Positions 1 through 43,846 of a stretch of 43,846 bases of DNA are shown one piece after another. The notes beneath the pieces are model-generated. The model had not been told where the DNA came from, searched no databases, and was given only the letters and a program-made list of their open reading frames with translations. Source of the stretch: Cytophagaceae bacterium (GTDB lineage Bacteria > Bacteroidota > Bacteroidia > Cytophagales > Flexibacteraceae); assembly GCA_027485575.1 (NCBI GenBank), contig JAIXQU010000148.1, positions 1 to 43,846 on the forward strand, in the 5' to 3' direction. Each line of letters begins with the position of its first letter. Positions within the stretch are counted from its first letter, which is position 1. A program made the position numbers and the translations under genes.

Positions 1-2
1 AG

Positions 3-1415
3 GAGCTTAACAGGTTTCAGTTGCAGTATTTTCCAGCATTGACTTCCGATGAAAACTTTTTGATATTTACCGCCAGGCAAGGCACCCACGATATGTATGA
101 TGAGAACATCTACGTAAGTCGAAAAGTAACCAATAAATGGACCGCACCTCAACCTATCTCGCCAAATATTAATACACGGGAAAATGAAGGCACAAGCAGC
201 ATCAATGCAGATGCCCGGATCTTGGTTTTTACAAAATGTGGATCTCCCGAAGGACAAGGCAGCTGCGATATTTTTATTTCTGAGCGGGTGGGGAATGCAT
301 GGAAAAATCCATTGCCTATCAGGGAAATAAACTCACCCTATTGGGATTCACATCCCACCATTTCTGCAGACGGAAGAAAAATATTTTTCACATCCGCCAG
401 GCCCGGCGGAGAAGGACGAATGGACATTTGGTGTGCTGAAAAAGATACAAATAACAAATGGCAGGTTCCTTATAATCTTGGGCCAACCATAAATACCCCT
501 TATGATGAGGAAACACCTTTTCTTCATGCAAATGGACAAACGCTGTATTTTGCATCAGATGGGCATCCCGGGTTTGGAAAAGTTGACCTGTTTTTTACCC
601 GAAAAAAAGGAAAAGAATGGGAGAAGCCACAAAATCTAGGCAAGGTTATTAACACCTCAAAAGATGAATCCGGGCTATTTATAACTGCAAGTGGAAAGAC
701 AGGGCTTTTTTGTATAGAAGAAAGAAGAGACCGGGAATTGCTATCCAGTGAAATCAGAATGTTTAAAACTCCGGTTTCTTTTAAGAATGGACCTTCCTGT
801 ACTTTTCTAACCGGAACCATATTTGATGCAGTTACAAAGCAAAGAATTCAGGCGCAGGTTGAATTGATTAATATTGAGAATGGTAAAACAGAATTTTCAT
901 TGGAATCTGACAAAGAGTTTGGTTCATATACAGCTGTTGTTCAGCAAAAAAGGACCTATGGGATGTTTGTTTCCAAGCCGGGATATTTATTTCAAAGTCT
1001 TTCATTGCCCATTGATTCCCTGCCAAATCCTGAAGAAGGCATCAAAAAGGATGTTTACCTCGAGCCGATTCGGACTGGGGCAAGCATTGTACTCAACAAT
1101 ATATTCTTCGAAAGTGGAAAATCTGATTTACTGCCAGGTTCTCTCATCGAGCTCCGGAAAATTGGCCGGCTACTGAGCCTTAATCCAAAAATGAACATCG
1201 AAGTTTCTGGCCATACCGATAACGTTGGCCAGGACCCGGACAATCTTTTATTGAGTCAAAAAAGGGCCTCAGCCGTTGTTGAACATTTGGCGAAACAAGG
1301 AATTGTAAAAACAAGACTCAAATCCAAGGGTTTTGGGGAAACCCAACCCCTTAATGACAATGGAGATGAAGGAAAAAGACTTCTCAACCGAAGAATTGAA
1401 TTTAAGGTTTTATAG
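3..1415 (+). CDS. PD40 beta-propeller / OmpA-like envelope protein (5' truncated)
   Basis: The reading frame is open from base 3 with no stop, so the true start lies left of the window; the TTG at 21 is only the first possible start inside it. Numbering from that TTG, residues 1-240 hold about four PD40 (TolB-like) propeller motifs, recognisable by repeats such as SADGRKIFFTSARPGG, HANGQTLYFASDG and NLG-x-INT. A short carboxypeptidase-like beta domain follows near 255-345. Residues about 355-464 are an OmpA C-terminal peptidoglycan-binding domain: GHTDNVG at 397-403, the expected Asp400 and Arg415, and the closing NRRIEF. In Bacteroidota such proteins sit in the outer membrane or periplasm and anchor to peptidoglycan; some belong to the T9SS-associated PorE/OmpA group. 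That specific role is only a possibility here. Family assignment is firm; physiological role is unknown. Confidence 0.88.
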   Translation, partial: ELNRFQLQYFPALTSDENFLIFTARQGTHDMYDENIYVSRKVTNKWTAPQPISPNINTRENEGTSSINADARILVFTKCGSPEGQGSCDIFISERVGNAWKNPLPIREINSPYWDSHPTISADGRKIFFTSARPGGEGRMDIWCAEKDTNNKWQVPYNLGPTINTPYDEETPFLHANGQTLYFASDGHPGFGKVDLFFTRKKGKEWEKPQNLGKVINTSKDESGLFITASGKTGLFCIEERRDRELLSSEIRMFKTPVSFKNGPSCTFLTGTIFDAVTKQRIQAQVELINIENGKTEFSLESDKEFGSYTAVVQQKRTYGMFVSKPGYLFQSLSLPIDSLPNPEEGIKKDVYLEPIRTGASIVLNNIFFESGKSDLLPGSLIELRKIGRLLSLNPKMNIEVSGHTDNVGQDPDNLLLSQKRASAVVEHLAKQGIVKTRLKSKGFGETQPLNDNGDEGKRLLNRRIEFKVL

Positions 1416-1605
1416 GTCTTAAAAGCCCCAGAATTAATTCTGAAAAATAACCTTCTGAAAGTAGAATTCATTTATTATGTAAGGCCTGCTGAAAAAGCTT
1501 TTATCTACTTATTATCCACTGTTTAAGATTGAAATTTTAGATAAATGTGCAAGGCTTTTAAAATAAACCAATCAAAAAGCTTGCATTTAAAAAAGGCGGG
1601 GAGGA

Positions 1606-1656
1606 AGCTTTTCCAGCGAGGGTGGGCTGGAAGCGGGAAGGAGCATTGGAAAAGCT
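1606..1656. repeat. Long-loop inverted repeat, 10-bp arms
   Basis: AGCTTTTCCA at 1606-1615 is the exact reverse complement of TGGAAAAGCT at 1647-1656, separated by a 31-base G-rich interior that itself contains further GGAAG/GGGC motifs. It lies directly before a second perfect hairpin (1668-1698), so the two together may be one structured element. Seen directly in the sequence; identity as a REP-like element is inference. Confidence 0.6.
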
Positions 1657-1667
1657 AGAGTTTTTTG

Positions 1668-1698
1668 CATACTTTTTGGGGCAATGCCAAAAAGTATG
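1668..1698. repeat. Perfect 12-bp inverted repeat with 7-base loop
   Basis: CATACTTTTTGG (1668-1679) and CCAAAAAGTATG (1687-1698) are exact reverse complements around GGCAATG. The stem is long and perfect but is not followed by a T-run on either strand, so it does not read as a standard terminator. It may be a dispersed intergenic palindrome; whether it recurs elsewhere in the genome cannot be told from this window. Confidence 0.7.
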
Positions 1699-1922
1699 AA
1701 TCTTGGAAACCGACAATCATTTGGAAGGAAGGATTTTGTGGGTTAGATTTTTACTTTTTCAGTGGACCCTAGGTAATCCACTCTGTAAACAGTGTTATTT
1801 TAGAAAATAACATTAAAAAAAAATATTTGGTTTGAAAAATAGGAGAGGCTCTTATCATGTAATCAACCTCGAATTATCGTTTTATATTTCACCACTGACA
1901 AGAGTTCTGAAACTCAAATCTG

Positions 1923-3143
1923 CTAATGCCTGTAATGTGCATTTTTGTTCTTACCCAGGAGCCAGAAACCGATGGCTATTCCAATTGAAAGTACAATGAA
2001 GAAGTTAAACATAGCATGGAATCCAAATTGGTCAGCGATGTAGAGACCTAAAATTGGGGCCCCAATGTTTGAAATTCCATAGGCGATGGCATACAAAGCG
2101 GCATACTCACCTTGCCTTTCTTTAGCTGGCCTGGACAAGGCGTAGTTCAACATAAAAGGCATTGCAAAAACTTCTGAAAGTGTAATCATTAGGGTGTAAA
2201 ATATGGACCAGATTAACAAGCCTTCCCCAAATTGAAGAATGAAAAAAGCCACTGGCAGGCAAATGACTCCATAAATAATATATCGAAAGGTTTGGTTTCT
2301 CCCTTCCAGAAATGCAATCAGAGGCATTTCAACCACCACAACGATAAATCCATTGAGCGCCAATAAAATGCCAATCGTACCCTCGGAATATTGGCATACT
2401 TTACTAAAATATTGGGGCACTGAAGCAAATAATTGAAAAAAGCTGGTGCCATAAAGTGCAACCAGAAAAATAAAAACCAGGTATGCCATGTCCCGGTAAG
2501 CTGAACTTCCCTTGGTCCGGATTCGGGAATTAATTTTTTGTTTTTCTTCTTTTGACTGCCTCGGAAGGTAAAGATACAATAGAAAAGCAGCGGCAAAACT
2601 TGTAAGTCCGTCCAGGACAAAAAGCCAATGATAGCCAAAAATCATAGCAATGAATCCACCCGCAGCGGGTCCAAGTGAAAAGCCAAGATTGGTCGCCAGC
2701 CTTACCATTGAAAACGATCTCGTTCTGTTTTCAACAGAGCTATAACTTGCAATGGCAGAGGAATTTGCCGGTCTGAACATGTCAGAAAAAAATGCATAAC
2801 TAAATATTATGGCCCCAATATGTATTGGATCTTTGGCTGGAATCAATAAAAACAAAATGGAGCCTGACACTATCAAAGACCAAAACATTATGCTAAAATG
2901 GCCTCTTCTGTCAGTCAACCAGCCGCCGGTAAAGCTCCCAAACACCGAACCAATGCCATAACAACTCATGATCAAACCAGCAGTCCTAAAAGAAAAATGA
3001 AGGTCTCTGGTTAGGTAAAGTGAAGTGAACAACAATACCATATTGCCACTTCGATTAATAAACATAGAAATGGATAAAATCCAGATTGTTGGCTGTAAAT
3101 TGGAAAAAGCCGATTTATAAGCCTTAAAAAGTTGATTCACCAT
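1923..3143 (-). CDS. Major facilitator superfamily transporter
   Basis: A 406-residue polytopic inner-membrane protein with about twelve hydrophobic segments in two halves separated by a charged loop (around RQSKEEKQKINSRIRTKGSS), typical of MFS secondary transporters. The loop between segments 2 and 3 carries GGWLTDRRG, a good match to the MFS signature A (G-x3-D-x2-GRR). I chose the ATG at 3143 over an in-frame TTG nine bases upstream because MVNQLFKAYKSAF gives a normal short cytoplasmic N-terminus. Overall it resembles MDR-type drug/metabolite exporters (YdeA/MdtG-like), but the substrate cannot be inferred. It is followed by the intergenic repeat region and preceded by 119 bases without a gene, so it is probably transcribed alone or at the tail of the GT9 operon. 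Confidence 0.87.
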   Translation of the reverse strand: MVNQLFKAYKSAFSNLQPTIWILSISMFINRSGNMVLLFTSLYLTRDLHFSFRTAGLIMSCYGIGSVFGSFTGGWLTDRRGHFSIMFWSLIVSGSILFLLIPAKDPIHIGAIIFSYAFFSDMFRPANSSAIASYSSVENRTRSFSMVRLATNLGFSLGPAAGGFIAMIFGYHWLFVLDGLTSFAAAFLLYLYLPRQSKEEKQKINSRIRTKGSSAYRDMAYLVFIFLVALYGTSFFQLFASVPQYFSKVCQYSEGTIGILLALNGFIVVVVEMPLIAFLEGRNQTFRYIIYGVICLPVAFFILQFGEGLLIWSIFYTLMITLSEVFAMPFMLNYALSRPAKERQGEYAALYAIAYGISNIGAPILGLYIADQFGFHAMFNFFIVLSIGIAIGFWLLGKNKNAHYRH

Positions 3144-3262
3144 TCGCGACAAGAAAAATTAAAAACATGGAAACAGTGGTTTTTGATTTTCCTGGGATTT
3201 ACTGTAGGGTTAAGCTTCGTGTTAAAAATATTAAATGAGTTAAAAATCAAAATATGCGCAAA

Positions 3263-4285
3263 CTAAAACTTATTTCCTTTAAATATGAACTCCACTCTTT
3301 CAAATACCTGTCTGGCAGAGATTAATTTCATGCACTGGTTGTCTGAACATGTGGCATAAGTTTTTCCATCATAGCAAGGCCTGCAACTAAGTTTTTCGCC
3401 CCCCCAGATAAAATCAGATTTTTCCTGCAGGCTTAGTTTTTCATGTGGAATGGTTGGACCAAAAAGCCCAACGACAGGACAATTTGCCAAATCAGCAATG
3501 TGTAATGGCCCCGAATCATGGGTTATCAAGAGGTCGGATTCCTTGAGCAGAGAAATGAAATCATTTAGACCCAACTTCCCAATCAGGCTTTGGTGTGGAA
3601 TTTCTTCAAAGTGTTTTTCAACCCATAAATCAGATTTGGCTCCACTTAATATCAATTGATGACCAGCTTCTACAATCATTTGTCCTAGCTTTTGGTAGCT
3701 TTCAATTGGCCACCTCCTTAGGTCGTCATCTCTGAGAATATTTTTGGCTCCTCCACAAGAAAGTACAACCCACTTTTTTCCGGGAAAGCTGGCTTTGATT
3801 GGGTTTACCGGTGTAAAGGGATAAGAATATTGAGGATACTCCGGGTTGAATGAAAATGGCCCTTCACTTTGGAAAAACGTAGAGATATAATCTGTTGTGT
3901 GGTGCCTTCCCGGAATGGGATTAAGCCTTTCGGCCCCATTTTTTTTGAATCTTCTGGTTTCTTTACAACTGGCCGGAAGAATTAAAATTTTATATAAGTC
4001 ACTGAAATAAAAATACAGACAAAGGTCAAATTTCCTAAGGAAAAGAGCTTTCCATACCGTAAAGATTGCTTTTATTTTACCCGGAAATCCCTCGTTAAGT
4101 AACTCATTTTCATTTACTACAATTAGTTCATCAATGTCCTTGAAGTTTATCAAAAGGTCATAAACTACTTTTCCGCAGACCCATGTGATTTTTGCCTCAG
4201 GATGTTTTTTCTTAATCTCTGAAACCAACGGCAATGACATAATTACATCTCCAATGGCACCGATTTTTACAATTAGAATTTTCAA
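3263..4285 (-). CDS. Glycosyltransferase family 9 (heptosyltransferase-like)
   Basis: A 340-residue GT-B fold enzyme. The N-terminus KILIVKIGAIGDVIMSLP is the classic start of the ADP-heptose:LPS heptosyltransferase family, and residues near 255-275 carry the family motif ITHDSGPLHIADL followed by VGLFGPT. Members transfer heptose or related sugars to the lipopolysaccharide inner core at the cytoplasmic face of the inner membrane. The start is a TTG: the conserved N-terminal strand begins exactly there and no ATG precedes it in frame. The gene begins 9 bases after the crosslink-repair gene (stop at 4295), consistent with co-transcription. The cluster SCRPCYDGKTYATCSDNQC near the C-terminus is cysteine-rich and resembles the C-terminal tail seen in many Bacteroidota GT9 proteins. 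Acceptor and exact donor are unknown. Confidence 0.87.
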   Translation of the reverse strand: MKILIVKIGAIGDVIMSLPLVSEIKKKHPEAKITWVCGKVVYDLLINFKDIDELIVVNENELLNEGFPGKIKAIFTVWKALFLRKFDLCLYFYFSDLYKILILPASCKETRRFKKNGAERLNPIPGRHHTTDYISTFFQSEGPFSFNPEYPQYSYPFTPVNPIKASFPGKKWVVLSCGGAKNILRDDDLRRWPIESYQKLGQMIVEAGHQLILSGAKSDLWVEKHFEEIPHQSLIGKLGLNDFISLLKESDLLITHDSGPLHIADLANCPVVGLFGPTIPHEKLSLQEKSDFIWGGEKLSCRPCYDGKTYATCSDNQCMKLISARQVFERVEFIFKGNKF

Positions 4286-4294
4286 ATGCTTTTC

Positions 4295-4972
4295 TTAAAA
4301 AATTTGAAGCTGTTCAACAACGGTATAAGCGGTCCGTTCCAATAATGCAGGGTCATTTTTAAAGCTTCCATTTATTCTGGGTGAAATCGGGTAAATTTTT
4401 AATGGTTTGGAATTCAGAATTTTGCTGTTTTTAAGGAAATCTGAGGAAGAATCCATGTCATTAAGCCAAAGAAGCTCTTCTTCCTTGTTTAAAATAACAG
4501 GCATGCGGTCATGGATAACGGAAGTTTGCGCATTGGCATCCATGGTTAATAGTGTAAATCTTTGGGAATCGGTATCCGGGTTTTCTTCAAACAAACCTGC
4601 CATCACAAAAAGGTCGCCATCCTCCAAAACATGCAAATGAGGTATTTTCATTTTTCCAATGGTTTTCCATTCAATATATCCGGAGGCGATTACAAGACAA
4701 CGGTTTTTAAGCAATTGCTTAAATGGCCATTTTTCATTGATGGATTCTGAACGGGCGTTTATCAAGGTCCTGCTTTTTCCATCCATCCCTTTGCTACCCA
4801 AACCCCAATCCATCAAACTTATTTGAGGTTCGGTTTTATTGGTAATGCAGGCCGCTTTTAAGGAAGGAGCAATGTTATAAAGTGGCGTATCGTTTTCGTC
4901 CAGGTTTAATTTGGCCTTAAATCTGGCCTTTAAAGCTTCTGGTTTTCGGTCAAGGGAGAATCTTCCACACAT
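4295..4972 (-). CDS. yedK: SOS response-associated peptidase / HMCES-YedK abasic-site DNA-protein crosslink protein
   Basis: The family covalently caps abasic sites in single-stranded DNA through an N-terminal catalytic Cys2, forming a thiazolidine crosslink. The ATG at 4972 gives M-C-G-R-F, placing Cys at position 2 after Met removal; the longer TTG start four codons upstream would bury it and is rejected. Other active-site elements are present: NARSE around residues 72-76, GYIEWK with Glu101, and HDRMPVIL with His154 and Arg156. Its length of 225 residues is normal. It starts 1 base after the stop codon of the upstream T9SS surface protein and is followed after 9 bases by a GT9 enzyme, so all three are likely one transcript despite unrelated functions. 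I saw no LexA-type box in front of it. Confidence 0.93.
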   Translation of the reverse strand: MCGRFSLDRKPEALKARFKAKLNLDENDTPLYNIAPSLKAACITNKTEPQISLMDWGLGSKGMDGKSRTLINARSESINEKWPFKQLLKNRCLVIASGYIEWKTIGKMKIPHLHVLEDGDLFVMAGLFEENPDTDSQRFTLLTMDANAQTSVIHDRMPVILNKEEELLWLNDMDSSSDFLKNSKILNSKPLKIYPISPRINGSFKNDPALLERTAYTVVEQLQIF

Positions 4973-4973
4973 G

Positions 4974-7727
4974 TTATTTGGCAATAAATATCCAACCTTT
5001 ATAGATCATATCCTCATCATCCTTATTCAGCCTTTTGGTTTTAACTTTAGCTAAATAGAAATAAACTCCGGGAACTACGATGGTGGAGTTGTTTTCGGTT
5101 ATCCCAAGCCAGTTTATTTCTGGTGGCACATCTTCTTCAAATATTTTTTGACCCCATCGGTTGTAAACAGAAAAATTAACACTTTCAATAAATGCCCTTG
5201 AAAAACAGGTTGGGGTAAACTTTTCGTTGAATTTATCTCCATTTGGAATTATGGTATTGGGCAAATCAAAAACGATGCAGTTGTCTACACAGGTTCTGTT
5301 TGCGACGGAACTTTCATTTCCAGACCTGTCCACTGAGGTTATTGCATAGCAACCCGCAAGCGTAGTCAGAGATGTATGTAGAAAAAAAGTATCATTCACA
5401 CTCGCAATTTTGACGAGTGGATCATCCAGATGTTCTGAATAATAGACATTAAAATTAGCAATATCAACCCCGCAATCTTCCCGATAAACAGCCCGCCAGG
5501 TTAACTTTCTTGAAAACTCTGTATTGTTTAGAAAGGTACAGTTTTTACAATTTGGAGCAGATTTACAAACCTGACATTCAAGGGTGTCCAAAGAAAAATC
5601 GGGCGGTGGGCAAGGTTTTATTGTGTCATTTGGATAGGCACATAGAAATTGAGATGCGTTCACCAACGGGGTTCTCACCAATGGATTTGAATAGGTTCCT
5701 CTGGTCCTGACAAAGTAGCAATAAAGAACAGAGTCTTCCAGTGGCGTATTATTAAACTTTCCTTCATCCACATATTGGTATTCGCCTCCAAAGCCTTGCA
5801 CAGAATCTATTAAAACGAAAGCATTGTTTATTTCTCTGTAAACCAAATGTTGCTTTCCATCATTTGTCCATGGTGTTTTGGCATTCCATTTTAATGTGAT
5901 TTTTTTTACTCCGGGACTAAGGTCAAGCCGAACCGAAGATGCTTTTTCGGAACTGTCAACCGTATTTTCCAATTCACCAAAAACAAATCGCAACGAGTAA
6001 TTGTAAATTTTATTCCGGGTATCCAGCCCCACATCCAGGAGGGTTGTATCTGTTAAATCTGAAGTGGTTTTGACCAAAATTTTAGGTTCATTTCCTGAAT
6101 TTCTGAAAATCTGAACTTTAAATGGTTTTTTAAATGCTACAGTATCTATGTAAAATGGTTGAGTCCATTTCACCAGAATTTCTCCATTGTTAATTCCGGT
6201 TTTTGTAATATCTACATTGACTATCAGTGGAATATCAAGTTCCAATGTGGCACAAACCTCGTTTGAGACCAGGCTTTCTCCTCCTGCAGGTTGGGGAAAA
6301 ACGGCCACTATCCGATAACAATAGGCAGGACCCTTTTTCAAGCCTTTTCCCGAGTTGTCATCCACAAAAGATGTGTCTTTCGCATCAACCTCACCAATTT
6401 TAACAAATCCATATCCAGGTGGCATTCCGGGCCTGCAGGTATCCAGGACAAGCATCGAACTATCAATTTTTCGGTAAATGAATATTTTTGATGCATTGTT
6501 ACAAACATATGGGTTCCAGGAAATTCGAAGTTTTCCGTTTGTTTCAGGGGTAGCTCTTTTTAATTGAGGTGGCGGGCCAATAACCTTGATTTTCCATATT
6601 TTTATGTCCACCAAAGGAGACGGAATGGATGGAATATCTTCTGCCTGAAAAACAGCATAATAAGGTTGGGTTCTAACGTGTGAGCAATTGGTTTGCCATT
6701 CAAACTGACCTGAAAATGGGGATGTACTTCCGGGATTCTGAATAAACCGGGCTCTTTTACTTTTTGGAAAAATTGTATCCAATTCACCAATCAATGACAT
6801 TATCATCTGGTTTTGGTCAGGATCTCTGGCCACAATTCTTGCATCGATAAATGCACCTGCTACCACACAGGTATCTCTTGGAACAAATAAAACCGGAGGT
6901 TTATTTCTTGAGTCGGTGACAATAATCTGAATGTCCAGAAGTACAAATCCAATGCTATCTCTTTTGGGTCTATCTGCCCTCAGTTTTCGCCATTGAATAA
7001 TTTTTATGGCCGTATTAAACTCTCCGACAAGTCTTGGAGAATTCCATGTTAATTCTCCGGTTAATTCATTGAGCACCAAAGTAGCAGGAGAGGAATTGGC
7101 TGAATCCAAACCACCTGATCTTACTGCAGGATCCCTGTAATTGGTCACCTCAACGGAAACATCCTGGCCAGGTAAAAACTGTCTGGAAGGAACCAGTTTA
7201 TAGGAAAGGCTATCACCATCGGGATCGGAAGCGCCCGGATTGTAGCGGTAAACAGAACCTATGGATGCAAAATCTACTGCAGCTTTTGCTATAACCGGGC
7301 TTTGGTCTAAATCCAGGAACGGATCAATGATAACTTTTGTTTCAACATAAAATGTAGTGTTCAGGGAATTGTCCATGTTCAATACATTGGTGTTTCTGTT
7401 TAGCTGGTAGTGGTATGCAGTGTAAACTCCAGGTGATCTGTATGTATATGTAAATTTATATTGCCATATCTCTGTCCTTTTTCCGGGAATGGAAATTACG
7501 GGTACCAGATTGTTGGATGATAATTTATCTGTAGAATTTTTATCCGGATATAAATCATTGATAGGGTTGGTAGTTTCCGCTGTCGCATCCCTGTAAATCG
7601 TCAGCAGAAATTCATATTTGTAGCCCTCAATTCGCTTTGCAGAAATATATCCTCCTCTGATATGCGTTCCAAAAACTTCCAGCAAGGGAAGGAACAAAAT
7701 AGCCAGAATGAGAGTTCGTTTTAACAT
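4974..7727 (-). CDS. Large exported protein with T9SS type B (gliding-motility-associated) C-terminal domain
   Basis: About 917 residues. I chose the ATG at 7727, which gives a standard signal peptide (MLKRTLILAILFLPLLEVFG), rather than a TTG 45 bases upstream. Directly after the signal peptide comes THIRGGYISAKR...YEFLLTIYRD, an N-terminal domain that many giant Bacteroidota surface proteins share, including the 1333-residue protein at 15208-19209 in this window. The middle is a chain of fibronectin III/Ig-like beta domains (for example SWNPYVCNNASKIFIYRK and CYRIVAVFPQPAGGE) with cysteine-rich stretches. The last about 90 residues (IIPNGDKFNEKF...VYNRWGQKIFEE...GVYFYLAKVK) are the CHU_C/TIGR04131-type sorting domain recognised by T9SS for export and surface attachment. 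Likely a surface adhesin-type protein; ligand unknown. Confidence 0.88.
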   Translation of the reverse strand: MLKRTLILAILFLPLLEVFGTHIRGGYISAKRIEGYKYEFLLTIYRDATAETTNPINDLYPDKNSTDKLSSNNLVPVISIPGKRTEIWQYKFTYTYRSPGVYTAYHYQLNRNTNVLNMDNSLNTTFYVETKVIIDPFLDLDQSPVIAKAAVDFASIGSVYRYNPGASDPDGDSLSYKLVPSRQFLPGQDVSVEVTNYRDPAVRSGGLDSANSSPATLVLNELTGELTWNSPRLVGEFNTAIKIIQWRKLRADRPKRDSIGFVLLDIQIIVTDSRNKPPVLFVPRDTCVVAGAFIDARIVARDPDQNQMIMSLIGELDTIFPKSKRARFIQNPGSTSPFSGQFEWQTNCSHVRTQPYYAVFQAEDIPSIPSPLVDIKIWKIKVIGPPPQLKRATPETNGKLRISWNPYVCNNASKIFIYRKIDSSMLVLDTCRPGMPPGYGFVKIGEVDAKDTSFVDDNSGKGLKKGPAYCYRIVAVFPQPAGGESLVSNEVCATLELDIPLIVNVDITKTGINNGEILVKWTQPFYIDTVAFKKPFKVQIFRNSGNEPKILVKTTSDLTDTTLLDVGLDTRNKIYNYSLRFVFGELENTVDSSEKASSVRLDLSPGVKKITLKWNAKTPWTNDGKQHLVYREINNAFVLIDSVQGFGGEYQYVDEGKFNNTPLEDSVLYCYFVRTRGTYSNPLVRTPLVNASQFLCAYPNDTIKPCPPPDFSLDTLECQVCKSAPNCKNCTFLNNTEFSRKLTWRAVYREDCGVDIANFNVYYSEHLDDPLVKIASVNDTFFLHTSLTTLAGCYAITSVDRSGNESSVANRTCVDNCIVFDLPNTIIPNGDKFNEKFTPTCFSRAFIESVNFSVYNRWGQKIFEEDVPPEINWLGITENNSTIVVPGVYFYLAKVKTKRLNKDDEDMIYKGWIFIAK

Positions 7728-7881
7728 AGCAGATGTTGAATGCAAATTTGACCTGAAATTCTTAGTGACCAAAAATTTACTCCAAAATACAACAAATTAA
7801 ATTGATGCGGGTTTGAAATGGAATGGCAGGCCAAATCCTTATTAAGAATTAATTTAAATAATCAATCATAACTTACATGGA

Positions 7882-7913
7882 TTTAGTCCCTAATGATTTA
7901 GGTTATAATATTG
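7882..7913 (+). promoter_or_regulatory. Candidate Bacteroidota-type promoter of sdhCAB
   Basis: TTTA (7882-7885) and TAATATTG (7906-7913) are separated by 20 bases and match the Bacteroidota housekeeping pattern TTTG-N19-20-TAnnTTTG at 3 of 4 and 5 of 6 defined positions. It lies about 45 bases upstream of the sdhC ATG, in a 230-base divergent gap. It is a pattern match only. Confidence 0.4.
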
Positions 7914-7957
7914 CCCTGTTTTTAAGGAGTAAAACAAAAAACAGTTAGTTAGATATA

Positions 7958-8641
7958 ATGAGTTGGATTACAAACACTTTAACAAGTTCGATTGGGCGAA
8001 AAGCCACGATGTCCCTCACGGGATTATTTTTAGTTTCCTTTTTATTGGTTCATCTATCAGGAAATTTCCTTCTATTCAAGGGTGATGAGGGTGCCGCATT
8101 TAATTTGTATTCCAATTTTATGTCCACAGCGCCCATTATTCGGGTTCTGGAAATTGGTTTGTTGGCAGGTTTTTTAATTCACATGATAACGGCGCTTATG
8201 TTGACCAACAAGAATAAAGCTGCCAGACCTGTTGGATATGCTGTTTCCAATAACAACAAAAAAGTGACCTGGTTTTCTAAAAATATGGGACTTTCCGGTT
8301 CTATTGTATTGGTTTTTCTTATTATCCATTTGCTGAATTTTTACTTTCCATATCACTATGCAACAATGCGTTATGTCAATATTGAAGGAGAAGAATACAA
8401 GGATATGTTCTTTTTGGTAGCCACAGTTTTTAAACAGGAATGGTGGTATTCCGTTTTATATCTGTTGGCATTGGTGCTTTTGGGTTTTCACTTACAACAT
8501 GGTTTTGCTTCTGCATTCCAAACGCTGGGAATAGAACACAAAAAATATACGCCGATTATTGAGGGATTAGGAAATTTAATTTCCATCATTCTGCCTATCG
8601 GTTTTGCCACCATGCCTCTGTATTTCTGGCTTATTTACTAA
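7958..8641 (+). CDS. sdhC: Succinate dehydrogenase/fumarate reductase cytochrome b subunit (di-heme type)
   Basis: A 227-residue membrane anchor of complex II with five predicted transmembrane helices. The family oxidises or reduces the menaquinone pool and carries electrons between quinone and SdhB. Four candidate axial haem ligands are spaced as in the di-heme epsilon-proteobacterial/Bacteroidota class: His32 (LLVHLSGN), His75 (FLIHMITA), His124 (LIIHLLNF) and His178 (GFHLQHGF). No separate SdhD is encoded, as expected for this single-anchor class. It is the first gene of a three-gene operon; sdhA starts 20 bases downstream. A promoter candidate is at 7882-7913. The direction of physiological flux cannot be decided from sequence alone. 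Confidence 0.95.
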
Positions 8642-8661
8642 TAATTCTACAACTGAATAAA

Positions 8662-10575
8662 ATGACATTAGACGCAAAAATTCCAGGTGGGCCGCTTGCA
8701 GAAAAGTGGGCTAACCATAAATTCAATCTGAAACTGGTTAATCCTGCCAACAAACGGAAGTATGAAATTATAGTTGTTGGAACCGGACTTGCAGGTGCCT
8801 CAGCAGCAGCTTCATTGGCTGAATTGGGTTACAATGTAAAAGCATTTACTTTTCACGATTCACCAAGAAGAGCGCACTCAATTGCAGCTCAGGGTGGTAT
8901 AAACGCAGCAAAAAATTACCAAAATGACGGTGATTCTGTTCACCGTTTATTTTATGATACAATAAAAGGAGGCGACTACCGGGCAAGAGAGGCCAATGTG
9001 TACCGCCTTGCACAGGTTTCAGTAGACATTATTGACCAATGCGTTGCGCAGGGCGTGCCATTTGCAAGAGAATACGGTGGGCTTTTGGCAAACCGTTCTT
9101 TTGGTGGAGCGCAGGTTTCCAGAACATTTTATGCAAGAGGTCAAACAGGACAGCAATTGCTTTTGGGAGCCTATTCAGCATTGAATCGTCAGATAGCTGC
9201 CGGAAAAGTTAAAATGTACAACCGGTCAGAAATGCTGGATATGGTTGTGGTAGATGGAAAAGCAAAAGGCATCATTACCCGAAATCTGGTGACTGGCGCC
9301 ATTGAAAGTCATGCTGCACATGCAGTTTTGCTTTGCACAGGTGGATATGGAAACGTATTTTATCTGAGTACAAATGCAATGAATTGCAATGTAACGGCCG
9401 CCTGGAGAGCCCATAAGCGTGGTGCATTGTTTGCTAATCCTTGTTTTACACAAATTCACCCGACTTGTATTCCGGTATCAGGTGACTATCAATCCAAACT
9501 GACTTTGATGTCTGAGTCGCTTCGAAATGATGGAAGGGTTTGGGTTCCAAAAAAGGCAGACGATCCAAGAAAGCCAACCGATATTCCTGAAGAAGAAAGA
9601 GATTACTTTCTTGAAAGGAAATATCCTTCTTTTGGAAATCTTGTTCCAAGAGATGTTGCCAGTAGAAATGCCAAATATGTATGCGATGAAGGTCGTGGCG
9701 TAGGAGCAACTAAACTAGCTGTTTATCTGGACTTTGCAGATGCCATTAAGCGTGATTCTGAGGCTGTGGTAAGAGCGAAATATGGCAATCTTTTTGACAT
9801 GTACCAGCAAATTACAGGTGAAAATCCATACCAATCTCCAATGCGGATTTATCCTGCTGTCCACTATACAATGGGCGGACTTTGGGTAGATTACAACCTG
9901 ATGACCAATGTGGAAGGTTGTTATGCCCTGGGAGAAGCCAATTTCTCTGACCACGGTGCCAACAGACTTGGGGCTTCGGCTTTGATGCAAGGTTTGGCCG
10001 ATGGTTATTTTGTTGTTCCATACACCATTGGGGATTATTTAGCCGCCATCGGTCCTACAAAAGTAACGACCGATTTGCCTGAGTTTAAAGACGCCATGGA
10101 TAAGGTTAAAGAAAGAATCAATGGATTTTTAGCCCAGAAAGGAACCAAAACGGTTGATGAATTACACCGTCAACTTGGACTTACAATTTGGGATTATTGT
10201 GGTATGAGCCGCACCGCCGAAGGTTTGAAAAAGGCCAAAGGTATTATTGAAGGCATCAAGAAAGAGTTTGAAACCAACCTGAAAGTATTGGGCACAAACG
10301 AAGAAATGAACCAATCGCTGGAAAAAGCCCTTCGTCTGGCTGATTTCATAGAATTAGGAGCCTTGATGATTCAGGATGCTTTGGACAGAAACGAAAGCTG
10401 CGGCGGTCACTTCCGCGAGGAATATCAAACACCGGATGGTGAGGCGCTTCGGGATGATGAAAACTATGCATACGTTGCAGCATGGGAATACCAGGGCAAC
10501 AACAAAGAAGAGGTTCTTCACAAGGAGCCACTGAAATTTGAAAACGTAAAACTTACACAACGATCTTACAAGTAA
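8662..10575 (+). CDS. sdhA: Succinate dehydrogenase/fumarate reductase flavoprotein subunit
   Basis: A 637-residue catalytic subunit of complex II, converting succinate to fumarate (or the reverse) at the cytoplasmic face. The FAD dinucleotide-binding loop is [19 protein letters not shown] near residues 38-56, and [14 protein letters not shown] places His72 as the covalent 8-alpha-FAD attachment residue. The substrate-site region TQIHPTCIP and the late motif [22 protein letters not shown] are both intact. The length fits the large Bacteroidota/epsilon-proteobacterial SdhA type. The ATG start gives the N-terminus [15 protein letters not shown], which is standard for the family in this phylum. 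It sits between sdhC (20 bases) and sdhB (10 bases). Confidence 0.97.
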
Positions 10576-10585
10576 TTTAAGGCTT

Positions 10586-11344
10586 ATGCAAACCATGAAC
10601 CTCACCCTGAAAATTTGGCGACAAGCCAATGAAAAAGCGAAGGGAGAATTGAAACCATATAAAATTTCCGGCATCAATGACCACATGTCATTCCTGGAAA
10701 TGCTGGATGTGTTGAACGAAGACCTTCAGAAAAAAGGAGAAGAGCCAGTTGTTTTTGACCACGATTGCCGGGAAGGAATTTGCGGTGCCTGTTCTTTGGT
10801 TATCAACGGAAGGCCTCACGGTCCGCAACAAACCACAACCTGCCAACTCCACATGCGTAGTTTTAAAGATGGCGATACCATTTTTATTGAACCCTGGAGA
10901 GCAAAAGCTTTTCCTGTGGTGAAGGATTTGATGGTGAACAGAAGTGCATTTGACAGAATTCAGCATGCCGGTGGGTACGTATCTGTTAACACAGGTTCTG
11001 CACAGGATGCCAACGACATTCCAATAGGAAAAGAAATAGCAGACGAGGCGTTTAACTCTGCAACCTGCATTGGTTGTGGTGCTTGCGTGGCAGCTTGTAA
11101 AAATGCTTCCGCTATGCTTTTTGTGGGTGCTAAAATTTCTCAATTGGCTATGCTTCCACAAGGACAAGCCGAAAGAAAACGCCGTGCCGAAGCCATGGTA
11201 GCCCAAATGGACGCAGAAGGTTTCGGAGCTTGTACCAACACCGGTGCCTGCTCAGCAGAATGCCCGAAAGAAATATCGATGTCCAATATTGCCATGATGA
11301 ACAGAGAATATCTGGTTGCCAAGGTGAGCAGCGATGCAGTTTAG
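10586..11344 (+). CDS. sdhB: Succinate dehydrogenase/fumarate reductase iron-sulfur subunit
   Basis: A 252-residue electron-transfer subunit with three iron-sulfur clusters. The [2Fe-2S] ligands are Cys61, Cys66, Cys69 and Cys86 ([10 protein letters not shown]...TTTCQ). The ferredoxin-like half has [11 protein letters not shown] (Cys161, 164, 167, 171) and Cys216, Cys222 and Cys226 for the [4Fe-4S] and [3Fe-4S] clusters. The last gene of the sdh operon, 10 bases after sdhA and followed 22 bases later by a strong intrinsic terminator. A second ATG three codons in (MNLTLKIW) could be the real start; the two are not distinguishable here. Confidence 0.96.
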
Positions 11345-11366
11345 AATTTTAAATTGAAACTAATGG

Positions 11367-11395
11367 AAAAGGAGGCCTTTTGAGCCTCCTTTTTT
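11367..11395 (+). terminator. Intrinsic terminator of the sdhCAB operon, possibly bidirectional
   Basis: A perfect 10-bp stem, AAAAGGAGGC (11367-11376) with GCCTCCTTTT (11384-11393), closes a 7-base loop and runs into T residues to 11395. The flanking A-run lets the same hairpin act on the minus strand for the convergent gene ending at 11425. Confidence 0.85.
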
Positions 11396-11424
11396 GTATC
11401 CGATAATTTGTTAGATTCAAATAG

Positions 11425-14400
11425 CTATTCCACCACCACCTTCACCACAGAAATCCCCTTCTCCGTACGCAACTGCGCCATATAGAAACCAGTTCTCAAT
11501 TGAATAGGCAGCACTTGTTTGCCTTCAATATTTAACTTTTCATAAACCAATTGGCCCTGGGCATTGAAAAGAGTCAAACTGCCTTTGGTTTGGAAATCTG
11601 CTGTCAGTGAATGGTTGGTAACCGGATTTGGATACAGGTTTACGCCGATTTGTTCAGGAGTAATACTTCCTTTGGTTTCAGTCACCACTTGTACATTGTC
11701 ATTCAGGCCAGGGTCTAAAAAGACGATGTTGTCAAAAGTACTTAGCGTTTGGTTAGTGATAATGGGCGGATTGAAATCAAAGTAGATTTCGGAATGGTTC
11801 CTCACCTGAGAACCTAAGGCTAATCCAGCCTTTGGAGAAATTCTGAACTGAACAAACCCATTGGAAGCAGGCTCGTTGGTATTGGAGTCTGGGAGCTGAA
11901 TGTTGTTAAACTGCCATCTTAGAAATGTTTTTCCATTTTGGGTGGTCTGCATTCTTAGCTGGTATGAATGACTTGCAGCACCCATTTCAAAAGATTCAGG
12001 ATTCAGATTGGAATCAAGTGTGTCGATTACAAAAACAGTAAAGGCGGTATCGTTTCCGGTATTTTGAAACCGAACCAGATATTCCAGTTTTGTATTGGGT
12101 GGAATGATGTTTTGGTTGGTAAATCCAATGGGAAATACTTGTTTATCATTGGGGTCAAATGCGCCAAAAATCGGTAAACAGTGCCTTTTCGAATTCGGAG
12201 TTTGTTGTTTTGCAAATCTGTTGATTGTAGGCCTTGGGAAGAAAATTGTTGTATCCTGGCAATTTTCAATGGTTGTACTTACAAAAACTTCTGTTGGATG
12301 AAAAGGAACCTGATTCGCTGTCAGGTGCACATTTAATCCCTGGGCTTCAACTATCAATTTCAAGCTGTCGCCAGCAGCCAATCTTACTTTGGATTGTTTT
12401 ACAAGGATAGAATCCAGATAAACCCAATAATCAACTGAGTCTACCATGTTTACATTCGTTCGGTTGTAAATTCCCAAATAAACCAAACCATTATTGCATG
12501 TTCCGTCTACATCAACTTCTGCACCTGACCATCCAGAGGGTGGCGGACAATCTGGTGCCGGAAATATGGTTGCTTTGGTGCATTGCATTTTTCCAATATC
12601 AAGAACATCTCTGCAAAGCACCGAGTCCATAATATAAATTTCTCCGGCAACTCCCGGAGCCACGTCACCAATATTGAATCTCCAGACAGAATCGTTAACC
12701 GCCACATGAGGGGTAGGGCAGGAAACAGGCCGGACAAGATTAGGAAACTCCACAAGGATATAAGCACCCGGGGCAGTTATGGATCCCTGATTGGAATAAT
12801 ATACACTGGTCGTGTTGAAAAAGCACCTGCGCCTTCTGTTGGATGCAATTTGAACGTCCATATGGTGACATTCGGTAATTTTTAATCCAAAGTCTTTTCC
12901 ATCTAAAGTATCCGGATTGGTTCCAATCGCCACTGGAATTTGGTTGTCTGGCGGACAATTGACTTCTGTTTGAAGCACAATATTTGAAGGTGGAACCACC
13001 TGAAGTGTATAGTTGTTTGAACTTGATCCATTTGGAATTCTTAAACCATAATTTCCATTATTTTGGCTCAAGGCATAATAGGGACCAGGCATGGCCTTTA
13101 TTACAATTCCAGGCATGGAAACAGACCCAGGAACACATGTGGTACCCGTTTTTTCAAAAGTTCTTCCCGAAACCAATGTGGAAAGTGCATTTGGGTCGAG
13201 AAGGTTGTTTGCGATGGTAGTAATTATAGAACCTTCATTTCCAACTGCCCAGGCAATGCTTTCATCACCAATTGCAATTGAGTTGATTCTTGATGGAGAA
13301 CCACTTGCATGGGCTAACCAGGTTTGTCCACCATTGGTGGTTTTTCTTACAATTCCAAATTCACCTGCTACATAGCCAATTTGAGAATTGAGGAATTGAA
13401 CTGTAAAAAATGGAACGCCCACTCCACTATTTTGAGATTGCCAGCTATCTCCACCATTGGTTGTTTTAATTATTTTTCCTTGAAATCCAGTAATCCATCC
13501 CGTTTGATTGTCGGTAAAAAATACAGATGTAAAATCAAAAAAGTTCCCTGGATTTTGAGAAAGCCAGGTGGTTCCACCATTTGTTGTTTTAATAATTGTT
13601 CCACTATCGCCTACCGCCCAACCTAAATTTGGATTTAAAAATTGAACATCTCTAAGATTAGACCCAGTGCCACTGATTTGATTTGTCCAGGTATTTCCTC
13701 CATTTGATGTGTGCTTTATTCTACCATAAATTCCTACTGCCCAGCCATTATCAGGATTCGCAAACGATACATCCAGAAGTGTATAAATGTCTATGATTCG
13801 CTTTTGCCATGATGTTCCTCCGTTTGTGGACTTTAGTACAATCCCGGAATCACCAACAACCCAACCTGTTTGAAGATTCGAAAACGTGATGCCGTAAAGG
13901 TTGGCTGTCGTTCCTGAATTTTGCATTGTCCAGCTTGCGCCTCCGTTTCCCGTTGAAACTATCGTCCCTTTATTTCCGACTGCAGTTCCTTTTTGGGTGT
14001 CATGAAAATAAACTGATTTTAGATTTTGTGCGGTTGCTACTATACCATCTTTTGTCCAGGTATTTCCTCCATTTTCTGTCTTTAATATAACGCCGGATTT
14101 TCCTACTGCTCTTCCTTCCAAACCATCTATAAAGAAAATTGCCATTAAATCATTTGCCGTGAAAGAATTGACGTTGTTCCATGTGTTTCCTCCATTGTTT
14201 GTTTTTCTGATGATTCCATCCGGACCCGCAAGCCAGCCATTTACATCTGAAGTGAAGAAAATTGAATAAATTCCGTCAGCCACTCCACCTATTCCGGAAT
14301 TATTTGGCGTCCATGTGGTTCCACCATTGGTTGTTTTCAAAATCAATCCATTGATTGCAACGGCCCAACCCTTTTGGGTATCTCTGAAAAAGACATCGGT

Positions 14401-15048
14401 AACAAAAAAGTTGGTTCCACTGGTCTGGGCTGTCCAGTTGGCTCCCCCATTCGTGGTTTTCAATATTGATCCTAAAGCCCCGACAGCCCATCCGTTTTGG
14501 CTGTCCAGAAAATAAACCTGATTTAACAATGCGGTAGAGCCACTTATTTGTGCATCCCAGGTTGCTCCTCCATTTGACGTTTTTAAGATGGTTCCACTTT
14601 CCCCGACTGCATAGCCGGTCATGTCTGCTGTAAAATAAACCCCGTACAAGGAGTTCGCAGTTCCACTGATTTGATTGGTCCAAACATTTCCACCATCGCT
14701 GGTTTTTAAGATATTGCCAAAACCTCCAACAGCCCAGCCATTTTCAGAATCGGCAAAATAAATGGAACTGATGGAGTTGGTCGTACCACTATTTTGCTGA
14801 ACCCATGTTGTTCCACCATTTGCGGTTTTAAATATTGTTCCTGCATCTCCAACAACCCAACCATTTTGGCTGTCAGTGAAAAAGACATCAATCAGGGTGT
14901 TGCCGGTTGGCAAAGGATTTTGCCATTTCCAATCAAAATTTTGTGCATTCAGGATTTGACCCAAATAAAGGGAGCAAAACAAGAAAACGAATAGAAATTT
15001 GAAGGAGAAAGACAGGCAAGAATTTCCACTTGTGGATAATTTTCTCAT
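11425..15048 (-). CDS. YCF48-type beta-propeller protein with T9SS type A sorting tail
   Basis: A 1207-residue exported protein. Residues about 13-35 are a hydrophobic signal segment. From about 48 to 620 there are thirteen clear repeats, each ending in the pattern K-T-x-N-G-G-x-T-W, plus a degenerate fourteenth (WAVGNEGSIITT); this is the BNR/YCF48 (HCF136-like) propeller family. A carboxypeptidase-like insert and beta domains follow, then near 1000-1125 a conserved T9SS-associated domain containing LEYLVRFQNTGNDTAF and SEIYFDFNPPIITN. The final about 75 residues (NLYPNPVTNHSL...GFYMAQLRTEKG) are the type A Por secretion tail. In T9SS the tail directs outer-membrane translocation and, in characterised members, A-LPS attachment. 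Photosystem assembly function of the YCF48 namesake does not apply. Substrate unknown. Confidence 0.9.
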   Translation of the reverse strand: MRKLSTSGNSCLSFSFKFLFVFLFCSLYLGQILNAQNFDWKWQNPLPTGNTLIDVFFTDSQNGWVVGDAGTIFKTANGGTTWVQQNSGTTNSISSIYFADSENGWAVGGFGNILKTSDGGNVWTNQISGTANSLYGVYFTADMTGYAVGESGTILKTSNGGATWDAQISGSTALLNQVYFLDSQNGWAVGALGSILKTTNGGANWTAQTSGTNFFVTDVFFRDTQKGWAVAINGLILKTTNGGTTWTPNNSGIGGVADGIYSIFFTSDVNGWLAGPDGIIRKTNNGGNTWNNVNSFTANDLMAIFFIDGLEGRAVGKSGVILKTENGGNTWTKDGIVATAQNLKSVYFHDTQKGTAVGNKGTIVSTGNGGASWTMQNSGTTANLYGITFSNLQTGWVVGDSGIVLKSTNGGTSWQKRIIDIYTLLDVSFANPDNGWAVGIYGRIKHTSNGGNTWTNQISGTGSNLRDVQFLNPNLGWAVGDSGTIIKTTNGGTTWLSQNPGNFFDFTSVFFTDNQTGWITGFQGKIIKTTNGGDSWQSQNSGVGVPFFTVQFLNSQIGYVAGEFGIVRKTTNGGQTWLAHASGSPSRINSIAIGDESIAWAVGNEGSIITTIANNLLDPNALSTLVSGRTFEKTGTTCVPGSVSMPGIVIKAMPGPYYALSQNNGNYGLRIPNGSSSNNYTLQVVPPSNIVLQTEVNCPPDNQIPVAIGTNPDTLDGKDFGLKITECHHMDVQIASNRRRRCFFNTTSVYYSNQGSITAPGAYILVEFPNLVRPVSCPTPHVAVNDSVWRFNIGDVAPGVAGEIYIMDSVLCRDVLDIGKMQCTKATIFPAPDCPPPSGWSGAEVDVDGTCNNGLVYLGIYNRTNVNMVDSVDYWVYLDSILVKQSKVRLAAGDSLKLIVEAQGLNVHLTANQVPFHPTEVFVSTTIENCQDTTIFFPRPTINRFAKQQTPNSKRHCLPIFGAFDPNDKQVFPIGFTNQNIIPPNTKLEYLVRFQNTGNDTAFTVFVIDTLDSNLNPESFEMGAASHSYQLRMQTTQNGKTFLRWQFNNIQLPDSNTNEPASNGFVQFRISPKAGLALGSQVRNHSEIYFDFNPPIITNQTLSTFDNIVFLDPGLNDNVQVVTETKGSITPEQIGVNLYPNPVTNHSLTADFQTKGSLTLFNAQGQLVYEKLNIEGKQVLPIQLRTGFYMAQLRTEKGISVVKVVVE
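13205..14900 (-). repeat. Tandem YCF48 propeller repeats within the coding sequence
   Basis: About thirteen to fourteen units of roughly 40 codons each. Each unit encodes an opening hydrophobic strand, a WAVG/GWAVG turn, a GTILKT strand and an NGG-x-TW close. At the DNA level the closing motif recurs as a CCACCATT-like block on the plus strand. Repeat sequences have diverged but remain in frame. Confidence 0.85.
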
Positions 15049-15078
15049 TTTAGTTTAATTATTGTTTAAGAATCAAAT

Positions 15079-15105
15079 CAAATTAGGATTTTAGTCAAAA
15101 ACAAA
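15079..15105 (-). promoter_or_regulatory. Weak promoter candidate for the YCF48 propeller gene
   Basis: On the minus strand TTTG (15105-15102) is followed after 16 bases by TAATTTG (15085-15079), similar to the Bacteroidota -33/-7 elements but with shorter spacing than usual. About 30 bases upstream of the ATG. Low confidence. Confidence 0.25.
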
Positions 15106-15207
15106 TTTTTACTAAAAAAATGAAGAGAAACACATGCTGCTTTGGTTTGCATGGTTATTCTTAATTCTATAGGGAATTATGAAGAGTGTTTAAAAAAAGT
15201 TTAAACC

Positions 15208-18200
15208 TTATCTTATTAAGGTAATACTTCCTTTTAACTCAAGGTTCTCCCCAAAAACAGAAATGGCTTTTGCAATGTAAAGGTAGTTTCCATTGGGTTG
15301 TTGAATGCCGTCAATGGTGCCGTTCCATTTGGAATCCAGGTTTGAACCTCCATCAAAAACTACTTGTCCCCATCGGTTGTAAATTTTGAATTCTTTCAAT
15401 TCCTTAATGAGGCGGTGAAGGAGCTTGCAATCATCATTTCTTTCATCGCCATTGGGAGAAAAGGCACCAGGTAATGCGATAAACGACTTTAAATTAACTT
15501 CTTTCGTGGTGCTGTCCGCACATCCAAAATCATTGCTTACCCATTGTTTGATACTAAAGTTCTGGCCAAAACTGTATTTATGGTTTGGCGAACTTTGAGA
15601 TGAATCGGTAATGAAATCTGTAGTTCCATCCCCAAAATCCCATTTCCAGGAGGTTCCACCTACGGATAAGTCTTGAAACGAAATCCGGTCACCTCGTTGA
15701 AGGTCACCTTCATTGGCCAAAAAGTCTGCCTGCGGCCTTGGCCGAATTGTAAATGGAATTTTAAGATAGTCCTGACAGCCATTTGTTGACTTGACCTGTA
15801 GGGCAAAATAGGCACTTCCAACATCAGAAATTGAGGTTTCAATTAGGGAGTCTGAAGAAATTGGATTTTCATAACTGCTTGCCCAAACAAAGGATGTCAA
15901 CTTCTGATCAGGTGTTGCAGGTTTAGAGTTTCTACCATCTAATATCATTTTCTGATTTTGACAAATCTCTGGTGGGGGAATTGAAAAAACTGCCTTGGGT
16001 CTGGGCTTGATTTCCAGGGTATTGGTGTCTTTGTTAGCACATCCTTCTATCGAATATGCGATCAAGCTTACCTGGTACACGCCCGGTTCTTTAAACTGGA
16101 ATAATCCCTGTCCGTTTCCAGTAGATTCCAAGGAGCTATCTGTGTAGACATAGGTGTATCTCTCAATATTTTCATAAATGTCTAAAACATCTCCTACAAA
16201 GAAAATTAAACTATCGTTCTGGCAATTGCCATTTACTGCAAAAAGAGGTTTGGTTATTAATACCAAATTTGAATCTAACGTATCTTTTCCCAAACACCCC
16301 TTCATGTTTTCAACCGAAAAAATGGACCTGAATTTACCATTATAGTTAAAAAGCCGTACAGGATTTTGGACGGAATCTTCGCTAAAAGGCAGGTTCACTC
16401 CCGGTGGATAGAAATATTTCCAATTCCATGATTTTATAGGGAATTCAGAAAAGGTGACTGCCCCTTGGAACCGGCTGCTGTCGTATGCACAAACATTGTT
16501 CATTGTCAATTTTGGAATGACAGGTTGCCTTACAAATCTTGAAGGAATAGACCAGTTTCTTGTACAACCTTGTTTGAATTTAATAGAAATGTCAACAGGA
16601 TTTTGACCTGAAAAACCTAAGGCCAGGGAGTCCTCCATTTTCTTGTTGTTCAAAATAAAATCCAATCCAATTATCCTGAATTTCCACTCTGAAACTAAAG
16701 TGGTATCCTGAATTCTGAATTTGAAAATTGCATCCTTGCAAATGGTATCTCCATTGGTTATTACAGTAGAATCCGGAAGCCTCGTGTCAACTGTGAACTC
16801 CGTGGTGTCCTTACAACCCAGGGAATCTTCTACTCTGAAAAATCCATTATACAATCCATTGGGTTGGTAAAATACAGTAAATGTTGAGTCGACTGACTGG
16901 TTTCCATTCCCTAAATCGATCATAAAGTTTTTAAACCTCTGGCTTGGAAAAAATGGAGTTATTGTGACGGAATCGGTTGCTTTGCAGTGTTTGCTTAAGC
17001 TTACAGTGGCCTGAGCAAGTGGCAGATAAGAAAATGATTTGGTTTCTGAGCAATTTCCATCAATCAATGCCTTTATGGTTATCACTCCCGGTTTGTTTAA
17101 TTTCAGGGTATAGCTAATGGTATCCTGTTTGGATTTTGGAATCTTCAGCGTGGTATCAGGCAATTCCACCTGTCCCCAAATACTGTCGTTAATAAACCGG
17201 AAATCTTTAAAAATTTTGATAAGGATGGTTGTGTCTGGTTTTAAGCAATTGAATTGTATTCCCTGCACATCAGGAACCAATCTTATTCCCGGAGAGGGTC
17301 TGACTTTGAATTTGAATTCTTTTTGATTTTTACAATTGTTGGGTGAAAATGTAGTTACCCTGAAGGTGTTTGAATCTGGCCTTAAACTATCTGGTGGCAA
17401 CGTTACAGACCCTATTGTTGGAAAAAGAAGCCAATTGCTTGCAATCAGGTAAAATTCAATTTTTGAAGTCTGGCAAACATCTGAAGCAGCGACAGAACCG
17501 ACACCAACTGTTAATGGTCTTCCCAGGCAAACGTTTGGTGCAAATTGCGCAACTACGGGAGGCGGATCGCAAACCTTAATTTGCCTTATAATAGTTATTG
17601 TACAACTATCTGATCCTGTGATTTTCAGAATCACATTTTTGTTTCCAGAGGTTTGAAATCTTCTTCTGATGGTTGCTCCTACAAAAGTCTGGTTTTCAGG
17701 CGGAAATGTCCATTCCATTTTATAAGTAATTCCAGTATTAGAGGAAACAGGAACACCGGTTAGCTGCACACCTTCCACCAGGCAGGAGGTGTCAACCGTG
17801 ATACTACCTGAAATTGATGAGCCTTTAAGCTTGATGGTATCTTCTGCAAAACAACCTGTTGCATCAGTTACCCTGGCCACATACGTGCCATGCCCTACGA
17901 CAATGGTTTGGGTCGTATTTGTTCTTCCTGTCCAGGAATATGCATAAGGTGCGAGTCCTTTGGTGACTGTCGCAAAAATCGGAACAATAACGCCACAGGC
18001 AACGAAAGTATCTCCTGCAGTCCTTATTTCTGGTTTTAATCTGACTTTTAAAGTATATGTTTTTGTAGAACTGGCAACTACAGGACAACGGTCATCATCA
18101 ACTGTAACTGTGAAGGTTCTGTTGCCGGTATCAGCCACAGTAGGTGACCACCTGATATTTATAAAACTTGTTCCTTTTCCTTTCTTCGTTGTAAATTCAG

Positions 18201-19209
18201 CATCTGAAGGCTTATTAGACCAATTCATTCGCAAAGTATCTGTTTGGTTGGTATCCGTGGCAACGATGTTTGTATTTAAACTATCTCCCACACAAACCAG
18301 AAGTTCCTGACTTGGTCCATTGTTAAAACCTGCGAGAAAGGGTGTCGCATTTGCACAGGATCTAATCAGGATTGGGAAATCAATCATAGTGCTTCCTACA
18401 AACCTTCCAGATTTAAATTCAGAAACCCGCAAGGCAACCTGCCCGATTTGTTCCTGATTGGGAGTGAATTTCAAAGTACCGTTGCTGGTATCAAATCCAA
18501 AACCATTTTGATTGGATAGTGGATTTGTTGCAGAAAACCCATCAGCATATTGAACTACATTTAAATCTACAACATTTGGAATGATAGAATTGGTCCGGGG
18601 AGCAACCATTTCAACTTTGATTCTGTCTCCATCAATGTCAATAATCCCCGGATTTATTTCCGAAAATTGACCTTTACACAGATAGGAAATTGGGTCGTTA
18701 TTTATTTTAGAGCTATTATTTGTAGGCGAAGTCAGATTGTTTAATCTCGATTCTATATAAATACAATTTGATTGGGGATTTAAAATGGTATTTATGGCAG
18801 AAGAACGATTGCAAAGTCGGAAATAAAAAACCCAATCCGTACACTTGCCTGGCAATGTTATTGAGCCTGCATATCTATATTTCTGGATTCCAAGCCCTGT
18901 TCCGCCATTGCAGGTACTTGGTTCTCTTTTACAAATTGGGGTGATATCTTCAGGCAAACCAACCTGAACCATGTTGATAGAGTCCTGGGTAGGTCTGCAG
19001 GAAAATGAAGAATAGTAGATTCTCTGTCTGTTTCCAATGGCAAGCTGTGAACCACAATCCCGGTAAACTGTAAGTTCCAATGAAAAGGTGTTTCCGGAAA
19101 CCCATTTGTAGGACATTTCAGCTCCGATAACCCGGGTTGCCCATGCAAAACCAATGTCCGTAAAAAACAGGAGAGAAGTTAAAACCAAAAATATCTTGAG
19201 GTTTTTCAT
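15208..19209 (-). CDS. Giant PKD/SprB-like surface protein with T9SS type B C-terminal domain
   Basis: 1333 residues with signal peptide MKNLKIFLVLTSLLFFTDIGFAW cut into short form near residue 24. The mature N-terminus (RVIGAEMSYKW...LELTVYRDCGSQ) is the same domain type as in the protein at 4974-7727. Near 310-390 is a cadherin-like domain (WSPTVADTGNRTFTVTVDDD). A SprB-like repeat follows (YSWTGRTNTTQTI...YVARVTDATGCF, about 425-460), then several PKD folds; the clearest, near 1190-1240, has WKWDFGDGT. The C-terminus (ALPGAFSPNGDERND...IYNRWGQVVFDGG...NGNYLYIAKA) is the type B sorting domain. The architecture matches gliding-motility or adhesion proteins of the SprB class, though it is much shorter than SprB. 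The ATG at 19209 is the only sensible start. Ligand or role in movement is unproven. Confidence 0.88.
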   Translation of the reverse strand: MKNLKIFLVLTSLLFFTDIGFAWATRVIGAEMSYKWVSGNTFSLELTVYRDCGSQLAIGNRQRIYYSSFSCRPTQDSINMVQVGLPEDITPICKREPSTCNGGTGLGIQKYRYAGSITLPGKCTDWVFYFRLCNRSSAINTILNPQSNCIYIESRLNNLTSPTNNSSKINNDPISYLCKGQFSEINPGIIDIDGDRIKVEMVAPRTNSIIPNVVDLNVVQYADGFSATNPLSNQNGFGFDTSNGTLKFTPNQEQIGQVALRVSEFKSGRFVGSTMIDFPILIRSCANATPFLAGFNNGPSQELLVCVGDSLNTNIVATDTNQTDTLRMNWSNKPSDAEFTTKKGKGTSFINIRWSPTVADTGNRTFTVTVDDDRCPVVASSTKTYTLKVRLKPEIRTAGDTFVACGVIVPIFATVTKGLAPYAYSWTGRTNTTQTIVVGHGTYVARVTDATGCFAEDTIKLKGSSISGSITVDTSCLVEGVQLTGVPVSSNTGITYKMEWTFPPENQTFVGATIRRRFQTSGNKNVILKITGSDSCTITIIRQIKVCDPPPVVAQFAPNVCLGRPLTVGVGSVAASDVCQTSKIEFYLIASNWLLFPTIGSVTLPPDSLRPDSNTFRVTTFSPNNCKNQKEFKFKVRPSPGIRLVPDVQGIQFNCLKPDTTILIKIFKDFRFINDSIWGQVELPDTTLKIPKSKQDTISYTLKLNKPGVITIKALIDGNCSETKSFSYLPLAQATVSLSKHCKATDSVTITPFFPSQRFKNFMIDLGNGNQSVDSTFTVFYQPNGLYNGFFRVEDSLGCKDTTEFTVDTRLPDSTVITNGDTICKDAIFKFRIQDTTLVSEWKFRIIGLDFILNNKKMEDSLALGFSGQNPVDISIKFKQGCTRNWSIPSRFVRQPVIPKLTMNNVCAYDSSRFQGAVTFSEFPIKSWNWKYFYPPGVNLPFSEDSVQNPVRLFNYNGKFRSIFSVENMKGCLGKDTLDSNLVLITKPLFAVNGNCQNDSLIFFVGDVLDIYENIERYTYVYTDSSLESTGNGQGLFQFKEPGVYQVSLIAYSIEGCANKDTNTLEIKPRPKAVFSIPPPEICQNQKMILDGRNSKPATPDQKLTSFVWASSYENPISSDSLIETSISDVGSAYFALQVKSTNGCQDYLKIPFTIRPRPQADFLANEGDLQRGDRISFQDLSVGGTSWKWDFGDGTTDFITDSSQSSPNHKYSFGQNFSIKQWVSNDFGCADSTTKEVNLKSFIALPGAFSPNGDERNDDCKLLHRLIKELKEFKIYNRWGQVVFDGGSNLDSKWNGTIDGIQQPNGNYLYIAKAISVFGENLELKGSITLIR

Positions 19210-20048
19210 TAAGTTTAGATTTAGAGGTCAAATCTATTTCAAAAAATGATTCGTTGGATTTTGTTTTAACAAAATTATGAAAGACCGGCTTTTAAATATT
19301 TGATATTGAGAATTGTAGAGGCTATTCAATCAAATTTAGTTTTCAATGTCAACAGCACAAACGAGATATAACAGGAATATGATTTAACCTTCTGATTCGT
19401 TTGAATATTTGATAATATCCGGCTTCAAAATTGAAAAAAGAAGATTGAATAGAAAGAATGGAGCCAGCCTTTGAGATAGATGTAAGGGAAAGCTGGGTAA
19501 CCCTGACAAAACAAACCGTGTGGAAACTACCATTGAAAGAAAAGTATAGCCACGAAAAAATGCAATGGCAGAGAGATTGAATAGAATTCTAACGGATTAA
19601 TATATTGATAAATAGGATAATAACTCAATAAAGAAAGCCTGACAACTAACAAAAGCCATAGTATATTTATTCAAAGACGGAAAGCGATATATGAGCATCG
19701 GTTACCAAACTCAAGCCAATATTTATATTTGAAAATCCAAAGAAATATGGAAGAAATGTTTCCAACAAAAACCTATATTTATAAAGCAGGATCAGAAGGA
19801 AAACCCACTAATAAATTCATATCAGGTGTAATCAGATAAACTGTAAACTTTTTTAGGACGAGTCAATTGCACTTGCAAGGCTTTTGTCCCAAACCTGTTA
19901 ATCGCAAATGGCAATGGGGTGAATGAGATATTTGAGATTTCTAACCCAATAGCGCCTACCTAAAGGCAGGCTCAGTTTCAAGGTATCCGATTGGTAATAA
20001 AAAATCTGGAAGATTTTAAAAACCTTCCAGGTTTGGTTTGTTCTGGTT
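19210..20048. other. 839 bases without a convincing gene; likely decayed DNA
   Basis: Contains an 18-bp inverted repeat at 19258-19275 (ATTTTGTT-TT-AACAAAAT) upstream of the type B surface gene, a TAGATTTG box on the minus strand at 19236-19229 that could serve as its -7 element, a 40-codon plus-strand frame at 19458-19580 (begins MEPAFEIDVRESW, ends KMQWQRD) without a recognisable family, an imperfect 18-base palindrome at 19954-19971, and the terminator of the LamG gene at 19999-20030. The rest looks like unconstrained AT-rich sequence. The small frame may be a gene fragment. Confidence 0.5.
19999..20030 (-). terminator. Intrinsic terminator of the LamG gene
   Basis: On the minus strand CTGGAAG (20030-20024) pairs with CTTCCAG (20012-20006) around an 11-base loop, followed by A and six T residues (20004-19999). 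It lies 18 bases after the stop codon of the gene at 20049. Confidence 0.7.
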
Positions 20049-21794
20049 TTACGGTGCCAGCACGATTTTTTTGATCTCGATGGCGTGCCCCTGCGGATTG
20101 ATGAGGTGCAGGTAATAAATGCCGTTGCCGCCCCAGGTGCTGAGATTGATGAGGGTTTGCTGCTGGCTGATGGCCGTTTCGTTTACCACCGTCTGCCCCA
20201 ATGTATTGGCTACCTTGTATTTCCAGCCCTGCATGCTGCTGAGGTTGCCGGCATCGAGGGTAATGTCCTGATTACCCGGATTGGGCCATACTTTTAACGT
20301 ATTGCCATAGGCCACCGGATTGTACGAGGTAATGCTGGTGTGAATGAGCAGTGTATCCGTTACGGTAATGCTGGTTTTGCAAATGCCTTGGTTGTACAGC
20401 TGCGTAATTTCCTGCTGACTCAGCGCCCGGTTCCAGATGGCGATGTCGTCGAGGGAGCCATTGTATTTTGAGTTTTGATGAGAAGGTAAATCACTATGAT
20501 ATTTTCCAAAAACAATAGGATAAACACCAGCAATGCTATCAACACTTGATACATAGTAATAACATCCAGAGGCCAATAGTTGACCATTTTTATAAATAAA
20601 TGAACTATCTACCGTAGTCCCCGACTGCCCTTTGTAAATAATTGAATAGTGATTCCAAACATCACCGAAATTATCTTCAGAACCTTTTACATTGTTGAAA
20701 GAGTCAAAATAAATAGAATTTGGGCATCCTCCGAAACCATTAATATAGATTCTAAAATCCCTGCCTGAAATCCCATTATCACCATAACCAATTAATTCAC
20801 CCCAGTTTCCAGAGTTTGTTTTTATCCAGAATGAAGCGCTAATATCCGAACTGCTCCCTGTAGGGCCAGGTTTAATACAATTAATAAAATCATCCACCCC
20901 ATCAAAATCAAACGCACTCCCCGCTTTCCCAAACCGGTCGCTGGTAAGCGTAGCACCGTTTACAGTGCCGTGGTTTCCGTTGCCGCTTTCATCCAGGGCA
21001 TTACCGCAAAATGGCCAGTAGCCTACCAGACCCTGTTGCAGATTGGAGGGTAATGAGAGGCAGTTGGCGCTGGTGTTTTCACCCTGGTACAAAGCGGTAA
21101 TTTCCTGCTGGGTGAGGGCCCGGTTGTAGATGGCGATGTCGTCGATAGAACCATTAAACCATTCTTCAAGACAGTTTGGATCTGTAGGTTGATCAACTCT
21201 TGAACCTATCAGAAATTTTCCAATTGAAGTGTTTAAGGCATTGTTTTCACTTGAAACCAAAACTCCGTTGATAAATACTTTCGTAAGTAGTGGCTCATGA
21301 GTTGCTACTACATGATAAAATTGTGCGGTATCATATGTTAAAATATTTGGAATGTCAGCAACAAAACCATCACCATGAAACCAAAGTTCAGGTGTTTGTC
21401 CAATTGTGAATAATCCAAACCCTGATGAAGTTGTACCAGGTTGACAGCCAACATTATTCCCAATTACCCAACCTCTATCATTGATTTGGTTTATTTTAAG
21501 CCAAAGGCTAAATGATTTTGATTGATCGCCAGTTGGGTAACTAACCTCTGTCGTAATATTATCATTCACTCCATCAAAACTATACGCCTTCCCCGCATTC
21601 CCAAAACGATCGCTGGTAAGCGTAGCGCCATTCACACTTCCATTATTGTTGTTCCCCGATTCATCATTCGCATTGCCATTAAAGGGCCACCAGCCAACGA
21701 GGCCATTGGCGGGCACATACGAGGGGAGAGTTTGTGCCGTTCCGGTACTGGCAAGGGCAAGCAGGACAAGTGCAGAGAGAAGAATTTTTTTCAT
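20049..21794 (-). CDS. Two-copy LamG/concanavalin A-like lectin protein with T9SS type A tail
   Basis: 581 residues. The N-terminus MKKILLSALVLLALASTGTAQ is a clean signal peptide. Two homologous LamG_3-type domains follow, about 28-240 and 250-475; each opens with GLVGWWPFNGNA / GLVGYWPFCGNA plus DESGN-x-NNG and ATLTSDRFG-x-AG, and each closes with DDIAI-x-NRAL-x-QQEIT. Such domains bind glycans or act as adhesive modules. Residues about 500-581 (VWPNPGNQDITLD...GIYYLHLINPQG) are a type A secretion tail. DNA composition alternates: 60-base lines I counted in the linkers are 52-57 % GC, those in the LamG cores 32-37 %. The gene is isolated, flanked on both sides by 0.8-0.9 kb of apparently non-coding DNA, and may be a recent arrival. 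Confidence 0.9.
   Translation of the reverse strand: MKKILLSALVLLALASTGTAQTLPSYVPANGLVGWWPFNGNANDESGNNNNGSVNGATLTSDRFGNAGKAYSFDGVNDNITTEVSYPTGDQSKSFSLWLKINQINDRGWVIGNNVGCQPGTTSSGFGLFTIGQTPELWFHGDGFVADIPNILTYDTAQFYHVVATHEPLLTKVFINGVLVSSENNALNTSIGKFLIGSRVDQPTDPNCLEEWFNGSIDDIAIYNRALTQQEITALYQGENTSANCLSLPSNLQQGLVGYWPFCGNALDESGNGNHGTVNGATLTSDRFGKAGSAFDFDGVDDFINCIKPGPTGSSSDISASFWIKTNSGNWGELIGYGDNGISGRDFRIYINGFGGCPNSIYFDSFNNVKGSEDNFGDVWNHYSIIYKGQSGTTVDSSFIYKNGQLLASGCYYYVSSVDSIAGVYPIVFGKYHSDLPSHQNSKYNGSLDDIAIWNRALSQQEITQLYNQGICKTSITVTDTLLIHTSITSYNPVAYGNTLKVWPNPGNQDITLDAGNLSSMQGWKYKVANTLGQTVVNETAISQQQTLINLSTWGGNGIYYLHLINPQGHAIEIKKIVLAP
20404..20463. repeat. LamG-closing direct repeat, copy A
   Basis: This 60-base segment matches 21097-21156 with about ten mismatches and no gaps. 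It encodes the closing DDIAIWNRALSQQEIT motif of the second LamG unit. It is far more GC-rich than the LamG core DNA next to it. Confidence 0.75.
21097..21156. repeat. LamG-closing direct repeat, copy B
   Basis: The partner of 20404-20463, encoding DDIAIYNRALTQQEIT at the end of the first LamG unit. The centre-to-centre distance is 693 bases, the length of one LamG module. Confidence 0.75.
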
Positions 21795-22680
21795 TTTTAT
21801 TTTTTTATGTTTTCCCTGTACTGTCCCGATACAGAGTGGTATAAAAAATCAGCGTGGGACAATTGCCAACACGCACAGGAGGGAGTCGAAGCCCTTGAAG
21901 CAGAGTATAGCAAAGCCCACGCCTTGGCGTGAGCGTTTGTTTCTTCTCTCTGCTTCTTTAGAATTTTCGACTTTTCCTGTGCAGGATTCAGCAAACGCTG
22001 ATTGTTATTATAATATGTCAGCCATCAAGGCTGTACTTTATTCTATGTCATTCAATTTTAATAGATTGGTGCAAACATAATCCTAAAAATGGTATGTCGG
22101 TTAAATTCGTACATGAAATACCATGTATGTACATTGAAAAACAGGTCTTTGCCGTCTTTCGTTTGTTCAGCAGTTACAAAAAATAAGATTTCTGTTTTGG
22201 CCTGTGGGTGGTTTTACAAATGATGGCGGTGTGCTTATTGGGTCATGTCTTGGCGTGTTTCGTTTTATTCTCTGGCATCTTGCCACATGACCTTCAATCT
22301 AAAGGACTGGCCGGAGGCCACAGAATATGAGCTGGAACGTGGCAGGGAACCATACTCCATTAAGGTGTCAATACCTCACCCATTTAAAAAACGAGTGTAA
22401 ATTTTTTGCATTTTCGCCCTCGTTTTGAATACGAGCGTAAAACGTACACCCGAAAAAATGAAAAAATTTGACCGTGAAAAGCTATCTAATGACTTGTCAT
22501 TGTTACCGCAAATGGCAGAGGTTTCCAGGTAAATCCAAAGTCACCACAACGAGGAAGTTTTTGTTGTTGAAAACACAAACAAAGGCTAAAAGGCCTGGAA
22601 TTAAACTTTTGAAAAAATCGAAGAGTTTAAGTTGAGATTTTTTGGATTCTATGTCAAAATACGAAATTCCTTTATGTGAA
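21795..22680. other. 886 bases without a convincing gene; inverted repeats and short frame remnants
   Basis: Holds CACGCC-TT-GGCGTG at 21918-21931, a separated pair GCGTGGG/CCCACGC (about 21851-21922), TACATG-N6-CATGTA at 22110-22127, and ACGAG(T/C)GTAAA repeated at 22391 and 22431. Two short plus-strand frames, 22287-22400 (37 residues, MTFNLKDWPEATEYELERG to the end HPFKKRV) and 22458-22532 (24 residues, MKKFDREKLSNDLSLLPQ), have plausible protein-like composition but no family I recognise, and look like stumps of larger genes. Longer frames over 21522-22080 are antisense to or overlap the LamG signal region and are not credible. Overall consistent with a degraded insertion. Confidence 0.45.
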
Positions 22681-24078
22681 TTACATACTCTTTAACTCAG
22701 CAACCACCTCCGATAATGTCTTTTTCGCATCTCCAAACAACATCATACAATTGGCATATCCAAAAAGTTCATTTTCAATATTGGCATAACCTGCCGCCAT
22801 ACTTCTTTTGCTTACTATCACAGTTTTGGCTTTGTCAACATCCAGGATAGGCATTCCATAAATGGGACTTGAAGGATCATGCCGGGCAGCAGGATTAACC
22901 ACATCATTCGCACCAACTACATAAACCACATCTGCCGTTGCAAATTCTTCATTTATCTCTTCCATTTCCACCAATTTATCATAGGCTACATTGGACTCTG
23001 CAAGTAGTACGTTCATGTGTCCGGGCATTCGACCAGCAACGGGGTGAATGGCGTATTTTACCGTTACTCCGTTTTTTTCAAGCAACATTTCCATTTCGTG
23101 AATCACGTGCTGTGCCTGCGCAACAGCCAATCCATATCCAGGAACAATAATCACTTTTTGGGCATAATGCATAATCATGGCTACATCAGAAGCATTTGTA
23201 GATCGAACAGCCATTTCGGATTTTTGACCCGACCCAGCCGCAGTCGGTGCTGAACCTCCAAAAGCCCCGAACAAAACATTTGTTAATGACCTGTTCATGG
23301 CATTACACATTAAAACTGTAAGCAAAGTCCCGGCCGAACCTACCAGAATTCCACCCGTTTGCATTACCTGATTGTCATAAAGAAAACCTCCAAAGGCAGC
23401 GGCAACTCCGGTAAAAGAGTTCAACAATGAAATCACAACAGGCATATCTGCCCCGCCGATTGGAATTACAAACAGAATGCCATATCCAAGAGAAAGTGCA
23501 AAAAGTAAATAAAACAAGGTCGGGTTAATTTGACCAACTGTTAATAAAGCAGTTAAAACTACAATTCCAATCAATAAGCCAGCTGTCAGCAAGTTATGAC
23601 CGGGCAACTTCTTTGTCGATTTCATAATTTCCTGAAGCTTTGCATAGGCAATAATGCTTCCTGAAAACGAAACTGAACCTATCACTAAACCGGCTACCAC
23701 AACAAAAATCATTCCCGAAGGGGAAGAGGCATCAAGGTGGGTGAATTCGATAAGGGAAATGGCTGCAGCACAAGCGCCCCCCATCCCATTAAAAAGACTG
23801 ACCATCTGAGGCATTGCAGTCATTTTAACCTTTTTTGCAGAAAGAGTTCCCAGTATTGTTCCAATGGCGATTCCGGCAAAAATCCAGATTTTGTTTCCCA
23901 GATATTCTCCATTCTTTGATTGAAAAAGAAATACAGTGGCTACAATAGCCAAACCCATGCCGGCTGCTGCAAGAAAATTTCCTTGCCTTGCAGTTTTTGG
24001 GCCGGAGAGCATTTTTAATCCAATGATAAAGGATACAGAAGCCAGAAGGTAAATGATTTGAAGAATGTTATTCAGCAT
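22681..24078 (-). CDS. pntB: NAD(P) transhydrogenase subunit beta
   Basis: A 465-residue protein with about nine membrane segments (residues 1-260, part of the proton channel) and a cytosolic NADP(H)-binding domain III from about 290. Domain III carries the family hallmarks VPGYGLAVAQAQH, HPVAGRMPGHMNVLLAE, VVGANDVVNPAA and KRSMAAGYA. With the two alpha subunits it transfers hydride between NADH and NADP+ driven by inward proton flow, supplying NADPH. Third gene of the operon, 11 bases after pntAB. The ATG at 24078 gives a membrane-embedded N-terminus as expected. Confidence 0.96.
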   Translation of the reverse strand: MLNNILQIIYLLASVSFIIGLKMLSGPKTARQGNFLAAAGMGLAIVATVFLFQSKNGEYLGNKIWIFAGIAIGTILGTLSAKKVKMTAMPQMVSLFNGMGGACAAAISLIEFTHLDASSPSGMIFVVVAGLVIGSVSFSGSIIAYAKLQEIMKSTKKLPGHNLLTAGLLIGIVVLTALLTVGQINPTLFYLLFALSLGYGILFVIPIGGADMPVVISLLNSFTGVAAAFGGFLYDNQVMQTGGILVGSAGTLLTVLMCNAMNRSLTNVLFGAFGGSAPTAAGSGQKSEMAVRSTNASDVAMIMHYAQKVIIVPGYGLAVAQAQHVIHEMEMLLEKNGVTVKYAIHPVAGRMPGHMNVLLAESNVAYDKLVEMEEINEEFATADVVYVVGANDVVNPAARHDPSSPIYGMPILDVDKAKTVIVSKRSMAAGYANIENELFGYANCMMLFGDAKKTLSEVVAELKSM

Positions 24079-24089
24079 CGTATTTTAGT

Positions 24090-24398
24090 TTACTTCTTTT
24101 TTTTGAACATTTCAAGCATCCGGTCCGTAACCACAAATCCACCTACCACATTGAGTGTTCCTAATATAACAGCCAGAAAGCCAATAAATAAGGCTGCATA
24201 ATTGTCCGGAGAGGCCTGGCCCATTACGATTATAGCACCTATAATTACAACGCCATGAATGGCATTTGCTCCAGACATAAGTGGAGTATGAAGTGCAGAA
24301 GGAACTTTCCCTATTACCTCGATTCCCACAATAATTGAAAGAATGAGGACATATATCAGTTGGAGGTTTTCTCCTATGAAAATCAGTATGTTTTCCAT
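24090..24398 (-). CDS. pntAB: NAD(P) transhydrogenase subunit alpha 2 (membrane domain)
   Basis: A 102-residue membrane protein with three to four hydrophobic helices, corresponding to the C-terminal membrane part of a full-length PntA. The motif VPSALHTPLMSGANAIHGVVI is the most conserved stretch of this family. Split alpha subunits (PntAA plus PntAB) are common in alpha-proteobacteria and Bacteroidota. Located 23 bases downstream of pntAA and 11 bases upstream of pntB. Confidence 0.96.
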   Translation of the reverse strand: MENILIFIGENLQLIYVLILSIIVGIEVIGKVPSALHTPLMSGANAIHGVVIIGAIIVMGQASPDNYAALFIGFLAVILGTLNVVGGFVVTDRMLEMFKKKK

Positions 24399-24421
24399 TG
24401 TTTTCTTATTCTTATTTTAAA

Positions 24422-25552
24422 TTATATAGAAATTAAGCCTTTGGTAAAGGCATGAACCAATTCCCCGTCTTTGGTAATTAAACTTCCTTTGGTTACTTCC
24501 TCTTCCATTTCCCATTTAAATCCATCTTTTGTGGCAAGATGCGACAGGAGGGCCCAGATGTTTTTGGCATATAATTCTGAGGCATTAACAGCAAGAAGAG
24601 AAGGAATATTTGTTTCTCCGATGATTGTAACACCTTCCTTTATTACCGTTTTTCCTTTTTCAGAAAGCTCGCAATTTCCACCTGATTCTACCGCCATATC
24701 AACGATGACCGAACCTGGTTTCATGGATCTTACCATATCAGCGGATACAAGTATTGGTGCTTTTTTTCCCATAACCAAAGCGGTCGTGATGACGAGATCG
24801 GCTTCAGCTACATGTTTGGAAACCAAAGCCTTTTGTTTTGCAAGATATTCTGCTGATACTTCTTTGGCATATCCACCTTCTGTTTTTACCCCGTCTTCAT
24901 CTTTTACCGCAAGAAATTTCCCTCCAAGTGATTCTACCTGTTCTTTGGTTTCGGGCCTGACATCCGTGCATTCTACAATTGCGCCCAATCTCTTGGCCGT
25001 AGCAATGGCTTGCAAACCAGCCACACCAGCTCCAAAAATCAAAACCTTCGCTGGTTTGATGCTTCCGGCTGCTGTCATTAACAAAGGAAATATCTTTCCA
25101 AGCGCATTTGCGCCTAACAAGACAGCTTTATAACCTGCTAAATTGGCTTGTGAACTTAAAGCATCCATGGATTGAGCCCTGGAAATTCTAGGAACAGCAT
25201 CCATTGAAAAACTCGTAATTTTCTTTTTCAATAATGCTTTTACCAACTCTGGTTGGGTATAGGCATACAAATAGGAAAGAAGTATGGTGCCTTCCCGCAT
25301 GAGTTCAATTTGGGAAGTATCAGGAGGATTTACCTGTACAATTACATCGCAGCTTGAAAAAACATCGGCATTGTCATTTACAATTTCCGCTCCTGCTAAT
25401 TTTAAATTTTCATTTAATTGTCCCGCATTATATCCGGCATCAGAGGTGATTTTTACCGAATGACCGGCTTTAACCATTTGTTTGACCACATCGGTTGAAA
25501 TGGCAACTCTATTTTCCGCTTCTCTGATCTCTTTAGGTATTCCAATAATCAT
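24422..25552 (-). CDS. pntAA: NAD(P) transhydrogenase subunit alpha 1 (NAD-binding domain)
   Basis: 376 residues, the soluble domain I that binds NAD(H), related to alanine dehydrogenase. The N-terminal signature GIPKEIREAENRVA, the RAQSMDALSSQANLAGY motif (125-141) and the Rossmann loop FGAGVAGLQAIATAKRLGA (173-191) are all present. It is first in the operon with pntAB and pntB. The promoter was not confidently found; the 187 bases upstream are AT-rich and also hold the terminator of the neighbouring lipoprotein gene. Confidence 0.96.
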   Translation of the reverse strand: MIIGIPKEIREAENRVAISTDVVKQMVKAGHSVKITSDAGYNAGQLNENLKLAGAEIVNDNADVFSSCDVIVQVNPPDTSQIELMREGTILLSYLYAYTQPELVKALLKKKITSFSMDAVPRISRAQSMDALSSQANLAGYKAVLLGANALGKIFPLLMTAAGSIKPAKVLIFGAGVAGLQAIATAKRLGAIVECTDVRPETKEQVESLGGKFLAVKDEDGVKTEGGYAKEVSAEYLAKQKALVSKHVAEADLVITTALVMGKKAPILVSADMVRSMKPGSVIVDMAVESGGNCELSEKGKTVIKEGVTIIGETNIPSLLAVNASELYAKNIWALLSHLATKDGFKWEMEEEVTKGSLITKDGELVHAFTKGLISI

Positions 25553-25703
25553 ATTCCTGGTTCTTCAATTAAGGCCCATAGTTGGCAAAGAATTTTCAAT
25601 TTCAGAAATTATTAAAATTTCTATTTTAAATCCAAATTTTATGGATGTATGTGTTTAACAGTTTTAAGATGAAAGGGTTTTTCTTTCACCTAAATATTAT
25701 GGC

Positions 25704-25732
25704 AAAAAAAAAGGCCTCATTTAGAGACCTTT
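25704..25732 (-). terminator. Intrinsic terminator of the Lcl lipoprotein gene
   Basis: On the minus strand AAAGGTCTC (25732-25724) pairs with GAGGCCTTT (25718-25710), with one G-T wobble and a 5-base loop, running straight into a T-tract to 25704. It begins 8 bases after the stop codon. Confidence 0.8.
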
Positions 25733-25739
25733 CTATTTG

Positions 25740-27296
25740 TTAGTTGATAGCCCTTATCGCTCTTACCTTAAACTTTAAGTTTTTCTTTGATGCAGTAGAT
25801 TTTGCCTTGTTGTTAACTAAACCAACAGTTAAAGCATTGACTGCGTCTTCCTGGGTAGAACTCCAATAACTTTTGGTTAAATCAAAATTACCAATTCCTT
25901 TCTTCGCCAATGTATCCATAATTAATTCAAGATCCTGTTGACATGGAAGGCTCCATGGATTGGCTGTTGTAGGCGGAGGGGTAGTTTGGCTTAAAGCCCT
26001 GCATACCTTTGCTGCAATATTTGCCTGGGCACAACCTTTTTGAAGATTGACAATATTGTCAGTGTTTACTTTTGAAGTTCCAAAAAGAGAAGATGTTGTA
26101 ATGGTGTCACCAATGCAACCCCATTCCGGCAAATCTGGCATTTCATTTTTATAAACAATCCATCCTTTGGAAGGATCATCCGGGTCTATCCTGTATATAA
26201 AACCATCCTGATATTCAGCCCCGATTGGCAAATATCTGAATTCAGACGGGTTCTCCTTTGGATATGAAAAACCTCTGATATTTCTGCAGTAAACCCTGAA
26301 TTTGTATTTTGTTCCTACAGCCAATTCATTTGAAAACAATGTATCAATGATCTTATCATTTGAAATATTTGAAATGATTATTTTCTTAACATTGACATTG
26401 GTCGCTACAAAACTGTTGTTTGAAATGGTAGCAGGACCCCAAAGAAAACCTTGCTCCAGTATGGGTAATGAACCGCCATCATTTACTTTACCTTCAAGAA
26501 TAATATCACCTGATTTGGTGAATTTACTTCGGATGTCCGATAAAAGGACCAAACCGGATGTTCTGAATGTAGCCTCTGCACTATATGCTACTCCACTTTT
26601 ATTCCTTGCATATGCCTTAATAAAATATTGTGTATTAGGCTTCAGAGATGTAGGGTTTGAAAATTTTCCGGAGAAGTTGCCCAAAAGCTTATCTCCAAAA
26701 GGAACAACCACAATGTCCGTCATTCCAAGTAGTTTGTTGGCTTTTTCTGAAAATAGAATCCCCTTTTCCTGAATTTCTGTTCCCCCTTGTTCTCTCAGGT
26801 TGGCATCATAGTACAAAGAATCTTTCAAGTCTCTGTTAACATCAACTTTCAATAGATCGATGCTCGGAATAGGACCATATGTGGTGGAAACACCCACTGG
26901 CTCTCCATATCCGATGCCAACTCTTGTTTTTGCATATGCTTTAATATAGTACAGAGTTTTTTCTTTCAGACCTGTAATTTGAATGGAATAAGGTCCGAAA
27001 CCCGGCTGAGGAATTACCACCTTATTGCTATCCACAGATGCATTCATGGTTTGGCCATAAACAAACCCTCTTTCAAGTATATCGTCGTTGCCCGTACTTG
27101 AAATATTTCCCTGCATCGTAATCGAGAATTGGTCCCAGGCGGTTGAAACAAGGGTTGAAACGGTAGGCAACCTTTTTGGCAGATTTTCTTTTTCCTCTGC
27201 TTTTTTACATTGGATGAAGATCAATGATAAACAACTGAAAAGAAGTATTCCTTTAGAAATCAAAGGTTTGTAAATTGAATTTTTTCTTGAACCCAC
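25740..27296 (-). CDS. Lipoprotein with fibronectin-like repeats and C-terminal Lcl (DUF1566-like) domain
   Basis: The reading frame is open to 27383, but the upstream part is unlike a signal peptide. The GTG at 27296 gives MGSRKNSIYKPLISKGILL and then a lipobox ending in SLIFIQC, so the mature protein would be an acylated lipoprotein beginning at that Cys; a TTG at 27263 is the alternative. No in-frame ATG exists near it. The body holds three related modules of about 95 residues, each with an ERGF(V/L)(Y/W)G-type opening and a TLYYIKAYAKT / TQYFIKAYARN / TKYKFRVYCRN close, typical of the fibronectin-like repeats in Bacteroidota surface lipoproteins. The C-terminal about 130 residues end with YWSSTQEDA...KFKVRAIRAIN, the pattern of the Lcl/DUF1566 domain named from a Legionella collagen-like protein. 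Likely exposed on the cell surface. Start and ligand are uncertain. Confidence 0.8.
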   Translation of the reverse strand: MGSRKNSIYKPLISKGILLFSCLSLIFIQCKKAEEKENLPKRLPTVSTLVSTAWDQFSITMQGNISSTGNDDILERGFVYGQTMNASVDSNKVVIPQPGFGPYSIQITGLKEKTLYYIKAYAKTRVGIGYGEPVGVSTTYGPIPSIDLLKVDVNRDLKDSLYYDANLREQGGTEIQEKGILFSEKANKLLGMTDIVVVPFGDKLLGNFSGKFSNPTSLKPNTQYFIKAYARNKSGVAYSAEATFRTSGLVLLSDIRSKFTKSGDIILEGKVNDGGSLPILEQGFLWGPATISNNSFVATNVNVKKIIISNISNDKIIDTLFSNELAVGTKYKFRVYCRNIRGFSYPKENPSEFRYLPIGAEYQDGFIYRIDPDDPSKGWIVYKNEMPDLPEWGCIGDTITTSSLFGTSKVNTDNIVNLQKGCAQANIAAKVCRALSQTTPPPTTANPWSLPCQQDLELIMDTLAKKGIGNFDLTKSYWSSTQEDAVNALTVGLVNNKAKSTASKKNLKFKVRAIRAIN

Positions 27297-27472
27297 GTTT
27301 TTTACTTTAATATGAAAACCAATAAAAGCTTTAAGTCTATAGACAAGGGGCAAAAAAAACAAAAAACGGCCATATTGTAGCAATTTGAAATAAAAAAAAC
27401 AGAGGTGCTTTTTGTTTCAAAAAAATATATTCTTTATGCCACTCCGGAAATTGGCTCAGGAGGCTTAAAAAG

Positions 27473-30400
27473 CTACCCGATTTCAAGAATCAAATCGTCC
27501 TGATCTACCATTGAACCTTGTTTTAAATGGATTTTAGTAATTTTTCCAGTCCTGATTGAATTCACAGAGGTTTCCATTTTCATAGCTTCAATCACAAACA
27601 AAGGAGTTCTTTCCACCACCTGGTCTCCTTCCTTTACCAAAATTGTGGATATTTTTCCCTGGAGAGGACTTCCAACCTGGTTGCTTCCTGTTGCTTTTGC
27701 ATTGGGTTTATTGGTTGATTTGAAATGATTGTCCTTTACCAGAACCTGCCTGAGTTGGCCATTTAATTCGAAAATGACATTCTTATTTCCATTGGCATCT
27801 AATCTTGTACTTGATTCCAGCAATCTGATAATCAGTTTTTTACCATGCGAAATTTCTACAATAATTTCTTCGCCTTCTTCCAGTCCATAAAAAAAGGCTT
27901 TGGTTGGCAACTTTTCAACACTTCCATAGATTTCAAAATGCTTGTTATATTCCTCAAAAACCTTGGGATACATCTGGAAGCTCAGAAAGTCTGTAAAGGA
28001 TTTTTCGTTTCCAAATTTTTGTTTGAAATCTTCAAATGCCTGGGTAAGAGCCAAAGGTGGAATACCAGAGTTGCTTCTACCTGTCAAAGGCTTTTCTCCT
28101 TTTAGAATAATCTTTTGTAGCTTTTCGGGGAAACCATTTTCCGGGGTGCCAATTTCTCCTTTGAAAAAGCTGATTACAGAATCGGGAAACTGAAGAATTT
28201 CTCCTTTTTCATAAACTTCGGCTTCTGTTAAATTATTGGTTGTTAAAAACAGGGCAAAATCACCCACAATTTTTGAGCTGGGCGTTACTTTTACAATGTC
28301 ACCAAACATTTGATTGGCCACCTTGTAATTGGCTTTGATTTGCTCAAATTTATCTTCAAGCCCTAAAGCCTTGGCTTGTGGCCTGAGATTACTGTATTGA
28401 CCACCCGGAATCTCATGTTCGTAGACCTGGGCTGTTCCAGCTTTCAGGTCTGATTCAAATGGATAATACGTTTCTCTCACGTCTTCCCAATAATTCGAAA
28501 ATTGGTTCAAACTGCTTAAATTATAGGGCAATTCCCGATAATGGTGTTCCATCATGGCCACTATGGAATTAAAATTTGGCTGAGAAGTGAGCCCGGACAA
28601 AGAGGAAATAGCTACATCAATCACATCCACTCCAGCTTCAATTGCAGTGAGATAAGTAGCTGATTGAATTGACGATGTGTCGTGTGTGTGTAAGTGAATG
28701 GGGAGCGAAACTTTTTCTTTCAATCCGGAAATCAAAACTTCAGCAGATTGGGGTTTTAGCAAACCCGCCATATCTTTTATTGCCAGAATATGGGCACCGG
28801 CATCTTCCAGCCTTCTGGCAAAATCCAGATAGTAGGAGAGGGTAAATTTGTTTTGATTGGGGTCCAGCATTTCACCTGTGTAACAAATGGCTGCTTCAGC
28901 TATTCCTCCCGTATATTTTTTAACTGCATTGATGCTGACCTTCATTTCTGCCAGAATGTTGAGCGAATCAAAAATCCGAAAGATGTCAACGCCGGTTTCC
29001 CACGATTTTTCTATAAAATTTTCTACCAGATTGTCAGGATAAGATTTATAACCTACAGCATTAGAACCCCTTATCAACATTTGCAATAAAATATTGGGGG
29101 CAGCGGCTCTTATCTGCCGAAGTCTTTCCCATGGACATTCGTGCAAGAACCGAAGTGCCACATCAAATGTTGCGCCTCCCCAGCATTCCAGTGAGAATGT
29201 TTGGGGATGTTGCCTTGCAAATCGTTCTGTGATGGCAACCATATCCTGGGTACGCATTCTTGTGGCTAATAAACTTTGGTGGGCATCCCTCAAAGTAGTG
29301 TCTGTGTATTGAATTGAATTTTGAGATTTTAACCATCTTGAAAGTCCTTCAGGTCCCAATTTGGTTAGTAACTGTTTGCTTCCTTCCGGTATTGGTTTAG
29401 AAAAATCAGATTCAGGAAAAACAGGTTTTCGAAAGACTTTTTCTTTAATCGGCTTTGGAATTTCAGGATGTCCGTTTACTGAAATATCACCCAAATATTT
29501 GAGCAACTTGTTGGCTCTGTTTTGTGGCTGGGCAAATTTTAAAAGTTCTGGGTGCTCAGCAATAAAATTAACGGTGGCTTCTCCTTTCAAAAAAACGGGG
29601 TTAGAAATTACGTTTTCTAAAAAGCCAATATTGGTTTTGACACCTCTGATTCGAAACTCCCTTAATGCCCTGTGGAGCCGCATCGAAGTGCCTTTCAATG
29701 TTCGACCGGAGGCTGAAACCTTTACTAACAGAGAATCAAAAAATGGAGAAATCCGCATTCCTGTATAAGATGAACCTTCATCCAATCTGATTCCAAAACC
29801 TGCGGCATTCCGATAGGTGAGAATGGTTCCATAATCGGGTTTGAAATTGTTCTCGGGGTCTTCTGTGGTGATTCTGCATTGGATGGCAAAACCACGGATG
29901 GTTACATCTTCTTGCCGGGTAATAAATATTTCTGGGTCGGAAAGTCTATGGCCCTTTGCAATAAGAATTTGAGAACGGACAATATCAATTTTAGTAATTT
30001 CCTCTGTTATGGTATGTTCAACCTGAATTCTCGGATTGACTTCAATAAAATAAATTTGCCCTTCCTGGTCAACCAGAAATTCTACCGTACCAACATTGTT
30101 GTAGTTAACTGCACGGGCAATTTTAAGGGCATATTCATATAATTTATTTTTAATTTCCTGGGCCAATCTTGGGGCTGGTGCCACCTCAACCACTTTTTGA
30201 AACCGCCTTTGAACAGAGCAATCTCTTTCATACAAATGGACAATGTTTCCAAAATTGTCGCCCATAATCTGGACTTCAATGTGTTTTGGTTTGTCAATAA
30301 ATTTTTCCAGAAAAATGGTGTCATCTCCAAAAGATTTCAGTGCCTCATTTTTGGCTTCCTCAAAGGCATTTTTTAATTCCACCTCTTCTTTTACCACCCG

Positions 30401-30913
30401 CATTCCTCTTCCACCTCCTCCCGAAGCCGCTTTTACCATAATTGGAAAGCCAATTCTTCTTGCCTCCGTCAGGGCGATTTCATAGTTCAGTAAATCTTCT
30501 TTGCTATCTTCTATTAAAGGAACACCCGCCTTTCTTGCCAGAATTTTGGCAGCCACTTTATCCCCAAGTTGTTCCATTACCTCTGGTTCCGGCCCGACAA
30601 AAATGATTCCTTCTTCCTTGCAGCGCCTTACAAGATGCACATTTTCAGAAAGAAAACCATATCCGGGATGGATTGCGTCGGCGCCAGATTTTTTTGCGGC
30701 ATTGATGATTGTCTCAACTTCAATGTAGGGTTTAAGGGTTTCATCATCCTGACCTATCTGATACGCCTCATCCGCTTTGTAGCGATGCAAACTGTACCGA
30801 TCTTCATAGGTGTAAATGGCTATGGTTTGAATGCCAAGTTCAGAAGCAGCCCGGCAAATACGAATGGCAATTTCTCCTCGATTTGCTATCAGGAGTTTTT
30901 CGATTTTATTCAT
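27473..30913 (-). CDS. pyc: Pyruvate carboxylase
   Basis: A 1146-residue single-chain biotin enzyme, normal length for bacterial PycA. The biotin carboxylase domain (1-450) has the ATP-grasp glycine loop SGGGGRGM near 164-171 and EVNPRIQVEHT. The carboxyltransferase domain begins near 535 with YTDTTLRDAHQSLLATRMRT, with the metal-site motif HLHTHDTS further on. The last about 75 residues are the biotinyl domain, with the target lysine at position 1112 in EAMKME. The enzyme makes oxaloacetate from pyruvate, bicarbonate and ATP, replenishing the TCA cycle that the nearby sdh genes belong to. ATG start at 30913. No partner gene is close enough to form an operon. Confidence 0.97.
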   Translation of the reverse strand: MNKIEKLLIANRGEIAIRICRAASELGIQTIAIYTYEDRYSLHRYKADEAYQIGQDDETLKPYIEVETIINAAKKSGADAIHPGYGFLSENVHLVRRCKEEGIIFVGPEPEVMEQLGDKVAAKILARKAGVPLIEDSKEDLLNYEIALTEARRIGFPIMVKAASGGGGRGMRVVKEEVELKNAFEEAKNEALKSFGDDTIFLEKFIDKPKHIEVQIMGDNFGNIVHLYERDCSVQRRFQKVVEVAPAPRLAQEIKNKLYEYALKIARAVNYNNVGTVEFLVDQEGQIYFIEVNPRIQVEHTITEEITKIDIVRSQILIAKGHRLSDPEIFITRQEDVTIRGFAIQCRITTEDPENNFKPDYGTILTYRNAAGFGIRLDEGSSYTGMRISPFFDSLLVKVSASGRTLKGTSMRLHRALREFRIRGVKTNIGFLENVISNPVFLKGEATVNFIAEHPELLKFAQPQNRANKLLKYLGDISVNGHPEIPKPIKEKVFRKPVFPESDFSKPIPEGSKQLLTKLGPEGLSRWLKSQNSIQYTDTTLRDAHQSLLATRMRTQDMVAITERFARQHPQTFSLECWGGATFDVALRFLHECPWERLRQIRAAAPNILLQMLIRGSNAVGYKSYPDNLVENFIEKSWETGVDIFRIFDSLNILAEMKVSINAVKKYTGGIAEAAICYTGEMLDPNQNKFTLSYYLDFARRLEDAGAHILAIKDMAGLLKPQSAEVLISGLKEKVSLPIHLHTHDTSSIQSATYLTAIEAGVDVIDVAISSLSGLTSQPNFNSIVAMMEHHYRELPYNLSSLNQFSNYWEDVRETYYPFESDLKAGTAQVYEHEIPGGQYSNLRPQAKALGLEDKFEQIKANYKVANQMFGDIVKVTPSSKIVGDFALFLTTNNLTEAEVYEKGEILQFPDSVISFFKGEIGTPENGFPEKLQKIILKGEKPLTGRSNSGIPPLALTQAFEDFKQKFGNEKSFTDFLSFQMYPKVFEEYNKHFEIYGSVEKLPTKAFFYGLEEGEEIIVEISHGKKLIIRLLESSTRLDANGNKNVIFELNGQLRQVLVKDNHFKSTNKPNAKATGSNQVGSPLQGKISTILVKEGDQVVERTPLFVIEAMKMETSVNSIRTGKITKIHLKQGSMVDQDDLILEIG

Positions 30914-31025
30914 TGGTTAACGGCTAGGATAAAGTTATTGTAAAAGTAATTTCTCCTTCCAAATGAAGCATTATTTTATTTTAACAAAAAAGAAAAATGC
31001 CCAAAAAGAATTGATTGCCGGATTC

Positions 31026-33269
31026 CTATTTCAAGGTCCACCTCATTCCGGCGTAAACAGTAAGCCCCTGAACGGGAGCATAGTTGTAAGAAGGATCAAA
31101 ACTGTATCCATTCGGATTGTTGATTCCTATTGATTTATCAAACGGGTCAAAAGCCCTTAAAATGGGATTGGAGGGAATGAAATTGAGCAAATTTCTTGAC
31201 CCACCAAAAACTTCAAAACCTGATTTCAGATTTTTGGAGATTTGAAAATTAATCAGTGGAAAAACGGGTGACCATTCCGGGCGGAAATCATTGGGAAAAA
31301 CCGGTAGTTTCATAGGACCATTGATTCTACCTGTAAGGTCAAAATTCCAGGTATTCTTCACATAACTCAAAGAAAAAGTTCCGGAAAGGGGTGGGGCAAA
31401 AAGTTGAGTTTCCCTTTTTTGAGCTCCTTTGTCTGATTTTCTCATCCTGTAAACATCCATCCATGTTATGCCTGCCATTGCTTTCCAACCATTTTCAAGT
31501 TGAAGGTCATAGTTGATAGAAATGCCTTGCGATATTCCAAATCCTTTTAAATTGTCATAAATGATTTTTTCCGGATCAGTGAGAAAATCACCAACAATCT
31601 GATTAGAAAATCTTGTATAGAACAGATTGATATCCAGATTGCTAAAACCCATTTGGTGGTTTAAAAATATACGATATCCCACATTGGCATTCCAACTTTT
31701 TTCAGGTAAAAGTTTGTCTTTGATTATCACTTTTCTTGCACCTGTTAAAGCGGCATGATCCTCGGTAAAAAGGTTTACTACCCGGAAGCCATTTCCTGCA
31801 GATAAACGCAAATCCTGATTTGTACTTAGCTTATATTTTATTCCAAAACGAGGCGTCCAGATGCTGCCATGAACATTGTGGTAATCGTATCTTATTCCCG
31901 CTAATCCGGTGAAAACAGAGGAAAACTTATATTCTCCCTGTCCAAAAACTCCGGGCAAAAAAGTCCTTGTTCCCTGATTCCTGATTTTTTGAATTTCAAT
32001 ATTTTGAGTGGCAGGTGTGTTGTCGTCGTAATAAATAAAGCGCACCGGAATACCTGTAACCCAACTTAGTTTTTCTGAAGCGCCCAGCCAAATGATTTGG
32101 GTAAATGCGGTATGTTGTTTTGCTTTAAAATAACTGGTTCCATAATAGCTGTCCTGAAAATGGTAATTGTAGGAGTAATCGATTTTGAAGTTGCCATTTT
32201 TCGAAATGGGTTGGGATCCAAATAATTCTGCCCTCCGGGTCGCTATGCTTTCCCCATAAATAGAATCGGTTCCTTGCCATTTGGGTTTCCATTGCAACTC
32301 GCCACCCCATCTTTCTTCCGAAAAAAGTCTGACTGCAATAGAGGATTTGCCAATGGAATTGGTTTTAAAATCCCATTTATTGAAAATTGAAATTCGTTTC
32401 TGAAGGGCAATGTCAGTGAAGTTATCGCCATTGATGTCTTTTGGCAAACCGTAATTGAAAAGATTAATTCCAAGTAAAGAATTTTGCTTTCCCACATTCC
32501 ATTTAATCGCCCCTTCCAGATTGGTTTCTCCGATTGAAGTGCCGGAAAGCTCAATTTTGGCCAATGGGGCTGAGCCCGGGTCTTTGGTGATGACATTGAC
32601 AAGACCTGCAACCGCTTCTGAGCCATATAATGTAGAGGCAGGGCCTTTTACCACTTCAATCCTTTTAATCAAAGATTGAGGAATTCCGGACAATCCATAA
32701 ACAGTTGAAAGAGAAGAAACAATGGGCATTCCGTCAATCAGAATCATGGTGTACGGTCCTTCTAAACCATTGATGTGAATATCCCCTGCACTGCAAACAT
32801 TGCAATTGATTTGGGGTTGAACACCATTGATCATATTGATGGACTCCAAAAGTGAAGGGGCCCAGGTTTTTTTGAATAGGGTAGGGGTATAAACTTCGAT
32901 GGGTAAAACACTTTCCTTTCTTTGAACTTCATTCATGTTTCCCGAAATAACGACCTCACTTAATTCCCTGTTTTCAGGCCGGAGTCTAAAATGAAAATCC
33001 TTGTGTTTTGAAATCAGAAAAGTATCCAATACATATCCGGATATTGAGATAATAACTTTATAGTCAATGAGTTTTTTAGATTGATATTGAAATTTTCCAT
33101 TTTCATCTGCCTGCACAATTTGCATGGATGGTAAGAACTGAAGGACGGAAAATCCTATTTTTTCTCCTGTTTCTGTATCTGAAACTTTACCCGTTCTGAT
33201 TTCGGTTTGGGAAAAAACCTTTTGGGAAAAAACGAAAATACAGAAAGCGAAATAGAAACGAAAAACCAT
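31026..33269 (-). CDS. TonB-dependent outer-membrane receptor
   Basis: About 747 residues. The ATG at 33269 gives signal peptide MVFRFYFAFCIFVFSQKVFSQ; the TTG four codons upstream is rejected. Residues about 25-100 are a carboxypeptidase-regulatory-like domain, followed by the plug (VVISGNMNEVQRKES...NGLEGPYTMILIDGMP...RIEVVKGPASTLYGSEAVAGLVNVITK) and a 22-stranded barrel ending in an aromatic strand (VYAGMRWTLK). The plug carries a Cys-x-x-Cys (Cys156 and Cys159, NCNVCSAGDI), a feature of a BtuB/FepA-like subset in Bacteroidota. It imports a ligand using TonB energy. There is no SusD partner next to it, so it is not a polysaccharide-utilisation SusC; iron chelate, cobalamin or metal uptake are more likely but unproven. 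Confidence 0.92.
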   Translation of the reverse strand: MVFRFYFAFCIFVFSQKVFSQTEIRTGKVSDTETGEKIGFSVLQFLPSMQIVQADENGKFQYQSKKLIDYKVIISISGYVLDTFLISKHKDFHFRLRPENRELSEVVISGNMNEVQRKESVLPIEVYTPTLFKKTWAPSLLESINMINGVQPQINCNVCSAGDIHINGLEGPYTMILIDGMPIVSSLSTVYGLSGIPQSLIKRIEVVKGPASTLYGSEAVAGLVNVITKDPGSAPLAKIELSGTSIGETNLEGAIKWNVGKQNSLLGINLFNYGLPKDINGDNFTDIALQKRISIFNKWDFKTNSIGKSSIAVRLFSEERWGGELQWKPKWQGTDSIYGESIATRRAELFGSQPISKNGNFKIDYSYNYHFQDSYYGTSYFKAKQHTAFTQIIWLGASEKLSWVTGIPVRFIYYDDNTPATQNIEIQKIRNQGTRTFLPGVFGQGEYKFSSVFTGLAGIRYDYHNVHGSIWTPRFGIKYKLSTNQDLRLSAGNGFRVVNLFTEDHAALTGARKVIIKDKLLPEKSWNANVGYRIFLNHQMGFSNLDINLFYTRFSNQIVGDFLTDPEKIIYDNLKGFGISQGISINYDLQLENGWKAMAGITWMDVYRMRKSDKGAQKRETQLFAPPLSGTFSLSYVKNTWNFDLTGRINGPMKLPVFPNDFRPEWSPVFPLINFQISKNLKSGFEVFGGSRNLLNFIPSNPILRAFDPFDKSIGINNPNGYSFDPSYNYAPVQGLTVYAGMRWTLK

Positions 33270-33541
33270 TTGTTTCGGCAAACTTAAAATAAAATTTGGT
33301 TACCCTAATATTTTTTTTAGTTTATACTTATTTAATTGAAATATAATGAATAAGCTTTATTTTTTGCCAAATTTATTTCAATTTATTCAAAATAAATGCA
33401 CGTTATTTTTTCATCTCAAACCGAAATGTGGCATTTCATTTAAAGTTAAAAATTAGATTTTTTTATATAAAAACTATATGTTTAAGCCTTATTTGAAGTT
33501 ATATTATTTCGATAAGAGTCGGTTGTTATTAACTATTCCCA

Positions 33542-36500
33542 ATGAAGCATTTTTTACTGTTCATCATTTTTCTTTCTAATTTTCTGTTTTTAATTCCGAA
33601 CCGGGGTTTTGCCCAATTGGAGTTCATAGAAAATAAAGGACAATGGCCATCCAAATACAAGCTTAGGGCAAAACTAAGCCATGGGGATTTCTGGCTTTCG
33701 GGCAATGAAGTTGCTTTTGTTTTTTCGGATTTCGGGACTTCAGAATCAACACATGGTCATCCACATGGAAAAGGTGATTTACATGCAGCCAGAGACCATT
33801 GCTACACAATGACTTTTATTGGTGCCAGTTCCAGAGGTGCTTTAAAAGGGGAAAGCCAAAAGCCTGGATACCATAATTATTTTATCTCATCTGATTCGAA
33901 AAAATGGGCCAGTAAAGTTTCCCTGTTTGAAAAAGCCAAAACAAAAAATCTTTATGATGGAATTGATTTGGATTGGAGGTCAGAAAATTTAAACTTAAAA
34001 TATGAATTTACAGTAAAAGCGGGTTCTGACCCATCAAAAATCAAAACCAAGTATGCCGGAATTGAAAAACTGGAGATAGTAAACGGGGCTTTGGTTTTGC
34101 AAACCAGTTTAGGCAAGGTTACTGAACAAAAACCAGTATCATTTCAGTTTGAAAACGGCAAAAAGAAAATGGTGGAAAGCCGGTTTAAATACCTTGGCAA
34201 CCAAACCATTGGATTCGAATTCCCAAACGGATATGATAAAAAGAAAGAATTGATCATCGACCCGATTTTGGTTTTTTCAAGCTTTTCCGGTTCCCGGTCT
34301 GACAATTGGGGATATTCTGCTACTCCTGGTGAAAATGGAACAACGTATGCTTGTGGAATTGCACTTGGACCACGGTTTCCTGTAACCACCGGGGCTTTTC
34401 AGATAGGATATCAGGGAGATACAACATTTCCGGGAATTCAATATTCAACCTATGATATCGGCATCTTAAAATTTAATGCCAACGGGACCCAATTGTTGTA
34501 CGCTACTTATTTAGGAGGTACTGAATCAGAAATTCCCTCTTCCACAGTTGTTGATAAAGATGGAAACCTGATAATTCTTGGCGCTACGAGTTCTGATAAT
34601 TTTCCGGTTTCTGCCGGCGCATATGACATAACCTACAATGGAGGTACACAAGTTGCCCCTTTTGGAGAGGCTGAATCCACTGTCAGATTCAGGCAGGGAA
34701 GCGACATCATCGTTTCTAAACTGTCTCCTGACGGGACTCAACTTTTGGGCTCAACCTTTCTTGGAGGATCAGACAATGAAGGTGTTATGGAATTGCCAAA
34801 CCCAACTACCAATACATTGGTTCGAAATTATGGGGATTGCTACAGAGGCGAAATTCTGGTAGATTCTTTGGGTAAAATTTACATTGCATCTAATACCAGA
34901 AGTTCAAATTTTCCAACCGTATCTCCAATCCAATCTCAAAAGGGAGCGGGTTTTGATGGAATTTGCGCTGTGTTTAATCCAAACTTAACTGCCCTTAATT
35001 TCAGTACATTCATTGGCGGTGATAACAATGATGGGGCATATTCCCTCCAACTTGGAAAGCAAGGTTTCATTTATTTGTGTGGAGGAACTGCCAGTTCAAA
35101 TTTTCCTGCTTCAGCCAATACGATCCATCCCACGTATTCAGGTTCCCTGGATGGATTTGTTTGCAAATTTTCTCCGGCCATCGGCATTTCTTCATTTAAA
35201 TCTTCCTATGTCGGGACTACTGCTTACGACCAATCTTACTTTATTCAATTGGATAAAAAAGAAAGGGTTTATCTATTCGGACAAACCAGAGGGGCATATC
35301 CTGTTTCCTCCGGGGTTTATTCAAATCCAAATTCAGGTCAATTTATTCATTGCATCAGCCCTGGATTTGATACCACCTATTTTTCAACTGTTTTTGGAAA
35401 TGGAGTCCGGACCACCAACATTTCACCTACAGCTTTTCTGGTGGATGATTGCGGACGAATTTATTGTTCAGGGTGGGGGGGAAGCATCAACAATTTTGGT
35501 GGGTATGTTAATGGAAATACCAGCGGGATGCCAACCTCACCAGATGCATTAATTCGAAACAGTGACGGGTCTGATTTTTATATTTTGGTTCTGGAAAAAA
35601 ACGCAACGGCTCTGGGTTTTGCTACTTTTTTTGGCGATACATCAAGTACTGGCAGCGAGCACGTGGATGGTGGAACAAGTCGGTTTGATAAAAAGGGTGT
35701 GATTTATCAGGCGGTTTGCGCCGGTTGTGGCGGGTCATCTCTTTTTCCAACTACACCCGGAGTTGTTTCTAATGTGAACGGTTCAACGAGCTGTAACAAT
35801 GCGGTTTTTAAATATGATTTTTCTTTACTTAAAGCCAAATATCAACCTTCTGTTTTTCAAGGTTGTGCCCCCATTTCAATCCGGTTCAACAGTGAAAGTA
35901 TTTTTGCACAAAACTATATCTGGGATTTTCAGGATGGACCCAGGGTGAATACAACCCAGGATACCATTAGCCATTTATTCGACTCGGCCGGGACTTATAA
36001 AGTGAAGCTCATTGCCTTGAATGCCGATGCCTGCCCGAATATAGACTCGCTGGAGCGCACCATTCAAATTCAAAAAGCGCCTGACTTTCCTGGTGATACA
36101 CTTTTGTTCTGCAGTTTTCAGGATACTTTGCAACTTCCAACCTTGCCATCCGGTAGCCTTACCTATAACTGGTCGCCCTCGATTTTTCTTTCAGGCACAA
36201 CATTTTCGGCCCCAAAAGTTATCCGGCCAGATTCAACCATTAATTATACAGGTTCGGTAAGAACAGGATTTGGTTGTATTTCCACTGCCCAATTCAGGGT
36301 TTCAGATGGCGTTTTGAAGGCCAGTTCAGAGGCAGATACACTTCAGGGCTGCAGACCGTTGACCATCAGTTTTTCAAACAAAAGCTATAAAGCTAAAAAA
36401 TCAACCTGGTTTTGGGGAACCGGAGATTCTACGGAAAGCAATCTTCCCGTTCAGTCTTTTACCTTCAATCAGGCTGGAGTTTTTAAAGTGATTTTAAAAG

Positions 36501-38476
36501 TTGAAAACGATACCTCCTGCAATAAAACTGATTTTGATACACTTACCATCCAGGTTTTTGATTTGCCAATTTTGAACGATACCACGCTTTTGTTTTGCCA
36601 AACGGGGAGTTTTCAGTTAAAACCTGGTCCAAATTCTGGAAAAAAATTCTCCTGGACACCTTCCATCGGGCTTAATGATTCTACACTTTCTCAGCCAACT
36701 GTTTCAAATATTAGCCCCAGAATTCTTTCATTGGCAATCAAGGACAGCAACCAATGTGCCGCAAAAGCTACCATTAAAATTAAGGATGGAATTTTGTTTG
36801 CCAAAGCAAAAGCAGATACATTAAAAGGCTGCCGACCCTTTTTAGTTGATTTCAAAAACGAAAGTTACAGGTCCAAAAAGTCCACCTGGTTTTGGGGAAA
36901 TGGCGATTCAACAATTACAAACTCAGCAAACCTGACCTATTCTTTTGAAGAAGCAGGTATTTGGAAAGTGATATTGAAGGTTGAAAATGATACTTCCTGC
37001 AAGAAAATAGCTTTTGATACTTTGGTGGTGCAAGTTCTTGATTTGCCGGTTTTTTCAGATACCATTTTGAAATATTGCCAAAACGGAAGTTTCAACCTGA
37101 AGGCTGCAAAAAATAACGGTAAGTCATTTCTCTGGACTCCAGCCGACGGGCTCAATGACCCAACTTTGGCCAATCCAACGCTTACTATTCCGGAACCCAG
37201 GATTTTTAATTTAGCCATTATTGACTCAAACCAATGCAGGTCTTCGGCCAATGTGGTTTTAAAAGATGGAAGGTTGAAATCAGACTTTACTGCCGGAGTT
37301 TTTCTTGCTTGTGCGCCGGTTTCATTGATTTTAAACAATCTTTCAACCAATTCGCAGCGCAGTATCTGGCTTTGGGATGGAGATTCTGCAGAGGTAGAAG
37401 GGAATGAAATTGTGCCAATCGTTCTCAACAGGCCAGGCAATTATGAAATTAAACTTAAAGTCAGAAGTGACAGTGCCTGCCAGAAGGAGGATGTTTCATC
37501 CAGATTCCTGGTTATCGGCGGCATTCCGGAATTTCCCAAAAATACCACCAGTTTTTGCCCTGGCGATTCTATTACTTTGTCCGTTTCCTCAAGTCCCGGA
37601 TATCAATACCAATGGCCCGTTTTTGCAAAGCCATTTTCTTCTGATTCGTCCAAAGCAAAACTTTTGGTCATAGATACTTTAAGGTTTGAAGTCAATGTTT
37701 TGGATTCTTTGAATTGCCCCGGCAAACAGGAATTCGAACTTATTCCTTCCAAGCCAAAAGCAAATTTTGACGCAGTCAGTAAATTTGAGATTTGCATTGA
37801 CCGATTAAACTATGATTTCAAGGCCAATCCTCTGAATGGAGCGAGTTATCAATGGAAAATAGCCGATTCTGATTTTAATGGACCAGTGGTTTCTTATACT
37901 TTTTCAAAAAGAGGAACTTACCCCGTCCAAATGATTGTAAATCAACAAAGTTGTAAGGATACACTTTTGAAAAATCTGGAGGTTAAAGATGCAGCCTTGG
38001 TTCTGGAGCCCAATTTCGAATTCATTCCCCGGTTGTTGGGTTGCGATCAACTGCCGAGGCTGGAGGTAAAAAACCTGAGCATTGGAGCAGAAAAATCTGT
38101 CTGGAGCTGGAATGGAAATTCCGTTTTTCAGCCAGAGCCGCAAGTGGTTATTCGGGAGCCCCAAACTTTGGAAATGAATCTATTGATTTACAATGGACTT
38201 TGTTCCAGGTCTCTCACCAAATCCATTTCTATTGAACCGCTTTTAACGCCAAATCTTTTAACTGTCAATGGAGATGGATTTAACCAAAATCTTAAGATCA
38301 ATAATTTGCCTACCGGTTCAAGGATGTCCATAAAAAACCGATGGGGTCAGGAGATTTTTTCCAGCGACAACTACCAGAATGACTGGTCTCCGCCTTCAGA
38401 TTTTACCACAGGGTTTTATTTGCTGGTATTGCCCAATGGCGAATTTTGCAACAATTGGTTGCAGGTGGTTCGGTAA
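33542..38476 (+). CDS. Giant SBBP/PKD repeat surface protein with gliding-motility-type C-terminus
   Basis: 1644 residues. The signal peptide is MKHFLLFIIFLSNFLFLIPN...GFAQ. The N-terminal FIENKGQWPSKYKLRAKL domain (DUF7948 type) extends to about residue 235, followed by SBBP-type propeller repeats to about 760 with recurring YATYLGGTESE / GSTFLGGSDNE / FSTFIGGDNND motifs. From 35828 on, four PKD-like modules of about 160 codons follow each other. Modules two and three share KKSTWFWG-x-GDST and KVILKVENDTSC and are clearly sister copies. The end (LTPNLLTVNGDGFNQNL...IKNRWGQEIF...TGFYLLVLPNG) is a short gliding-motility-associated (type B) domain. Likely a T9SS-exported adhesin or filament-like surface protein. 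It ends 104 bases before the convergent regulator gene. Ligand unknown. Confidence 0.9.
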   Translation: MKHFLLFIIFLSNFLFLIPNRGFAQLEFIENKGQWPSKYKLRAKLSHGDFWLSGNEVAFVFSDFGTSESTHGHPHGKGDLHAARDHCYTMTFIGASSRGALKGESQKPGYHNYFISSDSKKWASKVSLFEKAKTKNLYDGIDLDWRSENLNLKYEFTVKAGSDPSKIKTKYAGIEKLEIVNGALVLQTSLGKVTEQKPVSFQFENGKKKMVESRFKYLGNQTIGFEFPNGYDKKKELIIDPILVFSSFSGSRSDNWGYSATPGENGTTYACGIALGPRFPVTTGAFQIGYQGDTTFPGIQYSTYDIGILKFNANGTQLLYATYLGGTESEIPSSTVVDKDGNLIILGATSSDNFPVSAGAYDITYNGGTQVAPFGEAESTVRFRQGSDIIVSKLSPDGTQLLGSTFLGGSDNEGVMELPNPTTNTLVRNYGDCYRGEILVDSLGKIYIASNTRSSNFPTVSPIQSQKGAGFDGICAVFNPNLTALNFSTFIGGDNNDGAYSLQLGKQGFIYLCGGTASSNFPASANTIHPTYSGSLDGFVCKFSPAIGISSFKSSYVGTTAYDQSYFIQLDKKERVYLFGQTRGAYPVSSGVYSNPNSGQFIHCISPGFDTTYFSTVFGNGVRTTNISPTAFLVDDCGRIYCSGWGGSINNFGGYVNGNTSGMPTSPDALIRNSDGSDFYILVLEKNATALGFATFFGDTSSTGSEHVDGGTSRFDKKGVIYQAVCAGCGGSSLFPTTPGVVSNVNGSTSCNNAVFKYDFSLLKAKYQPSVFQGCAPISIRFNSESIFAQNYIWDFQDGPRVNTTQDTISHLFDSAGTYKVKLIALNADACPNIDSLERTIQIQKAPDFPGDTLLFCSFQDTLQLPTLPSGSLTYNWSPSIFLSGTTFSAPKVIRPDSTINYTGSVRTGFGCISTAQFRVSDGVLKASSEADTLQGCRPLTISFSNKSYKAKKSTWFWGTGDSTESNLPVQSFTFNQAGVFKVILKVENDTSCNKTDFDTLTIQVFDLPILNDTTLLFCQTGSFQLKPGPNSGKKFSWTPSIGLNDSTLSQPTVSNISPRILSLAIKDSNQCAAKATIKIKDGILFAKAKADTLKGCRPFLVDFKNESYRSKKSTWFWGNGDSTITNSANLTYSFEEAGIWKVILKVENDTSCKKIAFDTLVVQVLDLPVFSDTILKYCQNGSFNLKAAKNNGKSFLWTPADGLNDPTLANPTLTIPEPRIFNLAIIDSNQCRSSANVVLKDGRLKSDFTAGVFLACAPVSLILNNLSTNSQRSIWLWDGDSAEVEGNEIVPIVLNRPGNYEIKLKVRSDSACQKEDVSSRFLVIGGIPEFPKNTTSFCPGDSITLSVSSSPGYQYQWPVFAKPFSSDSSKAKLLVIDTLRFEVNVLDSLNCPGKQEFELIPSKPKANFDAVSKFEICIDRLNYDFKANPLNGASYQWKIADSDFNGPVVSYTFSKRGTYPVQMIVNQQSCKDTLLKNLEVKDAALVLEPNFEFIPRLLGCDQLPRLEVKNLSIGAEKSVWSWNGNSVFQPEPQVVIREPQTLEMNLLIYNGLCSRSLTKSISIEPLLTPNLLTVNGDGFNQNLKINNLPTGSRMSIKNRWGQEIFSSDNYQNDWSPPSDFTTGFYLLVLPNGEFCNNWLQVVR
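35828..37752 (+). repeat. Four tandem PKD modules with a 480-base period
   Basis: Module boundaries marked by equivalent codons fall near 35828, at 36311, at 36791 and at 37271: the last two steps are exactly 480 bases and the first is 483. Modules two (36311-36790) and three (36791-37270) are the most alike, at protein and DNA level; modules one and four are more diverged. Each module is a PKD fold followed by a cysteine-containing beta domain (LLFC / LFC / YC / SFC). Confidence 0.8.
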
Positions 38477-38580
38477 TTTGGGGAGAGAAACTATTTTTCA
38501 ACAGGTCTTCTCATATTTTGTGTGAGGAAAATGGTTTTGGATTTTTAGTTTTCAGAGGAAAGAGGGTAAACATCTTCGCC

Positions 38581-39099
38581 CTAAATATTTTTCACACCAT
38601 TCACCTTCAAATATTCCAGCCAGGCTTTGGTTTCCACAAGTTTCTTTTCGGCCAACCAATACGCTTTGTTATTATGGGAATCGGGGGCTTGATTTTTATT
38701 CAGTTTCAATCCGTTTAAAAAAATCAGAATCGAATCTTTAATTTTTGAGTTGAGTTCTTCCTCAATAATAGTTTCTTCAATTTGCGTAAGGAGTTCACCT
38801 AAATTTTGTTTTTTTCCAGCAAGCCGTTTTTGGGTGCGAAATGCCTTTCGGTATTCAAGTTCTGCAATTTCAATATCACAAACTGAAGGATGTGGCGATA
38901 AAGATTTTTCTGGAATACCAGTTTTCTTCTCATTAAATGCACTTAAAAGCGGAACCAAAAGTTCAATAGATTTTGGTGGTAAATTTCGTTTGCCTGTTTC
39001 TGCCATGGCATAGCTGCTGGAATGGGCTTGTAAAAAATATGCCATTTGCCATTGCTTTGCACCAAGGGCAAGTCGCAAGGCCTTCAAGGAATTTTTCAT
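38581..39099 (-). CDS. XRE-like helix-turn-helix transcriptional regulator
   Basis: 172 residues. The first about 52 form an XRE/Cro-type HTH (LKALRLALGAKQWQMAYFLQAHSS...AETGKRNLPPKS), where ETGKR after the second helix is the usual landmark. The remaining about 120 residues are charged and probably helical, with an EETIIEEELN segment that could be a coiled-coil dimerisation region; I do not recognise this part. The ATG at 39099 is immediately preceded by one half-site of a four-part inverted repeat (39100-39174), so autoregulation is strongly suggested. The divergent neighbour is an ATP-grasp enzyme whose expression could be controlled by the same sites. The protein has no partner gene downstream. 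Confidence 0.8.
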   Translation of the reverse strand: MKNSLKALRLALGAKQWQMAYFLQAHSSSYAMAETGKRNLPPKSIELLVPLLSAFNEKKTGIPEKSLSPHPSVCDIEIAELEYRKAFRTQKRLAGKKQNLGELLTQIEETIIEEELNSKIKDSILIFLNGLKLNKNQAPDSHNNKAYWLAEKKLVETKAWLEYLKVNGVKNI

Positions 39100-39174
39100 G
39101 TGAGAACTGGTGGTTTTAATTTATCTTTCTCACAATCAACGTGAGAAAGGAATTATTATTCTAATTTTTCTCAC
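39100..39174. promoter_or_regulatory. Symmetric four-half-site operator array
   Basis: Half-sites GTGAGAAC (39100-39107), TTTCTCAC (39126-39133), GTGAGAAA (39141-39148) and TTTCTCAC (39167-39174). Their starts are 26, 15 and 26 bases apart, so the whole 75-base block has dyad symmetry centred at about 39137. The inner pair forms a 23-bp palindrome (8-bp arms, 7-base spacer). The outermost half-site touches the regulator's ATG. A binding site for the adjacent HTH protein is the simplest reading. Confidence 0.75.
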
Positions 39175-39319
39175 AAGCATTGAAGAATTAAGTTTTTTGA
39201 TTCTGTTTTCATCCCAGCTTTGTTGGGTTCCGGTTGATTGTTTTGTAGTTGAATTTTTCTTGCAGACTTTTGGGCATAAAACAGGACTGAAAACCAATTG
39301 ATAAACCAACATAAGTATT

Positions 39320-40219
39320 TTGAGAAAGGAGTTTGATTTTGTACTGCTGACGGATAGAAGATACCTGGCAAGAAACCCGCAAAGCCCATACATCAGCAAT
39401 ATATTTATTGAAGATGATTTGTTAATCGCTGCCTTTGAAAAGCAGAATAAAAAAGTTTGCCGAATAAATTGGGACAACCCTGAATTTGACTGGTCAACAA
39501 CTGAACATGTGTTGTTTCGAACCACCTGGGATTATTTTGAGCGGATAGATGAGTTCCGCAATTGGATGGTCATAGCCTCTTCTCAAACCAAATTTATCAA
39601 TTCTTATGAATTGATTTCCTGGAACTTAAACAAGAAATATCTAAAGGAGCTCAACCAAAAAGGATTGGCCATTCCACCTACTTTATTTCTTGAACCTGGT
39701 GAAAATCGGACTTTGTTTGAAATCGCTCAATCCACAAACTGGAATAGATTTATACTCAAACCCGCCATTTCAGGGGCTGCATGGCATACCTATTTGTTTC
39801 AACCCAATGAAGCGGAAGGTTTAGAACCCATTTTTCAAAACCTGATCTCTGGTGAATCTATGTTGTTGCAGGAATTTCAGGAAAATATCCAAACCAAAGG
39901 AGAAATATCCATGATGGTAATAGGAGGGAGGTTTACACATTCCATTCTGAAAAAAGCAAAACAAGGTGATTTTCGGGTGCAGGATGATTTTGGCGGCACG
40001 GTTCATTCCTATGCTGCAACCAAAACAGAAATTGATTTTGCGGAGCAAGCTGTTCAATGTTGCAAAGAATTACCCGCCTATGCACGGGTTGATGTCCTTT
40101 GGGACAACCAAAACCAGCTTTGCCTCGGAGAACTGGAAATCATAGAGCCTGAAATGTGGTTCCGGAATTTTCCAAAGGCAGCAGAAAAGCTGGTAGATTT
40201 TCTGTGCGTGGCGGAATGA
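39320..40219 (+). CDS. ATP-grasp domain enzyme (RimK/DcsG-like ligase)
   Basis: 299 residues resembling the stand-alone ATP-grasp ligases often labelled cycloserine-biosynthesis (DcsG-like) or RimK-family proteins. Visible elements are an N-terminal strand (FDFVLLTDRR), LFRTTWDYFERIDEFRNW, the middle domain with RFILKPAISGAAWHTYLF (nucleotide-binding lysine), LLQEFQENIQTKGEISMMVIGG, and the metal-binding end ARVDVLWDNQ...LGELEIIEPEMWF. Such enzymes join a carboxylate to an amine or thiol through an acyl phosphate; the substrates here are unknown. The start is a TTG since no ATG precedes the conserved first strand. It is divergent from the HTH regulator, with the operator array in between, and ends 23 bases before a convergent gene. 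Confidence 0.8.
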   Translation: MRKEFDFVLLTDRRYLARNPQSPYISNIFIEDDLLIAAFEKQNKKVCRINWDNPEFDWSTTEHVLFRTTWDYFERIDEFRNWMVIASSQTKFINSYELISWNLNKKYLKELNQKGLAIPPTLFLEPGENRTLFEIAQSTNWNRFILKPAISGAAWHTYLFQPNEAEGLEPIFQNLISGESMLLQEFQENIQTKGEISMMVIGGRFTHSILKKAKQGDFRVQDDFGGTVHSYAATKTEIDFAEQAVQCCKELPAYARVDVLWDNQNQLCLGELEIIEPEMWFRNFPKAAEKLVDFLCVAE

Positions 40220-40242
40220 TTTGGAAACCATCAACCAATCCC

Positions 40243-41700
40243 TTAATCCTTATACCCAAACAAATTTTTGGACTTTATTTCACTGGCTACTTTTATGGGG
40301 ACCAGTGCTTCCCATCCTGCCTGTCCTTCCTCGATCATCTTAATTACTTTTTTATGATAAATGGATAGAATGCTTTTGTCAAAAGTTTTGACATCCACGA
40401 TATTGCCATTTTCCAACAGATAATCATATACAAAATGAATCTCTTGAGGTATTTTCAGGTTGGCTGTTGTCCTCAATTCATTTGAACCATCATTCAAGGC
40501 AGGATAAATGTAGAACCTTACGTTTTTTGGAAAAATTTCACCAAAAGCAGCCAGTAAATTGTCAGGATTTTGGGTGCATGTTTCCTGCATTATGGTTTCC
40601 AGTTTACGAATGCCCATGGCCAGCCCAATTCTGGGTACTTTGAAGTCCATGAAATAGGAAATCAGGTGTTTGTGCCGGATGCAATTGGAGATAATCACCG
40701 TTTGGCCAAGGCTGCATAACAAATCTACCCGGTCAAGAAAATCACGTTCATCTACTTCCCCTTTACCGGAAAGCAGATTTTCAAGTGTGATTTCCACCAT
40801 AAAACTTGCTTTTGAACGCTCAACGTCGGGTTCGGCCACAAATTGATCAAAAGTTCGGGTTATCATATCCTCCTGCACCAAAGTAGGTGGACGGTAACTA
40901 CCTCTTGCTATCAGGATTGATTTTCGATATAAAAACTCTCCGGCATGTTTGCTGTTACCATCTGGCCCAAAAATGGCAACATTGGTCAGGTTGTGTTTCA
41001 CCATCCACAGGCAAATAAGCCGGTTGTCCACTTTCTGAAAATCGGCACCTACAAGTCGAACCATGTCAATGGCAGCCCGCCCACGCAGGTTATCCAGCAA
41101 ACTATGGATTAAAACCTCCGGATCTTTGGCATACCGAAAACAACCATAAACCATGTTTACACCAAGAATACCGATGGCTTGTTGTTGAAGCCGGTTGTCC
41201 TGATCCAGAAGTTTTACATGAACGATTAAATCATTGTAAGCACCTCCCGGAGTGAGCTGAAAACGGAGGCCCAGCCAACCATCTCCTTTGATGGTTCTTG
41301 AAAAATTGATGGCTGCCACAGTATCCGCAAATGCAAAAAATGTATGATCCGGCCGCTCTTTTCTCAATCTGGTTTCCATGAGTTCATATTCATGATCCAG
41401 CATTTTATATAGCCGGCTTTCACAAACATATCGCCCCTTGCCAGCTTGTTCCGGCCCATAGATTTCATCTGAAACCGTTTTGTCATAAGCACTCATGCTT
41501 TTGGCAATGGTACCAGCTGCAGCACCCACCTGAAAAAAATGCCTGGCTACTTCCTGGCCGGCTCCAATTTCGGCAAAAGCACCATAAATGGGCTCATCCA
41601 GATTGATTTCAAGTGCTTTTTGTTCTGTTTCTAAAATTCTACGTGTCATTCGAGGTGGATAGTGGAATGCGAATTTCTGGCCTATGGCATCCGTGGACAA
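40243..41700 (-). CDS. Large conserved protein of unknown function
   Basis: 485 residues, soluble, without signal peptide or membrane segment. The N-terminal part contains EIGAGQEVARHFFQVGAAAGTIAKSMSAYD, written here in pieces EIGAGQEVARHFF and GAAAGTIAKSMSAYD, which I recognise as the hallmark of a widespread bacterial family that databases often label inconsistently (for example as a nicotinate-nucleotide adenylyltransferase or TonB-related protein) without evidence known to me. Later segments such as RAAIDMVRLVGADF, NLTNVAIFGPDG and MGIRKLETIM are similarly well kept. The start is a TTG at 41700; no ATG is available before the conserved N-terminus. It lies 137 bases downstream of the DUF4256 gene. 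I assign no function. Confidence 0.8.
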   Translation of the reverse strand: MSTDAIGQKFAFHYPPRMTRRILETEQKALEINLDEPIYGAFAEIGAGQEVARHFFQVGAAAGTIAKSMSAYDKTVSDEIYGPEQAGKGRYVCESRLYKMLDHEYELMETRLRKERPDHTFFAFADTVAAINFSRTIKGDGWLGLRFQLTPGGAYNDLIVHVKLLDQDNRLQQQAIGILGVNMVYGCFRYAKDPEVLIHSLLDNLRGRAAIDMVRLVGADFQKVDNRLICLWMVKHNLTNVAIFGPDGNSKHAGEFLYRKSILIARGSYRPPTLVQEDMITRTFDQFVAEPDVERSKASFMVEITLENLLSGKGEVDERDFLDRVDLLCSLGQTVIISNCIRHKHLISYFMDFKVPRIGLAMGIRKLETIMQETCTQNPDNLLAAFGEIFPKNVRFYIYPALNDGSNELRTTANLKIPQEIHFVYDYLLENGNIVDVKTFDKSILSIYHKKVIKMIEEGQAGWEALVPIKVASEIKSKNLFGYKD

Positions 41701-41837
41701 ATATAGAGGTACAATTTACCTGAGTAAAACCGGAATTGAAAAATTAACTGATTTTGCCTTTTTTCAGGTGGGTCAAAGAATGAAACAACTTCCATCATTC
41801 CCTGAAAAATAAAGGAAGTCTGTAGTTGTAAGCCAGG

Positions 41838-42389
41838 TCAAACCCTAACGGACCCACGAAAACCACGTACTCCATAGTAGGATTGAGCACCATTGTGGTA
41901 AACAAATACCCGACCAAACCGGTAATCCATAAACAGTGCTCCACCAAGTTTTCTGACAGCATCGGGGGTTTTTATCCAACTGGAGGTCTTTAAATCAAAT
42001 TTTCCCAGTGTTTGTAACATTCGGTATTGGTCCTCGTCTAAAATTTCCACCCCCATTTCATTGCACATATCTATTGCATTATTTTCTGGTTTAAATTCTT
42101 TTCGTGATTCCAGACCTTCCCGGTCATAGCAAATGCTTCGCCTTCCTTTCGGACTTTCTTCAGCGCAATCAAAAAAAATGAATTGATCTGTAAATATTTC
42201 ATAACCAACTACATCAGGTTCTCCCCCTGTCCGTTCCATTTCATTTAAGGTCCAAAGTTTTTCTGTATTGGCCTCCAGTTTTTTATGTACTTTTTCCCAA
42301 TTGATATCCGGATGGCGTCCCCGGTTTTTTTCAAAACGATTTTTCAGGGTTTGGATTAGGATGTCTCTTTGTTCTTTGGTAATCGTCAT
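41838..42389 (-). CDS. DUF4256 family protein
   Basis: 183 residues, cytosolic, matching the small DUF4256 family: RFEKNRGRHPDINWEKV near the N-terminus, then MERTGGEPDVVGYE, FFDCAEESPKGRRSICYDREGLESRK and a C-terminal ALFMDYRFGRVFVYHNGAQSYYGVRGFRG; the pieces are in family order. Function is not known. It starts 27 bases after the nuoC stop codon on the same strand, so it may be read from the nuoBC transcript, although it has no known link to complex I. Confidence 0.85.
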   Translation of the reverse strand: MTITKEQRDILIQTLKNRFEKNRGRHPDINWEKVHKKLEANTEKLWTLNEMERTGGEPDVVGYEIFTDQFIFFDCAEESPKGRRSICYDREGLESRKEFKPENNAIDMCNEMGVEILDEDQYRMLQTLGKFDLKTSSWIKTPDAVRKLGGALFMDYRFGRVFVYHNGAQSYYGVRGFRGSVRV

Positions 42390-42416
42390 TTGACTTTGAA
42401 GGCTAATTAACAGACA

Positions 42417-42902
42417 TTAAAATTTAACTTTTATCCCATGAAAAACTTCCTGTTCAACATAATTTTTTCTGAGCGGAAAGCCTTTCCAATTGGATGGCAA
42501 AAGTAAATTTCGCTGGTCAGGATGGCCAATAAAGTCTATGCCATACAATTCACTGGTTTCCCGTTCGTGCCAGTTGGCAGTTTTCCATAAATCCACTACA
42601 GATTCAAAGCTACATCGTTCATGAGATTCAATTTCCTTCCAACTTTCAATATGGATTTCTATTCCGGTTGTAATTGATTTTAAATGGTAGTGTAATCCGA
42701 TTTGTTCAGGAGTTCCGGTTTTATGCTGCCCGGAAATGGAAATCAAATAATCGCACCAAAATCTGGAATCCCTGTAAAAAAACTCCAGAATCGCCTTTAA
42801 TTCTTCATGCTTGATTTTTATCTGATGGCCACCTTTTTCAGGCTTGTCACCCAGATATTCATAAATAAAGATTTCGGAAATATCAGGAAATGGTTTTGTC
42901 AT
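42417..42902 (-). CDS. nuoC: NADH-quinone oxidoreductase subunit C
   Basis: 161 residues of the 30-kDa subunit of complex I, a peripheral-arm protein between NuoB and NuoD. The family signature is present near the C-terminus: [19 protein letters not shown] followed by [18 protein letters not shown]. The start codon lies inside nuoB, the two genes overlapping by 20 bases, which indicates translational coupling. It is not fused to NuoD as in some bacteria, and no nuoD follows; DUF4256 does instead. Confidence 0.95.
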
Positions 42903-43410
42903 GGCGATTTCGTTTTATAAGTTCCGGCACTGGCAATTCATCGGTTTGAGAAATTCCCTTTATTTTTTCCTGAAGTTTTAGAATTCCACCTATCAAAGCC
43001 TCTGGTCGGGGTGGACAGCCGGGCACGTAGACATCCACTGGAATAATCCTGTCAACACCTTTTACTACATGGTATCCATGTTCCCAATACGGTCCACCGC
43101 AATTGCTGCAGCTTCCCATACTTATCACATATTTAGGTTCTGCCATTTGCTCATAAAGTCTCTTCACCCTGTCTGCCATTTTGAAAGTGACTGTTCCAGC
43201 CACAATCATCACATCGGCTTGTCTGGGTGAAGCTCTGGGGAGAACACCAAATCTGTCTGCATCAAAGGAAGAGGCATAAGTTCCCATCATTTCAATGGCA
43301 CAGCAAGCGAGACCAAAGCTGAGCGGCCAGAGGCTGGAAGCATTTGCCCATTGTAATAAATCGTCCATTTTGGCTAGAATTAGACCCGATTCTCCAGTTT
43401 TTTCCGACAT
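42883..43410 (-). CDS. nuoB: NADH-quinone oxidoreductase subunit B
   Basis: 175 residues, the PSST subunit that carries cluster N2 next to the quinone site of complex I. The four ligands are in place: Cys36 and Cys37 (LACCAIEMM), Cys101 (MGSCSNCGG) and Cys132 ([11 protein letters not shown]). The ATG at 43410 gives a normal N-terminus. Usually nuoB follows nuoA; here the upstream side is a 98-base divergent gap and then a thioredoxin-like gene, so nuoB heads its own transcript with nuoC. The missing neighbours must lie elsewhere in the genome if the complex is complete. Confidence 0.96.
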
Positions 43411-43508
43411 TTGAATTTCTTTCAGGCAGCGAAGGTAGCTTCATTGGTTGTGATTCTAAAGTGATTTATATTTCAAGCCAATCTTCAACCAAAAACTAAG
43501 AATTAAAT

Positions 43509-43846
43509 ATGAAATCTGTTTTTAACTTAGACATTGCCAAATCCGGTTGGTTCACCCTTGGGCTGATTTTTGTTTTTTCTTTTTTCCTATCATTTGAAGG
43601 TCATTCTCAAAAGTCATCCCGGATTAAATTGAAAGACCTGGAAAAATTGTTGGCAGATCCTGCCGATTCCTTAACAGTAATTAATTTTTGGGCCACCTGG
43701 TGCAAACCCTGCGTCAAAGAAATTCCTCATTTTGAAGCCACCAGAAAAAATCTGAAAAATAAATCCATCCGATTTTGGTATATATCTCTTGATTTTGCAG
43801 ACCAGCAAAAAACAAGGTTAGACCCTTTTGTAAAAGCAAAAATGAA
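43509..43846 (+). CDS. TlpA-like thioredoxin-fold protein (3' truncated by window end)
   Basis: The ATG at 43509 opens a frame that runs to the end of the window without a stop (112 codons). Residues about 14-34 (GWFTLGLIFVFSFFLSF) form an N-terminal signal or anchor segment, then LKDLEKLLADPADS-LTVINFWATWCKPCVKEIPHFEA shows the thioredoxin-fold strand and the redox motif WCKPC near residue 65. This is the TlpA/ResA-type arrangement of periplasmic thiol-disulfide reductases involved in cytochrome maturation or oxidative folding. The rest of the gene lies outside. It is divergent from nuoB. Confidence 0.85.
   Translation, partial: MKSVFNLDIAKSGWFTLGLIFVFSFFLSFEGHSQKSSRIKLKDLEKLLADPADSLTVINFWATWCKPCVKEIPHFEATRKNLKNKSIRFWYISLDFADQQKTRLDPFVKAKM

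Follow-up and report, generated by a model that had tools for sequence, protein, structure and literature searches.

A symmetric repeat array beside a Cytophagaceae XRE-type regulator gene is probably the regulator's own operator, one of a set of privately addressed arrays in an expanded family

Between a small XRE-type regulator gene and a divergent ATP-grasp gene of a Cytophagaceae bacterium lies a cluster of short, symmetrically placed repeats, which raises the question of what protein these repeats serve. The cluster sits in a contig of 43,846 nucleotides, the whole of which is referred to here as the window. From sequence comparison, we consider it highly probable that the repeats are a self-operator of the XRE regulator, which would repress its own gene and would be one of a set of privately addressed paralogues.

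Inspection of the intergenic region revealed four half-sites, starting at 39100, 39126, 39141 and 39167 with spacings of 26-15-26, just as a preliminary description of this DNA had listed them (Table 1). The same description held the region to be fully symmetric; dyad symmetry does extend over 75 bases, its sole flaw being the last base of the half-site at 39100-39107. That the first half-site directly abuts the regulator's ATG, another of the early claims, is confirmed by the start codon, which occupies 39097-39099 on the minus strand. Viewed upstream from the regulator, the array comprises four copies of GTGAGAA at -75, -48, -34 and -7, arranged > < > <, and can be described as a 34-bp dyad, GTGAGAA-N20-TTCTCAC, present twice in tandem with an offset of 41 bp (39100-39133 and 39141-39174). 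With the TTGT cores included, the repeating unit grows to 38 bp, giving two such units at a 41-bp period, and the last two bases of the second unit are the first two of the regulator start codon. The 23-bp palindrome highlighted earlier is probably not the repeating unit, but rather the joint between two 38-bp units.

Table 1. Coordinates of the two genes, the half-sites and the putative operator units in the window.
Feature	Position	Strand	Description
XRE-type regulator, 172 aa	38581..39099	-	N-terminal lambda/434-like helix-turn-helix; C-terminal part of no recognised fold
ATP-grasp enzyme, RimK/DcsG-like	39320..40219	+	Divergent neighbour; probably outside the system
Half-site 1	39100-39107		GTGAGAAC, one mismatch to GTGAGAAA
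Half-site 2	39126-39133		TTTCTCAC
Half-site 3	39141-39148		GTGAGAAA
Half-site 4	39167-39174		TTTCTCAC
Operator unit 1 (putative), 38 bp	39139..39176	-	TTGTGAGAAA-N18-TTTCTCACGT; half-sites 39167-39176 and 39139-39148
Operator unit 2 (putative), 38 bp	39098..39135	-	TTGTGAGAAA-N18-GTTCTCACAT; half-sites 39126-39135 and 39098-39107
23-bp palindrome of the preliminary description	39126..39148	.	Best read as the junction of two tandem units

The repeats had also been called too regular for chance. The local cluster is indeed unusual: at least four copies of any non-trivial 7-mer appeared in 50 of 20,000 Markov shuffles of 39100-39319, a figure that leaves symmetry uncounted. In the window as a whole, TTTCTCAC at up to one mismatch is not enriched (42 found vs 51 expected). 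A chance cluster, of the sort those 50 shuffles produced, is contradicted by the exact symmetric spacing and by the family-wide test described below, in which most family members tested carry an array of the same kind; we give this explanation next to no credence. Genome-wide, the 23-bp palindrome is single in 3.9 Mb at zero to two mismatches, and the further copies for which the preliminary description proposed a scan did not appear at that stringency. At three mismatches it occurs 30 times per strand (the window's own copy included) vs 18 for a reversed control, and the 34-bp dyad at up to two mismatches occurs 12 times per strand (the window's two included) vs 8 for its control. Because neither element is clearly above its controls elsewhere in the genome, a regulon of the window regulator beyond its own array appears unlikely. 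One three-mismatch relative of the palindrome, CTTCTCAT-N7-GTGAGGAA, lies at 38507-38529, just past the regulator's stop codon, and could be a relic or chance.

Compared alone with Pfam, the window regulator matches HTH_31 at an E-value of 0.085, below the cut-off, and its single-sequence fold (mean pLDDT 48) is too poor for use. A profile built from the window protein and three paralogues matches a lambda repressor-like chain at 6.4e-7 and also, among structures compared by sequence, an immunity repressor, C.BclI and C.AhdI, with the 434 repressor matched more weakly; the N-terminal, lambda-like helix-turn-helix of the XRE/Cro-CI type is recognised with this four-paralogue profile, and the window protein alone scores weakly. 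In single-sequence searches, the regulator had no orthologue in the contig collection, and at E<=0.001 nothing in the 147 other genomes matched it. At a locus in genome G001 that keeps the window's 485-aa neighbour, a family member (L068) lies nearby but has no meaningful BLASTP similarity to the window regulator.

At E<=0.01, 81 of 148 genomes contain proteins that match the four-paralogue profile. Weak matches in distant genomes may be ordinary helix-turn-helix proteins; 13 matches are in the window's own genome, two of them pieces of one split gene. A second profile, made from 18 copies from two or three genomes of another genus, probably Hymenobacter, detects the family in 33 of 61 genomes of that genus, with up to 35 matches in one genome. 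Judged by these profiles, the window regulator is one of many small XRE proteins that make up a large family within this bacterial order. At L057 (G000:C14:48267-48769) the family match is split over two overlapping frames, about 1.6 kb upstream of a gene for the partner protein P2 described below, and looks like a decaying copy.

Examination of the DNA upstream of these regulators revealed arrays of the window's kind in most of those tested. At least three exact copies of a 7-mer lie within 200 bp upstream of 31 of 43 regulators, the window's among them, vs 10 of 121 other frames (Fisher 2.5e-15), and at least four copies upstream of 24 of the 43 vs one of the 121, the controls being mechanical frames of at least 150 aa in the same loci rather than other helix-turn-helix regulators. 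The lone control to reach four copies, L155, contains a tandem repeat of 50 bp. The 43 were fetched regulators that scored >40 for HTH, had a start codon and were preceded by 100 bp or more of sequence. Dropped were L057 and L163, which are one split gene, L157, for want of a start codon, and L089, L093 and the second hit in L072, each with an HTH score <40. Among 65 held-out regulators, kept from 108 with a start if <70% identical to any earlier one, at least three copies were found for 48 and at least four for 29, vs 47 and 2 of 1300 shuffles, respectively. By the exact 7-mer test, 12 of the 43 and 17 of the 65 have no such array.

The arrays within the window's own genome differ from gene to gene. 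Seven of the 11 members tested pass the exact test (the window, L054, L055, L056, L059, L061 and L062), L064 has a clear array only with a mismatch allowed, and no array was found for L058, L060 or L063. The half-sites of these eight arrays are all different from one another: GTGAGAA in the window, GTGAGCA, one base apart, in L056, GTAAGTG in L054, GTAGCAG in L055, TTGTGTCA in L059, GGTTTCA in L061, TTGTAGTTA in L062 and TTGTTAATT in L064. Recurrence of the palindrome before relatives, which the preliminary description regarded as a mark of a true operator, is thus found for the architecture but not for the TTTCTCAC sequence, each gene having a different one.

Many half-sites consist of TTGT followed by a variable address of three to five bases, which in the window is GAGAA; the TTGT core we take to be the 434-type ACAA half-site on the other strand. 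Related 434/lambda-type repressors differ in site specificity. Cores and layouts vary among subfamilies, and an automatic TTGT rule fits only 20 of the 65 held-out genes. Among 28 hand-oriented genes, a spacing of 14 or 15 bp was measured for 35 of the 43 direct pairs of neighbouring half-sites and a span of 38 or 39 bp for 15 of the 44 convergent ones, and > > < < layouts contain interleaved pairs of 38-40 bp. As a general rule the 14-15-bp direct spacing was rejected, being present in 37% of the first 43 regulators but in 8% of the held-out set vs 7% of controls. The longer period, by contrast, holds, since a direct repeat at 40-47 bp (41 in the window) occurs in 54% of the 65 held-out regulators, as well as 47% of the first 43, vs 8% of controls; a period of 41-47 bp is also kept in some subfamilies whose internal phase differs.

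Across arrays, tandem units of 41-57 bp are present in two to four copies, a pattern that resembles iterons and that might suggest a structural element (for replication, partition or attachment) organised by the protein. The arrays, however, were sought and found within 200 bp upstream of a regulator; outside the array, the half-site is absent from 22 of 28 loci. Furthermore, no replication or partition gene was recognised among five Pfam-scanned neighbours in the window, and plasmid records contained no match for one Hymenobacter regulator or for one P2 protein (a single query each). We therefore regard an iteron-like role as very improbable.

Three observations suggest that each protein reads its own array. 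L070 and L066, probable orthologues that agree at 141 of 183 residues, each have eight half-sites in corresponding positions, and all eight differ in the same way, TTGTGATA in the one becoming TTGTAATA in the other. This array changes as one, for which selection and copying between repeats are both candidate causes; P2 lies downstream of L070, and was not found at L066 in the stretch examined. In related genes of three Hymenobacter-group genomes (L082; L087, which equals L276; and L277), the half-site CTTGTACA is kept as the spacers drift.

Comparison of protein and address sequences linked the third base of the address to index 11, which is the second position in recognition helix 3. In a first set of 24 hand-oriented genes, Arg goes with C in 10 of 12 cases, Gln with T in 3 of 3 and Ser with G in 3 of 3, counts in which L070/L066 and L082/L087 are not independent. 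Under a fixed rule, 20 of the 65 held-out genes were usable, and among them Arg is accompanied by C in 12 of 13 and C is found without Arg in 1 of 7 (permutation p 0.0014; Fisher p 0.0012); these 20 contain no Gln or Ser at residue 11, and the check covers the Arg rule only. The window protein has Ser at 11 and the address GAG, with G, as does L056; the address of L054 is AAG.

Column 11 was picked after an exploratory scan of the first set in which columns 16 and 2 also stood out, column 16 scoring at least as well; in the held-out scan, residue 1 tied with residue 11, and the pairs 1-3, 9-1, 11-2, 15-3 and 16-1 stood out. Because other helix columns also associate with the address, ancestry may be part of the signal, and shared descent may inflate the residue-base association. 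Helix 3 as a whole was also considered as the determinant of the address: its N-terminal segment by itself shows no association (p 0.17), residues 9-17 associate weakly (p 0.015), and helix 2 does not associate (p 0.56). Together, the coordinated base change, the kept half-site and the helix-residue association indicate that each protein most likely reads its own array. By the same reasoning, the window array is most likely the window regulator's own operator, which we infer it binds and whose position suits control of the regulator's gene. For a self-operator, the evidence from the family is much stronger than that from the window's single site.

A different assignment, put forward in the preliminary description, is that the array is an operator shared by the regulator and the ATP-grasp enzyme, the two forming a regulated module with a signal of its own. 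The genes are indeed divergent with the array between them, but the array ends at the regulator's ATG and about 145 bp from the ATP-grasp frame. ATP-grasp homologues are present in 16 of 59 genomes, the window's own included, and from 19 other matches we fetched 11 loci of 11 other genomes (the contig of one, L010, ends just after the gene). None of the 11, all four genus mates included, has a family regulator within about 1.5 kb, and in the 300 bp before the match neither GTGAGAA nor TTCTCAC occurs in any of them, results that run counter to the proposed module. In addition, the neighbours of other family members have little in common save P2. A shared operator is improbable on this evidence, and the ATP-grasp gene is probably a mere neighbour of the regulator. 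The enzyme's nearest solved structure by sequence is 6jil (DcsG; E-value 7.6e-17), and it scores 117 bits against the curated NCBIfam DcsG equivalog vs a cut-off of 360; by sequence it is a homologue of the D-cycloserine ligase DcsG, another ATP-grasp protein, that falls far below the DcsG cut-off. Other Pfam-recognised neighbours in the window are a PKD/CHU_C (type IX secreted) protein, a DUF4256 protein and two complex I subunits, and the 485-aa neighbour has no Pfam match.

P2, a protein of about 139 aa, is encoded after the regulator and in the same orientation at 19 of the 41 loci that the regulator search reached (L054, L055, L059, L070, L074 and L077 among them), a frequent rather than universal companion that is absent from the window. 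Its predicted fold is helical but weak (pLDDT 61); two P2 proteins had no Pfam match, and two had at most chance-level NCBIfam matches. Genomes G000, G033, G038 and G048 have 10-13 P2 matches each, and in G033 and G048, which belong to another family, P2 is present in 20 fetched loci without a family regulator at E<=1e-3, indicating that regulator and P2 are separable.

The main rival to self-repression concerns the sign of control. Restriction-modification controller (C) proteins such as C.Csp231I and C.EcoO109I are likewise small helix-turn-helix proteins with two dyads, or four half-sites, directly upstream of their own gene, the layout found in the window, and in C.Csp231I the dyads are separated by an extended spacer, being 18 bp apart (PMC4321490). 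The array could accordingly be a switch in which the distal unit activates and the ATG-proximal unit represses, turning the gene on and then off; its four half-sites in two units recall the OL/OR plan of C.Csp231I (PMC4321490), and C.BclI and C.AhdI are among the matches of the four-paralogue profile. However, no restriction-modification genes were recognised by Pfam or PADLOC among the window neighbours scanned (PADLOC gave no match for the regulator and four neighbours), and the 172-aa window protein, with its large C-terminal part, is longer than C.Csp231I (Mr 11,360), whose half-sites are 10 bp apart centre to centre, unlike those of the window. The family also differs from C proteins in the large number of paralogues that one genome contains and in the individual half-site of each. 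Such a switch seems to us unlikely, although it deserves more weight than any other alternative considered here, and self-repression remains the preferred reading.

Three further groups of XRE proteins invite comparison. Immunity repressors of the 434/lambda type, including those of mycobacteriophages with stoperators, have a helix-turn-helix of the same type, but stoperators are spread over the phage genome (PMC9283540), whereas the sites of this family are found at the regulator's own promoter. The window regulator and four neighbours have no PHROGs match, phage records contain no match for the window or the L082 regulator, and phage and plasmid records, searched for the family or for P2 with one or two queries each, yielded none. 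The Caulobacter radiation (RtrA, RtrB, CdxA, CdxB and TgrL) is likewise a lineage-specific expansion of XRE paralogues, of up to seven per species, but its members have similar motifs and most binding sites in common (PMC10688885), whereas here most have their own. Xre-RES and other XRE antitoxins also involve an XRE protein that binds an inverted repeat in its own promoter, and higher-order binding has been proposed for them (PMC12204516); they differ in that no toxin was recognised at the window, and the family's frequent partner, P2, is predicted to be helical and is absent there.

How might a private operator of this kind work? In the model we favour, each half-site would combine the conserved TTGT core with a gene-specific address, and in the window the GAGAA address would be read by the recognition helix of the window regulator alone. 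Several subunits, held together by the C-terminal part, would fill the four half-sites co-operatively, and the bound array, covering about -77 to the start codon, would block transcription, or early elongation, of the gene that encodes the regulator. In this way the regulator would hold its own level at a set point, and paralogues with addresses of their own could coexist in one genome with little cross-talk. Sequence comparison shows the array itself and its uniqueness, together with its recurrence in the family, the joint change in the probable orthologues and the residue-base association. Binding and its co-operativity, a repressing and not an activating effect, and escape from cross-talk as the reason for divergence are our inference. 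A Bacteroidota promoter before the regulator was sought by eye only, with no firm result.

Multi-half-site self-operators are already known; the radiation of private arrays may be new, and we found no description of this family in the open-licence PMC literature with the terms used. Paralogous regulators begin with the same binding site and must escape cross-talk, and how a protein changes in step with its many operator copies is a standing question. We put at about even the chances of a broader proposal, that XRE repressors have radiated in Bacteroidota until as many as tens coexist in a single genome, most reading their own array of four to eight half-sites with a near-constant core and a variable address, and that a simple helix-to-base code (Arg-C, Gln-T, Ser-G) together with concerted half-site change insulates the copies. 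If true, the family would supply a ready-made natural collection of orthogonal repressor-operator pairs, in which the joint change of a repressor and eight operator copies could be studied. It offers on the order of a hundred regulator-array pairs, and the L070/L066 pair, together with the apparent one-residue, one-base rule, would make the question testable through a single helix residue and a single address base. The arrays may also yield orthogonal parts for Bacteroidota.

A final observation concerns the G000 assembly. On contigs C53, C106, C121, C66, C125, C55, C76 and C198, several regulator or P2 matches are close to a contig terminus, at most a few hundred bases away, and repeats near these genes may have broken the assembly. 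C55 and C76 both begin with P2 fragments, the first 40 residues of which are identical in protein but not in DNA.
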